A DNA stretch of 64,000 bases from Actinomycetota bacterium (GTDB taxonomy: Bacteria; Actinomycetota; CADDZG01; JAHWKV01; JAOPZY01): NCBI GenBank assembly GCA_035765775.1, contig DASTWV010000024.1, positions 1-64,000 of the forward strand. Reading direction: 5' to 3'. Of the stretch, positions 1 to 64,000 are shown in pieces. Made by a program: the position numbers and the translations under genes. Positions within the stretch are counted from its first letter, which is position 1; each line of letters opens with the position of its first letter. The notes under the pieces were generated by a model. It saw only the letters and a list, made by a program, of their open reading frames with translations, was not told where the DNA came from and searched no databases.

Positions 1-107
1 CCCCCAGCACGGGGCCGCCAGCGGAGGACGCCTGGCTGTACGAGGAGCAAACCGAGACCTTCGAGCTCGGCCCCGCCCACTACGACTGGGAATTCCCGCC
101 GGGCTAG
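1..107 (+). CDS. C-terminal tail of an unknown protein (partial)
   Basis: An open frame enters from the left edge (first full codon at base 3) and stops at TAG 105-107. The 34 visible residues are acidic and aromatic (AEDAWLYEEQ, then GPAHYDWEFPPG at the end) and contain no motif I recognise. A strong hairpin at 182-216 probably ends its transcript. I cannot name the product. Confidence 0.5.
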   Translation, partial: PSTGPPAEDAWLYEEQTETFELGPAHYDWEFPPG

Positions 108-128
108 TGCAGCCCCGGGCCAGCTCGA

Positions 129-178
129 CCGGCCCAACTGCCGGCCCAACTGCTGCACAAACCACCACCACCACCACC
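129..178. repeat. Short tandem repeats: 12 bp x2, then (ACC)6
   Basis: CCGGCCCAACTG occurs twice head to tail (129-140 and 141-152). A perfect (ACC)6 microsatellite follows at 161-178. Both lie downstream of the first stop codon and upstream of the hairpin at 182, in non-coding spacer. No function is evident. Confidence 0.6.
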
Positions 179-181
179 TAG

Positions 182-216
182 AACGGGCGCCGCGCGTCAC
201 TGCTGCGGCGCCCGTT
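182..216. terminator. Perfect 12-bp stem hairpin after the first gene
   Basis: AACGGGCGCCGC (182-193) and its exact reverse complement (205-216) enclose an 11-nt loop. There is no T-run, so it is not a textbook intrinsic terminator, but its position about 75 bases after a stop codon fits transcription end or mRNA 3'-end protection. The rest of the 108-382 gap shows nothing else I can support. Confidence 0.5.
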
Positions 217-382
217 GGCGCGTGCACCCCGCCCGGTCCGGGCCGGCGCCTTCCCAACCTGCACGCGTGGAGCAGCCAGGGGCTGTACCACGCCGCCAAC
301 TATGGGCTTGAGGGACGAGATGCCGGGACTTGACTCCCGCTCGATGTCGGTCCTGAAGTCCTGCGGCGCGAGACTATGGACC

Positions 383-718
383 ATGGCCTTCGACGAAGCA
401 GTGGCCGAGCGCGTGCGCGACCTCCTCGAGGGCCAGAGCGGGGTCTCCGAGAAGCGGATGTTCGGCGGCCTTGCCTTCCTCATCAACGGGAACATGGCGG
501 TCAGCGCCAGCGGTCAGGGGGGACTCCTCCTGCGTTGTGATCCGGAAGCCTCCGACGAGATCTGTGCCCGGCCGCATGTCGAGCGGGCGGTCATGCGGGG
601 CCGTGCGATGGACGGCTGGCTGCGCGTGGGGGCGGAGGCGCTGGCAACCGACGAAGAGCTCCAGGGGTGGGTGCGCATCGGCGTCGCCTATGCCCGGTCG
701 CTGCCCGCCAAGGGGTAG
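383..718 (+). CDS. TfoX/Sxy N-terminal-domain family protein
   Basis: The 111-residue product begins MAFDEAVAERVRDLL and has the single TfoX_N fold, with the family pattern VSEKRMFGGLAFLINGNM followed by a beta-rich second half ending ARSLPAKG. In gamma-proteobacteria this domain belongs to competence regulators. In actinobacteria single-domain versions are common and uncharacterised, so a competence role should not be assumed. I chose ATG 383 because homology begins there; an open frame continues upstream to 215 but looks non-coding. It precedes rpiB by 33 bases on the same strand. Confidence 0.75.
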   Translation: MAFDEAVAERVRDLLEGQSGVSEKRMFGGLAFLINGNMAVSASGQGGLLLRCDPEASDEICARPHVERAVMRGRAMDGWLRVGAEALATDEELQGWVRIGVAYARSLPAKG

Positions 719-751
719 AGCAGAACCGGGGCCCTGTGCCGAGCCCCGGGT

Positions 752-1216
752 ATGATCCCGGCCGTGAAGATCGCCATTGCCGCCGACCACGCCGGATTCC
801 CCCTGAAGACCCTGCTCATCGAGCGGCTTTCGGGGCAGGGCCACGACATCCTGGACCTCGGGACCGACTCCGAGGTGCCCGTGGACTACCCGGGCTTCTG
901 CGCCGCCGCCGGGCGGGCCGTCTCCCGGGGGGAGGCCGATTTCGGCATCGTGCTGGGCGGCAGCGGACAGGGCGAGCAGATCGCTGCCAACAAGGTGCAC
1001 GGAGTGCGAGCCGCCCTGTGCAACGACTTGTTCACCGCCCGGCTCGGCCGCCAGCACAACAACGCCAATGTGCTGGCCATGGGCGGCCGGATCGTGGCGC
1101 CACAACTGGCCTACGAGATCCTGCAGGTCTTCATCGACACCCCTTTCGAGGGCGGCCGGCACGAGGGCCGCCTGGAGCAGATCGCCGCCATCGAGCAGGA
1201 AGAGTGCGGGGGCTGA
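752..1216 (+). CDS. rpiB: Ribose-5-phosphate isomerase B, mycobacterial subclass
   Basis: RpiB interconverts ribulose 5-phosphate and ribose 5-phosphate in the non-oxidative pentose phosphate pathway. The 154-residue product has the RpiB/LacAB fold: IAIAADHAGF at the N terminus, then LGGSGQGEQIAANK and VRAALC. Most RpiBs have a catalytic Cys in a CGTGxG loop. Here that Cys is Gly and Glu75 follows in GEQ, matching the M. tuberculosis subclass in which Glu75 is the base. ATG 752 puts Glu at exactly 75; GTG 764 is the alternative start. A lipoprotein gene overlaps its 3' end. A second, Cys-type paralogue lies at 51332. Confidence 0.9.
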   Translation: MIPAVKIAIAADHAGFPLKTLLIERLSGQGHDILDLGTDSEVPVDYPGFCAAAGRAVSRGEADFGIVLGGSGQGEQIAANKVHGVRAALCNDLFTARLGRQHNNANVLAMGGRIVAPQLAYEILQVFIDTPFEGGRHEGRLEQIAAIEQEECGG

Positions 1217-1845
1217 GCCGGGTTCTCGCCGTCGCCGCCGCCCTGGCGGTGCTGCTGACGGCCTGCCACACGTCCCAGAAGCCGGGGCCGGGGGTGACGC
1301 CCCCCGCCTCTGCCGCCCCCACCGCCACGGCCACCGCAAGCGGCCTGCCCGGCACGCCACCAATCACCGCCACCGCCATGCCCACGGCCACGCTGACCCC
1401 CACGCCCGCCAGCCCGCCGGCGTCTACCGCGCCGCACACGTCCAGCAGCCCCCCGGAGACACCCGGGAAAACCCTGCAGAGTGCCGAGGCCTACGTGCAG
1501 GCCAACAACACCATCGGGGGCACCCTGGGGTTCGTCGATCCCGGGTCGACCTGGGTGGACGCCAACACGCTCCACGTCCTCCACGCCACGCCGCAAGGGG
1601 CGGCGGGGGCCGGTGGGGACACGTTCTACTTCTTCGTCAACGGCGCACTCGTAGGCCAGTACATGTTCACCCAGTCGGAGCAGGCCGCGCCGGTCAACTC
1701 AACCGAGTTCTCCGTCACCTACGCCGCCTACAAGCCGGGCGACGCCGTCTGCTGCCCCTCCGGGGGAGTGTCCACCGCCCGGTTCCAGTGGAACGGCTCC
1801 AAGCTGGTCAGCCTCGACCCCATGACGGGAGCGACGCTCAGCTAG
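1204..1845 (+). CDS. Predicted lipoprotein with Pro/Thr stalk and Gmad2-like size domain
   Basis: Starting at GTG 1204, inside the last codons of rpiB, the first 21 residues form a compact lipoprotein signal (MRGLSRVLAVAAALAVLLTAC) with lipobox LLTAC, so Cys21 should be lipidated. Residues ~25-90 are a Pro/Thr/Ala-rich linker. Residues ~95-213 form a globular extracellular domain with YVQANNTIGGTLGFVDPG, YFFVNGALVG and a CC pair. I do not firmly recognise the domain; its LppP/LprE-like look is only an impression. The 13-base overlap with rpiB suggests translational coupling. Function unknown. Confidence 0.65.
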   Translation: MRGLSRVLAVAAALAVLLTACHTSQKPGPGVTPPASAAPTATATASGLPGTPPITATAMPTATLTPTPASPPASTAPHTSSSPPETPGKTLQSAEAYVQANNTIGGTLGFVDPGSTWVDANTLHVLHATPQGAAGAGGDTFYFFVNGALVGQYMFTQSEQAAPVNSTEFSVTYAAYKPGDAVCCPSGGVSTARFQWNGSKLVSLDPMTGATLS

Positions 1846-1851
1846 TGCCCT

Positions 1852-1874
1852 CACCCACCCTGACTGGGTGTGGG
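1852..1874. terminator. GC-rich hairpin between convergent genes
   Basis: CACCCACCC and GGGTGTGGG pair around TGACT, with one bulge, in the 55-base gap between the lipoprotein gene and glyA, whose 3' ends face each other. There is no T-run. It could stop transcription from both sides. Confidence 0.35.
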
Positions 1875-1900
1875 CCCGCGCCGCCCAGCCGAGCGGGAGT

Positions 1901-3163
1901 TCAGTCCCCGATCAGGATCCCGGGGGCCGGGAAGGCGGCGCACAGCTCCTTGATCTCGCCGGCCACCCGGTCGAGGAGATCCTCGTCGGCGGGGGCGGCG
2001 ACCACATCGTTGATCCAGCCGGCGATGCGGTCCATTTCGGCTGCGCCCATGCCCCGGCTGGTGACCGCCGGGGTGCCGATGCGGATGCCGGAGGGGTCGA
2101 AAGGCTTGCGGGGGTCGAAGGGCACCGTGTTGTAGTTCAGCTCGATGCCCGCCCGGTCCAGGGCCTGGGCGGCGGGCTTGCCGCCCACCAGCTTGCTGGT
2201 GAGGTCCACCAGGATCAGGTGGTTGTCGGTGCCGCCCGACACCAGGTCGAAGCCCCGGGCCACCAGGCCCTCGGCCAGGGCGGCGGCGTTGGCCACGATG
2301 GCTTTGGCGTACCCGGCGAACGACGGGGCCGCCGCCTCCCGCAGGGCCACGGCGATGGCGGCGGTGGTGTGATTATGGGGGCCGCCCTGCAGGCCGGGGA
2401 AGACCGCCCGGTCGATTGCCTTGGCGTGGTCGGCACGGCACAGGATCATCGCCCCCCGGGGGCCGCGCAGCGACTTGTGCGTCGTCGTGGTGACCACGTC
2501 GGCGTGGGGCACGGGCGAGGGGTGCGCCCCGCCCGCCACCAGGCCGGCGAGATGGGCCATGTCGGCGGCGAAGACGGCGCCCACCTCGCGGGCGATCTCG
2601 GCGAAGGCGGCCCAGTCGATGATGCGGGGGACCGCAGTGCCGCCCGCCCAGATCAGCTTGGGCCGCTCCCGGCGGGCGAGGTCCCGGACCTCGTCGTAGT
2701 CGATGCGGCCGGTCTCCTTGCGCACGCCGTAGCTCACCGAGCGGAACCACTTGCCGGTCACCGAGACGTTCCAGCCGTGGGTCAGGTGCCCGCCGTGGGG
2801 GAGCGACATGCCCATCACGGTGTCGCCCGGCTGCAGGAAGGCGAGGTAGACCGCCAGGTTGGCGGGGGAGCCCGAGTAGGGCTGGACGTTGGCGTGGTCG
2901 GCGCCGAACAGGGATGTGGCCCGGTCCCGGGCGAGGCTCTCCAGCGGGTCGATGACCTGCTGGCCCTCGTAGTACCGGCGGCCCGGGTAGCCCTCGGAGT
3001 ACTTGTTGGTGAGGACGGTGCCGGTGGCAGCCAGGACGGCGCTGGAAACGTAGTTCTCCGAGGGGATCAGGCGCACTTTGTCCCGTTGCCGGCGCTCCTC
3101 GGCAGAGATGAGCGCGGCGATCTCGGGGTCCTCGGCCTGGAGCACTGCGAAGAGGTCAGCCAT
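1901..3163 (-). CDS. glyA: Serine hydroxymethyltransferase
   Basis: This PLP enzyme converts serine plus tetrahydrofolate to glycine plus 5,10-methylene-THF, the main one-carbon source. The 420-residue length is typical. Diagnostic segments are [47 protein letters not shown] and the PLP-lysine motif [13 protein letters not shown] (Lys230). Start is the ATG at 3163 (MADLFAVLQ); open frame upstream is not family-like. It lies alone on the minus strand, divergent from the wecA-like gene across a 253-base spacer (3164-3416) in which I see no clear promoter or repeat. Confidence 0.95.
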
Positions 3164-3416
3164 CGTGCGGCGCACGGTACGGGCAGGCGGCGCTCCCGTC
3201 AAGCACCGCAGGCGCCGAGGCACTGCCGGCACACTGCGGATCGCGCAAAACCGGGCCACCTTGGCCTCGGCGTCGGGCGTGCCGCCTGGTACTTCGTGGG
3301 TCCCCGGCTCACCGCCATCCTGGTCAACCGCAACCGGCCGCTCCCCCGGAGGCGCTCCACCGCCTTCACTGAGGCTCCTGGCAGTAGGCGGCGTTCCCGG
3401 CCAGAATGGGCCCCGC

Positions 3417-4526
3417 ATGGACGCCTATCTCCTCGTGATGGTGGCCAGCCTCATCCCGGCCTACGCCCTGACGCCGGTCGCCCTGCGGTTGGCCAGGCGC
3501 CTGGGGGCAGTGGACATCCCCGACGACCGCAAGGTCCACGAGGTGCCCACCCCCCGGCTCGGTGGCATCGCCATCTTCCTCGCCGCCATGTTCGGCCTGG
3601 CGGTCGCCGCCGGCCTCGGCGCCTTCCATGCCAGCTTCCGGCCGTTGGTGAAGTGGCCGCCCACCGAGCCGATCGCCATTGCGGTGGGCACGGCGGTGGT
3701 GTTCGTGCTCGGCCTGGTGGACGACGTCAAGGGGCTCAGCGCCCCCACCAAGCTGGCGGGGCAGATCCTGGCCGCGGCCTTCGTCTACCTGGGCGGGGTC
3801 AGCCTGGAATGGTTCCGCTTGCCGCCCTTCGGGACCCTGTCGCTGGGCGCCAGCGACTCGGCGGTCACCACCATCGTGTGGATCGTGGTGATCGTCAACG
3901 CCCTGAACCTGATCGACGGCCTCGACGGGCTGGCCGCCGGCATCACCGCGATCGCGGCGGCGACGTTTTTCATCTACCTCTTCGAGCTGGGCCGGGGCCT
4001 GGCGCTGCCCGACCAGACCGCGCCCCTGATCTCGGTGGTCGTGCTCGGGGCTGCGGCCGGGTTCCTGCCGCACAACTTCCACCCTGCCAAGATTTTCATG
4101 GGGGACTCCGGGAGCATGACCTTAGGGTTCCTGCTCGCCACCGCCACCGTGGCGGGGGTGGGGCGGACGGCGCCGATCAACTTCAAGGCCGAGACGGTGA
4201 TCTTCTACCTGCCGGTGGTCATCCCCCTGATCATCCTGGCGATCCCCATCCTCGACACCGCCTTGGCGGTCGTGCGGCGGGCACGGGGCGGCAAGCACAT
4301 CTTCCACGCCGACAAACGCCACCTGCATCACCAGCTGCTGGAGATCGGCCACGGGCACCGCCAGGCGGTGCTGATCATGTACGGCTGGACGGCGGTGGTG
4401 GGGGGAGCGGGCTTGGCGCTGTCCTTCGCCCCCAACCCGTTTTTCACCCTGCCCTTCGTGGCGGCGGCGATCGGGATCTTCCTGTACACCGCCCTGCCCC
4501 GGGTCGCCAACCGCGGGGCGGGCTGA
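3417..4526 (+). CDS. WecA/TagO-type undecaprenyl-phosphate glycosyl-1-phosphate transferase
   Basis: This polytopic membrane enzyme of the PNPT family transfers a sugar-1-phosphate (usually GlcNAc-1-P) from a UDP-sugar to undecaprenyl phosphate, the first step of cell-wall polymer synthesis. The 369-residue sequence has ~10 hydrophobic segments and the family motifs [50 protein letters not shown] and [15 protein letters not shown]. The last (HxxDKRHLHH) marks the WecA/TagO branch rather than MraY. In many actinobacteria this gene (rfe) precedes the atp operon. Here it is near it but transcribed towards it. Start ATG 3417. Confidence 0.9.
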
Positions 4527-4535
4527 GCGGAAGGA

Positions 4536-4564
4536 TTGCCAACCCACGGTCGCGAAGGTATGTT
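4536..4564 (+). promoter_or_regulatory. Candidate sigma-70-type promoter for the FAD oxidase
   Basis: TTGCCA (4536-4541) and TATGTT (4559-4564) are separated by 17 bases, close to the housekeeping consensus, and lie in the only relatively AT-rich part of this spacer. Transcription would begin near 4571, about 40 bases before the ATG at 4613. Confidence 0.5.
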
Positions 4565-4565
4565 C

Positions 4566-4587
4566 CATGTCCCGGTACCACGACATG
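4566..4587. promoter_or_regulatory. Inverted repeat, candidate operator
   Basis: CATGTC (4566-4571) and GACATG (4582-4587) are exact reverse complements around a ten-base spacer that itself contains GGTACC. The element covers the predicted transcription start of the FAD oxidase gene, where a repressor would act. The regulator is unknown. Confidence 0.4.
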
Positions 4588-4612
4588 ATCTCTTTGCGAT
4601 CTGGAGGTCGGC

Positions 4613-6103
4613 ATGCGATGCGTCCAGCCAGGGGACCCGGATTACGAGGCAGACCGGCGTATCGCCAATGCCCGGTTCAACTACCGGCCCCGCTACATCT
4701 GTTACTGCGACACGCCAGGTGACGTCCCGCTTGCGCTCCAGAAGGCGAAGACAGAGAAACTCGCCATCCGCATCCGCTCCGGCGGTCATCACCATGAGGG
4801 CATGTGCTCGGGCGACGGCGTGTTGATGATCGATCTCTCGAAGCTCAACACCATCACCCTGTCCGGTGACCGGAGGAGCGCGCGGATCGGTGTGGGCGCC
4901 AAGCTGGGCGACGTGTACGCGGCGCTGCTGGCCAGCAACCGCATCCTGCCGGGTGGCGGCTGCGGCGACGTCCGGGTGGGAGGGCTGGTGCAGGGCGGCG
5001 GCTGGGGTCTCTACGCCCGCGCCCTGGGCCTTACCTGCGACAACGTCCTCGGCTTCCGGATTTTCCTGGCGAGCGGGGAGGTGCGGGACGTAGGAGCCGA
5101 TGGTGCGGCGCCCGGAACCCTCTTCTGGGCTGTGTGCGGCGGCGGGGGCGGCAACTTCGGCGTCGTCACCGAGTTCGAGATCAAGCTTGCCGAGGTCCCG
5201 TCTCCCTTCTGGCAGTTCACGCTCACCTGGGACCACGCGGCCTGGCGTCAGCCCGTGATCGAAGACTGGCGGGCAAACTTCCCCGACGCCGATGCCGGGT
5301 TGACCACCTTCTGCCGGGTGAGCGCGGTGCGCTCGGATGATCCGCCGATTATCGTCGCCGGCAACTACCTGGGGGATGAGGCCAGGCTCGTGGAGACCTT
5401 GGCGCGCCTGTTGCCCAGGACCTTCCTGGGGTGCACTCAGGAGATCAGCCCCGTGCTCGCCGCGGCCCCGGAGGCCGCCGAGGCCTCAGAGGCCACCCAA
5501 CCGTCCGATGCGACGACCCCACTGACACCAGCCGCCCGCCGGGCGTTCCACCACCCGCAGTACCAGCCCGGGCCCCCGCGGCTCGCGGCGGGGGGCATGG
5601 CCGCGGCGGTCGAGGGGCCGCCCGCCCAGACCTGCGACGGCGGGTACTACCCGCACAAGGTCTCCTCCTGCTTTCCGCGCTCGACGTTCTCCGCCGAGGG
5701 GACCCGCGTCATCACGGAGTTTCTTGACGGCCAGCCGGCGGAGCCCGCAGCCCGGCGCTACCTCAGCCTGCACGGCCTGGGCGGAGCCGTCGGCAACCCC
5801 CAGGCGAGTCGGCGGAGCTGCTATGCCTTCCGGGACAAGGCGTTCATGCTCCAGTACCAGGCGTGGTGGGGCGACCCCGCGGACAAGGCTCTGGAACAAC
5901 GCTGCCTGGACTGGGTCCGGGGTTTCCGCCTGACCCTGGAGCACGGCGGGTTCACGGAGGGGTCCTTCATCAACTTCCCGGACCGCGATCTCCCGCTGGT
6001 CGCCTACTACGGCGCCGACAACCTCAAAAGCCTGATGCAGGTGAAGAGGCAGTACGACCCGGGAAACCTCTTCGGTTTCCCGATGGGCATCCCCACCCAG
6101 TAG
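4613..6103 (+). CDS. Bicovalent FAD-linked oxidoreductase, berberine-bridge (BBE) family
   Basis: The 496-residue protein has the FAD_binding_4 fold (about 30-210) and a C-terminal BBE segment (YDPGNLFGFPMGIP). Both covalent flavin anchors are visible: His59 in RSGGH for the 8-alpha link and Cys117 in LPGGGCGDV for the 6-S-cysteinyl link. Their spacing resembles GOOX and BBE enzymes with bicovalent FAD. Such enzymes oxidise alcohols, sugars or alkaloids with O2; the substrate cannot be told. Residues ~285-335 are an Ala/Pro/Thr-rich insertion of low complexity. No signal peptide is seen. ATG 4613 follows a good ribosome site (GGAGGT). It has its own promoter region and no operon partner. Confidence 0.85.
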   Translation: MRCVQPGDPDYEADRRIANARFNYRPRYICYCDTPGDVPLALQKAKTEKLAIRIRSGGHHHEGMCSGDGVLMIDLSKLNTITLSGDRRSARIGVGAKLGDVYAALLASNRILPGGGCGDVRVGGLVQGGGWGLYARALGLTCDNVLGFRIFLASGEVRDVGADGAAPGTLFWAVCGGGGGNFGVVTEFEIKLAEVPSPFWQFTLTWDHAAWRQPVIEDWRANFPDADAGLTTFCRVSAVRSDDPPIIVAGNYLGDEARLVETLARLLPRTFLGCTQEISPVLAAAPEAAEASEATQPSDATTPLTPAARRAFHHPQYQPGPPRLAAGGMAAAVEGPPAQTCDGGYYPHKVSSCFPRSTFSAEGTRVITEFLDGQPAEPAARRYLSLHGLGGAVGNPQASRRSCYAFRDKAFMLQYQAWWGDPADKALEQRCLDWVRGFRLTLEHGGFTEGSFINFPDRDLPLVAYYGADNLKSLMQVKRQYDPGNLFGFPMGIPTQ

Positions 6104-6117
6104 CGCCGCCCGGGGCT

Positions 6118-6597
6118 CTACTTCCTCCCGGCCAGCTTCAGCCGGGCCTGGGACCACGACCGGCGCTCCTGCAGCTCCTCGAACTCGGCGTCCGAGCTGG
6201 GGTGGTGGAGCTCGGCGATGACCTCCTCGAGCTCCGCCTGGGCCTCGGCGGTGTGCGCCGGGGCCTCGGCCTCGGTGACCGCGTGGTCCACCAGGACCGT
6301 GACGGTGTTGGAGGACACCTCGAGGAAGCCCCCGCCCACGGCGAACTCCAGCCGCTGGTTGCCCGGCAGCCCGATAGTCAGGATGCCGCCTCCCAGAGCC
6401 GCCACCAGGGCGACGTGGCGGGGCCAGATGCCGAAGAGGCCGTCCACGCCCGGGGCCTTCACCCAGTGCGCTGCGCCGGCGTAGATCTGCGCGGTGGGGC
6501 TGACGACGGTGACGTGCAGGTCGACCTGGCCGCGCGCCAGCTCGTCGGCGATGTTGCCGGTTCGGAGGGCGCCTGGGGGATGCTCGGGAACGGACAT
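6118..6597 (-). CDS. atpC: ATP synthase F1 subunit epsilon
   Basis: Last gene of the atp operon, 159 residues. The N-terminal beta-sandwich (LHVTVVSPTAQIYAGAA, GLFGIWPRHVALVAAL, FAVGGGFLEV) is typical of epsilon, the central-stalk subunit that couples and inhibits rotation. The C-terminal helical part is acidic (AELEEVIAEL). The first ~20 residues form an unusual extension before the sandwich. It ends 14 bases from the convergent FAD oxidase gene and starts 4 bases after atpD. Confidence 0.93.
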   Translation of the reverse strand: MSVPEHPPGALRTGNIADELARGQVDLHVTVVSPTAQIYAGAAHWVKAPGVDGLFGIWPRHVALVAALGGGILTIGLPGNQRLEFAVGGGFLEVSSNTVTVLVDHAVTEAEAPAHTAEAQAELEEVIAELHHPSSDAEFEELQERRSWSQARLKLAGRK

Positions 6598-6601
6598 CGC
6601 T

Positions 6602-8946
<2,345 letters not shown>

Positions 8947-8949
8947 GGG

Positions 8950-10494
8950 CTAGGAGGCCTTGGCTGCCTGACCGGCGGACGCGGGCTTCCAGAGGTTGGC
9001 CTTGAAGTTCGAGATCTCCTGGCGCAGGGTGTTGGCGGTGTCGTCGTCCAGCTGGCCGGTGTCCTGGATGGCCTTCAGGCCGGCGCTGGGCAGCGCCCGT
9101 AGTGCCTCGACCATCTCGTTCTGGAACCGCTGGACCTCCTCTATTGGCACGTCGTCCATGAGTCCCTTCCCCACGGCGAAGATGATGGCCACCTGCTCCT
9201 CCATCGGCCAGGTGGCGGCCGTGGGCTGCTTGAGGATCTCCACCGTGCGCTCCCCCCGGGCCAGCTGCGCCTTGGTGCCGGCGTCCAGGTCCGAAGCGAA
9301 CTGGGCGAACGCCTCCAGTTCCCGGTACTGCGCCAGGTCCAGCCGCAGCGTGCCCGCCACCTTCTTCATCGCCTTGGTCTGGGCATTGCCGCCCACCCGG
9401 CTGACCGAGATGCCCACATTCACCGCCGGGCGCACGCCGGCGTAGAACAGGTCCGGCTCCAGGTAGATCTGGCCGTCGGTGATCGAGATCACGTTGGTGG
9501 GGATGTAGGCCGACACGTCGCCCGCCTGGGTCTCGATGATGGGGAGTGCGGTCAGAGAGCCGCCGCCCTTCTCGTTGGACAGCTTGGCTGCCCGCTCCAG
9601 AAGGCGGCTGTGGGCGTAGAACACGTCGCCCGGGTACGCCTCGCGACCGGGAGGGCGCCGGAGCAGCAGCGACAGCTGCCGGTAGGCCGCTGCCTGCTTG
9701 GACAGGTCGTCGTACACGCACAGCGTGTGGCGGCCCTTCTCGTACATGAAGTACTCCGCCATGGCGCACCCGGCGTACGGGGCGATGTACTGCATGGGGG
9801 CCGAGTCGTTGGCGGTGGCGCTGACCACGATGGTGTAGTCCATGGCGCCGTTCTCCCGGAGGAGCTCGACGAAGCCGGCGACGGTGGAGGCCTTGATGCC
9901 GATGGCGACGTAGACGCAGATGACGTCCTTGCCCTTCTGGTTGATGATCGCGTCCAGGGCGATGGAGGACTTGCCGGTCTCCCGGTCGCCGATGATCAGC
10001 TCGCGCTGGCCCCGGCCGATGGGGATCATGCCGTCGATCGCCTTGATGCCGGTCTGCAGCGGCTCCTTCACCGGCTGCCGGTCGGCGATGCCGGGGGCAC
10101 GGCCCTCGATGGGCATGAGGCTGGTCGTCTCGATCGGGCCTTTACCGTCGATCGGCTGGCTGAGCGGGTTGACCACCCGGCCGATGAGGCCGTCGCCGGC
10201 GGGCACCGAGAGCACCCGGCCGGTGCGTTTGACGCTCTGGCCCTCCCGGATGGTGATGTAGTCGCCCAGGATGACCACGCCCACCGAGTCCTCTTCGAGG
10301 TTGAGGGCCAGGCCGAAGGAGCCGTTCTCGAACTCCACCATCTCGCTGGCCATGACCTTCTCCAGGCCGTAGACCCGGGCGATGCCGTCGCCGACCTCGA
10401 GGACGGTGCCTACCTCGTCGACGCGCAGATCGACATCGAAGGACTCGATTTGCTGGCGGATGATCGAACTGATCTCGTCGGTCCTGATGTCCAT
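8950..10494 (-). CDS. atpA: ATP synthase F1 subunit alpha
   Basis: The non-catalytic nucleotide-binding subunit, 514 residues, starting [19 protein letters not shown]. The P-loop reads GDRETGKSS, where most alphas have GDRQTGKT. Other hallmarks are [28 protein letters not shown] and [20 protein letters not shown]. The 84-base gap upstream to atpH is the largest in the operon. Confidence 0.97.
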
Positions 10495-10578
10495 TGCTCT
10501 GTCCCGTGTCCTATCTCGTCGGTGGTCTCGTCGGTGGTGCCGGTGGGTCCAAGGTACCTGGTGGGCGCCGCCCCTCGT

Positions 10579-11130
10579 TTATGACCGGGGGGCGGTCAGG
10601 GTCCGCCGCATATCGAGGAGCGCCCGGCGCAGGGTGCCGTCCAGCACCCGGTCCCCGACGTTGACCTTGATGCCGCCGATCAGGCTCTGGTCAACCTTCT
10701 GCGTCAGCGTCACCGGCCGGGCCAGCCGCTGCTCCAGCGCCGCCTGCAGGGCCGCCGCCAGGTCCGGGCCAATGGGCCGGGCCGACGTCACGCTGGCCTG
10801 GATGCGGCCCTCGTGTTGGTCCATCAGGTCGTTGAACTGGATGACGATTGCGTCCAGCAGCTGCTCCCGGCGCTTGTCCACCAGCACGTTCAGCAGGCCC
10901 AGCACCGGCCGGCCGACCTTGCCGGCGAAGGCCTGCCCGATCAGCCGCTTCTTGTCCTCCCGGCGCACCAGCGGCATCTCGAAGAAGCCCCGGAGCTCCG
11001 GTTCGAGCCCGGCGATGGCGTCCCGGACGGCGTTCAACTCGCCCGCCGCCTGCCGGAGGCCCCCCCCGGCGTCGGCGAGGTCGAAGAGCGCCTTGGCGTA
11101 GACCCGGGCCGCGGCCAGCGAGATGCTCAC
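10579..11130 (-). CDS. atpH: ATP synthase F1 subunit delta
   Basis: Delta connects F1 to the b-subunit peripheral stalk. The 183-residue product has the helical N-terminal domain (ARVYAKALFDLADAGG, GFFEMPLVRREDKKRLIGQAF) and the C-terminal signature DQSLIGGIKVNVGDRVLDGTLRRAL. It is separate from atpF here, unlike the b-delta fusion of mycobacteria, and lies 7 bases downstream of it. Confidence 0.95.
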   Translation of the reverse strand: MSISLAAARVYAKALFDLADAGGGLRQAAGELNAVRDAIAGLEPELRGFFEMPLVRREDKKRLIGQAFAGKVGRPVLGLLNVLVDKRREQLLDAIVIQFNDLMDQHEGRIQASVTSARPIGPDLAAALQAALEQRLARPVTLTQKVDQSLIGGIKVNVGDRVLDGTLRRALLDMRRTLTAPRS

Positions 11131-11137
11131 GAGATCC

Positions 11138-11647
11138 TCACAGGCGGGAGGCGACCTCTTCGACGACCTCGCGGGCGAGGCGCCGGTGGTCCTCGTCCTG
11201 CAGCTCGCGCCGCAGGAGCCGGGCCGAGGCCTCGAGGGTGAGGTCGACAGTGGCTTTCTTCAGGTCGTCAATAGCCTTGACGCGCTCCTGGTTGATCTCC
11301 CTCTTGGCCCGCTCGCGCTGGGCGGCGATCTCCTCCTGTGCCGCGGCCAGCAGGTCGTTGCGGGCGTTCTCAGCGGCCGCGCGGCTCTCGGCGAGGAGGC
11401 GTTGCGCCTCCTGCCGAGCCTCCGCGAGGACCTGCTCCTGCCGATCGGCGAGCTCGCGCGCCCGGGCCTCGGCCTCTTCGGCCTTCTTGAGGCCCTCTTC
11501 GATGCGGACCTCGCGCTCCTCCATCTTGTTCATGAGCATCGGCCAGGCGATCTTGCTCAGAAGGAAGAGCGTGGCGATGAAGACCCCCCACGTCCAGAGC
11601 GCGGTCGCCGGGTGGATGGCGGTGATGCTGTCTGCGGCGAGGATCAC
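11138..11647 (-). CDS. atpF: ATP synthase Fo subunit b
   Basis: The peripheral-stalk subunit, 169 residues. One membrane span (about 17-38, TWGVFIATLFLLSKIAWPML) is followed by a long, highly charged coiled coil with many A/E/R heptads. Only one b gene is present. Context is atpE upstream (9 bases) and atpH downstream. Confidence 0.95.
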   Translation of the reverse strand: MILAADSITAIHPATALWTWGVFIATLFLLSKIAWPMLMNKMEEREVRIEEGLKKAEEAEARARELADRQEQVLAEARQEAQRLLAESRAAAENARNDLLAAAQEEIAAQRERAKREINQERVKAIDDLKKATVDLTLEASARLLRRELQDEDHRRLAREVVEEVASRL

Positions 11648-11656
11648 GGCGACCGC

Positions 11657-11953
11657 CTAGTGCTTCCCTGCCGTACCCTGCACGAGCAGGCAGACCACGA
11701 TGGCGAACAGCGCGACACCTTCGATGAAGGCGGCCGTGATGATGGTGACGCCTCGGATGTCGCCGGTGGCCTCAGGCTGGCGGGCGATGGCCTCCGTGGC
11801 CCGCCCACCGACGAGGCCGATGCCGAGACCGGCGCCGATGGCTGCGAGACCGGCGCCGACGCCGGCACCGATGAGGCCGATACCCCAGTTCTGGGAAGCC
11901 GTGCTGGCCGAGGCCTGGGCGACGACGAGGAGGGTGGCGAGGACAGGGTGCAT
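11657..11953 (-). CDS. atpE: ATP synthase Fo subunit c (rotor ring)
   Basis: The proton-carrying ring subunit, 98 residues. It has two hydrophobic hairpin helices with the Gly-rich packing motif (GAGVGAGLAAIGAGLGIG), the polar loop ARQPEATGDIRG and the ion-binding carboxylate Glu78 in ITAAFIEGVALFA. The ligands look H+-type; no clear Na+ signature is seen. A ~22-residue hydrophobic leader precedes the usual start and may be an extra N-terminal segment. A strong ribosome site (AAAGGAG on the minus strand) precedes ATG 11953. Confidence 0.95.
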   Translation of the reverse strand: MHPVLATLLVVAQASASTASQNWGIGLIGAGVGAGLAAIGAGLGIGLVGGRATEAIARQPEATGDIRGVTIITAAFIEGVALFAIVVCLLVQGTAGKH

Positions 11954-11979
11954 AGATCTCCTTTCCGGTACGTACCTAA

Positions 11980-12762
11980 CTAGTGTTCGTGGGCTACCGA
12001 CAGACTGATGAAGATGGCAGACAGGACGGTGAAGATGTACGCCTGGATCAGGGCGATCAACGTCTCGAACAACATGATGAACAGGATGAATCCGGCGGAG
12101 GCTACGGTCTGCAGGATGCCCGACTGCGGGTGGGCGAAGTGCTCGACGCCGATAAGGAACCCGAAGAGGATGGCCAACAGCGCGTGGCCGGCCAGCATAT
12201 TGGCGAAGAGACGGACGGTGAGGGCGAAAGGCTTGGTGAACAGGCCCAGGAACTCCACCAGGAACACGATCGGGGCGATGGGCTTCGGCACGCCCTTGGG
12301 TACCAGGGTGGCCCAGTACTTGACGATGCCGTGCTCCCGCATGCCGGCTACCTGCACCAGGATGAACACCATCAGGGCGAGGGCACCGGTGACCGCGAGG
12401 TCGGCGGTGGCCACCACCAGGGCATCGGTGTGGTCGCCCGGGTAGAAGGGCGAGGGGAGCAGCCCGAAGACGTTGGAGAACAGGATGAAGAAGAACATCG
12501 TCCAGAGCAGCGGGAGGTACTTGCGGCCCCGCTCCGGTCCCAGCCAGGGGTAGACGACCTCGTCGCGCACCCAGATCAGGCCCACTTCGATCAGGGCGAT
12601 GGGCCCGCCCTTCTTCGGGGCTCCCGGCGTGATCCGCCGGGCGGCGATGCCGAACACCACGATCATGAACAGCCCGCACACCACCAGGAGCATCTGGTGG
12701 GCGCTGATCGGCCCGAGATTGAAGTCGAGCAGGTCGTTGGTGACGTCCGCCGCGAGCACCAT
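11980..12762 (-). CDS. atpB: ATP synthase Fo subunit a
   Basis: The stator half of the proton channel, 260 residues and polytopic. The essential Arg lies in PFALTVRLFANMLAGH. Other family segments are YLPLLWTMFFFILFSNVFGLLP and the C-terminal FETLIALIQAYIFTVLSAIFI. Its ATG overlaps the stop of the upstream small membrane protein as TGATG, indicating translational coupling. Confidence 0.96.
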   Translation of the reverse strand: MVLAADVTNDLLDFNLGPISAHQMLLVVCGLFMIVVFGIAARRITPGAPKKGGPIALIEVGLIWVRDEVVYPWLGPERGRKYLPLLWTMFFFILFSNVFGLLPSPFYPGDHTDALVVATADLAVTGALALMVFILVQVAGMREHGIVKYWATLVPKGVPKPIAPIVFLVEFLGLFTKPFALTVRLFANMLAGHALLAILFGFLIGVEHFAHPQSGILQTVASAGFILFIMLFETLIALIQAYIFTVLSAIFISLSVAHEH

Positions 12763-13184
12763 CAGGCCGCACTCCCGGTGATGTCGGGCGCCGGCGGGGC
12801 CCCCGGCGGTGCCGTGGCCCGCTGCCGCTCCACCATGAGCAGCTCAAGGCCCAGGTAGACGAAGAAGAACACCAGGAACGTGAGGGCGAAGGCGGCCGGG
12901 TCGATCGACGGCGTCTGCTCGAAGACCAGGTAGAGACCCACCAGGACCAGCAGCCGGCCGAGGAACCCACCCATGAGCATGGTCATGGTGCTGCGCATCC
13001 CCTTGCGGAGCGAACGGCGGGTGACGAGGGCCCCGACCCCCAGGTTGGCCAGCCCCACCCCGGCGCCGATCGCCGCGCCCCGCAGGCCGCTGGCGTCTTT
13101 GTGGACGAAGGCCACCGCTACGGCCAGCAGGATCACGATGAACGTCCCGGTGAGCAGCAGTGCCCGCTGCGCGGTTGCCGTCAT
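12762..13184 (-). CDS. AtpI-like membrane protein of the atp operon
   Basis: The 140-residue protein has four predicted membrane spans (about 8-26, 33-52, 70-88, 97-117) and a Pro/Ala-rich tail. Its size and place just upstream of atpB fit ATP synthase protein I, an assembly or Mg2+/c-ring accessory factor. Sequence identity within this family is low, so the call rests mainly on context. It overlaps atpB (TGATG) and the upstream gene (ATGA). Confidence 0.65.
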   Translation of the reverse strand: MTATAQRALLLTGTFIVILLAVAVAFVHKDASGLRGAAIGAGVGLANLGVGALVTRRSLRKGMRSTMTMLMGGFLGRLLVLVGLYLVFEQTPSIDPAAFALTFLVFFFVYLGLELLMVERQRATAPPGAPPAPDITGSAA

Positions 13185-13531
13185 GCCCTGCGATCCGGGG
13201 GGGTGGTCCGGTCGTCGGGTCCGGAATCGCTGCCCGTGCTGAAGTTGGTGTGGAGCAGATTCCAGGTCCCGGCCGCGAAGCCGAGCAGGAACCCGACGAT
13301 GGTGAGCACAGGCGAGGCGTGGAAATGCCCGTCGAGCCAGATGCCGAGCAGGGTGGGCAGCACCAGGAACATGGCGAACTGGATCCCGACGCCGACGAAG
13401 CGCAGGTAGCTGCGCTCGGTGTGCCTAGCCCGGTCGTGAGCCCGGTTGTGGGTTCCGTCGTCCGGGGCGATGCCGGGGCTCCTTTCTGGGGACGCGGTGA
13501 GAGTGTAGCCGCCCGTACCCATAAACCCCAC
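13181..13531 (-). CDS. AtpZ/AtpI-family small membrane protein heading the atp operon
   Basis: The 116-residue protein has a hydrophilic N terminus of ~40 residues, then two membrane spans (about 45-65 and 72-91) with the family-like GVGIQFAMFLVLPTLLGIWLD and GFLLGFAAGTWNLL. The spacing and the Gly/Trp pattern match the AtpZ ('F1Fo Ca2+/Mg2+ transporter') family, which works with AtpI in assembling or supplying the synthase. First gene of the operon. The 152-base spacer to uspA (13532-13683) contains TATAGT on the minus strand (13624-13629) as a possible -10, but I see no convincing -35. ATG 13531 could be replaced by a later start. Confidence 0.65.
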   Translation of the reverse strand: MGFMGTGGYTLTASPERSPGIAPDDGTHNRAHDRARHTERSYLRFVGVGIQFAMFLVLPTLLGIWLDGHFHASPVLTIVGFLLGFAAGTWNLLHTNFSTGSDSGPDDRTTPPDRRA

Positions 13532-13683
13532 GTCCCCTCGCCCACGCGCGCAGCCGCCCCAAGCCGCGAAGCTGGAGCAGCGACGACATCCGCCCTAGAT
13601 GTGTGTACGAATTTGCGGGCCGTACTATAGCAGCGGCCCGAGTTGACGGGTCGGGGTTGCGGGGGGCTCCCGGTGGCATGTGC

Positions 13684-14154
13684 TCAACCCTCGGCGAGTC
13701 CTCCCGGGACGATCACCACCGGCACGTGGGCGTGGTGGGCGAGCTTGTAGGTGACCCCGCCCAGGATCCGCCCGACCATGCCGCCGTGGCCCTGCGCTCC
13801 CACGACGATGAGGTCGGCGTGCTCGTGGGCGGCTACGTGGAGGAGGGCGTGGACGGCGTCGTCCTCGACCACCGCCGACCGGTAGGGAACCCCGGCGGTG
13901 CGCAGCGGCTCGCACCAGCGCTCGAGGGTGATCTCGGCGTCCCGCTTCCAGCCCGGGTGGCGGTGGCCGGAGAGATCCAGGCCGGCGGCGACCGCATCGG
14001 GGGCCCCGCGGAAGACCTCGGGGAGCTTGCCGGCGCCGTGCACCGCCAGGACCTGGGCACCGGTGGGCGCCGCCAGTTCGGCGCACCAGGCGGCGGCTGC
14101 CGCGGATCCCTCGGATCCGTCAAGCCCTACGACAATGCGGCTGATTGCGCCCAT
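13684..14154 (-). CDS. Universal stress protein (UspA family)
   Basis: A single 156-residue Usp domain: IVVGLDGSEGSAAAAAW at the N terminus and a C-terminal ADLIVVGAQGHGGMVGRILGG. The nucleotide motif G-2x-G-9x-G-S/T is present except that its last position is Gly, so ATP binding may be weak. ATG 14154 fits the homology; the much longer open frame upstream is antisense to the hybrid kinase. It is divergent from the kinase (99-base spacer). Confidence 0.85.
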   Translation of the reverse strand: MGAISRIVVGLDGSEGSAAAAAWCAELAAPTGAQVLAVHGAGKLPEVFRGAPDAVAAGLDLSGHRHPGWKRDAEITLERWCEPLRTAGVPYRSAVVEDDAVHALLHVAAHEHADLIVVGAQGHGGMVGRILGGVTYKLAHHAHVPVVIVPGGLAEG

Positions 14155-14253
14155 CTCACTGGCTGGATACCCCGCTGCGGCCGGGTCTATACCTATCGTG
14201 CCAGGATATGTTCGCCGACCGTTTCCCGCGGTGCCCATTAGCCTATTTCCAGC

Positions 14254-16488
14254 ATGGGTTCTTCTATGGATGCGGCTATGAATGCGGCGCTCCCGGGGCC
14301 CGTGCGCGTGGTGCTGGTCGACGACTCCGCGCCCATCCGGCTGCTCCTGCGTGCCGTCCTGAACGGGGCGGGGGATTTTGCCGTGGTGGGCGAGGCGGAA
14401 GACGGGGTGGCCGCCGTCCGCCTGGCCGGCGAGCTCCGGCCGGACCTCGTGCTCCTGGACCTGCTCATGCCCCGCATGGGAGGCCGGGAAGCCCTCCCGC
14501 TGATCCGGCAGGCCTCCCCGGCGACCCGGATCGTGCTCCTGTCCGGGGAGGACGGGGCGGAGCTGGGGGAGGCCGGGGTGGCAGCCGACGCCGTCCTGCC
14601 CAAGGGACGGCCCCCGGGGGAAATCCTGCAGGCGGTGCGGAAGGCGGCCGGACGGCAAGGGGGTCGGCCGGGCGGAGTCGCTGCGCCGGGCGGGGCGGCT
14701 CAGCCGGGCGGGGCGGCGTCTACGGCGCGCCCGGCGCTGGGTGCCGCCGATCTGGAAACGATCGGCAAGGCCGCCGCCCACGACCTGAAGTCGCCGCTGC
14801 AGGCCATCCTGGGCTTCGCCCACCTGTTGGAGGACCTCTACGGGGCCCGCCTGGATGACCAGGGTCGCCAGTTCGTGCACACGATCATCACGTCCACGGT
14901 CCGGATGGCGGCGATGGTGGAAGGGCTCTCGGTCTACAGCCGGGGGATCGCCGCCCCGCCTGCGGCGGTTGCCGTGTCCCTGCCGGCCGTGGTCGCCGGG
15001 GCACTGGCCAGGATGGAGGCCGACATCGCCTCGTCTGGAGCGCTCGTGACGACCGACGCCACGGGCGAGGTGGTGGGGGACCCCGCCCAGATCGCCGCCG
15101 TGATCACCGCCCTGGTGCACAACGCCCTCACCTGGGGGGCGGGGACCCCTCACCGGGTTGCGGTGCGGGCGGCCGCGGGGGGCGGCGGAGCCCAGGTCAG
15201 CGTCGAGGACAACGGGCCGGGGATCGCCCCCGAGCAGCGGGAGCGGATGTTCGGCCTCTTCGTCACCCAGCCTGGGGCCGCGAAGTCCGGCGCTCCGCCT
15301 GCGGCTCCGGCGTCCGGCGCTCCGCCTGCGGCTCCGCTGTCTGGCGCTCCGCTGTCGGGCTCGGCCGGGGTGGGTCTGGCGCTCTGCCGCCGCCTGGTGG
15401 CGGGATGGGGCGGGACCATTGCGATCACCGACGGGGCCGGGGGTGGCACCCGGGTATCCTTCACCATCCCGGAGGTTGCACCGGTCGTACCCGACGCGTC
15501 GGCACCATCGGGGGCTCTGCCGGCGCTCTCGGGGGAGCCTGAGTCTGCCCCCGCGGCGGGCGGTGGTGCGGTGTCTGTGGCCGGCGAGCCGGCCAAGGAT
15601 GGGGGTGCAGGGGTGGAGGCGCGACCGCCGGGGGTCCCCCGGGTCCTCCTGGTGGAAGACAGCGACGAGCACGCCGCCCTGGTGGCGGCCAGCCTCCAGC
15701 AGGTCTCCTTCGAGCTGTGCCGGGTGAACGACCTGCGGGCAGCCCGGAGTGCCCTGGCCGGAGAGCGGTTCGTGTGCATCCTGCTGGACCTGTCGCTGCC
15801 CGACGGGGAGGGCCTGGAGTCCCTCACCCAGGTGCTGGCGCTGGCGCCCGGGATCCCGGTCGTGGTGCTCACCTCGCGCGATGACGAGGCCCTGGCGGTG
15901 GCCGCCGTGCAACGAGGGGCCCAGGACTACGTCGTCAAAGGGGTGGACCCGGCGGTGCTCGCCCGGGCGGTGCGCTACGCCATCGAACGCAAGTCCCTCG
16001 AGGCGCAGCTCGCCCAGCAGGCGCTGCACGACCCGCTGACCGGGCTGCCCAACCGCACCCTGCTGCTGGCCCGGCTGGGGCCCGCCCTGGCCCGGGCGCG
16101 GCGCACCGGCGAGCGGGTGGCGGTGCTCTACCTCGACCTGGACGGCTTCAAGCCGATCAACGACCAGTTCGGCCACGAGGCGGGCGACGCCGTGCTGGTG
16201 GAGGTGGCCCGGCGCCTGAGCTCGGTGGTGCGCCCCCAGGACACCGTGGCCCGCATGGGGGGTGACGAGTTTGCCGTACTGTGTGACGGCTTCCCCGCCG
16301 ACGCCGAGATCCACTCGCTGCTGGCCCGCATGGCGGATGCCGTGGCGAACCCGATGGCGCAGGATCAGCAGGGTGGCGCCCGGCGGGTGACGGCCAGCAT
16401 CGGGGCGGCGTTCGCCCGGGAAACCGACAGCCCGGAAGACCTCATCCGCCTTGCCGATGAGGCGATGTACCGGGAGAAGCGGAGGTAG
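14254..16488 (+). CDS. Hybrid signalling protein: REC - histidine kinase - REC - GGDEF
   Basis: The 744-residue cytosolic protein has four modules. REC1 is ~18-132 (Asp69). HisKA/HATPase is ~170-408: His176 in AAAHDLKSP, N-box VHNAL at Asn290, EDNGPGI, and GVGLAL. REC2 is ~463-580 (Asp512). The diguanylate cyclase is ~588-744 with an intact MGGDEF (669-673) and an inhibitory RxxD site (Arg660-Asp663) exactly five residues upstream. No membrane span or sensor domain is seen, so input probably comes by phosphotransfer to REC1. Ala/Pro/Gly repeats interrupt the REC1-kinase linker (138-156) and the kinase ATP lid (341-371). ATG 14254; ATGs at 14266 and 14278 are alternatives. Confidence 0.88.
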   Translation: MGSSMDAAMNAALPGPVRVVLVDDSAPIRLLLRAVLNGAGDFAVVGEAEDGVAAVRLAGELRPDLVLLDLLMPRMGGREALPLIRQASPATRIVLLSGEDGAELGEAGVAADAVLPKGRPPGEILQAVRKAAGRQGGRPGGVAAPGGAAQPGGAASTARPALGAADLETIGKAAAHDLKSPLQAILGFAHLLEDLYGARLDDQGRQFVHTIITSTVRMAAMVEGLSVYSRGIAAPPAAVAVSLPAVVAGALARMEADIASSGALVTTDATGEVVGDPAQIAAVITALVHNALTWGAGTPHRVAVRAAAGGGGAQVSVEDNGPGIAPEQRERMFGLFVTQPGAAKSGAPPAAPASGAPPAAPLSGAPLSGSAGVGLALCRRLVAGWGGTIAITDGAGGGTRVSFTIPEVAPVVPDASAPSGALPALSGEPESAPAAGGGAVSVAGEPAKDGGAGVEARPPGVPRVLLVEDSDEHAALVAASLQQVSFELCRVNDLRAARSALAGERFVCILLDLSLPDGEGLESLTQVLALAPGIPVVVLTSRDDEALAVAAVQRGAQDYVVKGVDPAVLARAVRYAIERKSLEAQLAQQALHDPLTGLPNRTLLLARLGPALARARRTGERVAVLYLDLDGFKPINDQFGHEAGDAVLVEVARRLSSVVRPQDTVARMGGDEFAVLCDGFPADAEIHSLLARMADAVANPMAQDQQGGARRVTASIGAAFARETDSPEDLIRLADEAMYREKRR
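15286..15363 (+). repeat. 27-bp tandem repeat, ~2.5 copies, inside the kinase ATP lid
   Basis: A 24-base block beginning TCCGGCGCTCCGCC recurs exactly with a 27-base period (15286 and 15313), followed by a partial third copy. It encodes SGAPPAAPA/SGAPPAAPL in frame, between the F and G2 boxes of the HATPase domain. A looser 18-base-period repeat lies at about 14665-14721, in the linker before HisKA. Confidence 0.75.
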
Positions 16489-16492
16489 GTCA

Positions 16493-17521
16493 ATGCGCTA
16501 CGTCACCCTCGGCACCACCGGCGTCTCCGTCAGCCCCCTCTGCCTGGGGACGATGATGTTCGGGGCCTGGGGCAACCCGGACCACGCCGCGTGCATCCGC
16601 ACGATCCACGAGGCCCTCGACGCCGGCATCAACTTCGTGGACACCGCCAATGTGTACTCGGCGGGGGAGAGCGAGGAGATCGTGGGGGCGGCTCTCAAGG
16701 GGCGCCGGGACGAGGTGGTCCTGGCGACCAAGTTCCACGCCACGATGGGGCCGGGCCCCAACGACCGGGGCAATTCCCGCAAGCACATCTTCGCGGCGGT
16801 CGAGGGCTCGCTGCGCCGGCTGGGCACCGACTACATCGACCTCTACCAGGCCCACCGCGCCGACCCGGCGACCGACATCGCTGAGACCCTGGGGGCGCTG
16901 TCCGACCTGGTGCACCAGGGCAAGGTGCGCTGGATCGGTTCGTCCACCTTCTCGCCGTCGGCCATCGTCGAGGCGCAGTGGGCGGCGCAACGGCGGAACC
17001 TGGAGCGCTTCGTCTGCGAGCAGCCCCCCTATTCGATCCTCACCCGGGACGTCGAGCGGGAGGTGCTCCCCACCTGCGCCACCTACGGCATGGGGGTGAT
17101 CCCGTGGAGCCCGCTGGGCGGCGGATGGCTCTCCGGGAAGTTCCGGGCGGGCCGGCCGGTGGAGCTCACGGGCCGGGCGGCCCGGATCCCGGCCCGCTTC
17201 GACCCGGCCAAGCCGGAGAACCAAGCCAAGTTCGAGGTGGTGGAGGCCCTGGTCCCGCTGGCTTCGGCCGAGAGCGTCACCCTGCCGGTGTTCGGCGTGG
17301 CCTGGGTGCTGACCCACCCGGCAGTGACCGCGGCGATCATCGGTCCCCGGTCCTCCGAGCAGTTGGCGGGGCTCCTGCCGGCGGCGGAGGTCACCCTGGC
17401 GGAAGAGACTCTGGATGCAGTGGACGCCATCGTGGCGCCCGGGCACACGGTCAACCGGGCCGACCTGGGGGTGGCGACGCCGTCGCTTGAGGCGGCGGCC
17501 CGACGCCGCCATCCTGTGTGA
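16493..17521 (+). CDS. Aldo/keto reductase
   Basis: The 342-residue NADPH-dependent (beta/alpha)8 oxidoreductase has the catalytic tetrad Asp50, Tyr55, Lys80 and His121 (FVDTANVYSAGESE, LATKFH, LYQAHRAD). The cofactor end is AAIIGPRSSEQL. It belongs to the YajO/YghZ-like branch of bacterial AKRs with unknown physiological carbonyl substrates. The ribosome site GGAGGT (16481-16486) lies within the last codons of the upstream kinase, so the two are probably co-transcribed. Confidence 0.9.
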   Translation: MRYVTLGTTGVSVSPLCLGTMMFGAWGNPDHAACIRTIHEALDAGINFVDTANVYSAGESEEIVGAALKGRRDEVVLATKFHATMGPGPNDRGNSRKHIFAAVEGSLRRLGTDYIDLYQAHRADPATDIAETLGALSDLVHQGKVRWIGSSTFSPSAIVEAQWAAQRRNLERFVCEQPPYSILTRDVEREVLPTCATYGMGVIPWSPLGGGWLSGKFRAGRPVELTGRAARIPARFDPAKPENQAKFEVVEALVPLASAESVTLPVFGVAWVLTHPAVTAAIIGPRSSEQLAGLLPAAEVTLAEETLDAVDAIVAPGHTVNRADLGVATPSLEAAARRRHPV

Positions 17522-17556
17522 CTTGCCGTTGGGATCCCTTGCCTAAGTCGCCCCAG

Positions 17557-18723
17557 TCAGCCCGGGGTGGCGGCGAGGGCGACCACGGGCGGCGGCGGAG
17601 GGGGAGGGCCTAGGAGCGCCCGGCAGGCGCACGTGCGCGTGCCGGTGCTGGGACCGTAGAAGGCCGCCGAGCCGAACGAGAAGACGCCGCCGTCGGATGC
17701 CGCCAGCCAGTAGCCCTGGCCGTCCTTGGTTGGGGCTATCCCCACTATCGGCCCGTTGAGGTGGGCGGGTGCCCGGAAGGCCGGGGCACTGCCGAACTCA
17801 CTGACTGACCCGTCCGCATGCGCCAGCCCGTATCCCCTGCCGGTTGGCGTCTCGGCTATGCCCACGACGGGGCTGGCTTTGGGGCTGGAGGCATCCGATC
17901 CAAGGAACGGCGCGTCGCCGAAGGCGAACACCCCTCCATCCCGAGCCGCAAGCCAGTAGCCGCCGCCGTCGGTGGTGGGAGCGATGCCTACGACGGGAGC
18001 GTTGAGCGTGAGCGGCTCCGCCGAGCCGAAGAAGCCCGCCTCGCCGAAGGCGAAGACGCCGCCGTCTGCCCCGGCGGTCCAGTAGCCCGCTCCGGTGGTG
18101 GGGAGGGCGGCGATGCCGACCAGTGGGGCGTTCAGGGAGATGCGCTCCCCGGCCTGGCCAGCGTCGCCCGCGCCCGAAACCTCACCGTCACCCCAACCGA
18201 ACCAGTACCCGGCCCCGGCGGTCCGCACGGTGAGGGTGTCGTTGGCGTAGGCCCCGGTCAACGGGTTGCCGCCCGTGGTGCACGACGCAGCGACCGTCAC
18301 GGATCCGGTCTGGGGGCCGAGGCGCACGGTCCCGCTCCACGACCCGTCGGGGCGCAGAGGGATCTGGGTTGGGGCCGGCTGGGGGATGGCGGCCGGAGGG
18401 ATCGGCCCCTGGGCTGGGGTGAGGGTGGCGCTTGCGGGAGGGGGGCCGGGGATGCCGTTGGCGAAGACTTCCGGGAATTCCCCTACCGTGGCGGTGGTGG
18501 CGGGGGCGGGGCAGGGGTCGACCGACGTCACGGTCACCTTGGCTCCGGCGGCAACCAAGGTGGGCGTCACGGAGAAGCGCAGGGCGTTGGGGATGAGTGC
18601 AGGCCCCCGGGGTGGACCCAACGCGGCAGCGGGCGGGGTGATGACCCCCGGGACGGCGAGAAAGGCGACCGCAAGTAGACCGAGCACCTCTCGTACGCGG
18701 CGACTGCCGAACCGTCCGTCCAT
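17557..18723 (-). CDS. Secreted protein with GYWL.A.DGG.F.FG repeats
   Basis: From ATG 18723 the product is 388 residues: signal peptide (about 1-34, VLGLLAVAFLAVPGVITPPAAA), an Ig-like or beta-sandwich region (~45-165), then about five ~47-residue repeats with the core GYWLAARDGGVFAFG followed by APVVGIAPT. These repeats are common in Acidimicrobiia and mycobacteria and probably form a beta-propeller-like surface domain. One unit is degenerate (GYGLAHADGSVSEFG). The C-terminal tail is poly-Pro. Ligand and function are unknown. An alternative start is 18747. A second repeat protein fused to an L,D-transpeptidase lies at 20703. Confidence 0.75.
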   Translation of the reverse strand: MDGRFGSRRVREVLGLLAVAFLAVPGVITPPAAALGPPRGPALIPNALRFSVTPTLVAAGAKVTVTSVDPCPAPATTATVGEFPEVFANGIPGPPPASATLTPAQGPIPPAAIPQPAPTQIPLRPDGSWSGTVRLGPQTGSVTVAASCTTGGNPLTGAYANDTLTVRTAGAGYWFGWGDGEVSGAGDAGQAGERISLNAPLVGIAALPTTGAGYWTAGADGGVFAFGEAGFFGSAEPLTLNAPVVGIAPTTDGGGYWLAARDGGVFAFGDAPFLGSDASSPKASPVVGIAETPTGRGYGLAHADGSVSEFGSAPAFRAPAHLNGPIVGIAPTKDGQGYWLAASDGGVFSFGSAAFYGPSTGTRTCACRALLGPPPPPPPVVALAATPG

Positions 18724-18786
18724 GACACTTCGCCCATGATATGGCATCCGCTCTCCAGCCGCCCGAACGCGCCGTGCCGGTCGGGC

Positions 18787-19215
18787 TCAGCCGCTGATCG
18801 CCGACTGGCCGATCACGTGGGTGGGGTGGATCCGCACCAGGAGCTCGCCCGGCACGGCGTTGCGGGCGCCGTAGGACTCGGCGAGGTCGTCGCCCATGTA
18901 GCGCCGGGCGATCCGGGTCGCCCACGCCCCGAGGTCGTCCAGGTCCCGGCTGATGGTGGCGGTGCCTTCGATGATCACGTAGGAGTAGGGCGGTGCCTGG
19001 TCGTCCACCGACATGGCCACCCGGGGATCCCGCAGCAGCGTGCGCCCCTTCACCGAGGCGTGCCAGGTGGTGAAGACGACGGTGCCGTCGTCGTCCAGGA
19101 CGAACCAGACCGGCGCCACGTGCGGCCGGCCGTCCGTGCGGACCGTGGCCAGCTTGCCGGTGCGTGTGCCCTCGGTGAGGAAGGCCCGCCACTCGGCCTC
19201 CGACATGGGTGGCAT
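18787..19215 (-). CDS. PPOX-class (F420/FMN) oxidoreductase-like protein
   Basis: The 142-residue split-barrel protein has the pyridoxamine-phosphate-oxidase-like pattern GKLATVRTDGRPHVAPVWFVLDDDG, RVAMSVDDQ and a conserved RRYMGDD near the end. Actinobacterial members of this size are usually F420-dependent reductases (FDOR-B) or FMN/haem-binding proteins; cofactor and substrate are not deducible. ATG 19215 or ATG 19206 may be the start. Divergent from murA with 60 bases between starts. Confidence 0.75.
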   Translation of the reverse strand: MPPMSEAEWRAFLTEGTRTGKLATVRTDGRPHVAPVWFVLDDDGTVVFTTWHASVKGRTLLRDPRVAMSVDDQAPPYSYVIIEGTATISRDLDDLGAWATRIARRYMGDDLAESYGARNAVPGELLVRIHPTHVIGQSAISG

Positions 19216-19275
19216 GGAAGGCACCCTACGACAAGCCGCAGTAGAGCTGGGCTGCAGGGGTATGATCCGCCCTCG

Positions 19276-20583
19276 ATGAGTTCCCTCACCATCGTCGGCG
19301 GGCGCCGCCTGTCCGGCACGGCGACGATCTCGGGCGCCAAGAACTCCGCTCTCAAGCTGATGGCGGCCACGCTGCTTGCCCGGGGGGAAACCACCCTCAC
19401 CAACGTTCCCCGGATCATGGACGTCTTCACCATGACCGAGGTACTGCGCCACGTCGGGGCGAAGGTCGGCTTCGAGGGCCAGACGCTGCGGATCGACACC
19501 TCCGGCGACCTCCGTTCCGAGGCCCCTTACGAGCTGGTGCACAAGATGCGGGCGTCCGTGAATGTCCTCGGGCCGTTGCTCGCCCGCCAGGGGCATTGCC
19601 GGGTGGCCATGCCCGGCGGCTGCAACATCGGGACCCGGGGGATCGACCTGCACGAGCAGGCCCTCATGCGCCTGGGGGCCAGCTTCCACTTCGACCACGG
19701 GTACCTGGAGGGCGTGGCCCCGGCGCTGCGGGGGGCGCGGATCGTTCTGGAGTACCCCAGCCGCGGGGCCACCGAGAACGTGCTCACGGCCGCGGTGCTG
19801 GCCCAGGGCCGGACGGTGATCGACAACGCCGCCCGGGAGCCTGACATCGTGGACCTGGCCGGGTTCCTCAACCAGATGGGCGCCTGTGTGCGGGGGGCGG
19901 GGACCTCGACGATCGAGATCGAGGGCGTCGGGGCCATGCACGCCACCGAGTACCGGGTGCCCTCCGACCCCATCGAGGCGGGCTCGCTGGCCCTCGCCGT
20001 GCTGGCCACCAAGGGGGAAGCCGAGCTGATCGGCGCCCGGCCCGCGGATCTCGAGGTGTTCCTGGGCAAGCTGGCCGCCTCCGGGGTGCACTGGGCACCG
20101 ACCGACCGGGGCCTGGAAGTGGCACTGGCCCGGCGCCCGCTGGGGGTCGATTTCGCCACGCTGCCGCACCCGGGCTTCCCCACCGACCTCCAGGCCCAGA
20201 TGCTGGCCTACCTCTGCACCGCCGAGGGCACCAGCATCGTCTCCGAGAACGTCTTCGAGTCCCGCTTCGCCCACGTCGCCGAGCTGGGGCGCATGGGGGC
20301 CGACATCCGGGTGGAGGGCCACCAGGCCGTGGTGCGCGGGGTCTGGCGCCTGGAGGGCGCCCCGGTGGTGGCCCATGACCTGCGGGGCGGGGTGGGCCTG
20401 GTGATCGCCGGCCTGGACGCCGACGGGGTGACCGAGGTGCGAGACATGCACCACGTGGAGCGGGGTTACGAGGACCTGCCGGCCAAGCTGGTAGCCCTGG
20501 GTGCTGAGGTCGAGGCCTCTGACTGGGGCGTGGTGGACATCCGGGAGGCTGAGGCGATGACCGGAGGGGCCACGACCGGCTGA
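19276..20583 (+). CDS. murA: UDP-N-acetylglucosamine 1-carboxyvinyltransferase
   Basis: MurA commits UDP-GlcNAc to peptidoglycan synthesis using PEP. The 435-residue product has ISGAKNSALK (Lys22, Asn23), the active loop MPGGCNIGTRGIDLH with the PEP/fosfomycin-reactive Cys116, and RGGVGLVIAGL near the C terminus. Mycobacterial MurA has Asp at the loop position and is fosfomycin resistant; this protein keeps Cys. ATG 19276. Confidence 0.95.
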   Translation: MSSLTIVGGRRLSGTATISGAKNSALKLMAATLLARGETTLTNVPRIMDVFTMTEVLRHVGAKVGFEGQTLRIDTSGDLRSEAPYELVHKMRASVNVLGPLLARQGHCRVAMPGGCNIGTRGIDLHEQALMRLGASFHFDHGYLEGVAPALRGARIVLEYPSRGATENVLTAAVLAQGRTVIDNAAREPDIVDLAGFLNQMGACVRGAGTSTIEIEGVGAMHATEYRVPSDPIEAGSLALAVLATKGEAELIGARPADLEVFLGKLAASGVHWAPTDRGLEVALARRPLGVDFATLPHPGFPTDLQAQMLAYLCTAEGTSIVSENVFESRFAHVAELGRMGADIRVEGHQAVVRGVWRLEGAPVVAHDLRGGVGLVIAGLDADGVTEVRDMHHVERGYEDLPAKLVALGAEVEASDWGVVDIREAEAMTGGATTG

Positions 20584-20607
20584 GCCGTGCGGCTGAGGTG
20601 CCGGGCA

Positions 20608-20629
20608 GGCCGGCATCCGGTTTCCGGCC
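20608..20629. terminator. Hairpin downstream of murA
   Basis: GGCCGG (20608-20613) and CCGGCC (20624-20629) pair around a ten-base loop, 25 bases after the murA stop. There is no T-run. Possible terminator separating murA from the L,D-transpeptidase. Confidence 0.35.
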
Positions 20630-20651
20630 CGACGGAGTATCCTGACGCACC

Positions 20652-20685
20652 GATTCATAACAAACCCTTATTTGGTCTAGATTGC
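20652..20685 (+). promoter_or_regulatory. AT-rich promoter-like segment before the L,D-transpeptidase
   Basis: This stretch (GATTCATAACAAACCC, then TTATTTGGTCTAGATTG) is sharply AT-rich against a >70% GC background. TTCATA (20654-20659) and TAGATT (20678-20683) are 18 bases apart but match consensus poorly. The leader to ATG 20703 would be very short. Confidence 0.35.
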
Positions 20686-20702
20686 CCGCTGCCCGGCTCC
20701 CG

Positions 20703-22250
20703 ATGACGTGGCGCCTCCGCGCCTTGGTGCTGCTAGCCGCCCTCCCGCTCCTGGCGGTCCTCCCGGGCCGGGCCGGGGCGGGGCCCCGGGCTGGCGCGCC
20801 CGGCGATGCGCCGCCGCCGCCGGCCTCTCCAGCGCCGGCCGCGGCACCGACCGCCACCGCCCGGGCGTCGGGCACGGTGCTGGCGCCGGGCGGCGACAGT
20901 GTCTCTGCCTTCGGCACGGCTGCCCAGTTCGGGCCGGCGCAGCCGCTTGCCCTCAACCAGCCGCTGGTGGGGATCGCAGCCCGGCCCGATGGCTCGGGGT
21001 ACTGGCTGGCCGCCGCCGACGGCGGGATCTTCAACTACGGGGCGGCGCCCTGGCTGGGGTCGCTCGCCAGCCTCCGGCTCAACGCCCCGGTGGTGGGGAT
21101 CGCCTCGGTGCGCGACGGCAACGGGTACTGGCTGGTGGCCGCTGACGGCGGCATCTTCAACTACGGCGACGCCGGCTTCCTCGGCTCGATGGGCGGGAGG
21201 CCGCTCAACGCCCCGGTGGTGGGCATCGCCGCCACACCCGACAGTGGGGGGTACTGGCTGGTGGCCGCTGACGGCGGCATCTTCAACTTCGGCGACGCGG
21301 GTTTCTACGGCTCGATGGGCGGGAGGCCGCTCAACGCCCCGGTGGTGGGCATCGCGGGCACGGCCGATGGCGCGGGGTACTGGCTCGTCGCCGCCGACGG
21401 TGGGGTGTTCAACTTCGGCGACGCGGCCTTCGACGGCTCCGCCGGCTCGCTCGGGGTGCAGGTGGCCGGCATCGCCGCCGACCCCAACGGCAGCGGGTAC
21501 TGGCTCGCCGGCCACGACGGCCATGTGTACGCCTACCAGGCGCCCGCCCTGGGCGATGGCACTGCCGTGCCGGGCTCGCCCCCGGTGGTGGGGATGGCCC
21601 CGGACGGGACGGACGGCTACTGGCTGCTGGAGGGCGACGCCGCCAACCGGTACTCGATGGCGCCCGGACCGGGGCTGGCGGCGGTCCAACAACGGTTGCA
21701 GAGCCTCGGGTTCTGGGACGGCGGGTCGACCGGGGCCTTGAACGACGCCACCCAGCAGGCCATCTGGGCGTTCCAGAAGGTGGCCGGCCTGCCCCGGACC
21801 GGCACGCTGGATGCCGCCGGCCTCATCGACCTGGCGATCGCCACCCGGCCGCAGGCGCCCCGGCTCCCGGCCGTGGGGTCAGGCAGCCTGATCCTGGTGG
21901 CCAAGGGGCCCGACCTGGTCTACCTCATCAACGGCGGCTACGTCTCCTGGGTGTTCAACACCTCGACCGGCGGCGGGTACACGTACTACTCGGGCGGGGT
22001 GCGGTCGGTGGCGATCACCCCGGATGGGTCCTTCCGCATCGAGTACGGCATCAACGGCTGGCACACCAGCCCGCTCGGCCTCATGTGGCGGCCCCGCTTC
22101 TTCGTGGGCGGCTTCGCCCTGCACGGGGACACCCTGGTGCCGCCGACTCCGGTCTCGCACGGCTGCGTGCGGGTCAGCGTCGAGGCGATGAACTTCATCT
22201 GGGACAACGGCCTCGCCCCCATCGGGGAGCCGCTCACCGTGGTGGGGTGA
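20703..22250 (+). CDS. Secreted L,D-transpeptidase with GYWL repeats and a peptidoglycan-binding domain
   Basis: From ATG 20703 (515 residues): signal peptide (~1-27), Ala/Pro linker, six ~47-residue GYWLVAADGGIFNFGDA-type repeats (~65-325), a PG_binding_1 helical domain (VQQRLQSLGFWDGG, AIWAFQKVAGLPRTG), and a YkuD catalytic domain with HGD, then SHGCVRVS (Cys488 nucleophile). YkuD enzymes make 3-3 peptidoglycan cross-links or attach proteins to the wall. The repeats are unusually alike at DNA level, e.g. CTCAACGCCCCGGTGGTG recurs, suggesting recent duplication. The open frame also allows TTG 20682, but ATG gives a proper signal peptide. Confidence 0.88.
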   Translation: MTWRLRALVLLAALPLLAVLPGRAGAGPRAGAPGDAPPPPASPAPAAAPTATARASGTVLAPGGDSVSAFGTAAQFGPAQPLALNQPLVGIAARPDGSGYWLAAADGGIFNYGAAPWLGSLASLRLNAPVVGIASVRDGNGYWLVAADGGIFNYGDAGFLGSMGGRPLNAPVVGIAATPDSGGYWLVAADGGIFNFGDAGFYGSMGGRPLNAPVVGIAGTADGAGYWLVAADGGVFNFGDAAFDGSAGSLGVQVAGIAADPNGSGYWLAGHDGHVYAYQAPALGDGTAVPGSPPVVGMAPDGTDGYWLLEGDAANRYSMAPGPGLAAVQQRLQSLGFWDGGSTGALNDATQQAIWAFQKVAGLPRTGTLDAAGLIDLAIATRPQAPRLPAVGSGSLILVAKGPDLVYLINGGYVSWVFNTSTGGGYTYYSGGVRSVAITPDGSFRIEYGINGWHTSPLGLMWRPRFFVGGFALHGDTLVPPTPVSHGCVRVSVEAMNFIWDNGLAPIGEPLTVVG

Positions 22251-22307
22251 CAGCGGAGCTGGAGGCGGAGCGCTGGGAACACACACTCCCTGAGTTAGGA
22301 TGAAGCT

Positions 22308-22532
22308 GTGGAGGAGGCGGTACGTCGCGCGTTGGACAAGATCCGGCCGGCGGTACGGCTCGACGGCGGGGACCTCGAGCTCGTCGGTGTGGTCGACGGC
22401 GTCGTCACCATCCGCCTCTTCGGGGCCTGCGACGGGTGCCCGATGTCCCCCGTGACCCTGCGGGCCGGGGTGGAGCGCATCCTGCGAGAAGAGGTCCCCG
22501 AGGTCCGCGGCGTGGTCGCCGTGGACGCCTGA
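22308..22532 (+). CDS. NifU C-terminal-domain (Nfu-type) Fe-S protein
   Basis: The 74-residue protein is a lone NifU_C domain. The IRPAVRLDGGDLELVGV and FGACDGCPMSPVTLRAGVE segments carry the CxxC that bridges a transient 4Fe-4S cluster in a dimer. Nfu proteins carry clusters to apo-targets. GTG 22308 is preceded by AGGA at 22297. It starts a run with meaB and the acyl-CoA mutase. A cysteine desulfurase lies at 36927. Confidence 0.88.
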   Translation: MEEAVRRALDKIRPAVRLDGGDLELVGVVDGVVTIRLFGACDGCPMSPVTLRAGVERILREEVPEVRGVVAVDA

Positions 22533-22569
22533 CCTTCCCGCCTGCACCGCGCCGTATCCTCTGGGGCTC

Positions 22570-23532
22570 ATGAGCGCGGTCGGGGGTCGCATCAACCAGC
22601 TCGTCGAGCGGGCGCTGCAGGGTGACCGGGGGTCCATCGCCCGGCTGATCTCCCTGGTGGAGAAGGGGTCGCCGGAGCTGCCCGAAGCGATGGCGGCGAT
22701 CTTCCCGCATACCGGGCGGGCGCACGTGGTGGGGATGACCGGGGCGCCGGGCGCGGGCAAGTCCACCCTGGTCGAGACGCTGATCGGCCGGATCCGGGCG
22801 GGTGGGGAGTCGGTGTCGGTGCTGGCGGTCGACCCGACGTCGCCCTTCAGCGGCGGCGCCCTGCTGGGTGATCGGGTGCGCATGCAGGCGCATGCGACCG
22901 ACGCCGGGGTGTTCATCCGCTCGATGGCGGCCCGGGGGCATCTCGGGGGCCTGGCGCTGGCCACTCCCGAGGCGGTGCGGATCGCCGATGCCGCCGGGGC
23001 GGCGTGGGTGCTGATCGAGACCGTGGGGGTCGGCCAGTCCGAGGTGGAGGTGATGCACGCCGCCGACACCGTGGTCGTGGTGGTCACGCCCCGGTGGGGG
23101 GATGGGATCCAGGCCGGCAAGGCGGGCCTGCTGGAGATCGGCGACGTCTTCTGCGTGAACAAGGCCGACCGGGATGGCAGCCGGGAGACCGTGCGGGATC
23201 TCAACCAGATGCTCGATATCGGGGCGCACACGGCCTGGCGGCCGCCCGTCCTGGAGACGGTGGCCTCGGCCGGCACCGGCATTGGCGAGGTATGGGCGGC
23301 GATCGGTGCCCACCGGACGTTCCTCGAGTCGTCCGGCGAAGGTGAGCGGCGGCGGAAGGCCCGGTTGGGCCGGGAGATCGCCTCGGTGGCGGCGGAGCGG
23401 GTGCGCCACACGTTGGAGGCGGACGCCGCGCCGCTGCTGGAGGACCTGGTGCTCAGGGCGCAGCGCCGGGAGATCGACCCGGCAACGGCGGCGGGGGAGC
23501 TGCTCGAGCAGCTGGGGTTGCGAACGGGCTGA
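22570..23532 (+). CDS. meaB: MeaB-type GTPase chaperone of a B12-dependent acyl-CoA mutase
   Basis: This G3E-family P-loop GTPase (320 residues) has Walker [13 protein letters not shown], the switch region [28 protein letters not shown] and the base-specificity motif NKAD. MeaB gates adenosylcobalamin loading and protects acyl-CoA mutases from inactivation. The mutase subunit begins 17 bases downstream, so the partner is evident: an isobutyryl-type mutase rather than methylmalonyl-CoA mutase (next entry). Confidence 0.92.
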
Positions 23533-23549
23533 CTCCTACACTGGAGGAA

Positions 23550-25192
23550 ATGGACGCGTCGAAGGAGGGCTGGCGGGACGCCGATTTCGACACCATCTCG
23601 TCAGAACCGCTGGAGCCGCTGTACACGCCGTCGGACGTCGCCGGGCTGGAGTACGACCGGGACCTCGGCTCGCCCGGCGAGTACCCCTTCACCCGGGGCG
23701 TCTACCCGACGATGTACCGGGGCCGGCTCTGGACGTTCCGGCAGTTCTCCGGCTTCGGCACGGCGGAGGAGACCAACCGCCGCTACCGCTTCCTGCTGGA
23801 GCAGGGCCAGACCGGGCTGTCGGTCGCCTTCGACATGCCGACGCTCATGGGCCGGGACTCCGACGACCCCCAGTCCGAGGGCGAGGTCGGGCGCTGCGGG
23901 GTGGCTGTGGACTCGGCCGCCGACATGGAGGTGCTCTTCGACGGCATCCCCCTGGACGAGGTCACCACCTCGATGACGATCTCGGGCCCGGCGGCGATGG
24001 TGCTGGCGATGTGGCTGGTGGTCGCCGAGCGCCGGGGGATCCCCTGGGACCGGCTCCAGGGCACCCTGCAAACCGACATCCTGAAGGAGTACATCGCTCA
24101 GAAGGAGTGGATCTACCCGCCGGAGCCGCACCTGCGGCTGACCGCCGACCTCATGGTCTTCTGCCGGGACCAGGTGCCCCGCTACCACCCGGTGTCGATC
24201 TCCGGCTACCACATCCGGGAGGCGGGCTCGACCGCCGCCCAGGAGCTGGCGTTCACGTTGGCGTCGGGGTTCGCCCATGTCGAGCTGGGCGTGCAGGCGG
24301 GGATGACCCCCGACGAGGTGGCGCTGCATCTGTCGTTCTTCTTCAACTCGCACATGGATTTCTTCGAGGAGATCGCCAAGTTCCGGGCCGCCCCCGCATC
24401 TGGGCCCGGTGGATGCGGGAGCGCTACGGCGTGACCGACGAGCGGGCGCTGCGCCTGCGCTTCCACACCCAGACCGCCGGGTGCTCGCTGACCGCCCAGC
24501 AGCCCTACAACAACGTGGTGCGGACCGCGTTCGAAGCCCTCGCCGCGGTGCTGGGGGGCACCCAGTCCCTGCACACCAACTCGCTGGACGAGGTGCTGGC
24601 CCTGCCCACTGAGGAGGCGGTCGAGCTGGCCCTGCGCACCCAGCAGATCCTGGCCTACGAGACCGGGGTGGCCAACGTGGCCGACCCCCTCGGGGGGTCG
24701 TACTTCGTCGAGGCACTGACCAACCGGGTGGAGGCGGACGCCGAGCGGTACTTCCGCCGGATCGAGGAGATGGGGGAGGGGGCGATCCTCCCGGGGATGC
24801 TGCGGGGCATCGAGGACGGCTTCTTCCAGGCCGAGATTTCCGACGCCGCCTTCCGCTACCAGCGCCTGGTGGAGCAGGGCCGCAAGGTGGTGGTGGGGGT
24901 GAACCGCTTCACCCGGGCCGAGCGGGGCCGGGAAGTGGGGCTCCTGGAGATCCCACCGGACACCGAGGCGCGTCAGGTGGAGGCGCTGGCCAAGCGCAAG
25001 GCGGGCCGGGAGCCCCGGGCGGTCGAGGGGACCCTCCTGGCCTTGGGTGCCGCGGCGCGGGGGACCGGCAACCCTCGCGGGAACCTAATGGGGCCGCTGC
25101 TGGACTGCGCCCGGGCCGAGTGCACGCTGGGCGAGATGGTGGCCGCCCTGAAGCGGCCATTCGGCATCTACCGGGAGGCCCCGGCGATCTGA
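23550..25192 (+). pseudogene. icmA: Isobutyryl-CoA-mutase-type large subunit, frameshifted
   Basis: Reads as an adenosylcobalamin-dependent acyl-CoA mutase catalytic subunit without a B12-binding domain (~548 residues if whole). Frame one (23550-24434) carries the TIM-barrel half; a second frame carries the rest from [12 protein letters not shown] to TGA 25190. The break is at 24391-24396: GCCGCCCCCGCATC is one base short of the expected A-A-R-R-I-W codons. Aligned without gaps to P. shermanii MCM, Tyr89 is Phe66 and Arg207 is Gln184, the pair known from isobutyryl-CoA mutase; Tyr220 and His221 match Tyr243/His244. [17 protein letters not shown] and GMLRGIEDGFF also look IcmA-like. No small B12 subunit is in the window. 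A sequencing error is possible, since both halves look fully conserved. Confidence 0.8.
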
Positions 25193-25222
25193 GGGCGACC
25201 TTCGGCGCGATTGTCGTAAGTT

Positions 25223-25265
25223 CTGGGGACTTATTTCCGCCAAAAAGACGGAAATTAGTCCCCAG
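25223..25265. repeat. 17-bp inverted repeat between convergent icmA and idi
   Basis: CTGGGGACTTATTTCCG (25223-25239) pairs with CGGAAATTAGTCCCCAG (25249-25265) with one mismatch around a nine-base loop (CCAAAAAGA). It is much more AT-rich than its surroundings. The idi stop codon lies inside the right arm. It may be a bidirectional terminator or a small palindromic mobile element (REP/MITE-like). Confidence 0.7.
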
Positions 25266-25890
25266 TTCTCTTCGCGGACGTGTTCAAACCCTTAGTGCCG
25301 CAGGAGCACGGGTAGGCCGGGTCACCGCCGAACGGGAGGTCGGCCGGACGGGCTGCGGGCCACGCCCGGGGGTCGTCACCCAGGGCCAGGAGCTCGGGTA
25401 CCTGGGCCGCGCACCATGGGCTGATGTCGCTCTCGGGGCGGGCGGCGAGCGCGGTCAGGGGCACCCACGCGGTCTCAGCGACCTCGTCTGGGTTCGGCCA
25501 CGGGGCAACTCCCGCCGCCAGCGTGGCGCGGAACACGGGACACACCTCGTACTCGATGACTCCCGACGGCATCGCCGCCCGGTAGCGGAACCGGGGGAGG
25601 ATGGCGTCCACCGACGCCTCCCCGATCCCCAGCTCATCCGCCAGGCGGCGCCGGACGGCGCGTACCAGCGGCTCGTCAGGCTGGGGGTGGCCGCAGCAGC
25701 TGTTGCTCCACACGCCCGGCCACGTCGCCTTGCTCTCTGCCCGGCGGGCCAGGAGCACCCGGCCGGCGGCGTCGATGGCGTAGCACGAGAACGCCAGGTG
25801 GAGGGGCGTGTCCCGGTGGTGCACCGCGGTTTTGGGGGCGGTACCGATGGCCCTCCCGTCCTCGTCCAGCAGGACGACGAGTTCCGGCAC
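25255..25890 (-). CDS. idi: Isopentenyl-diphosphate delta-isomerase, type I
   Basis: This enzyme interconverts IPP and DMAPP for isoprenoid synthesis. The Nudix-fold product (211 residues) has SNSCCGHPQ with catalytic Cys66 (E. coli Cys67), EYEVCPVF with the catalytic Glu, and ADELGI. The last ~30 residues exceed E. coli Idi, and the final codons and TAA come from the inverted repeat at 25223-25265, so the C terminus may have been changed by that element's arrival. It is 3 bases downstream of the dehydrogenase gene, so the two probably form an operon. Confidence 0.9.
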   Translation of the reverse strand: MPELVVLLDEDGRAIGTAPKTAVHHRDTPLHLAFSCYAIDAAGRVLLARRAESKATWPGVWSNSCCGHPQPDEPLVRAVRRRLADELGIGEASVDAILPRFRYRAAMPSGVIEYEVCPVFRATLAAGVAPWPNPDEVAETAWVPLTALAARPESDISPWCAAQVPELLALGDDPRAWPAARPADLPFGGDPAYPCSCGTKGLNTSAKRTGD

Positions 25891-25893
25891 CGC

Positions 25894-26859
25894 TCAGTAG
25901 GCCAGGTCCACGTCGACCACGCCCTCCAGGGGCTGGCCGTGGATGAAGGCGATGACGTTGCGCTCCACCCGGGCGGCCAGGTCCATGAGCGCCATGTCCC
26001 ACGTGTTGGCCACGTGTGGCGTGATGAGGACGTTGTCCATGGCCCACAGCGGGTGGTCGTCGGGGAGCGGCTCGGGGTCCGTGACATCCAGGGCGGCGCC
26101 GGCGATGCGCCGCCCGGCGAGGGCCTCCACCAGGGCCGCGGTGTCCACCAGCTTCCCCCGGGCCACGTTGATGAGCCATGCCTGGCGGCTCATGGCGCCC
26201 AGGAGCCCGGCGTCGAACATGCCCTCGGTCTCCTCGGTCAGGGGGGCGGCGATGACCACGAAATGGGCCTGGCCGATGAGCCCGGGCAGCTCGGCGACGG
26301 GCGTAGTGGACGATGCCCCCGCCATCGGTGTGCCGCTGCGGTTGACGGCCAGGATGATGGGCTCGTGGGGCTCCAGCAGGCGGGACAGCGCCCGGCCGAT
26401 GCCGCCGGTGCCGAGGATGAGCACCTTGCGGCCGGCGAGGCGGCTGGCAGGGACCTCTCCGGGTTCTGCCCAGGAGTGGCGCCGGGCGTACTGGGGCAGG
26501 CCCCGGGACGCGGCGAGGATGAGGGCCAGGGCGTGCTCCGCCACGGCCGGGCCGTAGATGCCCTTGGCCGACGTCCAGGTGCGCTCGTGGTCCAGCAGCC
26601 CCTCCCGGGCCACCCGGTCCACGCCGGCGTAGGGCAGCTGCACCCAGCGGGCCGGCGAGCCGATGAGGATCGACGCCAGCGATTCGGTGTCGTCGGGATC
26701 GGTCCAGATCAGGCCGTCCGCCGCCCCCGGTGGGCCGAGCACCGCCCCCGAGCGCAGGACCGCCTCGGCGATCTGCGGGTACCGGGTGGGGGTCACCGAG
26801 ATCACCTGGGGCCGGAGCTCGCCGGGTTCCCCCTCGGGGAGGATGTAGTCGGGCGCCAT
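25894..26859 (-). CDS. D-isomer-specific 2-hydroxyacid dehydrogenase
   Basis: The 321-residue NAD(P)-dependent dehydrogenase has ILGTGGIGRALSRLL as its Rossmann motif and the catalytic triad Arg (INVARG), Glu (DPEPLPDDHPLW) and His (TPHVANTW). GAALDVTDPEPLP is typical of the GhrA/phosphoglycerate-dehydrogenase-like group. The N-terminal substrate domain is short. Substrate unknown. Divergent from the histidine phosphatase gene with a 36-base gap between starts. Confidence 0.88.
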   Translation of the reverse strand: MAPDYILPEGEPGELRPQVISVTPTRYPQIAEAVLRSGAVLGPPGAADGLIWTDPDDTESLASILIGSPARWVQLPYAGVDRVAREGLLDHERTWTSAKGIYGPAVAEHALALILAASRGLPQYARRHSWAEPGEVPASRLAGRKVLILGTGGIGRALSRLLEPHEPIILAVNRSGTPMAGASSTTPVAELPGLIGQAHFVVIAAPLTEETEGMFDAGLLGAMSRQAWLINVARGKLVDTAALVEALAGRRIAGAALDVTDPEPLPDDHPLWAMDNVLITPHVANTWDMALMDLAARVERNVIAFIHGQPLEGVVDVDLAY

Positions 26860-26895
26860 GTGCCCACCCTAAACGACCCGCGGTAGCCTCAGGCC

Positions 26896-27531
26896 GTGCC
26901 CTTCACGAGCGAACTGGTCGTTGTGCGCCATGGCGATACCGAATGGGCGATCCACGGACGCCACACCGGGTGCACCGATGTGGCCCTGACCGGGCAGGGC
27001 CGGCGGGAGGCCGCCGCCCTGGCCGGGCTGCTGGCCGGGCGGCAGTTTGCCCGGGTGCTGGTGAGCCCGCTGCAGCGGGCGGAGGAGACCTGCCGTCTGG
27101 CTGGGTTCGGTGACGCCGCCCAGCTGTGCCCCGATCTGGAGGAGTGGAACTACGGCGCCTACGAGGGGCGGACCACCGATGAGATCCTCGCCGAGCGGCC
27201 CGGGTGGTCGCTGTGGCGGGACGGGGTGCCGGGTGGGGAGACGGTGGACGAGGTGGGGGAGCGGGCGGATCGGGTGATCGCCGAGGCCCGGTCGGCCGGG
27301 GGCGACGTCGCCCTGTTCGCCCACGGCCACGTGCTGCGCATCCTGGCCGCCCGCTGGATCGGGATGCCGGCCAGCGCCGGGCAGCACCTGGCGCTCGACC
27401 CCGCCGGGGTGGGTACCCTCGGCTACGAGCACGACTACCCGGTGATCCGGGCCTGGAACCGGACCGTCGATCCAGCGACCGCCCGGACTGGCCCCGCCAG
27501 GCCGGCCGGGCCGGCACCATCGAGATCCTGA
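26896..27531 (+). CDS. Histidine phosphatase family protein
   Basis: The 211-residue branch-1 histidine phosphatase has the RHG motif (VVVRHGDTEWA), RVLVSPLQRAEET, EEWNYGAYEGRT and AHGHVLRILAARW with the second catalytic His. It resembles phosphatases such as GpgP/CobC or the sugar-phosphatase group rather than true dPGM. Substrate undetermined. The C-terminal ~15 residues are Pro/Ala-rich. GTG 26896. It overlaps the ribosome site of pgi, suggesting co-expression. Confidence 0.85.
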   Translation: MPFTSELVVVRHGDTEWAIHGRHTGCTDVALTGQGRREAAALAGLLAGRQFARVLVSPLQRAEETCRLAGFGDAAQLCPDLEEWNYGAYEGRTTDEILAERPGWSLWRDGVPGGETVDEVGERADRVIAEARSAGGDVALFAHGHVLRILAARWIGMPASAGQHLALDPAGVGTLGYEHDYPVIRAWNRTVDPATARTGPARPAGPAPSRS

Positions 27532-27542
27532 GGAGGACAACT

Positions 27543-29123
27543 ATGGCCCCGTTTGACCCCGCCACCCTCGGCCCCCTCGGCCCCCTCGGGCCCCTCGCCG
27601 AGGCGGTGCAGCACCGGCTGGACCGGATGGACGCCGAGCAGGTGACCGCCCGGATCTGGCGCTACGACCACACCGTCTGGAAGCCCGATCCCACCGAGAT
27701 CGCCAACCGCCTCGGCTGGCTGACGCTGCCCACGGCCATGCGCGGCCAGGTGGGCGAGCTGCAGGCGTTCGCCCGGCAGGCGGCCGCCGACGGCTTTACC
27801 CACGCCTTGCTGCTGGGCATGGGGGGTTCCAGCCTGGCCCCCGAGATGTTCGCCCGGACCTTCGGCAGCGCCGCCGGGGCTCTGGACCTCACCGTGCTGG
27901 ACACCACGCATCCCGCCGCCATCCGGGCGGTGGAGGACGCTTTGGACCTGTCCGCCACCCTGTTCATCGTTGCCAGCAAGTCCGGCGGGACGCTGGAGAC
28001 GCGCTCCCAGATGGAGCATTTCTGGGCCCGGCTGGGGGCGACGCCGACCATCGGCGACCGCTTCGTGGCCATCACCGATCCCGGGACGAGCCTGGACCAG
28101 CTGGCCACCGATCGGGGGTTCCGGGCGGTCTTCCGCAACCCGACCGATCTCGGGGGGCGGTACTCGGCCCTCTCGCTGTTTGGCCTGGTGCCCGCCGCCC
28201 TGATCGGCGCCGATCTGGAGGCGCTGCTCGGCTCGGCGGGGGCGATGGCAGGCGAACTGGCCGGTGACCGGGCCGCAGCGGAGAATCCGGGCGCCTGGCT
28301 GGGGGCGGTGATGGGAGAGGCTGCCCGGGCGGGGCGCGACAAGCTGACCTTCGTGCTGCCGGCGGCCATCGACACCTTCGGCGACTGGGTGGAGCAGCTG
28401 GTGGCCGAGTCCACCGGCAAGGAGGGCAAGGGCATCGTCCCGGTCCCCGGGGAGACCCTCGGCGACCCGTCGGTCTATGGCTCCGACCGGCTCTTCGTGG
28501 CCCTGGGGGACCACCCCGCCCTCGAACCCCTCCAGGCGGCCGGCCACCCGGTGGTGCGCCTGGAGGCGGGGAGCCCGGAGCGGCTGGGGGCGGAGATCCT
28601 GCGCTTCGAGTTCGCCACTGCGGTCGCCGGCTACGTGCTGGGGATCAACGCCTTCGATCAGCCCAATGTCGAGGAGGCCAAGCAGGCGACCCGGGACATC
28701 CTGGCCGCGGGGGGCGCCGCGGCGGCCGGGCAGGTGGATCCGGGGAGTGTGGCGAAGGAGGGCCAGACCGGTCCGGGCGACTACCTCGGCATCCAGGCCT
28801 ACCTGCAGCGCACGCCCGAGCGGGCTGCCGGCCTCCAGGCCACCCGGCTGGCCCTGCGCGACCAGCGCCATGTGGCCACCACCGTGGGCTTCGGCCCCCG
28901 CTTCCTGCACTCCACCGGCCAGCTCCACAAGGGCGGCCCCGACACCGGCGTGTTCCTCCAGGTGGTGGAGGACACCCACGCCGTCGACCTGCCGATCCCG
29001 GGGCAGCCCTACAGCTTCGGGGACCTCATCGCCGCCCAGGCCCTGGGCGACCTGCAGGCGCTGCGCGCCCGGGGACGTCGGGTGGTGCGCCTCTCGCCCG
29101 ACGAATTGAGCCGGCTGGGCTGA
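27543..29123 (+). CDS. pgi: Glucose-6-phosphate isomerase, actinobacterial type
   Basis: This SIS-domain isomerase interconverts glucose 6-phosphate and fructose 6-phosphate. The 526-residue product has LLGMGGSSLAPEMF, VASKSGGTLETRS, NPTDLGGRYSALSLFGLVPAAL and the C-terminal FLHSTGQLHKGGP. This sequence type is the one fused to transaldolase in bifunctional Tal-Pgi proteins; here it is stand-alone. Start ATG 27543 has an AGGAGG site at 27531-27536 that overlaps the upstream stop. Confidence 0.92.
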   Translation: MAPFDPATLGPLGPLGPLAEAVQHRLDRMDAEQVTARIWRYDHTVWKPDPTEIANRLGWLTLPTAMRGQVGELQAFARQAAADGFTHALLLGMGGSSLAPEMFARTFGSAAGALDLTVLDTTHPAAIRAVEDALDLSATLFIVASKSGGTLETRSQMEHFWARLGATPTIGDRFVAITDPGTSLDQLATDRGFRAVFRNPTDLGGRYSALSLFGLVPAALIGADLEALLGSAGAMAGELAGDRAAAENPGAWLGAVMGEAARAGRDKLTFVLPAAIDTFGDWVEQLVAESTGKEGKGIVPVPGETLGDPSVYGSDRLFVALGDHPALEPLQAAGHPVVRLEAGSPERLGAEILRFEFATAVAGYVLGINAFDQPNVEEAKQATRDILAAGGAAAAGQVDPGSVAKEGQTGPGDYLGIQAYLQRTPERAAGLQATRLALRDQRHVATTVGFGPRFLHSTGQLHKGGPDTGVFLQVVEDTHAVDLPIPGQPYSFGDLIAAQALGDLQALRARGRRVVRLSPDELSRLG

Positions 29124-29219
29124 GGATCCCCTGAGCGCATCCTGAGACGGGATCCTCACAATCGGCTGAGAGAGTCATTGCGGGCGGTAGGAAATGCGTG
29201 CCGAGTCCAGGGGGGCACG

Positions 29220-29239
29220 GTAACATGGAAACATGTTAC
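29220..29239. promoter_or_regulatory. Perfect palindrome upstream of merR, candidate operator
   Basis: GTAACATG-GAAA-CATGTTAC: exact 8-bp arms with a four-base spacer, 52 bases before the MerR start codon and downstream of pgi. Position and symmetry fit an autoregulatory operator for the adjacent MerR protein. Confidence 0.6.
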
Positions 29240-29291
29240 GTTGGTAGGTGTCGCCCGCGTCCTGGGTGGCCGCGGGAAGGAGGGGTGCGAC

Positions 29292-30050
29292 ATGGAGAAG
29301 GAGTGGACGATCGATGACCTGGCCCGGGAGGCCGGGACCACCACGCGCAATATCCGTTCCTACCAGACCCGGGGCATCCTGCCGCCGCCCCGCATGGTCG
29401 GCCGGGTGGGCTACTACAACGAAGGCCATCTCGCCCGGCTGAAGTACACCGACAACCTGCAGGACCGGGGCTTCTCCCTCGCCGCCATCGCCTGCCTGCT
29501 GGACGCCTGGGAGGAGGGCCGCAGCCTGCAGGACGTCCTGGGCTTCGAAGAGGCGCTCATGGCGCCCTGGAGCGATGAGGAGCCCGGGCACTTCAACATC
29601 GAGCGCCTGCAGGAGATGTTCCCGGAAGTGGTGGACCAGCCCGCCCTCCTGCAGCGGGCCATCGGTCTCGGCCTGTTGCGCCCGGACCAGGACGGCTACG
29701 TGGCGCCGAGCCCCCGGCTCATCCGCAACGGCGCCGAGCTGGCCTCCGCCGGCGTGCCCCTCGCCACGGTCCTCAACCAGTACGAGGAGCTGGCCGCCGA
29801 CCTGCGCCACATCGCCGAGCGGTTCGTCACCGTGTTCGAGGAGTACGTCTGGGAGCCCTTCGTCCAGGCCGGCATGCCGATGGAGCGCCTGCCGGAGATC
29901 ACCGAGTCCCTGCAGCGGATGCGGCCGGCCGCGTCGAGCTCGATGGACACCGTGTTCGCCCAGCAGATGGAGGAGGCGGTGCAGGTCTCGACCGCCCGCC
30001 AGGTGGCCCGGATGATGGGCCAGACCAGCCTGGAGGCGAGCGGGTCGTAA
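29292..30050 (+). CDS. MerR-family transcriptional regulator
   Basis: The 252-residue protein has an N-terminal winged-helix MerR domain (WTIDDLAREAGTTTRNIRSYQTRGILPPP, then GYYNEGHLARLKYTDNLQDRGFSLAAIACLL). The ~180-residue helical C-terminal region has no metal-binding Cys, so the inducer is probably not a metal. Start ATG 29292 has a GGAGGGG site; the open frame upstream runs through the palindrome and is not coding. Probably binds the palindrome at 29220 and represses or activates itself. Confidence 0.85.
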   Translation: MEKEWTIDDLAREAGTTTRNIRSYQTRGILPPPRMVGRVGYYNEGHLARLKYTDNLQDRGFSLAAIACLLDAWEEGRSLQDVLGFEEALMAPWSDEEPGHFNIERLQEMFPEVVDQPALLQRAIGLGLLRPDQDGYVAPSPRLIRNGAELASAGVPLATVLNQYEELAADLRHIAERFVTVFEEYVWEPFVQAGMPMERLPEITESLQRMRPAASSSMDTVFAQQMEEAVQVSTARQVARMMGQTSLEASGS

Positions 30051-30115
30051 ACCTGGGATCTCCCTCGATGCCACCGTGGTGCCACCGTGGTGGCCGGGAT
30101 CGCCGCCTGGATCGG

Positions 30116-30367
30116 TCAGAGGCCCTTGCGGATCACCCCGTAGACGAAGACGCCGGCCGCCGCCACCACCACGATGGCGAGGACGGCCAGGGCACCCTCC
30201 AGCGGGTTGCGCTCGCCGGGTGGGGCGCCGCCGTGGATGACCGAGGGCGTGACCGTGGTGCTGGGAGTACCCGGGCCGGGGCTGGGCGTGGCGGCCAGGG
30301 CGGAAGCCGTGCTCAACAGACACGCACTCAGCACCACGGCCAGCAGGGCGCGGCGCGCCCGGCGCAT
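30116..30367 (-). CDS. Small membrane-anchored exported protein
   Basis: The 83-residue protein has a signal peptide (~1-26, ALLAVVLSACLLSTASALA), a short Pro/Thr linker and one C-terminal span (~58-78, LEGALAVLAIVVVAAAGVFVYGVI) ending RKGL. Its ATG overlaps the stop of the upstream cupredoxin gene as TGATG, and the same signal-linker-TM layout is seen there, so the two may act together at the outer face of the membrane. No known family recognised. Confidence 0.6.
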   Translation of the reverse strand: MRRARRALLAVVLSACLLSTASALAATPSPGPGTPSTTVTPSVIHGGAPPGERNPLEGALAVLAIVVVAAAGVFVYGVIRKGL

Positions 30368-31074
30368 CACCAGCCGCCGGTCCGGCGCAGGGCGAGCAGG
30401 CCGACGGCGCAGACGATGGCGATGGCCGCCGCCACCAAGGCGACGACCGAGGCCGCCGATTTCCCCTTCTTGGTGGTGGCCGGGGGCGCGCCCAGCACGG
30501 ATTGCACGGGGACCGGAGAGTCGGTGGGCAAGGGGCTGAAGGTGGGCGTGACCGTGGCGCTCGGCGTGGCCGTGGTGGAGACCGACGGCGACGGGGTGGC
30601 TGTGGCCGTCACCTTCGGCGAGGGCGACGGAGCCGGCGTGGGCGAGGGGGAGGGGACAGGCGACGGCGAGGGCGACGGGGGCGCCACGACCACGACGGTG
30701 CCCACCATCCCGGGCACGAAGTTGCAGTGGTAGTGGAAGGTGCCGACCGCCGTGAACTGGTGCGAGAAGCTCTGTGCCCCGCCCAGGCACAGCAGGCCGG
30801 TGCACAGCGTTCCGGACCCGAACAGTCCATTGTCGGACGACACGGTGTGCGAGCCGCCGGCCAGGGCGGAGGGGACCGTCCAGTTCACCGTGTCGCCGAC
30901 GGTGACCTGCAGCGAGGCCGGGCTGTAGGCGGTTTCGCTCAGGGTGACGTCATGGGTGGCGGGCGGGGTGGCGGCCAGTGCCGCCGACATTGCGGCGAGC
31001 GGTGACACCAGGAGCGCGAGCAGCGCGCCCAGCGCGAGCAGCTTCCGGCATCGTCGCACAGGGTTCCGGCACAT
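30367..31074 (-). CDS. Membrane-anchored plastocyanin-like (cupredoxin) protein with incomplete copper site
   Basis: From ATG 31074 (235 residues): signal peptide (~1-36), a cupredoxin domain (~38-131), a Ser/Pro/Thr stalk (~132-200) and a C-terminal span. Ligands His76 (GGSHTVSS), Cys117 and Met123 (YHCNFVPGM) are present. The second His, normally three residues after Cys (CxxHxxM), is Val120, so a normal type 1 copper site is doubtful. Cys91/Cys96 may form a disulfide. An alternative start is 31119. Translationally coupled to the small membrane protein downstream. Confidence 0.75.
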   Translation of the reverse strand: MCRNPVRRCRKLLALGALLALLVSPLAAMSAALAATPPATHDVTLSETAYSPASLQVTVGDTVNWTVPSALAGGSHTVSSDNGLFGSGTLCTGLLCLGGAQSFSHQFTAVGTFHYHCNFVPGMVGTVVVVAPPSPSPSPVPSPSPTPAPSPSPKVTATATPSPSVSTTATPSATVTPTFSPLPTDSPVPVQSVLGAPPATTKKGKSAASVVALVAAAIAIVCAVGLLALRRTGGW

Positions 31075-31108
31075 AGGCAGGGCAAACACTACCGAATAGC
31101 CAGCTCCA

Positions 31109-31702
31109 TCAGGCAACAAGCAACGGCAGCAGTTTGTCCAGGATCCGGGCTGTGGCCCCCCAGATCGTCACCTGGCCCACGTCGAAGGCGGGCGAGTGGA
31201 TCACCGCCGGACCCAGGATGAAGCGTTGCACCCGCCGGACCCCCGGGGCGCGGAGGGCGTGGATCGGGATGCGCAGCACCTCGGCGACCTCGCCCGGGTC
31301 GGGTACCAGGAGGGGCGGGCTCCCGCCCGCCAGGGCCAGGGCGCCCACCCAGGGCGTGATGTGGAAGCCGCTGACCCGGGTGCCAGCCGACGGGAGGGTG
31401 CCCAGGAGGTCGACGCTCCCGGGCACGATCCCCAACTCCTCCTTGGCCTCCCGCAGAGCGGCATCCCGGGTGGTCTCGCCCGGCTCCACCCGCCCGCCCG
31501 GGAACGACACCTCGCCGGCGTGCGCCCCCAGGGCGCTGCTGCGCACGGTGAACACTAGGTACGATCCTTCCGGCGAGGCGACGATGGGGACCAGGACCGC
31601 CGCCGGGATCCCGCCGCTCGCCGCGGCGGGCGGCGGCTCGGCCGGCAGGAGCCGGCGACGGAGGGCGTCGAGATCGGGTTCCCCCGTCGGCGGGCCAGCC
31701 AC
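31109..31702 (-). CDS. CoA pyrophosphatase-type NUDIX hydrolase
   Basis: The Nudix box is complete (GGRVEPGETTRDAALREAKEELGI). The preceding FTVRSSALGAHAGEVSFPGG matches the UPF0035/NudL pattern of coenzyme-A-cleaving Nudix proteins. The product is 197 residues from GTG 31702; this start is tentative, since the frame stays open to 31870, antisense to the hydratase gene. Hydrolysis of CoA or acyl-CoA to phosphopantetheine and 3',5'-ADP is the inferred role. It is divergent from the hydratase/etf operon. Confidence 0.8.
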   Translation of the reverse strand: MAGPPTGEPDLDALRRRLLPAEPPPAAASGGIPAAVLVPIVASPEGSYLVFTVRSSALGAHAGEVSFPGGRVEPGETTRDAALREAKEELGIVPGSVDLLGTLPSAGTRVSGFHITPWVGALALAGGSPPLLVPDPGEVAEVLRIPIHALRAPGVRRVQRFILGPAVIHSPAFDVGQVTIWGATARILDKLLPLLVA

Positions 31703-31760
31703 CGGGCGATCATAGAGCCCGGCGAGTTGAGATAGGCGATTCGAGGTAGAGGGGGAAGCG

Positions 31761-32534
31761 GTGGCCGAGTTCGTCGAGATCGAGCGCCGGGACGCGGTCG
31801 CCGTCGTCCACCTGCGCCGCCCGCCGCTCAACGTCCTCTGCCGGGCGATGGTGGTGGAGCTGGCCGCCACAGCCGCTGCGCTCGCCCGGGATGGGGAGGT
31901 GCGGGCGGTGGTGCTGTGGGGCGGCCGCCATTTTTCGGCGGGTGCCGATGTCGAGGAGTTCGCCGCGATGACCGTCGCCGAGGTCCATGCCTACGGGACC
32001 GACCTCGACGCCGCCTTCCGCGGCCTCGCCGGGCTGCCCCAGGTGACAATTGCCGCGGTGAACGGGTACGCGCTGGGCGGCGGGTGCGAGCTGGCCCTCA
32101 CCGCCGACCTGCGCCTCGCCGGGGACCGGGCCACCTTCGGCCTGCCCGAGATCCAGCTGGGGCTGATCCCGGGCGCGGGCGGGACGCAGCGGTTGCCGGG
32201 GCTGGTGGGAGCGGGCCGGGCCAAGGAACTGATTTTTACCGGGCGGCACGTGAAGGCCGACGAGGCGCTGGCCATCGGCCTGGCCAACGCGGTGTTCCCG
32301 GCAGGCGAGCTCCTGGACCAGGCCCTCGGAGCCGCCACCCGCTACGCCGACGGGCCGACGATCGCCTTGCGGGCCGCCAAACAGGCCATCGACGCCGCCA
32401 CCGGCGCCACCACGGCCGGGCTCGACCTGGAGCGCAGCCTCTTCTCGATGCTGTTCGGGACCGAGGACTGGCACCGCGGGGCCACCAGCTTCACGCAGCA
32501 GGGGCCGGGCAAAGCCACTTTCGTGGGCCGGTAG
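31761..32534 (+). CDS. Enoyl-CoA hydratase (crotonase)
   Basis: The 257-residue crotonase has oxyanion-hole segments HFSAGADVEEF and ALGGGCELAL, and both catalytic acids: Glu110 and Glu130 (PEIQLGLIPGAGGTQRL). Both are needed for trans-enoyl-CoA hydration. It is 9 bases before etfB, so it is probably co-transcribed with the ETF genes for fatty-acid or amino-acid beta-oxidation. GTG 31761. Confidence 0.92.
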   Translation: MAEFVEIERRDAVAVVHLRRPPLNVLCRAMVVELAATAAALARDGEVRAVVLWGGRHFSAGADVEEFAAMTVAEVHAYGTDLDAAFRGLAGLPQVTIAAVNGYALGGGCELALTADLRLAGDRATFGLPEIQLGLIPGAGGTQRLPGLVGAGRAKELIFTGRHVKADEALAIGLANAVFPAGELLDQALGAATRYADGPTIALRAAKQAIDAATGATTAGLDLERSLFSMLFGTEDWHRGATSFTQQGPGKATFVGR

Positions 32535-32543
32535 ACTCCGCCG

Positions 32544-33335
32544 ATGCCTCTGGCCATCGCGGTCTGCGTGAAGCGGGTGCCGGACACCGCCGCGGACAAG
32601 ATCCTGGACCCGGATGACTTCACCCTGGACCGGGACAGCGTCGAGGCCATTCTCGGGCCGGTGGACGAGGTGGCGGTCGAGGAGGCCCTCCGCCTGAAGG
32701 AGGCCCACGGCGGCGAGGTGACCGTGGTGACCGCCGGACCCGAGGGGGCGCTGGTCAAGGCCGCCCGCAAGGCCCTCTCGATGGGCTGCGACCGGGCGAT
32801 CCACCTGACCGATCCCGCCCTGCACGGCTCCGACGCGCTGGCGGTCGCCTACGCCCTGTCCATGGTGCTGGCGGGGCGGCCCTTCGACCTCATCCTGTGC
32901 GGGTCGGAGTCCACCGACGCCCGCACCAGCCTGGTCCCGCCCGCCCTGGCCGAGTTCCTCGGCCTGCCCGGGCTCATGGCGGCGAAGGTGGTGACCGTGG
33001 ACGGCGCGGCGGTGCGCATCCACCGGGAACGGGACAACGGGTACGACGTGATCGAGGCCGCGATGCCGGCGGTGATCGGGGTCAACTGGGGCGCCAACGA
33101 GCCCCGCTACCCGTCCTTCAAGGGCATCCAGACCGCCAAGGGCAAACCGGTGGAGGTGCTGGGTGTCGCCGAGGCGGGCATCGATGCCGCCCGGGTCGGC
33201 CTCGAGGGGTCGCAGAGCCGGGTGCTGGGTGTCGCCGCCCGGGCATCGGCCCGGCGCACCATCGTGGTCGACAACAAAGCGGGCGATGCCCACATCAAGC
33301 TGGCCGACTTCCTTCAGGAGGAGCACTTCATCTGA
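32544..33335 (+). CDS. etfB: Electron transfer flavoprotein subunit beta
   Basis: ETF-beta (263 residues) has the N-terminal IAVCVKRVPDTA, the recognition/AMP site region LCGSESTDARTSLVPPALAEFLGLP and a C-terminal recognition loop. With EtfA it carries electrons from acyl-CoA dehydrogenases to ETF:quinone oxidoreductase. Its stop overlaps the etfA start as TGATG. Confidence 0.95.
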   Translation: MPLAIAVCVKRVPDTAADKILDPDDFTLDRDSVEAILGPVDEVAVEEALRLKEAHGGEVTVVTAGPEGALVKAARKALSMGCDRAIHLTDPALHGSDALAVAYALSMVLAGRPFDLILCGSESTDARTSLVPPALAEFLGLPGLMAAKVVTVDGAAVRIHRERDNGYDVIEAAMPAVIGVNWGANEPRYPSFKGIQTAKGKPVEVLGVAEAGIDAARVGLEGSQSRVLGVAARASARRTIVVDNKAGDAHIKLADFLQEEHFI

Positions 33336-34333
33336 TGGCTGCCGATGTCTGGGTGGTCATCGACCACGAGCGGGGCGCGGTCTCCCGGGTCTCCCTCCAG
33401 CTGCTCACCGCCGCCCGCGCGCTGGCCGCCGGGACCGGGGGCCAGGCCGTGGCCCTGTTCGCCGGCCCCGGCTGGGAGCAGGCCGGGCCGGTGGTCGCCC
33501 GCTACGGTCCGGGCACCGTGCTGGTGTGGGCGGGGGAGGAGGCCGTTGAGTTCCAGACCGCCCCCCTGGTGGCGATGGTGGCCGGGCTGGTGGCCGACCG
33601 GCAGCCCTGGGGGGTGCTGTTCGCCAGCGTTCCCCTGGGCAAGGAGGTTGCCGCCCGAGTGGCCGCCCGGCTGGGCGCCGGGGTGCTGGCCGATGTGACC
33701 GGGATTACCATCGAGGGAGGGGCGCCGGTGGCCGAGCATCCGGCCTTCGGTGGGGCCGTGGTAGTACGCAAGACCTTGCGGGCGGGCCCATTCCTGATCT
33801 GCCTGAAGCCCAACGCCGTGCCGGCGGTCGAGGCGGCAGCCGCCACGCCGGGATCCCCTGCCGAGGAGATGGTCACCGTGGCCCTCCCCGAAGCCGCCCG
33901 GCGCGCCCGGGTGGTGGAGCGGGTGGACACCTCGGGCGCCGGGCGCCCGGCCGTGGACCAGGCCCCCGTCGTCGTGTCCGGCGGCCGCGGCCTGCAGGAC
34001 CCGGCCAACTTCGCCCTGGTGGAGGCCCTGGCTGACGCCCTCGACGGTGGGGTGGGCGCCTCCCGGGCGGCGGTGGACGCCGGCTGGTACCCGCATGCCG
34101 CCCAGGTGGGCCAGACCGGCAAGACCGTGTCGCCCCAGCTCTACATCGCGGTGGGGATCTCGGGCGCCATCCAGCACCGGGCGGGGATGCAGACCGCCAA
34201 GACCATCGTCGCCATCAACAAGGACCCGGACTCGCCGATCTTCGCCCTCGCCGATTTCGGAGTGGTGGGTGACCTCTTCGACGTGGTGCCCAAGCTCACC
34301 GAGGAGATCCTCCGCCGCAAGGCGCAGCGCTGA
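33335..34333 (+). CDS. etfA: Electron transfer flavoprotein subunit alpha
   Basis: ETF-alpha (332 residues) has the C-terminal FAD-binding domain signature with [59 protein letters not shown] and [24 protein letters not shown] 33335 overlaps the etfB stop by one base, so the two subunits are made together. Ends the hydratase-etfB-etfA operon. Confidence 0.95.
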
Positions 34334-34403
34334 GGGCAGCAAATCCCCCAGTAACGGATATTTCACTCCCCCGGCGAGTCTCACCACCGCTAGGGGGATG
34401 AAA

Positions 34404-34422
34404 AAACCCTAAGTTAGGGTTT
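34404..34422. promoter_or_regulatory. Near-perfect palindrome upstream of the response regulator
   Basis: AAACCCTAA-G-TTAGGGTTT: exact 9-bp arms around one base, in an AT-rich stretch 146 bases before the response-regulator start and 70 after etfA. The single-base centre disfavours an RNA hairpin, so a dimeric DNA-binding site is more likely. ATCCCCC (34345) and GGGGGAT (~34393) form a second, wider inverted pair in the same spacer. The rest of 34334-34568 shows nothing clear. Confidence 0.45.
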
Positions 34423-34568
34423 AAGGAATCCTCGTGATCAGCCGAAGATGAAACCGAATCGTGGGGTTGGCACACGGTTGGCCGGCTCGATCGACCGGAT
34501 CGGCGACCCCGCAGGGATTTCCTGACGGCGAAGCCTGCGGAACAACAGCGGAGAAAGAGGGGCGACGA

Positions 34569-35264
34569 GTGACCCATGTGCTGCTGATCGAGGACGATTT
34601 TCGCATCCGATCGATCGTGGAGCAGGGACTGCAGGCCCGCGGGTTCCTGGTGACCTCCGCCCCCGACGGCGAGACCGGGCTGGAGCTGGCCCGCAGCCTG
34701 GACGTCGAGATGGTGCTCCTGGACCTCATCCTCCCCGGCATGGGCGGCCTCGAGGTGCTGCAGGAGCTCCGCAACATCAAGGGACGGCTCCCGGTTATCT
34801 TCCTCACCGCGCTGGACGACACCACGTCCAAGGTGGGCGGGCTGGACGCGGGCGCCGACGACTACATCACCAAGCCGTTCTCGGTTGAGGAGCTGGCCGC
34901 CCGGATCCGCGCCCGCCTGCGGGTGATCGCCGAGGAGGGCACCACCCTCAAGGCCGGCCCGCTCAGCGTCGACCTCGCCGCCCACCGGGCGTCGCTCAAC
35001 GGCAGAGAGGTGCTCCTCTCGGCCCGTGAGCTCACCCTCCTGGCCAACCTGCTGCGCCACCAGGGCGAGGTCCTCTCCCGGCGCAAGCTGCTCCAGCTGG
35101 TGTGGAAGGTGGACTTCGACCCGGGCTCCAACGTCGTCGAGGTGTATGTCGCCGCCCTCCGGCGCAAGATCGGCGCCGATTTCATCGAGACCGTCCGGGG
35201 GCTGGGCTACCGCTTCGTGGTTCCCGAAGAGACCCTGCCCGAGAGCCGCAGCGCCGCACGGTAG
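34569..35264 (+). CDS. OmpR/PhoB-type response regulator
   Basis: The 231-residue regulator has a receiver domain (acidic pocket IEDD at 8-10, Asp52 in LLDLILPGMGG, Lys102 in YITKPFS) and a winged-helix DNA-binding domain (~130-225, LSARELTLLANLLRHQGEVLSRRKLLQLVWK, VEVYVAALRRKIG, VRGLGYRFV). GTG 34569 follows AGAGGGG. Paired with the kinase at 35336. The palindrome at 34404 is a candidate binding site. Confidence 0.92.
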   Translation: MTHVLLIEDDFRIRSIVEQGLQARGFLVTSAPDGETGLELARSLDVEMVLLDLILPGMGGLEVLQELRNIKGRLPVIFLTALDDTTSKVGGLDAGADDYITKPFSVEELAARIRARLRVIAEEGTTLKAGPLSVDLAAHRASLNGREVLLSARELTLLANLLRHQGEVLSRRKLLQLVWKVDFDPGSNVVEVYVAALRRKIGADFIETVRGLGYRFVVPEETLPESRSAAR

Positions 35265-35335
35265 CGCGCTGCGACCCGCCCGGACCTGCGGGAACGCGCG
35301 GGCTGCGTGGGCTCCAAGGGCGTTAGCATCGTTGA

Positions 35336-36919
35336 GTGGCGACCGTGACGCGGGGCCGCGGAGGGCGAAAGAGGGCGCTGCCCCTCTCGTTCCGCGTCGC
35401 CGCCATCTATGCCCTGCTGGTCACCGCCACCCTGGTCGTTGTGGCCGGGCTGGCCATCCAGTTCACCCGCGCCCAGGTGACCGGGGGGGATGACAAGGCA
35501 CTCTTCGCCGTCGCCCAGTCGTTCAACAGCGTCGTCCCCAAGCAGCTGAACGCCGACCTGGCCGCCGGCCAGGACCAGCCGACCGCGTTCACCACCGAGA
35601 CCCGCAAGTGGCTGTCGGACCAGGCCCTGCCCCAGGGCCAGGGTGCTGCCGTGCTCATCTCCTCCACCCAGCTCCTGTACTCCCAGGGCCTGAACATCAA
35701 GGACGCCCTCCCCTCGGCCAGCCTGCGCCAGCTGCTGACCTCCGACCGGGACACCTGGTTCTCGGTGAAGGGCAACCACGGGACCGTGCGGGTGTACCGG
35801 GAGCTGGTGAGCGAGGGCGGGAAACCGGTGGCCATCGTCCTGGTGAGCGCCTCCGAGTCGCAGATCATCAGCCACAACCTCGGCTCCCTGCTGAAGGACG
35901 TGGCCCTCGCCAGCGTGATCGGGCTGGTGTTCGCCACCTTCCTCGGGTTCATTGCGGTGCGCCGGACCCTGCGGCCGCTGGCCCGGATGTCCCGGGAGGT
36001 CGAGTCGATCTCCGAGACCGACGACCTGTCCAAGCGGGTAAGCGGCGCCGGCCCCCTGGACGAGGTCGGGCGCCTGGCGGAGGCGTTCGACCGCATGCTC
36101 GGGCGGCTGCAGGTGGCCTTCCAGGGCCAGCGCCGGTTCCTCTCGGACGCCAGCCATGAGCTGCGCACCCCGATGACGGTCGTCCGCGGCCAGCTGGAGC
36201 TGCTGGCGATGGATGTCGGCACCGTGGCGGGCCGCCGCTCGATGTCGATCGCGGTGGAGGAGCTGGACCGCATGAGCCGCATCGTGGAGGACCTCCTGCT
36301 GCTTGCCCGCCTGGACGAGGGCATGCCCCTGGGGCGCGACGTGGTGGAAGTGGAGTTGGTGGTGGGCGAGGCCCTGCTGCGCGGGATGCTGACCAGCCCG
36401 GGGCAGGTCACCGTCGACGTGCCCTCCGAGCTGTGCGTGCTGGCCGACCCCGACCGCCTGCTGCAGGTGCTCACCAACCTGGTGACCAATGCGGTGCGCC
36501 ACGGCCAGGGGGCGCCCATCGGCATCCGTGCCCGCCAGGGGGGAGACCTGGTGCGCATCGAGGTGGCCGACCAGGGGCCGGGCATCGCCCCGGACGAGCT
36601 GCCCCACGTGTTCGAGCGCCTCTTCCGGGGCTCGAAGGCCCGGTCGGAGTCTCCCGGCGGTGCCGGCCTCGGCCTGGCGATCGCGGCCTCGCTGGTCGAG
36701 GCGATGAACGGCAGCATCGAGGCGGCCTCGACGCTCGGCATCGGGACCACGTTCTCGGTCATCCTCCCGGCAGCGGCCCAGCGGGGGCCACGGTCGGGCC
36801 CGTCCGGCCCCTACGGCCCGCCGCCCAGCACCGGCCAGAACGCGGGCCTGGACATCCCGGCGGACGCGCATCTGGGCGCCCACTCTGCACTCAAGGGCGG
36901 TTCTGGGCACCGCGTATGA
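35336..36919 (+). CDS. Membrane sensor histidine kinase
   Basis: The 527-residue protein has two spans (~21-43 and ~188-208) around a ~140-residue extracytoplasmic sensor, then HAMP (~209-262), HisKA with His274 (DASHELRTPM), and HATPase_c (NLVTNAVRHG, EVADQGPGIAPDEL, GGAGLGLAIA). The C-terminal ~50 residues are Gly/Pro-rich. It phosphorylates the upstream OmpR-type regulator. The stimulus is unknown. GTG 35336. Confidence 0.9.
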   Translation: MATVTRGRGGRKRALPLSFRVAAIYALLVTATLVVVAGLAIQFTRAQVTGGDDKALFAVAQSFNSVVPKQLNADLAAGQDQPTAFTTETRKWLSDQALPQGQGAAVLISSTQLLYSQGLNIKDALPSASLRQLLTSDRDTWFSVKGNHGTVRVYRELVSEGGKPVAIVLVSASESQIISHNLGSLLKDVALASVIGLVFATFLGFIAVRRTLRPLARMSREVESISETDDLSKRVSGAGPLDEVGRLAEAFDRMLGRLQVAFQGQRRFLSDASHELRTPMTVVRGQLELLAMDVGTVAGRRSMSIAVEELDRMSRIVEDLLLLARLDEGMPLGRDVVEVELVVGEALLRGMLTSPGQVTVDVPSELCVLADPDRLLQVLTNLVTNAVRHGQGAPIGIRARQGGDLVRIEVADQGPGIAPDELPHVFERLFRGSKARSESPGGAGLGLAIAASLVEAMNGSIEAASTLGIGTTFSVILPAAAQRGPRSGPSGPYGPPPSTGQNAGLDIPADAHLGAHSALKGGSGHRV

Positions 36920-36926
36920 TGGGTCG

Positions 36927-38105
36927 GTGCCCTACCTCGATTACGCCGCCACCACCCCGGTACTGGACGCGGTGGTGGAGGAGATGCTCCCCTTCCTCCG
37001 CTCGGCCTTCGGCAACCCCTCCAGCGTCTACGCGGTAGGCCGGGAGGCCAAGAAGGGCCTGGAGGAGGCGCGCGAGCGCACGGCGGCGGCCATCGGGGCG
37101 GAGCCGTCCGAGATCGTCTTCACCGCGGGCGGCACCGAGGCGGACAACCTCGCCATCAAAGGCGCAGCTTTCCGTGCCCGGGCGATGCGGCCCAACGCCA
37201 ACCACGTCATCACCGCGGCGGTCGAGCACCACGCCGTGCTCCATGCCGCCGAATGGCTGGAGAAGCAGGGGTTCCGGGTGACCTTCCTCCCGGTCAACGG
37301 CGACGGCGTGGTGGACCTCGACGCGCTCCGGCGGGCACTCGGCCCGGAGACCGCCCTGGTGTCCCTGATGCTGGCCAACAACGAGGTGGGGACCCTCCAG
37401 CCGGTGGCGGAAGCCGCCGCCCTGGCCCACGGGCACTCGCGGGCGCTGGTGCACACCGACGCCGTGCAGGCGCTGGGCAAGGTCCCGGTCGATGTCGGCG
37501 CCCTGGGGGTGGACCTGGCGTCGTTCGCTGCCCACAAGATCGGCGGGCCCAAGGGGACCGGGGCGTTGTACGTCCGGCGCAAGACCCCGCTGGAGGCAAT
37601 CCTGCACGGGGGCGGCCAGGAACGCGACCTGCGCTCGGGCACGCCCAATGTGGCGGGCATCGCCGGCATGGGGGTGGCGGCCGAGATGGCGGCCGCGGAG
37701 GTCGCCGCCGAGGGCCCCCGGCTGGCCGCGCTGCGCGACCGGTTGCAGGCCGGCGTCGCCGCCCTCCCGGCGGTCACCGTCAACGGGGCGGGCGCCCCCC
37801 GCGTGCCGGGGACGGTCAACGTCTGCATCGAGGGCGTCGAGGGCGAATCCCTGCTGCTGATGCTGGACGCCAAGGGGGTGGCCGCCTCCAGCGGCTCCGC
37901 TTGCACCTCGGGCTCCCTGGAGCCGTCCCATGTCCTGCTGGCCATGGGGGTGCGGCCCGAGCTGGCGCACGGGTCGCTGCGCCTGTCGCTCGGGCGGGCC
38001 TCCACCGACGAGGACGTGGACACCGTGCTGGAGGTGCTGCCGCCCATCGTCGAGCGCCTCCGGGGGATCGGCTCGATCGGGAGCGCGGTCGGCGCCCGGG
38101 CATGA
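36927..38105 (+). CDS. Cysteine desulfurase (NifS/IscS class)
   Basis: This PLP enzyme moves sulfur from cysteine to a persulfide. The 392-residue product has YLDYAATTPV, FTAGGTEADNLAIKG, the PLP lysine in FAAHKIGGPKGTG and the catalytic loop SSGSACTSGSLEPSHVLLAMG, a long class-I loop. mnmA overlaps its stop (ATGA), so its main task is probably sulfur supply for tRNA 2-thiouridine; it may also feed Fe-S assembly. GTG 36927. Confidence 0.92.
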   Translation: MPYLDYAATTPVLDAVVEEMLPFLRSAFGNPSSVYAVGREAKKGLEEARERTAAAIGAEPSEIVFTAGGTEADNLAIKGAAFRARAMRPNANHVITAAVEHHAVLHAAEWLEKQGFRVTFLPVNGDGVVDLDALRRALGPETALVSLMLANNEVGTLQPVAEAAALAHGHSRALVHTDAVQALGKVPVDVGALGVDLASFAAHKIGGPKGTGALYVRRKTPLEAILHGGGQERDLRSGTPNVAGIAGMGVAAEMAAAEVAAEGPRLAALRDRLQAGVAALPAVTVNGAGAPRVPGTVNVCIEGVEGESLLLMLDAKGVAASSGSACTSGSLEPSHVLLAMGVRPELAHGSLRLSLGRASTDEDVDTVLEVLPPIVERLRGIGSIGSAVGARA

Positions 38106-39208
38106 GCGCGGCGCGTACCCGCCCGCTGGCCGTGGTGGCCATGTCGGGCGGCGTGGACTCCTCGGTGGCCGCCGCCCTCATGCAGGACGCGGGGTACGAC
38201 GTCATCGGCATCATGCTGAAGCTCTGGGACGGCGTAGGTCTTAATGGCGCCGCCAACAACGAGAGCGGGTGCTGCTCGCTGGACGCCGCCGAGGATGCCC
38301 GCCGCGTGGCGCAGGTCCTGGACATCCCGTTCTACGTCTTCAACTTCGCCGAGGCCTTTGCCCGCAGCGTGGTGGACGACTTCGTGGCGGCCGCCGCCGC
38401 CGGGCGGACCCCCAACCCGTGCATCACCTGCAACCGCTCGATCAAGTTCTCCGCCCTCCTGGCCCGGGCGCGCACCTTCGGGGCGGCGGTGCTGGCCACC
38501 GGCCACTACGCCCGGGTGGCGGGCGGGGCGGGCGGGCGGCAGCTCCTGCGGGCGCGGGACCGGTCCAAGGATCAGAGCTACGTGCTGTACATGCTGGACC
38601 AGGCCGAGCTGGAGAGCGCCCGCTTCCCGGTGGGCGAGTACGCCAAGGCCGAGGTGCGCGAGATCGCCGCCTCCCTGGGGCTGCGCACCGCTGCCAAGCC
38701 GGAGAGCCAAGAGATCTGCTTCGTCCCCGGGGGCGACGTGCATGCCTTCCTGCGGGAGGCGGTCCCCGAGGGGTCGCAGCCCGGGCCGATCCTGACCGCC
38801 GCCGGCGAGCGCATCGGCACCCACCGGGGCTTCGCCCACTACACGGTCGGCCAGCGCCGGGGGCTGGGCGTCGGCGTCGGGCTGCCGCTCTACGTGCGGG
38901 AGGTGCGGGCGGCCGACAACGCCCTCGTGGTGGGGCCGGCGGGGGGCGCCACGGTGCGGTGCCTGGAGCTGTCCGGGGTGTCGCTGGTGGCCGGGGGGGG
39001 TGCGGGCAGCGGGGGGGCCGAGGTCCGGGGCGCGGCCATGACCCGCTACCGGGGGCCGGAGGCCCCGGGCACGCTGGTTACGGACGGGGCGGGGGCGGGA
39101 ACGTTCCTGTTCGATGAGCCCCAGCCACCGCCGGCACCCGGGCAGGCCGCCGTCGTCTACGACGGGGAACTGGTTATGGGCGGCGGGACCATCGAGCGGT
39201 CCGGCTAG
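38102..39208 (+). CDS. mnmA: tRNA-specific 2-thiouridylase
   Basis: MnmA thiolates U34 of Lys/Glu/Gln tRNAs using ATP. The 368-residue product has the PP-loop AMSGGVDSSVAA, the two catalytic cysteines in NPCITCNRSIKF and QEICFVP, and GHYARV. A Gly-rich insert (~295-310) lies in the C-terminal beta domain. Translationally coupled to the desulfurase upstream. Confidence 0.94.
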   Translation: MSAARTRPLAVVAMSGGVDSSVAAALMQDAGYDVIGIMLKLWDGVGLNGAANNESGCCSLDAAEDARRVAQVLDIPFYVFNFAEAFARSVVDDFVAAAAAGRTPNPCITCNRSIKFSALLARARTFGAAVLATGHYARVAGGAGGRQLLRARDRSKDQSYVLYMLDQAELESARFPVGEYAKAEVREIAASLGLRTAAKPESQEICFVPGGDVHAFLREAVPEGSQPGPILTAAGERIGTHRGFAHYTVGQRRGLGVGVGLPLYVREVRAADNALVVGPAGGATVRCLELSGVSLVAGGGAGSGGAEVRGAAMTRYRGPEAPGTLVTDGAGAGTFLFDEPQPPPAPGQAAVVYDGELVMGGGTIERSG

Positions 39209-39221
39209 GGGACGGGGCCCG

Positions 39222-41992
<2,771 letters not shown>

Positions 41993-42090
41993 CGAGCGTC
42001 CCTGCCCGGCGGCCGAGGGCGGGGGTTTGGGTTGGTCCCGCAGATGATGAGCGGTGTCACAAAAGCGGGCCCGGCGGTGCTGATCAGGCG

Positions 42091-42648
42091 ATGGAAGGCA
42101 ACGTGGCGGCAGTGAGCATCCCGGGAGGAGCTGATTCCGTGGCCCCCTCGGGCGGCATGGCCCGGGCCTTCGACGACCTCTTCGTGGCCGAATATCCCAA
42201 GGTGGTGGGCATCGCCGCCCGGGTGCTGGGTGACCGGGCCGAGGCCGAGGACGTGGCCCAGGAGGTGTTCCTCGCCTTCCACCGCAGCCACTCACCGGTT
42301 GCGGACTACGCCCCGGCGTGGCTCCACCGGGCGGCCTGGCACACCGCCCTCAACCGGGTGCGGGGCCGCAGGCGACGGGAGCGGCGGGAGCAGGCCGACG
42401 GGGTCCGCCGGCCGGAGGCAGGGGAGTGGGGAGTCGATCCCCAGGTGGTTGTGGAGAGCCGCTTCGACCGTGACCGGGTGCGGGCGGCCATGCGCCGGCT
42501 CCCGCCCAAAGCCGCCGGCGCGCTCGCTCTGCGCCACAGCGGGTTGTCGTATGCCGAGGTGGCCCAGGCGCTGGGTATCGGCGTCAGCCAGGTAGGAACC
42601 GTGCTCCGGCGTGCCGAGGCACGCCTCAAGCGAGAGGTGGAGTCATGA
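42091..42648 (+). CDS. ECF-type RNA polymerase sigma factor
   Basis: The 185-residue protein has sigma region 2 (~28-90: LFVAEYPKVVGIAARVLGDRAEAEDVAQEVFLAFHR, with WLHRAAWHTALNRVR) and region 4 (~130-180: MRRLPPKAAGALALRHSGLSYAEVAQALGIGVSQVGTVLRRAEARL). The N-terminal ~22 residues are low complexity; ATG 42157 is an alternative start. The anti-sigma gene overlaps its stop (ATGA). I found no clear autoregulated ECF promoter upstream. Confidence 0.9.
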   Translation: MEGNVAAVSIPGGADSVAPSGGMARAFDDLFVAEYPKVVGIAARVLGDRAEAEDVAQEVFLAFHRSHSPVADYAPAWLHRAAWHTALNRVRGRRRRERREQADGVRRPEAGEWGVDPQVVVESRFDRDRVRAAMRRLPPKAAGALALRHSGLSYAEVAQALGIGVSQVGTVLRRAEARLKREVES

Positions 42649-43838
42649 GTAGGCACCCGGACCGCGGCGACCTGCGCCGCATGCTCGACGAGCCCCAGGA
42701 GGTTCCCGCGGACGTGCGGAGCCACGTCGAGGCGTGCGCCACCTGCTCGGCCGAACGGGAGGCGCTGGCCGCGCAGGCGGCCGCCGCCCAGGCCGCGCTC
42801 AGCGTGCCGCGGGCGGACGCCGCCGACCCCCTGCCCGCCCTCCGCACCCTGCGGGCCAACGAGCCCACCCGGGTGCCGCCCAAGCCCGGCTTCGCCGAGG
42901 CCCTGCGGGGCCGCCTGGCCCTGCAGTCCCGCCGGGTGCTCCGGGTAGGCTCGGTGCTCGGCCTGGTCGCCGCCCTCATGGCCGGCCTGGTGGCCACCGG
43001 TGCGGCCGGCAACCTGATCAAGATCTTCCAGCCCGAGACCTTCGCCCCGGTGACCTTCGACCTCACCAGCCTGACCTCCCTACCTCACCTCAGTGGCTTC
43101 GGGTCGGTGAACTCTCTCAAGGCGCCATCGGTGACCGAGACCGCGAGTGCTGCCACCGCCGAGGCGGACAGCGGGCTGCACCTGCTGAGCTGGGGGACGC
43201 TGCCGCCGTCCGTCAAGGGCACGCCGAACTACATCGTGATCACGCAGGGCCAGGGATCGTTCACCTTCAATGCCGCCACGGCGTCGGGGACCGCCGGCCA
43301 GCTGGGCCGGACCCTGCCGGCGCTGCCCGCCGACCTGAACGGGAGCACGCTGACGCTGCAGGCCGGGCCGGGCGTGGTGGAGATCGTGGGCAGCCTGGAC
43401 CTGGGGTCGCTGGGCTTCGGCTCGGAGTCGACGTCGGTGTCCGGAACCGCCGGCGGCGGGCGCCTGGGGCAGCTGTCCGGCCTGCTGGGCAACCTGCCGG
43501 AGGCGATGGTGGTGCAGATGAAGGCCCCGGCGCTCTACTCCGACGGTCCGTCGGTGGCGGAGTACGAGCGGGCGTTGCTCTCGCTCCCCGGCATGCCTCC
43601 GGCGCTGGCGGCACAGATCAAGGCCCTCGGCAGCCCGTCCTCGACCCTGCCGATCCCGATCCCCACGTCGCTGGCCGAGTCGAGCTCGGTGGATATCAAC
43701 GGGTCGCCCGGGCTGCTGATCGGGGACTCCACCGGCATCGCCAGTGCCGTGATCTGGCAGAGCCACGGGCTGGTGTGCGCTGTGGTGGGTGCCCTCAGCG
43801 ACTCGGCGGTCGTGGCGATCGCCCGGTCGATGCACTGA
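42645..43838 (+). CDS. Zinc-finger anti-sigma factor with large extracytoplasmic domain
   Basis: The 397-residue protein has an N-terminal ZAS-type zinc site HVEACATC (His27, Cys31, Cys34) typical of anti-sigma domains that bind the partner ECF factor. One membrane span follows (~104-124), then a ~270-residue outer domain rich in Ser/Gly/Leu with no recognised family. Coupled to the sigma gene by ATGA. It probably holds the sigma factor at the membrane until an envelope signal arrives. Confidence 0.82.
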   Translation: MSRHPDRGDLRRMLDEPQEVPADVRSHVEACATCSAEREALAAQAAAAQAALSVPRADAADPLPALRTLRANEPTRVPPKPGFAEALRGRLALQSRRVLRVGSVLGLVAALMAGLVATGAAGNLIKIFQPETFAPVTFDLTSLTSLPHLSGFGSVNSLKAPSVTETASAATAEADSGLHLLSWGTLPPSVKGTPNYIVITQGQGSFTFNAATASGTAGQLGRTLPALPADLNGSTLTLQAGPGVVEIVGSLDLGSLGFGSESTSVSGTAGGGRLGQLSGLLGNLPEAMVVQMKAPALYSDGPSVAEYERALLSLPGMPPALAAQIKALGSPSSTLPIPIPTSLAESSSVDINGSPGLLIGDSTGIASAVIWQSHGLVCAVVGALSDSAVVAIARSMH

Positions 43839-43897
43839 GCACGACCAGCACCCGGCCGGCCTCGGGGGCCGATCCCGGGGGTAGGCTGGCGGGCAGC

Positions 43898-44839
43898 GTG
43901 GAGCAGCCCGCACCTGCCGACGACGCCATCACGACGTCGGGGCTGACGAAGACCTACGGGACCGTGACCGCCGTCGCCGGTTTGACGATGAGCGTGCCCC
44001 GGGGCGAGGTGTTCGGGTTCCTGGGACCCAACGGCGCAGGCAAGACGACGTCGGTGAAGCTGCTGCTGGGCCTCGCCCGGCCCAGCGGCGGGGAGGCCTG
44101 GGTCCTGGGCGCCCAGGCGGGCGACACGGCCACCCGGCGCCGCATCGGCTACCTCCCGGAGCTGTTCCGCTACCCGGCATGGCTGTCGGCGTACGAGGTG
44201 CTGCGCCTGCACTGCGAGCTGGCCAAGCTGCCCCGGGCGCGGTGGCAGGGCGAGATCGAGCGGGCCCTGGTGACCGTCGGCCTGGCGGAGCGGGCCCACA
44301 GCCGGGTGGCGACCTTCTCCAAGGGCATGCAGCAGCGCCTCGGCCTCGGGGTGGCGCTGCTGGGCGACCCCGAGGTGATCTTCCTGGACGAGCCCACCTC
44401 GGCGCTGGACCCGGTGGGGCGCAGGGACGTCCGGGATGTCATCAGGCACCTGAAGGAGCGGGGCGTGACGGTGTTCCTCAACTCACACCTCCTGAGCGAG
44501 GTGGAGCAGGTCTGCGACCGGGTTGCCGTGGTCCACCACGGCACCGTGATTGCCAGCGGCCCGTTGGCGACGCTGCTGGCCGGGGCGGGCGTGCGCATCC
44601 GGGTGGCCGGGCTGGATCGCCCGGGGGTCGAGCGGCTGGCCCGCTTCGGGACCCTGGACGCGGGCAGCGCCGTCTTCGACCACGAGCCCATCTGGATCGC
44701 CATCGGCGGGGTCGGGCCCGACGTGGTGCCCGAGGTGGTGGCTGAGATCGTGGCGGGCGGGGGCCGGGTGTACGCCGTCGAGCCCCGCCACCAGAGCCTG
44801 GAGGAGCGGTTCATGGAGCTGCTCGGAGGCGAGCGGTGA
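43898..44839 (+). CDS. ABC transporter ATP-binding protein
   Basis: The 313-residue ATPase has Walker A GPNGAGKTTSVKLL, Q-loop region, the signature FSKGMQQRLGL, Walker B VIFLDEPTSALDP and switch His (NSHLLSE). The C-terminal extension is of the DrrA/CcmA-type exporter class. It forms a two-gene ABC-2 exporter with the overlapping permease (GTGA). Starts 59 bases after the anti-sigma gene, so it may share its control. GTG 43898. Confidence 0.9.
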   Translation: MEQPAPADDAITTSGLTKTYGTVTAVAGLTMSVPRGEVFGFLGPNGAGKTTSVKLLLGLARPSGGEAWVLGAQAGDTATRRRIGYLPELFRYPAWLSAYEVLRLHCELAKLPRARWQGEIERALVTVGLAERAHSRVATFSKGMQQRLGLGVALLGDPEVIFLDEPTSALDPVGRRDVRDVIRHLKERGVTVFLNSHLLSEVEQVCDRVAVVHHGTVIASGPLATLLAGAGVRIRVAGLDRPGVERLARFGTLDAGSAVFDHEPIWIAIGGVGPDVVPEVVAEIVAGGGRVYAVEPRHQSLEERFMELLGGER

Positions 44840-45711
44840 GCGCGGTGCTGACGATTGCCAAGGCGACGGTGCGGGAGGCCTCCCGCAAGCGGCTCGTCCT
44901 CGCCCTGGCCATCATCACCATCGTCGGGATCGCCGTGACCGGCTTCGGCTTCTGGCGCCTCAACACCATCGCGCACGAGGTCGTCAACGGGCGCCCCCGC
45001 CTGGGGCCGTCCGAGAAGAAGCTGGTCATCTCCCAGCTGCTCATTTTTGTCATGTTCGCCTTCAGCTTCGTGCTGGCCATCTCGACGGTGTTCATGGCCG
45101 CTCCGAGCATCGCCGGCGAGCTGGAGTCGGGTGTGGCGCTGGCCGTGCTCACCCGGCCGGTCCGGCGCATCGAGGTCCTGGCCGGCAAGTGGCTGGGCCT
45201 CGGGGTGCTGGCTACGATCTACGTGACGGTCGCCAGTGCCTGTGAGTTCATCGTGGTGGACCTCACCACCGGCTACCACCCGCCCCACCCCATCCAGTTC
45301 ATCGTCTTCCTGACCGCCGAGACGCTGACCGCGCTCACGCTCACCACGCTGATCTCGACCCGGCTCTCGCCGGTGGCCGGAGGAGTGATCGCCCTGGGCG
45401 GGTTCATGCTGGCGTGGATGGGGGGCATCGCCCTGGCGATCGGCCAGGTGCTGAACAACCACGGCATCCAGGACGTCGGGGCGCTGACCCGCCTGATCAT
45501 GCCCTCGGACGGCCTCTGGCGGGGGGCCATCTACGCCCTGGAGCCGGTCTCGGTGATTGCCGGGGTCCTGGGCTCCGATCGGACCCAGGCGGCGGCCAAC
45601 CCGTTCTTCGCCGCATCGGCACCCGCCACCCCCTACATCGTGTGGGCCGCCTTCTGGGGCATTCTCGTGTTCGGGTTCGCCGTGGGGAGCTTCCGCCGCC
45701 GCGAGGTGTGA
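44836..45711 (+). CDS. ABC-2-type transporter permease
   Basis: The 291-residue protein has six predicted spans, starting with ASRKRLVLALAIITIVGIAVTGFGFW, and the characteristic APSIAGELESGVALAVLTRPVRR coupling segment, which places it in the ABC-2/NosY-like permeases. Substrate unknown. GTG 44836 overlaps the ATPase stop. Confidence 0.88.
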   Translation: MSAVLTIAKATVREASRKRLVLALAIITIVGIAVTGFGFWRLNTIAHEVVNGRPRLGPSEKKLVISQLLIFVMFAFSFVLAISTVFMAAPSIAGELESGVALAVLTRPVRRIEVLAGKWLGLGVLATIYVTVASACEFIVVDLTTGYHPPHPIQFIVFLTAETLTALTLTTLISTRLSPVAGGVIALGGFMLAWMGGIALAIGQVLNNHGIQDVGALTRLIMPSDGLWRGAIYALEPVSVIAGVLGSDRTQAAANPFFAASAPATPYIVWAAFWGILVFGFAVGSFRRREV

Positions 45712-45744
45712 CAAGATCCCTCCTTCTTGGTCTCAGGAGGTGGC

Positions 45745-46584
45745 ATGCCGATCAACCCGGAGCTGGTGGGGCGGACGTACCCGGTGTCGACCTACGAGGT
45801 GAGCGCCGAGGCCATCCGCGCCTATGCCGCGGCCACCAACGAGGACAACCCCGCCTTCGCCGGCGACGCGCCCGTCGCCCCGCCCGCCTTCCCGGTGGTG
45901 CCCTCCTCAGGGGTGCTGGCCGCCGTCCTGTTCGACCCCGAGCTGGGGGTCAACCTCGCCCGGTTGGTCCACGGCGAGGAAGACCACATCCTGCATGCCC
46001 CGATCCGGCCGGGTGACACGCTGAGCGTCGCCGGATCGCTGGAGAGCACCGAGACCAAGGACAGCGGCGAGACCTTCACCATCTACACGTCGCTCACCAA
46101 CGCCGACGGTGTGCTCGCCGCCGAGGTGCGCAGCCTCATGTTCGTTCGGGGCAGCGGCTCCCGGGCCAAGGGGGCAGCCTCCGAGCCCCAACCGGAGCCG
46201 GAGATCGCCTTCTCGGCGGTCCAGAAGGTGGACGAAGACCAGACCTACCGCTACGCCGAAGCCTCCGGCGACCACAACCCGATCCACACCGATCCCGAGT
46301 TCGCCCGGGAGGCGGCGGGGCTGCCGGGCATCATCCTGCACGGGATGTGCACGATGGCGTTCGCCGGCAAGGTGATCCTGGACGGGGCGTGCGGCAGCGA
46401 CCCCGCCCGGCTGCGCCGGATCCGGGTGCGCTTCTCCAAGCCGGTGTTCCCGGGCGAGACGCTCACCACTCGTGCCTGGATCCTGGGCTCCGGGGAGGGC
46501 TTCACGACCTACGCCTTCGAGACTCTCAACACGCGGGAATCGCCCGTCCTGCGCAACGGCGAGGCAGAAGTCCTCGACGCGTAG
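45745..46584 (+). CDS. Double-hotdog (R)-specific dehydratase: MaoC N-terminal plus MaoC domain
   Basis: The 279-residue protein contains an N-terminal FAS1_DH/MaoC_N hotdog (~1-140, GRTYPVSTYEVSAEAIRAYAAATNEDNPAF) and a C-terminal MaoC hotdog (~150-279). The C-terminal domain carries the hydratase-2 motif YAEASGDHNPIHTDPEFA. This looks like the HadA and HadB halves of the mycobacterial FAS-II dehydratase joined in one chain, or an (R)-enoyl-CoA hydratase. A good AGGAGG site (45735-45740) precedes ATG 45745. Confidence 0.82.
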   Translation: MPINPELVGRTYPVSTYEVSAEAIRAYAAATNEDNPAFAGDAPVAPPAFPVVPSSGVLAAVLFDPELGVNLARLVHGEEDHILHAPIRPGDTLSVAGSLESTETKDSGETFTIYTSLTNADGVLAAEVRSLMFVRGSGSRAKGAASEPQPEPEIAFSAVQKVDEDQTYRYAEASGDHNPIHTDPEFAREAAGLPGIILHGMCTMAFAGKVILDGACGSDPARLRRIRVRFSKPVFPGETLTTRAWILGSGEGFTTYAFETLNTRESPVLRNGEAEVLDA

Positions 46585-46716
46585 GGCGCTGAGCCCCGAC
46601 CCCAAACCATGTCGTTGGATCGCCGCGGCAGTTCCTCGCCGCACGCGTCCCGGGCGCGGCTCGTTCCCGTCCCGCCGAAACCTCCCTGTGTGGTCTCTGT
46701 GAACAACAATCACTAG

Positions 46717-46746
46717 TTGACTACTTCTGTTAAGGTCTGCTACCCT
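46717..46746 (+). promoter_or_regulatory. Sigma-70-type promoter of the cell-wall block
   Basis: TTGACT (46717-46722) and TACCCT (46741-46746) are 18 bases apart, within an AT-rich stretch (46700-46760) in an otherwise GC-rich 190-base spacer. The leader then carries GGAGGAAGG before GTG 46775. It probably serves the LysM gene and possibly the kinase genes beyond it. Confidence 0.55.
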
Positions 46747-46774
46747 TCGATCCCTTTCGGAGGAAGGGCGGATC

Positions 46775-47686
46775 GTGCCGGACAGTCCCCCCACAGCACC
46801 GCCGGCGGTCGCCCGAAGCAGGGCGGGATCGGGCCGGGGTCTCCTGCGCAGCCTCCCCGCACTCGGGGTGGTCGCCGCGCTGGCCGTTGCCGGCATGTCG
46901 GATGTCAGCCACGTGGTGCGCCCGGGCGAGAACCTCTGGACCATCGCACGGCACTTCGCCACCACGCCGCAGGCGCTGGCCACCGCCAACCACCTGCCCG
47001 ACCCCAACCGGGTCCTGGCCGGCACGACGCTGCACATCCCGAGTGCTGCGGCTCCAGCAGCGCCTGCCGCGTCGCCGGCGAAGCCGCCCGCCACCGCGCT
47101 GCCGAGGCCCGCTACCCCGCTGCCGCTTCCGTTCACCAGCCACACGGTGACCAAGGGGGAGACGCTCGGCTCGATCGCGGCGGCGAACCAGCTCACCACC
47201 CAGGTACTGGCCTCGATCAACGGCTTGGCCGACCCCAACTTCATCCGGATTGGCCAGGTGCTGCAGATCCCGCTGCCGGTGTTGGGCACCGTGGAGGGCC
47301 TGCTCGTCTACTACGCCAAGGCGGATGGCGTCGACCCGGCCCTCGCCGAGGGCCTGGCCTGGCAGGAGTCCGGCTGGCAGCAGAAGGTGGTGAGCCCCAC
47401 CGGGGCGGTCGGCGTGATGCAGCTGGAGCCGGGGACCGCCAGCTTCACCGGCGTCAATCTGGTGGGCCACAGCGTGGACGCCACCAACGTGCAGGCGAAC
47501 GTCGAGGCCGGCGTGGCGTTCCTCGCCTACCTGCTGAAGGCGGGGGGTGGCGACCAGAAGCTGGCGGTGGCCGGGTACTACCAAGGGTTGGCGTCGGTCC
47601 GCGCCCGGGGTATGTACCGGGCGACCCGGCAGTACGTGGCCGACGTGCTGGCCCTGCGGGACCGGTTTGCCGCCCGGGTGCCGTAG
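46775..47686 (+). CDS. LysM-LysM lytic transglycosylase
   Basis: The 303-residue protein has an N-terminal signal/anchor (~22-42), LysM 1 (~45-89, SHVVRPGENLWTIARHF), a Pro/Ala linker, LysM 2 (~122-167, HTVTKGETLGSIAAAN) and an SLT-type domain (~175-303). Catalytic Glu198 is in WQESGWQQKVVSPTGAVGVMQL, followed by YYQG. It is expected to bind and cleave peptidoglycan outside the membrane. GTG 46775 has a strong ribosome site. Confidence 0.88.
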   Translation: MPDSPPTAPPAVARSRAGSGRGLLRSLPALGVVAALAVAGMSDVSHVVRPGENLWTIARHFATTPQALATANHLPDPNRVLAGTTLHIPSAAAPAAPAASPAKPPATALPRPATPLPLPFTSHTVTKGETLGSIAAANQLTTQVLASINGLADPNFIRIGQVLQIPLPVLGTVEGLLVYYAKADGVDPALAEGLAWQESGWQQKVVSPTGAVGVMQLEPGTASFTGVNLVGHSVDATNVQANVEAGVAFLAYLLKAGGGDQKLAVAGYYQGLASVRARGMYRATRQYVADVLALRDRFAARVP

Positions 47687-47771
47687 ATGGCGGGCAGATG
47701 GCGGGCAGATGGGCGCAGATTGCCGAGGGATGGCCGACCCGGCACGGTAGCGTGGCATCGGAGGTGATGGG

Positions 47772-48284
47772 GTGAGGACCACGCTCAGACCGTGGCTCAT
47801 GGTGGCCGCTCCCGTGGTGGGGATCGTCCTGGTGGCGGTGGCCTGGCAGAGCGCCTCCGTGGGTGCCTCCCGGCCCCCGAAGGTCGTGACCGAGACCGTC
47901 ACGAAGACCCAGGTGGTGCAGGACACCTCCGGCATGGACCAGCTCCGGGGCCAGGTCGCCGCGCTCGCCCAGGCGGTCTCCGCGACCAGCCAGAGCGCGT
48001 CGGCGGCGAACCAGAACGCGTCGGCGGCCAGCTCGGCGGTGACCGCCACGAGCCAGTCGCTGGGCGGCCAGCTGTCCGCCCTGGGCACCCAGATCACCGG
48101 CGTCCAGCACTCGATCAGCTCCTTGCAAACCGGGGTGACCCAGGCGCAGAGCGCCGCCGGTGCCTCGAGCGCCCAGGTCAAGGAGCTCGGGGTCAGCCTC
48201 ACCGCGGTCACCCAACAGCTGTCGGCTCTCCAGGCCCAGTTCGTCGCCGAGGTGAAGAAACTGGAAGCGAAGGGCATCGGCTGA
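47772..48284 (+). CDS. Membrane-anchored coiled-coil protein
   Basis: The 170-residue protein has one N-terminal span (~8-26, [19 protein letters not shown]) and an external, Ala/Ser/Gln-rich region (~50-165) with regular Q/A/S heptads ([17 protein letters not shown]), a predicted long coiled coil. No family recognised. Its stop overlaps the kinase start (TGATG), so it may be a partner or wall-spacing subunit of the kinase. An 11-bp tandem repeat (GATGGCGGGCA x2, ~47687-47709) lies just upstream. GTG 47772. Confidence 0.7.
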
Positions 48285-50095
48285 TGAGCCGCAGCCCCCT
48301 GCCCGACATGATTGCCGGGCGGTACCAGGTCGCCGCGCGCATCGGCGGCGGTGGGATGGGCGAGGTGTACCGGGCCCGGGACACCAATCTCGGGCGCCCC
48401 GTGGCGGTCAAGGTCCTGCCGGCCGCCCTGGCGGCCCGGCCCGGTTTCGTCGAACGCTTCCGCACCGAGGCGCACGCCGCCGGCCGCCTCCAGCATCCCA
48501 ACGTCGTCACGCTCTACGACTCGGGGACCGACGAGGGCTCGTACTTCATGGTCATGGAGTACGTCCGCGGGCCGACGCTGCGCCAGATCCTGGCCGAGCG
48601 GCGCCGGCTCGAGCCCGCCCAGGCAGCAGCCGTCGTGGACCAGCTCCTGGCCGCCCTGGAGGCCGCCCACGGCGCCGGACTGGTGCACCGGGACGTCAAG
48701 CCGGAGAACGTGCTGGTGACTGCCAGCGGCCAGGTCAAGGTCACGGACTTCGGCATCGCCCGCATCTCGGAGATCGACCCCAACACCGGGGAGCTGGTGG
48801 GCACCGCGGCCTACGCCGCCCCTGAGCAGATCCGGGGCGATGCGGTGGACGGGCGGGCGGACCTGTACGCCACCGGCTGCCTGCTCTACGAGCTACTGTG
48901 CGGCGCCCCGCCGTTCGAGGGCAACGTGGCACACGTGCTGCAGGAGCACCTGCACACTGCGGTGCCCGCCCCGTCGATCGAGGCCCCGGATGCGGCTCCG
49001 CTCGACGGGGTGGTGGCCGGCGCCACGAAGATCGACCCGGCGGAACGCTACACCTCGGCGGGTGCCATGCGGGCGGATCTGGCATCGGCGACCAAGGACC
49101 TCCCGGCCGCCCCGCCGCTGTCCGAGCTGTCCGCCGAGATGACCTCGATGGTGGCCGGGGAGGCGGGCGGCGGGGCGGGCGCCACGATGGTGGTGGCCCC
49201 CGTCGGGCGCCGGCGCCGGAGGTGGCCACGGGTGATCGCCGTGATCGCCGCCGTCCTGGTGATCCTGATCGGCGCCGGGGTGGTGATGGTGCGGCCGTTG
49301 CCGTCGTTGGCGGGAGTGGACCAGGCCACGGCCGTGTCCCGGCTGAAGCACGCCGGGCTCCATGCCTCGGTGGAGACGACGTTCAGCACCGAGACGAAGG
49401 GGATGGTGGTGGGCCACAAGTCATCCGTGCTGGCCGTCGGCCCCTTCGCCCTCCGGGGCGGCACGGTGAAGCTCCTGGTGAGCAAGGGACCGGACCTGCG
49501 CGCGGTCCCGCTGGTGAAGGGAGTCACCCTTACCGCGGCCGAGGAAGCCATTCAGGCGGCCAGGCTCCCCGTGGGGACCGTGACGCAGACCTTCAGCCCC
49601 ACGGTGCCCTCGGGCACGGTCATCGACCAGAACCCCGACTTCGGCAACTCCGTGGCTGCCGGCACGCCGGTGAATCTGAACGTGTCCAAGGGCCCGGAGC
49701 TGACCGCCGTCCCCGGCGTCACCAACACCAATCTGGCCGCCGCCACCGGTGCCCTCAAGGGCGCTCGCCTGACGGTCAACCCGGTCTACCAGGCCAGCGC
49801 CACCATCGCCTCGGGCACGGTGATGGCGCAGAGCCCGCTGCCCCCGGTACGCATCCCCGTGGGATCGGCGGTGACGCTGACCGTCAGCTCCGGCCCGCCG
49901 CCCTTCCCGATGCCGTCGGTTACGGGGCAGCCGTGCTCGGCCGCGCAGACCCAGCTCCAGGGCGTCAGCCTGACGGTCACGGTGGTGAACACCTCGGGCG
50001 GCTCGGGCTGCACCACCGCCAAAGTGTTGTTGCAGGACCCGGAACCCGACATCACCGTGCACCCGGGGGATACGGCGACGCTGTACGTGCCCTGA
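48284..50095 (+). CDS. PASTA-domain serine/threonine protein kinase (PknB class)
   Basis: The 603-residue transmembrane kinase has the glycine loop [11 protein letters not shown], Lys43, [10 protein letters not shown] (Asp138), DFGIAR and the activation loop [16 protein letters not shown] juxtamembrane linker leads to one span (~317-337) and four external PASTA repeats (~340-603) that sense muropeptides or lipid II in PknB-type kinases. The fourth PASTA has a Cys pair (QPCSAAQ, SGCTTAK), probably a disulfide. Context with a transglycosylase and a D,D-carboxypeptidase supports a cell-wall role. Confidence 0.93.
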
Positions 50096-50108
50096 TCCGG
50101 CGCCGGGA

Positions 50109-50162
50109 CCGTTCTTGTGACGCTCAACCACCGTGACGGTGTTTGATGCTCACAGGAACCGG
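50109..50162. terminator. Long imperfect hairpin between convergent kinase and carboxypeptidase genes
   Basis: The arms 50109-50133 and 50137-50162 pair over ~25 bases with a few mismatches and one bulge, around a three-base TGA loop; the core CACCG-TGA-CGGTG is perfect. It fills the 82-base gap between two 3' ends and could stop transcription in both directions. Confidence 0.55.
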
Positions 50163-50177
50163 AGCCCGGGCTCTGGG

Positions 50178-51338
50178 CTACCCGACCTCGGCCCCGGCCC
50201 GGCGGGTGACCACCATCGCCGCCAGGAACGAGATGGCGAGCGCCGCCAGGAGGACGTCGTCCAGGGTCCCTGTCGGGTGCCCCACCGGCTGGGCGGCGGG
50301 CACCGGGCGGGACGGCGTCGCGGCGTCGGCCTGACCGGGATTGACGGCGGCCCGGGCCGGGGCGGCGGCCGGGCGGGGGAGCGGGATGGCGGGCAGCGGG
50401 GTGGGCGTGATGGTGTCGGTGGCCTGCGCCTCCAGGGTGCCCAGGTTGGTGAAGCCCCAGTTGTACAGGGCCTCGGAGTCCTTGTAGCCCGCCGGCGTGT
50501 GCGCCCCCAGCACCACCGCCAGGAGCGTCTGCCCGTCCCGGGTGACCTCGCTGACGAGGGCGCTGCCGGACTCGGAGGTGTACCCGGTCTTCACGCCGAT
50601 GGTGCCCGGGAACTGCGCCAGCATCTTGTTGTGGTTGGTGAGCAGGTGGGCGCCGCCGCCCCACACGAGGACGTGCTGGCGGGTGGCCACGATCTGGGCG
50701 AAGAGCGGGTAGCGCATGGCCTCCATGGTGAGCAGGGCCAGGTCCCGGGCGGTGGACTGGTGCCCGGGAGCGTCGAGCCCGTGCGGGTTCACGAAGGTGC
50801 TCCCGGTGGCCCCGGCGGTGGCGGCGTCACTGTTCATCAGGCCTACGAAGCCCGCCACCGTGCCGTCTGGGCTGAGGGTGTGGGCCAGGGCCAGGGCCAT
50901 GTCATTGCCCGAGACCATCAGCAGCCCCCAGAGCATGTCGCCGACCGTCATGGTCGTCCCCGCCGGCGGGCCGAGCTCCGACCCGCCCACGTTGACCGCG
51001 TCGTTGGTGACCGTCCCCACCGCGCCCACGTTGGCGCGGCGCAGGACGGTGAGCGCGGTGGCGATCTTCGTGAGGCTGGCGGGCGCCCGGGCGACGGTGT
51101 CGTCCTGCGACCACAACACCTTGCCGTTGGTAGGGTCCACCAGGATGCCCGATGCCACCCCCAGCGGCGCTGGCAGGGGGTTCGCATCCGGGCCTGGGAG
51201 GGGGGAAGGGGCCGCCGAGGGCGCCGCAGCGGTGGCGGCAACCGGCAGCAGGAGGCTCGTTGCGCCGAGGATCAGTGCTGCCATCAGAATGGTGACGGCC
51301 GCCGGTAGCCGGCGGCGCTGCGGCCGAGTCCATGCCAT
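50178..51338 (-). CDS. D-alanyl-D-alanine carboxypeptidase (peptidase S11, PBP5/DacB-like)
   Basis: The 386-residue exported protein has a signal peptide (~1-39) and all penicillin-binding motifs: SLTK (Ser88, Lys91), SGN (143-145) and KTG (250-252). It trims the terminal D-Ala of stem peptides. A Pro/Ala linker and a C-terminal hydrophobic segment (~362-380) anchor it. ATG 51338 lies so close to the divergent rpiB-like gene that their starts overlap; TATCCT on the minus strand (51351-51356) may be a -10 for a nearly leaderless mRNA. Confidence 0.9.
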   Translation of the reverse strand: MAWTRPQRRRLPAAVTILMAALILGATSLLLPVAATAAAPSAAPSPLPGPDANPLPAPLGVASGILVDPTNGKVLWSQDDTVARAPASLTKIATALTVLRRANVGAVGTVTNDAVNVGGSELGPPAGTTMTVGDMLWGLLMVSGNDMALALAHTLSPDGTVAGFVGLMNSDAATAGATGSTFVNPHGLDAPGHQSTARDLALLTMEAMRYPLFAQIVATRQHVLVWGGGAHLLTNHNKMLAQFPGTIGVKTGYTSESGSALVSEVTRDGQTLLAVVLGAHTPAGYKDSEALYNWGFTNLGTLEAQATDTITPTPLPAIPLPRPAAAPARAAVNPGQADAATPSRPVPAAQPVGHPTGTLDDVLLAALAISFLAAMVVTRRAGAEVG

Positions 51339-51841
51339 GGGCTGCCACGAGGATAGGGGAGGAGGGGGTGGAGATCCCGGATTTCGCGACCTCGCACGCC
51401 GGGAACCCGCGTGCGCTGGTGGGGGCCGACGACGAGGGGCTGGTCCTGGACGCCGTCGTGGACGAGCTCGGCCGCCGGGGAGTGACGGTGCAGCGGCTGC
51501 CCACGGGGGCCTGGCCCGAGGTCGCCCGCCGGGTGGGCGAGGCGGTGGCCGCGGGGGAGGCGGACCTGGGCGTGCTGGCGTGCTGGACCGGCACCGGCAC
51601 CAGCATCATGGCGAACAAGGTGCCGGGCGTGCGGGCGGCGCTGTGTTGGGAGCCCTGGATCGCCGAGGGTGCCCGGCGCTGGAACGACGCCAACGTCTTG
51701 GTGTTGAGCCTCCAGCGCACCGAGCCCGAGGTCGCCCGGGAGATCGTCGCCGCCTGGTTGGCGGTGGGCGAGCCGGACGCCGACGAGGCAGCCAACATCG
51801 CGGAGATCGCCGCCTACGAATCCCGCCGGGAGCCCGGCTAG
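51332..51841 (+). CDS. RpiB/LacAB-family isomerase paralogue
   Basis: The 169-residue protein shares the RpiB fold: RALVGADDEG at the phosphate/ring-opening end, ADLGVLACWTGTGTSIMANKVPGVRAALC and WNDANVLVLS. It keeps the catalytic Cys (Cys84 in CWTGTG) that rpiB at 752 lacks, but the usual DHAG is altered to DDEG, so the substrate may not be ribose 5-phosphate. The start is uncertain: ATG 51332 overlaps the divergent carboxypeptidase, and GTG 51368 has AGGAGG only two bases away. Its TAG overlaps the GTG of the next gene. Confidence 0.75.
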   Translation: MPWAATRIGEEGVEIPDFATSHAGNPRALVGADDEGLVLDAVVDELGRRGVTVQRLPTGAWPEVARRVGEAVAAGEADLGVLACWTGTGTSIMANKVPGVRAALCWEPWIAEGARRWNDANVLVLSLQRTEPEVAREIVAAWLAVGEPDADEAANIAEIAAYESRREPG

Positions 51842-53736
51842 TGCGCCTGGTCCGCTATGGCATCGCCGGGCTCAAGGACACCAAGGACCTGCAGGCTTCC
51901 ATCGACGCGGTGGTGGCGGGGGGCTACGCCGCCTGCGAGGTGCAGTTCGTCAAGGAGTTCACCCTGAAGGAACCCGAGGCGGAACGCCTGGGGGCGCTCG
52001 CCGCCGATGCCGGGGTGGCGCTGTCGGTGCACGCCCCCTACTTCGCCCAGCTCACCACCGAGGACCCGGAGCGCCTCACCCAGCACCTGGGGGCGCTGCA
52101 CCACTCCTGCCACCTGGCGTCGCTGATGGGGGCCCGGATCGTCGTGTGCCACCCGGGCTCGCTGTCCGGGGGCACCGATGCCCCGGTGGATCCCGACGCC
52201 GTGCACCGGCGGGTGTCGGCGGCCCTCGACAACCTCGGCCCCCGCATCGCCGGCTTCGGGGTGCGCCTTGGCCTGGAGACCCCCGGGCGCAAATCGCAGT
52301 TCGGCAGCCTGGGCGACATCGCCCTCGTGGTGGCCGAGCACCCGTTCTGCAGCCCGGTGATCGACTTCGCCCACGTGCACGCGGTGTCGGGCGGCGGGCT
52401 GGGATCGGTGGACGCTTTCCGGGCGCTGTTCGCCTTCGTGGCCCGGGAGTTCCGCCCCGAGCACCTGTGGCCGCTGCACTGCCATTTCACCGACAACCGC
52501 TTCGGCCCCGCGGGTGAGATCACCCATGTGCCCTACGGCGAGGGGTCGGTGCGCATCCGGCCCCTGGCCGAGGCGAGCTTCGACGTGGATTTCGCCATGA
52601 CGATGATCTCCGAGGAGCGCTGGGAGACCTCACACCAGGCCATCCTTGCCGACCTGCGCTCCGGGGGCCTCCCGCTGGCCGCCCCCGGGCGGGCGGGGAG
52701 CCGCTTCGCCCGGCTGCTGGAGCCGCCGGCGGCGGGAGCCGACCGCGAGCCGGCGCCGGGCGAGGTTGTCTACGCCCGGCCGTTCCTTCCCCACCCCCTG
52801 CGCCTCGAGCCGCGGGGGCCGGCGTTCATCCTACGGGAGGGACCCCGGGAGGTACGCCTCACCAACCTCGACAAGGTCTTGTTCCCCGACGATGGCTACA
52901 CCAAGGGCGACCTCATCGCCTACTACGACTCCGTCGCCCCGGTGCTCCTGCCCTTCCTGGGCGACCGGCCCGTCGTGATGCAGCGGGTGCCCGATGGCAT
53001 CTACGGCGAGGCGTTCTACGAGAAGCAGGCGCCCAAGGGGGCCCCGGAGTGGGTCCGTACCGTGCCGGTGCCGTCGGGCGGCTCCGACGGCACGCCGAAG
53101 ACGATCGACTTCGTGGTGCCCGATGGCGTCGCCACCCTGGTGTGGCTGGCCCAGATCGCCAGCGTCGAGTGCCACGCCTGGACCAGCGTGTGGCCCAACC
53201 TCGACCAGCCGGACTTCGCCGTGATCGACCTGGACCCCCACGAGCCCATCACCTTCGACGACGTCCGGGCGGTGGGGCGCCTGGTGCATACGGTGTTGGA
53301 GCGCTTCGGCCTGCGGGCGGTGCCCAAGACATCGGGTGGGTCGGGCGTGCAGATCTTCATCCCCCTCCTTCCCGGCCACACCTACCCCGAGGTGCGGGAG
53401 TTCTGCACCGGGGTCGGACGGCTCATCACCGCGGTCTACCCGGAGAAGGCCACCCTGGAGCCGTCGATCCCCCGGCGGGCGGGCAAGGTGTTCATCGACG
53501 CCAACCAGAACGCCAAGGGCAAGACGCTGGTCGCCCCGTACTCGGTGCGCCCCTATCCCGGGGCGCCGGTGTCGATGCCGTTGGCCTGGGAGGAGCTGGA
53601 GGAAGAGTTCCTGCCTGAGGAGTTCACCATCGCCACCGCCTGCGAGCGGATCGCCGGCCGGGGTGACTTCTTCGCCCCTACCCGGCTGTGGCGCCAGGAC
53701 CTGCACCCGGCGCTGGCACAGCTGCGCGGGACGTAA
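51841..53736 (+). CDS. Fusion: endonuclease IV-like TIM barrel plus LigD-type primase/polymerase domain
   Basis: The 631-residue protein has two halves. Residues ~1-275 are an AP-endonuclease-2/endonuclease IV-like TIM barrel with ordered metal-ligand candidates: His64 (SVHAPY), His104 (CHPGS), Glu146 (LETPG), Asp175 and His178 (VIDFAHVH), His215, and His229 in HVPYGEG. Residues ~330-631 are a LigD PolDom: TNLDKVLFPDDGYTKGDLIAYY, catalytic Asp463/Asp465 (VIDLDP), TSGGSGVQIF and Asp553 (VFIDANQN). No ligase, phosphoesterase or Ku domain is present, and no ku gene is in the window. Gapped-end or abasic-site repair synthesis is inferred. GTG 51841 shares one base with the stop of the RpiB-like gene. 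Confidence 0.85.
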   Translation: MRLVRYGIAGLKDTKDLQASIDAVVAGGYAACEVQFVKEFTLKEPEAERLGALAADAGVALSVHAPYFAQLTTEDPERLTQHLGALHHSCHLASLMGARIVVCHPGSLSGGTDAPVDPDAVHRRVSAALDNLGPRIAGFGVRLGLETPGRKSQFGSLGDIALVVAEHPFCSPVIDFAHVHAVSGGGLGSVDAFRALFAFVAREFRPEHLWPLHCHFTDNRFGPAGEITHVPYGEGSVRIRPLAEASFDVDFAMTMISEERWETSHQAILADLRSGGLPLAAPGRAGSRFARLLEPPAAGADREPAPGEVVYARPFLPHPLRLEPRGPAFILREGPREVRLTNLDKVLFPDDGYTKGDLIAYYDSVAPVLLPFLGDRPVVMQRVPDGIYGEAFYEKQAPKGAPEWVRTVPVPSGGSDGTPKTIDFVVPDGVATLVWLAQIASVECHAWTSVWPNLDQPDFAVIDLDPHEPITFDDVRAVGRLVHTVLERFGLRAVPKTSGGSGVQIFIPLLPGHTYPEVREFCTGVGRLITAVYPEKATLEPSIPRRAGKVFIDANQNAKGKTLVAPYSVRPYPGAPVSMPLAWEELEEEFLPEEFTIATACERIAGRGDFFAPTRLWRQDLHPALAQLRGT

Positions 53737-53822
53737 GCCGGCGGCGCGGTGCCATGTCGGTCGCCATGAGCCTGCCGGGCGAGGGTGACTCCGGCCCGCG
53801 AGGCACCACTAGAATCGCCGCC

Positions 53823-54860
53823 ATGGATCTGACCTGGCAGGCCGTGCTCGGTCGGCTGTTCACCGGCACCGCCCTGACCCAGGACGAGGCCGCGTGGGCC
53901 ATGGAGCAGATCATGGCGGGCGACACCTCGCCGCCGGTCTTCGGGGCCTTCGTCGCTGCCCTCCGGACCAAGGGGGAGACCGTAGACGAGATCGCCGGCC
54001 TGGTGGCGACCATGCGCCGGCGGGCGCTGCGCGTCCCGCTCGACCCGGCCTGGGGGCCGGTGGTGGACACCTGCGGCACCGGCGGGGACCGGGTGGGCAC
54101 CATCAACGCCTCCACCATGGCCGCGTTCGTGGTGGCCGGCGCCGGGGGGAAGGTGGCCAAGCACGGCAACCGGGCGGCCTCCAGCGCGTGCGGCTCCGCC
54201 GATCTCCTGGAGGCCCTCGGGGTCAGGATCGAGCTGGGGCCCGATGCCGTTGCGGCTTGTATCGACGAGGCGGGCATGGGGTTCTGCTTCGCCCCGGTCT
54301 TCCACCCCTCCTACCGCCACGCCGGCCCGCCCCGCCGGGAGCTCGGCGTGCCCACCGTCTTCAACTTCCTGGGGCCCCTCACCAACCCGGCGGGCGCCCG
54401 GCACCAGGCGCTCGGGGTCTCCGACCCGGCGATGGCCCCCAAGATGGCCGAGGTGCTGGCGCGCACGGGCAGCGTCCACGCCCTGGTGCTGCACGCGTGC
54501 GACGGCCTGGACGAGATCACCCTCTCCGGCCCCACCACCGTGTGGGAACTGAAGGGCGGTGCGGTGCACGAGGGCGTGATCGATCCGGCGGCGCTCGGCC
54601 TGGCCACCGTCGCCCGGGAGGCCCTGAAGGGCGGTACCCCGGCGCAGAACGCCGCGGTCACCACCGCGGTGCTGAGCGGCGAGCCGGGGCCGGCCCGGGA
54701 CTTCGCCATGGTGAACGCGGCGGCCGCGCTGGTGGCCTGCGACCGTGCTGCCGACCTGGCAGAGGGTCTGGCTCAGGCGGCGGAGTCGCTCGACTCCGGC
54801 CGGGCGGCCGGGTGCCTCACCCGCCTGCGCCAGGCGTCCAACCGCCTCGCTCCTCGCTGA
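53823..54860 (+). CDS. trpD: Anthranilate phosphoribosyltransferase
   Basis: TrpD joins anthranilate and PRPP in tryptophan synthesis. The 345-residue product has the PRPP site VVDTCGTGGDRVGTINAST, KHGNRAASSACGSADLLEALG and FNFLGPLTNPAGARHQALGV. No other trp gene is nearby. ATG 53823 follows homology. Its last 44 bases overlap the 3' end of the convergent membrane fusion gene. Confidence 0.94.
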   Translation: MDLTWQAVLGRLFTGTALTQDEAAWAMEQIMAGDTSPPVFGAFVAALRTKGETVDEIAGLVATMRRRALRVPLDPAWGPVVDTCGTGGDRVGTINASTMAAFVVAGAGGKVAKHGNRAASSACGSADLLEALGVRIELGPDAVAACIDEAGMGFCFAPVFHPSYRHAGPPRRELGVPTVFNFLGPLTNPAGARHQALGVSDPAMAPKMAEVLARTGSVHALVLHACDGLDEITLSGPTTVWELKGGAVHEGVIDPAALGLATVAREALKGGTPAQNAAVTTAVLSGEPGPARDFAMVNAAAALVACDRAADLAEGLAQAAESLDSGRAAGCLTRLRQASNRLAPR

Positions 54861-57795
54861 CCTCAAACAGGCCATCGGCCGGGCGGGGCCCCACCGGGAC
54901 CGGGGTGGGGCCCACCACCGGGGAGGGCCCCTTCGCCACCGAGCGCACCACCGCCATGGCGGCGGCCGGGAAGTGGCCGCGCCCGTCGTACACGAAATAC
55001 CGGGGGCGCCAGGCCGGCTCGTAGGCCTCGTCCGGCTCCCAGGGGTGCTCCACGGGCATCGCCCGGGAGAGCTGCTCCAGCAGCCAGCGCTGCGCCCGGC
55101 CGCCGAGCCCGTCGGCCTCGCGGCGGATGATGGTGCGCCGGGTGACGGAGAAGTTGAGGCTCAGGGTACGCACGCCGATGTCGCCCAGGTGCCGGATGGT
55201 GTGCACCATCAGCAGGTCGGTCAGCTCCTCGGGGACCGCCCGGGTGGTCCGGCGTACCTGGTCCAGCGTGTAGCCGCCGATCGCCGGGGCGGGCACGAAC
55301 TGGGCGAGGGCGGCCGGGTGGCCGTCCGGGCCGACGGCCACCGCCAGCACGATGTCGTCATCCTGCGGGTCGAAAAGCCGGCCGAGGGTCATCGAGAAGC
55401 GGCGCTCGCTGGTCGGCCGGTGGGACTCGGTCGCCAGGCCGCGCAGCTCGGACTCCACGAAGGGATCCAGGTGGGCCGGGCTCAGGAACTCGACGTGGTA
55501 CCCGGCGGCGGCGGGCCCCGCCACGCGCCGGCGGAGGTCCTCCCAGCGGGCATGGTCGAGGTCGAAGCGGTGGCAGTCCACGATCGCCTCGTCGCCGGCG
55601 TACAGCTCCCGCATCCCGGCGCAGTGGTAGATCGGCAGCCAGTCGTCCGACGCCCCCAACACCGTGACCGGCCAGCCCCGGGCGTCGGCGTAGCGGTGGA
55701 ACTCCTCCCAGGCCTGCTCCCGCTCCCAGCTCGGGCCCACCGGGTCGGGGGACACGACGCACACCCGGCCCACCACCGAGTAGGGCACGACGGTGTCGCC
55801 CGAGAAGAAGAGCTCCTTGTCGCTGCGCAGCGCGAAGTAGCTGAAGGACTCGTCGCCGTAGCGCTCCACCAGCTCGCGGGCCCGGGCGAGGCCCGAACCC
55901 GGGCGGCGCCGGGCGGCGTGCACCGGGCGGAAGATCGTCCAGGCTGCCAGGGCGACCAGCCCGCCAGCCACGGCCAGCATCACCGGGCTGAGGAAGTCGT
56001 TGAGCCGGTCGGGGAGCGCCACGGACTGGGCGCCCACCAGCCGGCCGGTCACCGCGGCGACCGCCCGCCCCAGTGGCAGCCGCGGCTTCATGACCACCTC
56101 GACCGCGACGGTGGCGGCCACGATCACCGAGATGCTGCCGGCCACTGCGGTGCGGAACGCCACCCGGAAGCCGCCCGGGGCCGCCCCACCCCGGAACGCC
56201 GCCCGTTGGCTCCCCAGGTAGGCCGCGACCGCGAGGGCGAGGATCGCCGCGGCGACCTCGACGCCCTTCGCCAGGTGCAGCACCGCCGATCCGCCCAGGA
56301 GGACGAGTGCGGTTCCCCAGGCCCGCCGCCCGCCCCGCCGGACGCCTCCCGAGAGGAAGAGCAGACCGAGGCCGGCGAGCGCCACCAGGGCAGCGGCGGC
56401 CTCCGGGACGGCAAGGGGGACGATCGTGCGCAGCCAGTGCAGGCGGACGAAGAGGGGCGGCACGGCGGCCGAGGCGAGGTTGAGCAGCCCGACCAGGGCG
56501 ATGGCCGTGGCCGCCCGGGCTCGCACCACCCGCTGGTGGCCGACCCGCTCGGTGGGCGGGGGCCAGGACGGCCCGCCCGGTAGGGAGGCGACGACCACCG
56601 GGCGGGGGCTCGCGCGCTCGGGCCGCACCGCAAGGCGCTCGAGGGCGGAGCCCGCCGGGAGCGGCTGGCGGCCGGAGACCAGGCGGACGTGCAGGTCAGA
56701 GCCCGCCTCGAGCTCGACCCACGAGGTCTGGCGCACGGACCGGAAGACGGGCAGCGGCCCCAGCCGGCTCCGGCTCTCCTCGACCGCCTCGGCACAGCAG
56801 CCGGCATTGGCGTAAAACCCGTCACCCAGGGGGGCCAGCTCGGCTAGGTGGGTATGGCCAGTGATCATGCCGGCGTAGCCCTCGCGGACGCGGGCCAGGG
56901 CATCGGCACGCGCGGCGTCGTTGCGCCCCCGGCGGGCGGAGAGGATGGCCACGTTGGACGTCGCCTCCCACACCGCGTAGGCGGCCAGGGCCATGGCGGC
57001 CACCACCAGCACCAGGTCGGCCACCACCAGGCCGCCGATGAACAGGAACGGGTTCGGCCACCGGGCGATGCGCGCCCCGATCTCGGTCTTGGACAAAAGG
57101 GTGAGCGTGAGGGGCAGCTTCAGCAGCAGGGCGACCAGGAAGGGCAGGGCCAGCCATTTCAGGTGGCGGGCGAAGCGCCGGAAGGTCAGCCGGGAGGCAA
57201 CGTAGCGGGGGAAGGCCAGGCCATCCGCCAGGTTCACCGAGTCGTCGAAGATCTCGTAGTGGGTGACCACCGGGCCCAGGTGCCGGGTGACATGCAGGCC
57301 GAAGGGGATGTCCAGGGGATCCCGGGGATCGGTGAAGGCGTTGGGCGGGTCGAGGCGGTGCCCATGCTCCACCCGGACCTTGCGGGTGCCCGATCCGGTC
57401 TCGATCTCGAGCTCGAGGGCGAGGGCCAGGTCGCAGCCGAAGGCCTCGGCGACCGCCCCGGCGGCGCCGCCGTCCCAGGCGAGGCGGGAGTCATGGTTGC
57501 CCAGCAGGTAGACCACCCGGCGCCCCGGGCCGGCGGCGAAGCTGCGCACCGCGGCGGTCAGGCGGCCCTCGTGCTGCAGGACCGCCCGGATGTCCGGGGG
57601 CGTGCCCAGGGCTAGCTCGATGATGTCGCCGTTCAAGACCAGCACGCCGGGGCCCGAGGCCCGCTCGATGGCGGCGGTGAGGTCCTCGACCGGCTGGTGG
57701 GAGCCATGCCCGCCGAGGTGCAGGTCGTTGGCCACCAGCACCCGCCCCCCAGCGGGGACGGGCAGCTCCAGGAGATCGACAACTGTGGCGCCCAT
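54817..57795 (-). CDS. Fusion: calcineurin-like phosphoesterase, membrane domain, MprF-like DUF2156 domain
   Basis: A 992-residue protein. The phosphoesterase motifs are DLH (24-26), NGD (55-57), GNHD (99-102), HGH (144-146) and GHTH (313-316), with two membrane spans (~213-236, ~251-276) inserted between HGH and GHTH. About five or six further spans follow (~428-622). Residues ~640-945 are a DUF2156/LPG_synthase_C acyltransferase-like domain: ERYGDESFSYFALRSDKELFFS, VSLNFSVTRR-like, and WRPRYFVYDG. DUF2156 domains in MprF/LysX transfer aminoacyl groups from tRNA to phosphatidylglycerol. No lysyl-tRNA synthetase is fused, unlike LysX. Joint action on membrane lipids is inferred. Confidence 0.8.
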   Translation of the reverse strand: MGATVVDLLELPVPAGGRVLVANDLHLGGHGSHQPVEDLTAAIERASGPGVLVLNGDIIELALGTPPDIRAVLQHEGRLTAAVRSFAAGPGRRVVYLLGNHDSRLAWDGGAAGAVAEAFGCDLALALELEIETGSGTRKVRVEHGHRLDPPNAFTDPRDPLDIPFGLHVTRHLGPVVTHYEIFDDSVNLADGLAFPRYVASRLTFRRFARHLKWLALPFLVALLLKLPLTLTLLSKTEIGARIARWPNPFLFIGGLVVADLVLVVAAMALAAYAVWEATSNVAILSARRGRNDAARADALARVREGYAGMITGHTHLAELAPLGDGFYANAGCCAEAVEESRSRLGPLPVFRSVRQTSWVELEAGSDLHVRLVSGRQPLPAGSALERLAVRPERASPRPVVVASLPGGPSWPPPTERVGHQRVVRARAATAIALVGLLNLASAAVPPLFVRLHWLRTIVPLAVPEAAAALVALAGLGLLFLSGGVRRGGRRAWGTALVLLGGSAVLHLAKGVEVAAAILALAVAAYLGSQRAAFRGGAAPGGFRVAFRTAVAGSISVIVAATVAVEVVMKPRLPLGRAVAAVTGRLVGAQSVALPDRLNDFLSPVMLAVAGGLVALAAWTIFRPVHAARRRPGSGLARARELVERYGDESFSYFALRSDKELFFSGDTVVPYSVVGRVCVVSPDPVGPSWEREQAWEEFHRYADARGWPVTVLGASDDWLPIYHCAGMRELYAGDEAIVDCHRFDLDHARWEDLRRRVAGPAAAGYHVEFLSPAHLDPFVESELRGLATESHRPTSERRFSMTLGRLFDPQDDDIVLAVAVGPDGHPAALAQFVPAPAIGGYTLDQVRRTTRAVPEELTDLLMVHTIRHLGDIGVRTLSLNFSVTRRTIIRREADGLGGRAQRWLLEQLSRAMPVEHPWEPDEAYEPAWRPRYFVYDGRGHFPAAAMAVVRSVAKGPSPVVGPTPVPVGPRPADGLFEVSEERGGWTPGAGG

Positions 57796-57910
57796 GGGGT
57801 TCCTCCCGCGCGGCCCGCACGCAGCCTGGTACTCGGTGTGGTACTTGGTCGGGTCTCGGGAAAAGCTTATCGCCCACGGGCCGTGCGCCCGGGAGCGCCC
57901 CGGTGGTAGC

Positions 57911-57952
57911 GTCGAGTCCGTGAGGTCGAATCCGTGAGGTCCAGTTCGTGAG
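57911..57952 (+). repeat. 14-bp tandem repeat x3 holding overlapping mini-ORFs
   Basis: Three imperfect 14-base units (57911, 57925, 57939), each ending GTGAG. Each GTG (57920, 57934, 57948) overlaps a TGA of the preceding five-codon frame as GTGA, and the third GTG is the start of the next gene. The frames read M-R-S-N-P and M-R-S-S-S. Confidence 0.65.
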
Positions 57953-58394
57953 ACGGCGCAGGCGTTGGGTGGTCATCGGCGCCGGCGTGCTGGGCGCCGC
58001 CGGCTTGGGCTGGTGGCTGCGCTCCCGGGGCCGGGGCCGGGCGACCTCGCCGGTGGACGGCGTCCCAGCCCACCGGGGGGCCGAGCGGGCCTCCCAGCAA
58101 GGCGACGGGCTCGAGCGGCGGTCGGACCCCGACCGGGAGGCGCTCCGGGGGCTCATCGACGGCGCCACTGCCCGGGTAGGGCTCGACCTCGAGCGCCTGC
58201 GCAAGCTGGAGGAGGCCAACTACCACCCACTGGTGGAGTACCTGGAGTACATCCAGATGCAGCGGGGCGACACCGAGACCCTGGTGTTCGTCCGCCAGCG
58301 GGATGTCGACAAGCTGGCGGTGCTGGCTGGCGAGCCGCGGGAGGACTTCCTCAAGCGCTTCAGCCGGCTGGGCATCGTGCTCTCGATGAACTGA
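57948..58394 (+). CDS. Membrane-anchored hypothetical protein
   Basis: The 148-residue protein has a basic start (MRRRRRW), one span (~8-24, VVIGAGVLGAAGLGWWL), a disordered charged linker and a helical C-terminal part (~63-148, GLDLERLRKLEEANYHPLVEYLEYIQMQRGDTETLVFV). No family recognised. The terminator at 58448 ends its transcript. The start codon is the third GTG in the 14-bp repeat; earlier GTGs open only five-codon frames. Confidence 0.6.
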   Translation: MRRRRRWVVIGAGVLGAAGLGWWLRSRGRGRATSPVDGVPAHRGAERASQQGDGLERRSDPDREALRGLIDGATARVGLDLERLRKLEEANYHPLVEYLEYIQMQRGDTETLVFVRQRDVDKLAVLAGEPREDFLKRFSRLGIVLSMN

Positions 58395-58447
58395 CGCCGG
58401 GCCGGCGTGGGCCGCCCGACCCGCCCGGAACTTTTCAAAGGTTTTTT

Positions 58448-58476
58448 CGGCCCCCGCCAAGAAGGGGCCGTTTTTT
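58448..58476 (+). terminator. Rho-independent terminator
   Basis: CGGCCCC (58448-58454) pairs with GGGGCCG (58464-58470) and is followed directly by six T (58471-58476), 53 bases after the stop codon. This is the clearest intrinsic terminator in the window. Confidence 0.85.
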
Positions 58477-58552
58477 GTCATACCCCCTCCGTATCGTCGT
58501 TCCTGCCACCCCGCACCGGGCGGGGCCGGTACGAGAGCAACGGGAGCGCCGG

Positions 58553-58891
58553 ATGAGCGACGAGTGGGCCGAGGAGACCGAGGGGGCGCTGGGCAACGGG
58601 CTCCGGCTGGCCATGGCCATCGACCCCCGCATGGCCGAGGTCTGGAGCTGCGTGTTCGCCGCCGACGGCGAGCCCGGGGAACTGGCCGAGCAGCTCGGCT
58701 GGTACCTGCGCATGGCGTACCTGCGGGGCTACCACGACGGCCTCTGCGAGCCGGAGGTCGGGTCGCTCTTCCGGGAACTCGGCATGCCGGTTCCCCGCCG
58801 GCGCAACCCGGTCCCGGCCGGGCACCGCACCCCCAACCGTCCAGGCAACCGTTCTGCCAACAGTCCCAACGACCGGAAGGAGGCGTCATGA
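58553..58891 (+). CDS. Small hypothetical protein upstream of sepH
   Basis: The 112-residue, soluble, acidic protein has EGALGNGLRLAMAIDPRMAEVWSC, EQLGWYLRMAYLRGYHDGL and a disordered Arg/Pro/Asn-rich tail. The helical first ~80 residues look conserved-type (RMAYLRGYHDG), but I recognise no family. Its stop overlaps the next start (ATGA), linking it to the small CxxC protein. Confidence 0.65.
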   Translation: MSDEWAEETEGALGNGLRLAMAIDPRMAEVWSCVFAADGEPGELAEQLGWYLRMAYLRGYHDGLCEPEVGSLFRELGMPVPRRRNPVPAGHRTPNRPGNRSANSPNDRKEAS

Positions 58892-59073
58892 TCATCGACT
58901 GCCAGCAGTGTGAAATGTACGAATCCGAGCACTGCACCGACTGCTTCGTGATGGCGTTGCTGCTGCCCAAGAGCGGCCCCGTCGTCCTCGACGATGAGGA
59001 GGAGCGGGCCGTCAGCACCCTGCAGGGGGCCGGTCTCGCCCCGCCTCTACGTTTCCGCCGCAAAGCGGGCTGA
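58888..59073 (+). CDS. 61-residue double-CxxC protein
   Basis: MIIDCQQCEMYESEHCTDCF carries Cys5, Cys8, Cys16 and Cys19, a compact two-CxxC site for zinc or possibly iron, followed by a short tail (VVLDDEEERAVSTLQ). Coupled by ATGA to the upstream gene, with GGAAGGAGG before the ATG. sepH starts 141 bases downstream. No family recognised from sequence; short proteins of this kind near sepH deserve a synteny check. Confidence 0.65.
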   Translation: MIIDCQQCEMYESEHCTDCFVMALLLPKSGPVVLDDEEERAVSTLQGAGLAPPLRFRRKAG

Positions 59074-59214
59074 ACGCCCCTGTGCCCGGGCGCACGCGCC
59101 CGGTGTCCCCCCCACGCTCCGCAGGGCTGCCCGGGCCCGCATAGGATGCTTGAAAGCGCGAAGAATCCGTCGTTTGATTAGCGTGCCTAGGCGGCGCGCG
59201 GACCGAGGGGGCCG

Positions 59215-60513
59215 GTGCAAAAACTCTATCTCGTTGGATTCACAACTGATCTGCGTAGTTTGATCCTCTCCCGCCAGAAAGGTGTGAAGAGCGGCGGCTT
59301 CAGCATCGCCATCGACGACCGGCTCCTCCAGACCGTCGAAGAGGTGGTCCGGCGCCAGGACGAGGCGGCGGCGAGGGAAACCCAGCCCATCGGGGAGGAG
59401 ATCGCGCTGTCCTCCGAGGCCGTGGCCGGTGCGCCCACCGGCGAGATGCCGGCGCGCAGCGGCCGGAGCCGGCTCACCCCCAAGGAGATCCAGAGCCACC
59501 TGCGCGAGGGCCGCAGCGTGCAGGATGTCGCCCGCATGGCGGGCACCGACGTGGCGTGGATCGAGCGCTTCGTGGGGCCGATCCTGGCCGAACGGGAGGG
59601 CATCGTCGAGGCGGTGCGGGCCGGGACCATCGTCCGCCCGCGGGCCGGGCGTTCCGGGTTCACGGTGGGCGAGGCGATCGCGGCCAACCTCAGGGACCGC
59701 AAGGGCGGGGCCTCGAGCACCGGCCCCCACGAGGGCTGGACGGCCGTCCGCCGCAACGGTAGCTGGGAGGTGACCTTCCGGTACTCGGTGCGCGGCCAGG
59801 CCCGGGAGGCGCAGTTCACCTTCGACACCGAGACCCGCGCGGTGAAAGCCATGACCCCCAACACCGCCGAAGTTGCCTGGCGCGCCGCGGAGCCCGGCGG
59901 GACCGCCGAGGAGGCCCCCCCGGCCCCGGAGCGCCTGTCACCCCCGCGCCCGCCCACGGTGCTGACCGCCCGGCCGACGCGCACCGGCCCCCCTGGGCGG
60001 GGCGCAGCCCCCCCGGCGCCGGAGGCGGAGGAGCGCCAGCCGGTGGGCGGGCGGCCGAACCTCTGGGGGAGCCTCGGGTCGGGAGCTGGGTCGGGAGCTG
60101 GGTCGGGAGGTCGACCGGGAGCTGGGTCCGGAGGGGGCCGGGAGCGTTCCGCGGGCATCGCCCGCGAACGGAGTGACCGCAGCGGCGGGGACCGGAGCGA
60201 GCGGGGCACCCGGGCGGAGCGCACGGCGCCGAGCCCCCAGGGGGCCGGGCCGTCGGACGACCGCCCCTCGTTCGCCCGCAGCACGGCCAACAGCCGGCCC
60301 CGGCGCCTGCTGTCCGGCGAGAGCGAGGCCGAGTTCCGCTCGGCCGTGGCCCGCACCCGGGCCAACCGGGTGGGCGGCGCCGGCCAGCAGGCGGGCAGCC
60401 CGGCCCAGCGGCCAGTCGGCGGCCAGGGGCAGGGTCAGGGTCAGGGACAAGCCCAGGGGCAGCGCAAGCCGGCCCGGAAGCGGCTCCCGGACGACTGGCT
60501 GCTGGACACCTAA
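59215..60513 (+). CDS. sepH: Septation protein SepH (DUF3071 family)
   Basis: The 432-residue protein has the DUF3071 N-terminal domain (LYLVGFTTDLRSLIL, FSIAIDDRLLQTVEEVV, and the helix-turn-helix SRLTPKEIQSHLREGRSVQDVARMAGTDVAWIERFVGPILAERE). SepH promotes FtsZ assembly in actinobacterial division. A beta segment (GWTAVRRNGSWEVTFRY) and a long disordered Gly/Arg/Gln tail follow, ending KRLPDDWLLDT, with a short GQ repeat near 60420. GTG 59215. Confidence 0.85.
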   Translation: MQKLYLVGFTTDLRSLILSRQKGVKSGGFSIAIDDRLLQTVEEVVRRQDEAAARETQPIGEEIALSSEAVAGAPTGEMPARSGRSRLTPKEIQSHLREGRSVQDVARMAGTDVAWIERFVGPILAEREGIVEAVRAGTIVRPRAGRSGFTVGEAIAANLRDRKGGASSTGPHEGWTAVRRNGSWEVTFRYSVRGQAREAQFTFDTETRAVKAMTPNTAEVAWRAAEPGGTAEEAPPAPERLSPPRPPTVLTARPTRTGPPGRGAAPPAPEAEERQPVGGRPNLWGSLGSGAGSGAGSGGRPGAGSGGGRERSAGIARERSDRSGGDRSERGTRAERTAPSPQGAGPSDDRPSFARSTANSRPRRLLSGESEAEFRSAVARTRANRVGGAGQQAGSPAQRPVGGQGQGQGQGQAQGQRKPARKRLPDDWLLDT

Positions 60514-60576
60514 GCCGGCTCGCTCCCGGGTTCGTGCCCGTCCCGAGGGCGGCATGGGGCCCCTCGACTGAGGTCG

Positions 60577-60611
60577 GGGACTTTCGTCCCGGGCAGTGGG
60601 ACAAATGTCCC
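60577..60611. promoter_or_regulatory. Two palindromes resembling DosR/DevR boxes
   Basis: GGGACTTTCGTCCC (60577-60590) and GGGACAAATGTCCC (60598-60611) have identical 5-bp arms and four-base centres, with starts 21 bases apart (two helical turns). The first differs from the mycobacterial DosR core GGGACTWWAGTCCC at one position. They lie between the 3' ends of sepH and the PH-domain gene, where no promoter is expected, so a hairpin terminator role is equally possible. Confidence 0.45.
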
Positions 60612-60644
60612 CCGCCTCGGACCCACGAGTCCGCCCGCGGGCGC

Positions 60645-61277
60645 CTACATCCGCTGCAGGAGGTCCGCCTTCTTCGCCTGGAACTCGGCCTCGGTCAGGA
60701 CGCCAGCGTCCCGCAGCCGGGCCAGCTCGCTGATCTGCTCCGGGATGGTCCGGTCCTGCAACGCCACCTCCGGGCGGCCCCCACCCTCCACCCGCTGGCG
60801 GTTGTTCTCCATCTGGGTGTAGATCTGCTGCTGGGCCCGGTCCGGGTGGGGCAGGTGGCTGAAGACGTCCTGGCCCTGGCGGCCGGCGGACTCGATGACC
60901 AGGTCGCCGGTGCCCACCATGCGCTCGAACAGGCTCTGGTGGAACGACAGGTCGTTCACCCGCTCCAGCGGGATCTCCCGGCCCTGGCGCCCGAAGACCC
61001 CCGAGCGCACGATGAGCCGGTCGGTGGTGAGCACGAAGTGGGTGGTACGCCAGGCGAAGAACTTGGCCAGGAACCAGATCACCCACAGCAGGCCGAGCCC
61101 GGCCACCACCAGGGCGACCACGGTCTCGGTCTGGCCGTTGAGCAGGATGGGGGTGGCCACCGCCCCGGCGAGGATCACCACCGCCGCCAGGGCCAGCCCG
61201 GAGAAGTACCACCAGTGCGGGTGCAGGTCGAAGGCGATCTCCTCGCCCGGGTTCAGCAGCTTGCGCGGGTACGGCAT
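60645..61277 (-). CDS. Bacterial PH-domain membrane protein with C-terminal SHOCT
   Basis: The 210-residue protein has two spans (~27-47, ~54-73), a bPH2/DUF304 domain (THFVLTTDRLIVRSGVFGRQGREIPLERVNDLSFHQSLFERM) and a SHOCT motif at the end (EQISELARLRDAGVLTEAEFQAKKADLL). Such proteins are structural or oligomerising membrane proteins with unknown ligands. It lies downstream of the cyclic-nucleotide-binding gene (23-base gap), probably in one operon. Confidence 0.8.
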   Translation of the reverse strand: MPYPRKLLNPGEEIAFDLHPHWWYFSGLALAAVVILAGAVATPILLNGQTETVVALVVAGLGLLWVIWFLAKFFAWRTTHFVLTTDRLIVRSGVFGRQGREIPLERVNDLSFHQSLFERMVGTGDLVIESAGRQGQDVFSHLPHPDRAQQQIYTQMENNRQRVEGGGRPEVALQDRTIPEQISELARLRDAGVLTEAEFQAKKADLLQRM

Positions 61278-61300
61278 GGTGCCTCCGTTCTCTGGCCGGG

Positions 61301-61732
61301 CTACTCGGCGAGGTCGGTGATGTCCTCCTCACCGTCGGGCTGTCGGGCGTGCAGCAGGGCGTCGAAGTGTTCGGCCAGGCGCCCGTTGGTCTGCAGCACA
61401 TTCAAGAAGGCGTCCCGGGGCAGGACCAGCAGCTCGCACTCGCCGACCGCCCGGGCCCGGCGGTGGTGGGTGGTGTTGAGCAGCAGCGAGATCTCGCCGA
61501 AGAAGTCGCCCTCCCCGAGCCGGGCCACCACCTGCCCGGCCCCGTCGTCGATCAGGACCTCGCCGGTGAGCACGATGTAGAGGGCGTCGCCGGGCAGGCC
61601 CGGCTCGAAAATGATGCTGCCGTCGCGCCAGACGAGGTTCATGCTCTCGCCGACGATGGCCAGGAGGCTGCGTTCGTCCAGGGGTGCAAACTCCGGCACC
61701 CGCTGCAAGGACTGCACCAGACTGTGCGGCAT
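61301..61732 (-). CDS. Cyclic nucleotide-binding domain protein
   Basis: The 143-residue protein is a single CNMP/CRP-type beta-roll (IIFEPGLPGDALYIVLTGEVLI, GDFFGEISLLLNTTHHRRARA), with the phosphate-binding cassette GEISLL...RRARA partly conserved, and an acidic tail. No DNA-binding domain is present, so it probably acts as a stand-alone sensor. Divergent from the phosphoesterase gene at 61797 (64-base gap). Confidence 0.82.
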   Translation of the reverse strand: MPHSLVQSLQRVPEFAPLDERSLLAIVGESMNLVWRDGSIIFEPGLPGDALYIVLTGEVLIDDGAGQVVARLGEGDFFGEISLLLNTTHHRRARAVGECELLVLPRDAFLNVLQTNGRLAEHFDALLHARQPDGEEDITDLAE

Positions 61733-61796
61733 TCTCCGCGCCCCGACCTCGTTCCCGCCGACTATCCTACGGGGAGCGCCCCTCTGCGGAAACCAC

Positions 61797-62663
61797 GTGG
61801 CCTACTCGCAAATCCCGCTACGCATCGCCCATATCTCCGACCTCCACGCCGGCGAGGTCACCTTCCAGCACGACGTGATGGCGAAGGTCATCGAGGCGAT
61901 CAACCGCATGGCCCCCGACGTGGTGGTGGTGGCGGGCGACGTCACCGCCGCCGGCTACGAGGACGAGTACGTCGAAGCCGCCGCCATCCTGGCCCAGATC
62001 GAGCCCCCCAAGATCATCATCCCGGGCAACCACGACGCCCGCAACGTGGGCTGGGTGCACTTCGAGCAGTACTTCGGCGAGCGCTTCTCCCGGCTGCGCC
62101 AGGCGTTCGACCCCCAGCGGGCGGAGCGCCTGCGGGCGACCGGCTTCGTCGTGGTGGGGGTGGACTCCTCCGAGCCCGACCTGGACGAGGGCCGGGTCGG
62201 CCGGGATCGCTACCAGTGGATGCGCAGCCAGTTCGAGGACCCCCCCGCCATGCGGGAGGACATCAAGATCTTCGCCATCCACCACCACCTGGTGTCCGTC
62301 CCGGGGACCGGCCGGGAGCGCAACATCGTCATGGATGCCGGCGACCTTCTGGCCCAGCTCACCACCCTGGACATCGACCTGATCCTGTCCGGCCACAAGC
62401 ACGTCCCGTTCTTCTGGGGGATCAACGGCATCCTGATCGCCAACTCCGGGACCTGCTCCACCAAGCGCCTGCGGGGCCTCACGCCGTCGTCGTGGAACGA
62501 GGTCGAGATCGACGCCTCGACGATCAAGGTCTTCCTGCACTACCCGGACGGCCGCCGGGAGCTGGCGGTGATCTTCTCCCGCAAGACCCGGGCGCTCACC
62601 CGCGAGGCGTTCACCATGACGCAGGATTTCGTGACGTCGAACCGCCTCTCGGCAGTCATCTGA
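61797..62663 (+). CDS. Calcineurin-like metallophosphoesterase
   Basis: The 288-residue phosphoesterase has the full motif set: ISDLH (Asp15, His17), AGDVT, GNHD, IHHHL and SGHKH. This is the class of cAMP phosphodiesterases (CpdA-like) and of other small phosphodiesterases. Its neighbour across the divergent promoter is a cyclic-nucleotide-binding protein, which makes a cyclic-nucleotide substrate attractive but unproven. GTG 61797; the M48 gene overlaps its stop. Confidence 0.87.
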   Translation: MAYSQIPLRIAHISDLHAGEVTFQHDVMAKVIEAINRMAPDVVVVAGDVTAAGYEDEYVEAAAILAQIEPPKIIIPGNHDARNVGWVHFEQYFGERFSRLRQAFDPQRAERLRATGFVVVGVDSSEPDLDEGRVGRDRYQWMRSQFEDPPAMREDIKIFAIHHHLVSVPGTGRERNIVMDAGDLLAQLTTLDIDLILSGHKHVPFFWGINGILIANSGTCSTKRLRGLTPSSWNEVEIDASTIKVFLHYPDGRRELAVIFSRKTRALTREAFTMTQDFVTSNRLSAVI

Positions 62664-63805
62664 ACGCCTACCGCCGCCTGCCGGCGGACGCCCGGGCGTT
62701 CTTCAGCGAGGAGGAGATCGCCCACGCCCGGGCCTACCGCCGGCCCGCCCGGCGCATGGGCATCCTGGAGAGCGCGATCGGGGTCGCCGTCTTGGCGGGG
62801 GCGGTGGTGGGCAGGGTCGCCCCCCGGATGGTTGCCCGCCTGCGCCTCGGCCACGGTGCCTTCGCCGTCGTGGCGGTGGCCGCCGGCATCGTCCTGGCCG
62901 GCACCCTGATCGACCTGCCGTTCGGTGCTTGGCGCCTCCGCTACGAGCGCCGCTGGGGCTTCTCCCGCACCTCGACCGCCCAGTGGGCAAGCGACCAGAT
63001 CCAGGAGCTCATCCTGTCGGTGGTCCTGGGGATCGCAGCCGCCCTGGCCTTCGCCGGGGTCACCCGCCTGGCGCACTGGTGGCTGGTCGCCTGGGTGGGC
63101 GGGGCGCTGCTTCTGGCCCTCCTCGTGATGGTGGCCCCGGCGGTGATCTCGCCGCTGTTCAACCATTTCCGCCCGCTGCACGACCCGGAGCTGCGGGCGC
63201 GCACCCAGGAGCTGGCCGACCGGGCGGGCGTCGAGATCCGCTCGGTGCTGGTGATGGATGCGAGCCGGCGTACCGCCAAGCACAACGCCTACTTCACCGG
63301 GCTCGGCCGCACCAAGCGGGTCGTCCTGTGGGACACGCTGCTGGCCGACTACGAGCCGGCCGCCACCCTCGTGGTGCTGGCCCACGAGCTGGGCCACTGG
63401 CGGCGGCGCCACGTGCTGCGCCTGCTGGGACTGGCGGCGGTGGGCCTCGGGCCCGCCCTCTTTGTCCTGGACCGGCTCCTCTCGGCAGCAGGGGCACAGC
63501 GGGCTCTGGGGGTCAGCGGCGCCACCGACCCGGCGGCGCTGGTAGTGGCGGTCGCGGTCGCAGTGGTGCTGCAGGCAGCCGCCCTCCCGGCCCTGGGGTG
63601 GTGCTCACGGGCCTGGGAGCGCCAGGCGGACCTGGACTCGCTGGAGCTCACGGGCGATGCCGACGCCTTCGCCGCCCTGCAGCGGGACCTGGCGCTGCGC
63701 AACCTGAGCGACCTGGCGCCCTCCCGGTGGGCCTACCTGCTGGCCAGCCACCCGCCGCCCCCGGAGCGCTTGGCCCTCGCCGGTCGGCACCTCCGCTCCG
63801 CCTGA
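62660..63805 (+). CDS. M48-family membrane zinc metalloprotease (Ste24/CAAX-protease-like)
   Basis: The protein has the zinc site HELGHWRRRH and a third-ligand segment ERQADLDSLELTGD, with at least four spans. The conserved-looking region begins before the first ATG (62756): AYRRLPADARAFFSEEEIAHARAYRRP. The only upstream start-like codon in frame is CTG 62660, which overlaps the preceding TGA (CTGA), so I extend the gene there. If the start is ATG 62756, the protein has 349 residues instead of 381. Confidence 0.8.
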   Translation: MNAYRRLPADARAFFSEEEIAHARAYRRPARRMGILESAIGVAVLAGAVVGRVAPRMVARLRLGHGAFAVVAVAAGIVLAGTLIDLPFGAWRLRYERRWGFSRTSTAQWASDQIQELILSVVLGIAAALAFAGVTRLAHWWLVAWVGGALLLALLVMVAPAVISPLFNHFRPLHDPELRARTQELADRAGVEIRSVLVMDASRRTAKHNAYFTGLGRTKRVVLWDTLLADYEPAATLVVLAHELGHWRRRHVLRLLGLAAVGLGPALFVLDRLLSAAGAQRALGVSGATDPAALVVAVAVAVVLQAAALPALGWCSRAWERQADLDSLELTGDADAFAALQRDLALRNLSDLAPSRWAYLLASHPPPPERLALAGRHLRSA

Positions 63806-63838
63806 GCCCGCACCCGGCCAGTGTCACCGGGAAAGGGC

Positions 63839-63844
63839 GATAAT
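63839..63844 (+). promoter_or_regulatory. Possible -10 element of the last gene
   Basis: GATAAT lies 73 bases before ATG 63917 in a locally AT-rich spot. No -35 hexamer is recognisable at the expected distance. Confidence 0.25.
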
Positions 63845-63916
63845 CCTTCTGTCAGCGCGGCTTTCCGGCAGGAGCACAGCAGACCGGATGGCGAGCCGGA
63901 AGCAAGGAGGTCGGCC

Positions 63917-64000
63917 ATGTCCGTAGTGTCAGGTGCCACACTCGTCGAGCTGTTCACCAACCGGATCACGGCGTCCCCCAGCAGCCCGGCGATGCGGACG
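63917..64000 (+). CDS. Start of an AMP-dependent synthetase/acyl-CoA ligase-like gene (partial)
   Basis: ATG 63917 follows an excellent AGGAGG site. The 28 visible residues (TLVELFTNRITASPSSPAMRT) match the typical N terminus of long-chain acyl-CoA synthetases and related adenylating enzymes (LVELF..R....P..PA.R). The frame runs off the right edge, so the call rests on very little sequence. Confidence 0.5.
   Translation, partial: MSVVSGATLVELFTNRITASPSSPAMRT

Follow-up and report, generated by a model that had tools for sequence, protein, structure and literature searches.

An endonuclease IV-like barrel fused to a LigD-type primase-polymerase in Actinomycetota: a possible two-step enzyme of DNA-strand repair

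We describe a 631-residue protein in which an endonuclease IV-like TIM barrel is joined to a LigD-type primase-polymerase domain (PolDom). Its gene lies in a 64,000-nucleotide stretch of DNA from an Actinomycetota bacterium (positions 1 to 64,000 of contig DASTWV010000024.1, assembly GCA_035765775.1), here called the window. We propose, at a probability of roughly 45%, that the fusion is a two-step enzyme of DNA-strand repair, the barrel incising DNA or cleaning its 3′ end and the tethered polymerase filling the gap. The pairing of an AP-endonuclease-like barrel with a LigD-type polymerase was unfamiliar to the author of an earlier note on this sequence, and no description of it was found in the literature searched, which omits most subscription journals.

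The gene and its two domains

The gene and its parts are listed in Table 1. Pfam recognizes AP_endonuc_2 (PF01261) at residues 22-262 (E 7.1e-24, 85.3 bits against a curated cut-off of 31.1) and LigD_Prim-Pol (PF21686) at residues 354-611 (whole profile, E 3.3e-83, 279.6 bits against a cut-off of 27.4). The single 631-residue frame of the earlier note is real, and the stop or frameshift between the domains that it had named as refuting was not found in the window gene. Both folds are predicted with confidence by AlphaFold: mean pLDDT is 86.9 over the full chain, in which the linker is floppy at 285-301, and the barrel alone reaches a pLDDT of 93.5 and a pTM of 0.91. The open frame extends upstream as far as 50716; a protein start there was rejected, as the additional stretch overlaps the rpiB-like gene in another frame and homologues begin at 51841. 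The TAG stop of the rpiB-like gene shares its last base with the first base of the GTG. Since no rpiB adjoins the fusion at the other loci searched, this gene is probably not part of the system.

Table 1. Features of the fusion locus in the window
Feature	Position	Strand	Details
rpiB-like gene upstream of the fusion	51332..51841	+	PF02502 match
TIM barrel-Prim-Pol fusion gene	51841..53736	+	631 aa, GTG start, stop-free translation
Endonuclease IV-like TIM barrel, residues 1-280	51841..52680	+	Pfam, alignments, AlphaFold
Flexible linker, residues 281-333	52681..52839	+	Unconserved; partly pLDDT < 50
LigD-type primase-polymerase domain, residues 334-631	52840..53733	+	Pfam, aligned residues

Comparison of the window gene with its counterpart in genome G007 gave difference rates at codon positions 1/2/3 of 0.19/0.15/0.38 for the barrel, 0.13/0.10/0.34 for the Pol domain and 0.46/0.38/0.41 for the linker. 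Because the two domains differ mostly at third positions and the linker at all three, each domain is under purifying selection and the linker is not.

The nine metal-ligand positions of endonuclease IV are filled, in order, in an alignment of the barrel family with Nfo proteins from the same genomes (H64, H104, E146, D175, H178, H213, E226, H229 and E258). E146 was placed from profile alignments, the multiple alignment being off by one at that position. The reference positions (H69, H109, E145, D179, H182, H216, D229, H231 and E261) follow PMC13113976 and the ligands known for E. coli Nfo. Eight of the nine residues are identical; the Asp229 position is held by Glu226, an invariant Glu across the barrel family, so that the ordered ligands of the earlier note stand in position but not, at this one site, in identity. 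In genome G185 the His216 equivalent is Gln. Tyr67, the counterpart of Tyr72 of endonuclease IV, is kept in all fused barrels and is Leu in the three unfused ones, and the Leu73 position is Phe68. H180 and D218 are extra invariant residues of the barrel family. The alignments thus support a putative endonuclease IV-type active site that is nearly complete. How the barrel would recognize DNA is uncertain, since the stretch at Nfo's DNA-inserting Arg37 loop differs and cannot be aligned.

Endonuclease IV is also the best global match of the barrel model by TM-score (about 0.77, rmsd about 3.3), against 0.66-0.71 and rmsd 4.0-4.5 for most sugar epimerases. In Foldseek, epimerases have E-values equal to or better than those of endonuclease IV, and the epimerase-like MJ1311 comes first. 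MJ1311 (3wqo) likewise leads the solved sequences matched by the barrel profile (2.7e-18), ahead of endonuclease IV proteins; it is, however, an archaeal protein made up of the barrel alone, carried in the PDB as "uncharacterized" and set on a long separate branch of the tree. From Nfo itself the barrel differs not only in the Glu, the loop and the extra residues noted above but in forming a clade apart, and it falls below the Nfo family cut-off (TIGR00587, 21.7 bits against 129.65).

The second domain scores above the ligD_pol threshold (TIGR02778, 239.9 bits against 214.7) and below that of the DNA ligase D model (TIGR02776, 256.6 against 373.2); Pfam finds no ligase domain (PF01068) in the protein. 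Asp463, Asp465 and Asp553, correctly placed by the earlier note, align with Asp140, Asp142 and Asp231 of Prim-PolC and are invariant among the fusion polymerases compared. The 5′-phosphate pocket (N342, K345, K355) and the ribose-sensing His445 with Arg570 are retained. The claim of a complete polymerase domain holds for the profile and the Asp triad but not for the motif-II His, which is Gln504 throughout the window's order. The same Gln occurs in a LigD of G007 and in other f2 PolDoms, and the change is therefore probably tolerated. Separate PolDom groups show this same His-to-Gln replacement in their nucleotide-binding sxH motif (window residue 504; L104, L017, L018, L020).

The best structural matches of the polymerase are a Methanocella NHEJ polymerase and Prim-PolC. 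Loop 3 (Prim-PolC residues 313-333), a C-terminal element said to define the short-gap Prim-PolC class (PMC7442782), is absent from the alignment, the protein stopping about six residues past the position of Prim-PolC residue 302. In the PolDom tree the barrel-Pol type clusters with the PolDom of the G007 LigD (85/83), apart from Prim-PolC (100/100). On these two grounds membership of Prim-PolC was rejected. The likeness to LigD (PE-Lig-Pol; Mycobacterium, Pseudomonas) lies in the Prim-PolD-type polymerase, with its Asp triad and 5′-phosphate pocket, and in the joining of that polymerase to a phosphodiesterase acting on 3′ ends, for which the barrel is a candidate. In contrast to LigD, the window protein has neither a ligase domain nor a PF13298 PE domain, and its partner is an unrelated TIM barrel.

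Distribution and genomic setting

The fusion is present in seven of the eight genomes of the window's order (the eighth is 64% complete), and in five genomes of three further families (f30, f32 and f52). A search for close relatives found them in five Actinomycetota assemblies. Across the phylum the barrel was found in 18 of 396 genomes at a limit of 1e-25, with all matches at 1e-93 or better: 12 carry the barrel-Pol arrangement, three (family f35) Pol-barrel and three (f43) the barrel alone. The barrel was not found in the 16 other genomes of the window's class. In f35, whose genomes are about 1.5 Mb, the polymerase comes first and the barrel last (L051:6193-7995 (-), L052:2691-4493 (-)). Trees in which all the fused PolDoms, f35 included, form one clade were rejected (p-AU 0.02), and for this reason two independent fusions, in opposite domain orders, are likely; a clade of the barrel-Pol type by itself was not rejected (p-AU 0.33). 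Searches of plasmids and phages yielded no fusion, the full-length query matching PolDoms only and the barrel query giving only two weak plasmid matches; none was found in viral contigs.

The stand-alone barrels of f43 (L054:6477-7322, L055:6518-7330 (-), L076:5981-6796) lie near phosphomannomutase and CcmF (cytochrome-c assembly) genes and, in two of the three, thioesterase genes. With Leu in place of the Tyr72 equivalent, they possibly have a different function.

The earlier note had envisioned a one-protein module working without Ku. This cannot be maintained: Ku is encoded in all 15 fusion genomes, the window's own included, ATP-dependent ligases occur in all 18 genomes searched (among them the 15 with the fusion), and a protein that lacks a ligase domain needs its nicks sealed in trans. 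The window's genome encodes, besides Ku, a LigC-like ligase, a PE-ligase and two further PolDoms. Its assembly, 95.8% complete, contains no ExoIII-type protein (PF03372), and its other Nfo-like protein scores below the family cut-off. At least two other Prim-Pols are encoded in most f1/f2 genomes; in the f35 genomes and G065 (four genomes, all with Ku) the fusion is the only one. Ku and a LigC-like ligase occur together without a polymerase in G089, G226 and G065. A LigD_N PE domain is absent from four of the five f30/f32/f52 fusion genomes and is encoded elsewhere in most f1/f2 genomes and in two of the three f35 genomes.

No repair genes were found among the fusion's neighbours at the loci examined, and close linkage to ku was seen at no locus. 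A phosphoribosyltransferase gene downstream is common to f1/f2 and was not found at loci outside the order. Elsewhere in f35 genomes, Ku, phosphoribosyltransferase and LigC-like ligase genes form a row (L149:4272-7687, L150:4092-7383); in the corresponding row of G089 an M54-like peptidase gene is interposed. Within the window, a 992-residue frame at 54817-57795 (-) appears by eye to combine a metallophosphoesterase with a lysylphosphatidylglycerol synthetase-like C-terminal part.

A possible role in strand repair

One could envision the following sequence of events. The barrel would hydrolyse the phosphodiester at an abasic site, or strip a blocking 3′ group (a 3′-phosphate or sugar remnant), leaving a 3′-OH. 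The polymerase, docked on the 5′-phosphate across the gap, would add a single nucleotide or a few, probably as ribonucleotides, and the nick would be sealed by an ATP-dependent ligase from another gene (LigC-like or PE-ligase). Here we infer the nuclease activity, the substrate, the order of steps and the pathway. Single-strand or base-excision repair is the pathway we prefer, given the barrel's endonuclease IV features and the missing ExoIII. In a reconstituted mycobacterial base-excision pathway, Prim-PolC and LigC1 worked best with EndoIV as the nuclease (PMC5663958), and in Bacillus subtilis Nfo and LigD act together in spore resistance (PMC4770248). The fusion would pair the same two activities as the mycobacterial set; there, in contrast, they reside in separate proteins, and the polymerase has the Loop 3 and the tree position that ours lacks. 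A dRP-lyase role for the fusion polymerase was dropped, as in B. subtilis LigD this activity sits in the ligase domain (PMC4770248).

In favour of the two-step enzyme we count the 12 genomes with barrel-Pol and three with Pol-barrel, a pairing that by the PolDom tree may have arisen twice, the TM-score to endonuclease IV, the filled ligand positions and the Tyr72 equivalent, the polymerase's catalytic Asp residues, 5′-phosphate pocket and ribose-sensing His, and the window's genome with its missing ExoIII and sub-threshold Nfo-like protein. Against it stand the barrel's place outside the Nfo clade, its different Arg37 loop, the Glu for Asp229 and, in one lineage, the Gln for His216, together with a polymerase without Loop 3 and outside the Prim-PolC clade, and neighbours that are not repair genes. 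The four genomes with Ku and no other Prim-Pol also count against it, fitting end joining equally.

Double-strand-break end joining is indeed a serious rival, since the polymerase is LigD-type and sometimes the sole one in a Ku-bearing genome. Here the barrel would replace the 3′-phosphoesterase (PE) of LigD as the cleaner of 3′ ends, and the polymerase would both fill and align the ends, acting together with Ku and a ligase that is a protein of its own. The missing Loop 3, the clustering with a LigD PolDom rather than with Prim-PolC, the genomes that pair Ku and a LigC-like ligase without a polymerase, and the lack of a PE domain in most f30/f32/f52 fusion genomes all agree with such a role. 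However, the absence of ku linkage, the PE domains encoded elsewhere in most f1/f2 and two f35 genomes, and the additional Prim-Pols of most f1/f2 genomes speak against it, and we regard it as rather unlikely. It is also worth considering that DNA is not what the barrel acts on, and that it is instead an enzyme of sugar or sugar-phosphate type or an RNA phosphodiesterase, whose part would be to supply or regulate the polymerase or to trim ribonucleotides. MJ1311 as top PDB sequence match, the Foldseek E-values of the epimerases, the unconserved Arg37-type loop and the phosphomannomutase and thioesterase genes near the unfused relatives point that way. Yet ligands for all three metals are present, fused forms keep the Tyr72 equivalent, the TM-score is higher to endonuclease IV, and a DNA polymerase is linked in both domain orders; we consider this improbable. 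That the fusion is an assembly or annotation artefact, or a decayed enzyme, is very hard to credit. The window does come from a 62-contig assembly, and two of the 15 fusion genes are broken (an in-frame TAG in G003, a frameshift in G265); but the fusion is common to independent assemblies, its catalytic Asp residues are invariant and its codon-position pattern indicates selection on both domains. In G007 the gene is split by a contig end, with the remainder opening another contig.

Returning to the two-step enzyme, it is tempting to speculate, if short of an even chance, that the fusions make up a new class of bifunctional DNA-repair enzymes, which arose by two or more fusions with the domain order reversed between them. 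In these, the 3′-OH product of the endonuclease IV-like nuclease would pass directly to the tethered primase-polymerase, and the enzyme, working with Ku and LigC-type ligases, would stand in for the classical PE-Pol-Lig LigD. The fusion bears on whether some lineages swap the PE domain of LigD for an endonuclease IV-like barrel, and offers a compact enzyme for probing substrate hand-off. EndoIV and Prim-Pol cooperate as separate proteins in mycobacteria; a natural fusion that occurs with either domain first would speak independently for a single functional unit in bacteria, made up of incision or 3′-end cleaning plus the filling of gaps with ribonucleotides. That the pairing recurs across several lineages of Actinomycetota type, and in either domain order, points to a hitherto undescribed enzyme of DNA repair, one that would process a broken strand and then fill its gap.

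Follow-up and report, generated by a model that had tools for sequence, protein, structure and literature searches.

An LpxH-like phosphoesterase with a membrane hairpin fused to a LysX/MprF-type synthase: a variant architecture of known parts in Actinomycetota

The 64,000-nucleotide stretch of actinobacterial DNA analysed here, hereafter the window, contains a gene whose product seems to unite a calcineurin-type phosphoesterase, several membrane helices and a domain of the type that aminoacylates membrane lipids. Such a locus raises the question of whether this order of domains is real and, if so, what two putative active sites do on a single membrane protein. The initial annotation, made from the sequence alone, had supposed that lipid dephosphorylation or hydrolysis could be coupled to lipid aminoacylation.

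The gene is one uninterrupted open reading frame with an ATG start and without internal stop (Table 1). In its product, Pfam recognised a Metallophos domain (PF00149) at residues 18-159 (E 3.7e-6, 28 bits vs a gathering score of 21.5) and LPG_synthase_C (PF09924, formerly DUF2156) at residues 640-936 (E 1.3e-49, 169 bits), the latter over the entire profile (1-298 of 298). The five calcineurin-family motifs reported by the initial annotation are indeed complete, between residues 24 and 316, and the seven ligands of the two-metal centre (D24, H26, D57, N100, H144, H314 and H316) are all present. The two membrane helices that it had placed between the HGH and GHTH motifs were recovered both by hydropathy, which gave two hydrophobic stretches separating motif IV from motif V (about 212-235 and 246-280), and as helices of the AlphaFold2 model; the further spans expected ahead of DUF2156 correspond to hydrophobic segments at 427-623, where six transmembrane helices are followed by the full-length PF09924 domain.

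Table 1. Position of the fusion gene and of its features in the window
Feature	Coordinates	Strand	Remarks
Whole fusion ORF (992 aa), comprising an LpxH-like phosphoesterase with its membrane hairpin, six TM helices and LPG_synthase_C	54817..57795	-	
Phosphoesterase, N-terminal part, residues 1-190, motifs I-IV	57226..57795	-	PF00149 at residues 18-159; LpxH structural match at residues 18-377
Motif I, D24-L-H26, metal ligands	57718..57726	-	
Motif II, G56-D57, bridging metal ligand	57625..57630	-	
Motif III, G99-N100-H101-D102	57490..57501	-	
Motif IV, E143-H144-G-H146	57358..57369	-	
Membrane hairpin, helices 192-236 and 249-281, at the site of the LpxH helical insertion	56953..57222	-	Hydropathy, AlphaFold2, LpxH comparison
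Phosphoesterase, C-terminal part, residues 293-405	56581..56919	-	
Motif V, G313-H314-T-H316, metal ligands	56848..56859	-	
Six TM helices, residues 417-621, counterpart of MprF's last TM block and of the LysX TM block	55933..56547	-	Residues 415-954 match MprF 7duw; partial NCBIfam match to LysX/MprF
LPG_synthase_C (DUF2156) double-GNAT synthase, residues 636-954	54934..55890	-	Pfam; L-PGS and A-PGS structures matched at Z about 30
D845..R848, kept; align with P. aeruginosa A-PGS D765/R768	55252..55263	-	
A924, Lys in all other relatives and in the MprF structures compared	55024..55026	-	

Each half also exists on its own in other genomes, and two neighbouring genes could have been joined by an error of sequencing or assembly. 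This explanation, like a frameshift, is refuted by full-length copies of the architecture in many independent assemblies and in isolates. Within the family of the window, the one further genome sampled encodes the same protein over its full length at 68% identity, and many other genomes have the same architecture at 31-50% identity. A match to the fusion protein is present in 55 of the 148 genomes of one order (that of genome G241), many at full length, and a scan of named genomes gave 80 loci, nearly all of them full length, in metagenome-assembled genomes (MAGs) of Acidimicrobiia and other Actinobacteria and in isolates of Micromonospora, Dactylosporangium and Acidiferrimicrobium that carry the full-length fusion. 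Two of the 80 loci stand under Acidobacteria MAG titles, which binning errors may explain. The initial annotation knew of no described protein with this order, and our search of the open-access literature for the phosphoesterase-hairpin-DUF2156 architecture returned no description either; the gene is a real variant architecture of known parts, undescribed in the literature searched.

The AlphaFold2 model of the fusion protein, for which 73 full-length fusions served as input alignment, has a mean pLDDT of 83.4 and a pTM of 0.79, with two long helices at 192-236 and 249-281 and six more between 417 and 621. It was compared with solved structures by selecting candidates with Foldseek and re-aligning them. 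The top match of the front half is E. coli LpxH with lipid X (Z 18.1, rmsd 3.6, 213 residues aligned), LpxH-lipid X complexes being the best matches and unrelated phosphoesterases following at a Z of about 14. The search of solved structures with the phosphoesterase sequence profile gave no hit at E 0.01, so that the link to LpxH is a structural one only. LpxH has helices inserted between motifs IV and V that enclose the acyl chains of lipid X next to its two-metal site (PMC5016852); in the window protein, the membrane hairpin is found there. For residues 415-954, MprF (7duw) ranks first (Z 31.2 over 437 residues), and the modelled synthase fold matches L-PGS at Z 30. The eight membrane helices of the model put both catalytic domains on one side of the membrane, a point that the initial annotation had left to topology prediction, and this side would be the cytosol because the synthase requires aminoacyl-tRNA. 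The flanks and the short inner loops are enriched in basic residues (for example RRGGRR at 486-491 and RPVHAARRR at 623-631); the outer loops are slightly positive too.

NCBIfam ranks the rear half nearest to LysX and then to MprF, both far under their cut-offs: with the LysX profile, the window copy scored 211 bits and four relatives 268-305 for a cut-off of 742, and with the MprF profile the window copy scored 185.5 bits for a cut-off of 600. In its make-up, the protein corresponds to the membrane block and synthase of a LysX-like enzyme, with an N-terminal phosphoesterase added and the tRNA synthetase missing. The view of the DUF2156 domain as one that aminoacylates phosphatidylglycerol stands as far as the rear half is MprF-like, but the assumed acceptor may be wrong, because some LysX-type enzymes, the closest studied relatives, aminoacylate diacylglycerol: LysX of Corynebacterium and of two mycobacteria makes lysyl-diacylglycerol, not lysyl-phosphatidylglycerol (PMC10580965). 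A lack of flippase in the window genome was considered and rejected, four separate PF03706 proteins being present.

Across the family, the two halves have been kept very unequally. When the phosphoesterase site was scored on eight residues (the seven metal ligands and H101), all eight were found in 7 of the 72 full-length named fusions and seven in 2 others, and 60 of the 72 had three or fewer, while the synthase is nearly invariant. On the phosphoesterase-domain tree, the fusions form one clade (support 0.8) that includes a single free-standing protein; intact fusions lie near the base of this clade, most dead ones form a large derived group, and parsimony requires 5 changes of the site, or 7 losses if regain is barred. 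The free-standing copy inside the clade (L032, genome G049) may be a secondary split or be close to the pre-fusion form. The persistence of domain and hairpin in so many fusions with a lost site would suit a phosphoesterase half that is mainly a non-catalytic membrane module, positioning or regulating the synthase in place of the MprF flippase subdomain, with catalysis surviving as a remnant in a few lineages. The separate model of one dead member does keep the LpxH fold (Z 16), and the catalytic domain of MprF depends on its membrane part in vivo (PMC8131360). We nevertheless consider this explanation rather unlikely, since all metal ligands are kept in the window protein, in its 68% relative and in several others, which would be unexpected without selection on catalysis, and since the free-standing hairpin phosphoesterases are intact (seven ligands in 20 of 20). 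Even less probable is a phosphoesterase half acting on a nucleotide or another soluble phosphate. Calcineurin-type enzymes have many soluble substrates, and the family keeps the catalytic His that is replaced by Arg in LpxH, Arg80 being specific to LpxH (PMC5016852); a membrane substrate is however what the hairpin of two membrane helices and the LpxH-like fold suggest, and this fold, as modelled, makes a lipid more plausible.

The opposite change is seen in the lineage of the window. Among the other 76 fusions, 79 columns of the synthase are invariant in at least 95% of the sequences. The window protein departs from the invariant residue at 19 of these columns and its 68% relative at 22, with 14 positions common to both; for the other 76 the median is 0 and the highest count 7. 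At position 924, the window protein has Ala and the relative Met, where all other fusions, the 20 further actinobacterial DUF2156 proteins and the three solved MprF synthases of the comparison have Lys; DLMR has become DQVR and K752 Glu or Asp, again at positions invariant in the 76 other fusions. In this lineage, defined by two sequences only, the pair is moreover more alike in the phosphoesterase (identity of 0.72) than in the synthase (0.66), the only such close pair among those listed, whereas 215 other pairs average 0.54 and 0.77, respectively. The simplest reading of these sequences is that the phosphoesterase is what selection maintains here, the synthase having weakened or shifted in specificity. 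The same replacements would also fit a phosphoesterase whose dead synthase half is kept as a membrane anchor and makes no aminoacyl lipid, a possibility that we take seriously while holding it to be on balance doubtful: the domain is of full length and free of stops, its modelled fold is that of L-PGS, and it keeps D845 and R848, aligned with A-PGS residues D765 and R768 that we take to be essential, together with the acidic pair D735 and E736. Because these four residues and the fold are kept, an altered specificity is as possible as a loss. Low-confidence loops of the synthase model were rejected as a sign of decay, the same loops being low in the model of a member with a conserved synthase. 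As for a loss of catalytic residues, the objection foreseen by the initial annotation, it does not concern the complete phosphoesterase site and applies in part to the synthase, where D845 and R848 remain and several residues invariant in relatives are gone.

The fusion gene stands alone and its neighbourhood points to no pathway. Downstream lies a convergent gene of glycosyltransferase family 3 (TrpD-like, 53688-54857) and upstream a divergent gene for a BldD-C-terminal-like protein; the fusion and TrpD-like genes overlap by 44 bases (54817-54860). One neighbouring membrane protein, resembling NuoN by eye, is common to 33 of the 80 fusion loci. Elsewhere in the window, the forward strand carries at 51850-53733 a single open reading frame with an AP-endonuclease-2/xylose-isomerase-like TIM barrel (PF01261) and a LigD primase-polymerase (PF21686), possibly a repair fusion, and at 61611-62660 a second calcineurin-like phosphoesterase (PF00149, 4e-20), which looks unrelated to the fusion and has beside it, on the reverse strand (61304-61732), a gene for a cyclic-nucleotide-binding-domain protein. 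A pairing in operon of a free-standing hairpin phosphoesterase with a separate DUF2156 gene was rejected, the stretches fetched around the 20 loci, several of them short, giving no DUF2156 match. In four related loci only (L040, L041, L042 and L043), a glycosyltransferase of one cluster adjoins the free-standing phosphoesterase; the L040 copy, the one checked, matches MGDG synthase in Pfam (PF06925), and in L040 and L041 the two genes overlap on the same strand. The MGDG synthase family also uses diacylglycerol. An ArsA/GET3-like ATPase, recognised by eye, is found near the phosphoesterase in six other loci (L044, L049, L037, L039, L048 and L051), in some of them with a DksA-type zinc finger protein in between.

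Taken together, these data lead us to propose, with a probability of about 0.45, a membrane-anchored fusion facing the cytosol, in which a lipid phosphoesterase of the LpxH fold is joined to a lipid aminoacyltransferase of the LysX/MprF type that depends on aminoacyl-tRNA; lineages would later have lost or changed one of the halves. Its architecture, conservation, topology and order of events on the tree come from sequence and model; the substrates, the passing of a product and the activities are inferred. The ancestral fusion most likely produced a lipid acceptor and then aminoacylated it. It would have arisen with both sites complete, the phosphoesterase releasing diacylglycerol, or phosphatidylglycerol if the phosphate of the latter was the substrate; this product would pass to the synthase, and an amino acid from a charged tRNA would be added to a lipid hydroxyl. 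In most descendants the phosphoesterase would then have become a catalytically dead, fold-preserving module. In the lineage of the window it would have stayed complete while the synthase changed, and for this reason the window copy most likely works mainly as a phosphoesterase at the membrane, its synthase being altered or weakened.

By analogy with the biology of two relatives, we hypothesise that diacylglycerol could be the shared metabolite: an LpxH-like enzyme releasing it from phosphatidic acid would suit both a LysX-type synthase and an MGDG-synthase-like partner. A more precise scenario, in which an ancestral two-step enzyme converted phosphatidic acid into aminoacyl-diacylglycerol and was followed by reciprocal loss, most actinobacterial lineages keeping only the synthase and that of the window the phosphoesterase, with a synthase of new specificity or none, appears improbable to us. 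The window genome has six PAP2-family matches and thus need not depend on the fusion gene for diacylglycerol; a replacement of phosphatidic acid phosphatases by the phosphoesterase was rejected, PAP2 showing the reverse pattern (absent in three dead-fusion genomes, present in intact-fusion ones). The coupling imagined at the outset is to be divided: possible for the ancestor and for those few members that are fully intact, unlikely for the bulk of the family, where so few site residues are left, and doubtful for the window copy, because its synthase changed at positions invariant elsewhere. Since most fusions lost the phosphoesterase metal site, coupling cannot be what maintains the architecture today. 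The idea is directly testable because the versions of two cultured hosts, Dactylosporangium siamense and Micromonospora sp., have both sites complete.

With a flippase as partner in MprF and a tRNA synthetase in LysX, the phosphoesterase is a third kind of partner in the lipid-aminoacylation family, and the fusion suggests where the acceptor lipid might come from. It also provides, on a single scaffold, a natural gradation of phosphoesterases from active to dead, and one lineage that shows the opposite change. LpxH, the closest solved fold of the front half, has the same seven metal ligands and a membrane-directed insertion between motifs IV and V; it differs from the window protein by lacking a significant sequence match, by an Arg in motif III where the latter keeps the catalytic H101, by a helical insertion in place of a true membrane hairpin, and by a lipid A pathway that is Gram-negative. 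The free-standing actinobacterial hairpin phosphoesterases (L032-L051) share domain, hairpin and the HG(N/D/H) and GHTH motifs, but are unfused. LysX, the bifunctional lysyl-lipid synthase and lysyl-tRNA synthetase of Actinobacteria, has the same six-helix membrane block followed by LPG_synthase_C, whereas the window protein begins with a phosphoesterase and ends about 35 residues after the synthase, without the C-terminal tRNA synthetase. In the flippase/synthase MprF, the last TM block and the synthase superpose on those of the window protein (Z 31), in which the phosphoesterase takes the place of the N-terminal flippase subdomain. LysX2 (Rv1619) of M. tuberculosis is another variant MprF-like protein with an unusual membrane part, but its synthase is reported to be extracytoplasmic and it has no phosphoesterase (PMC8974105).
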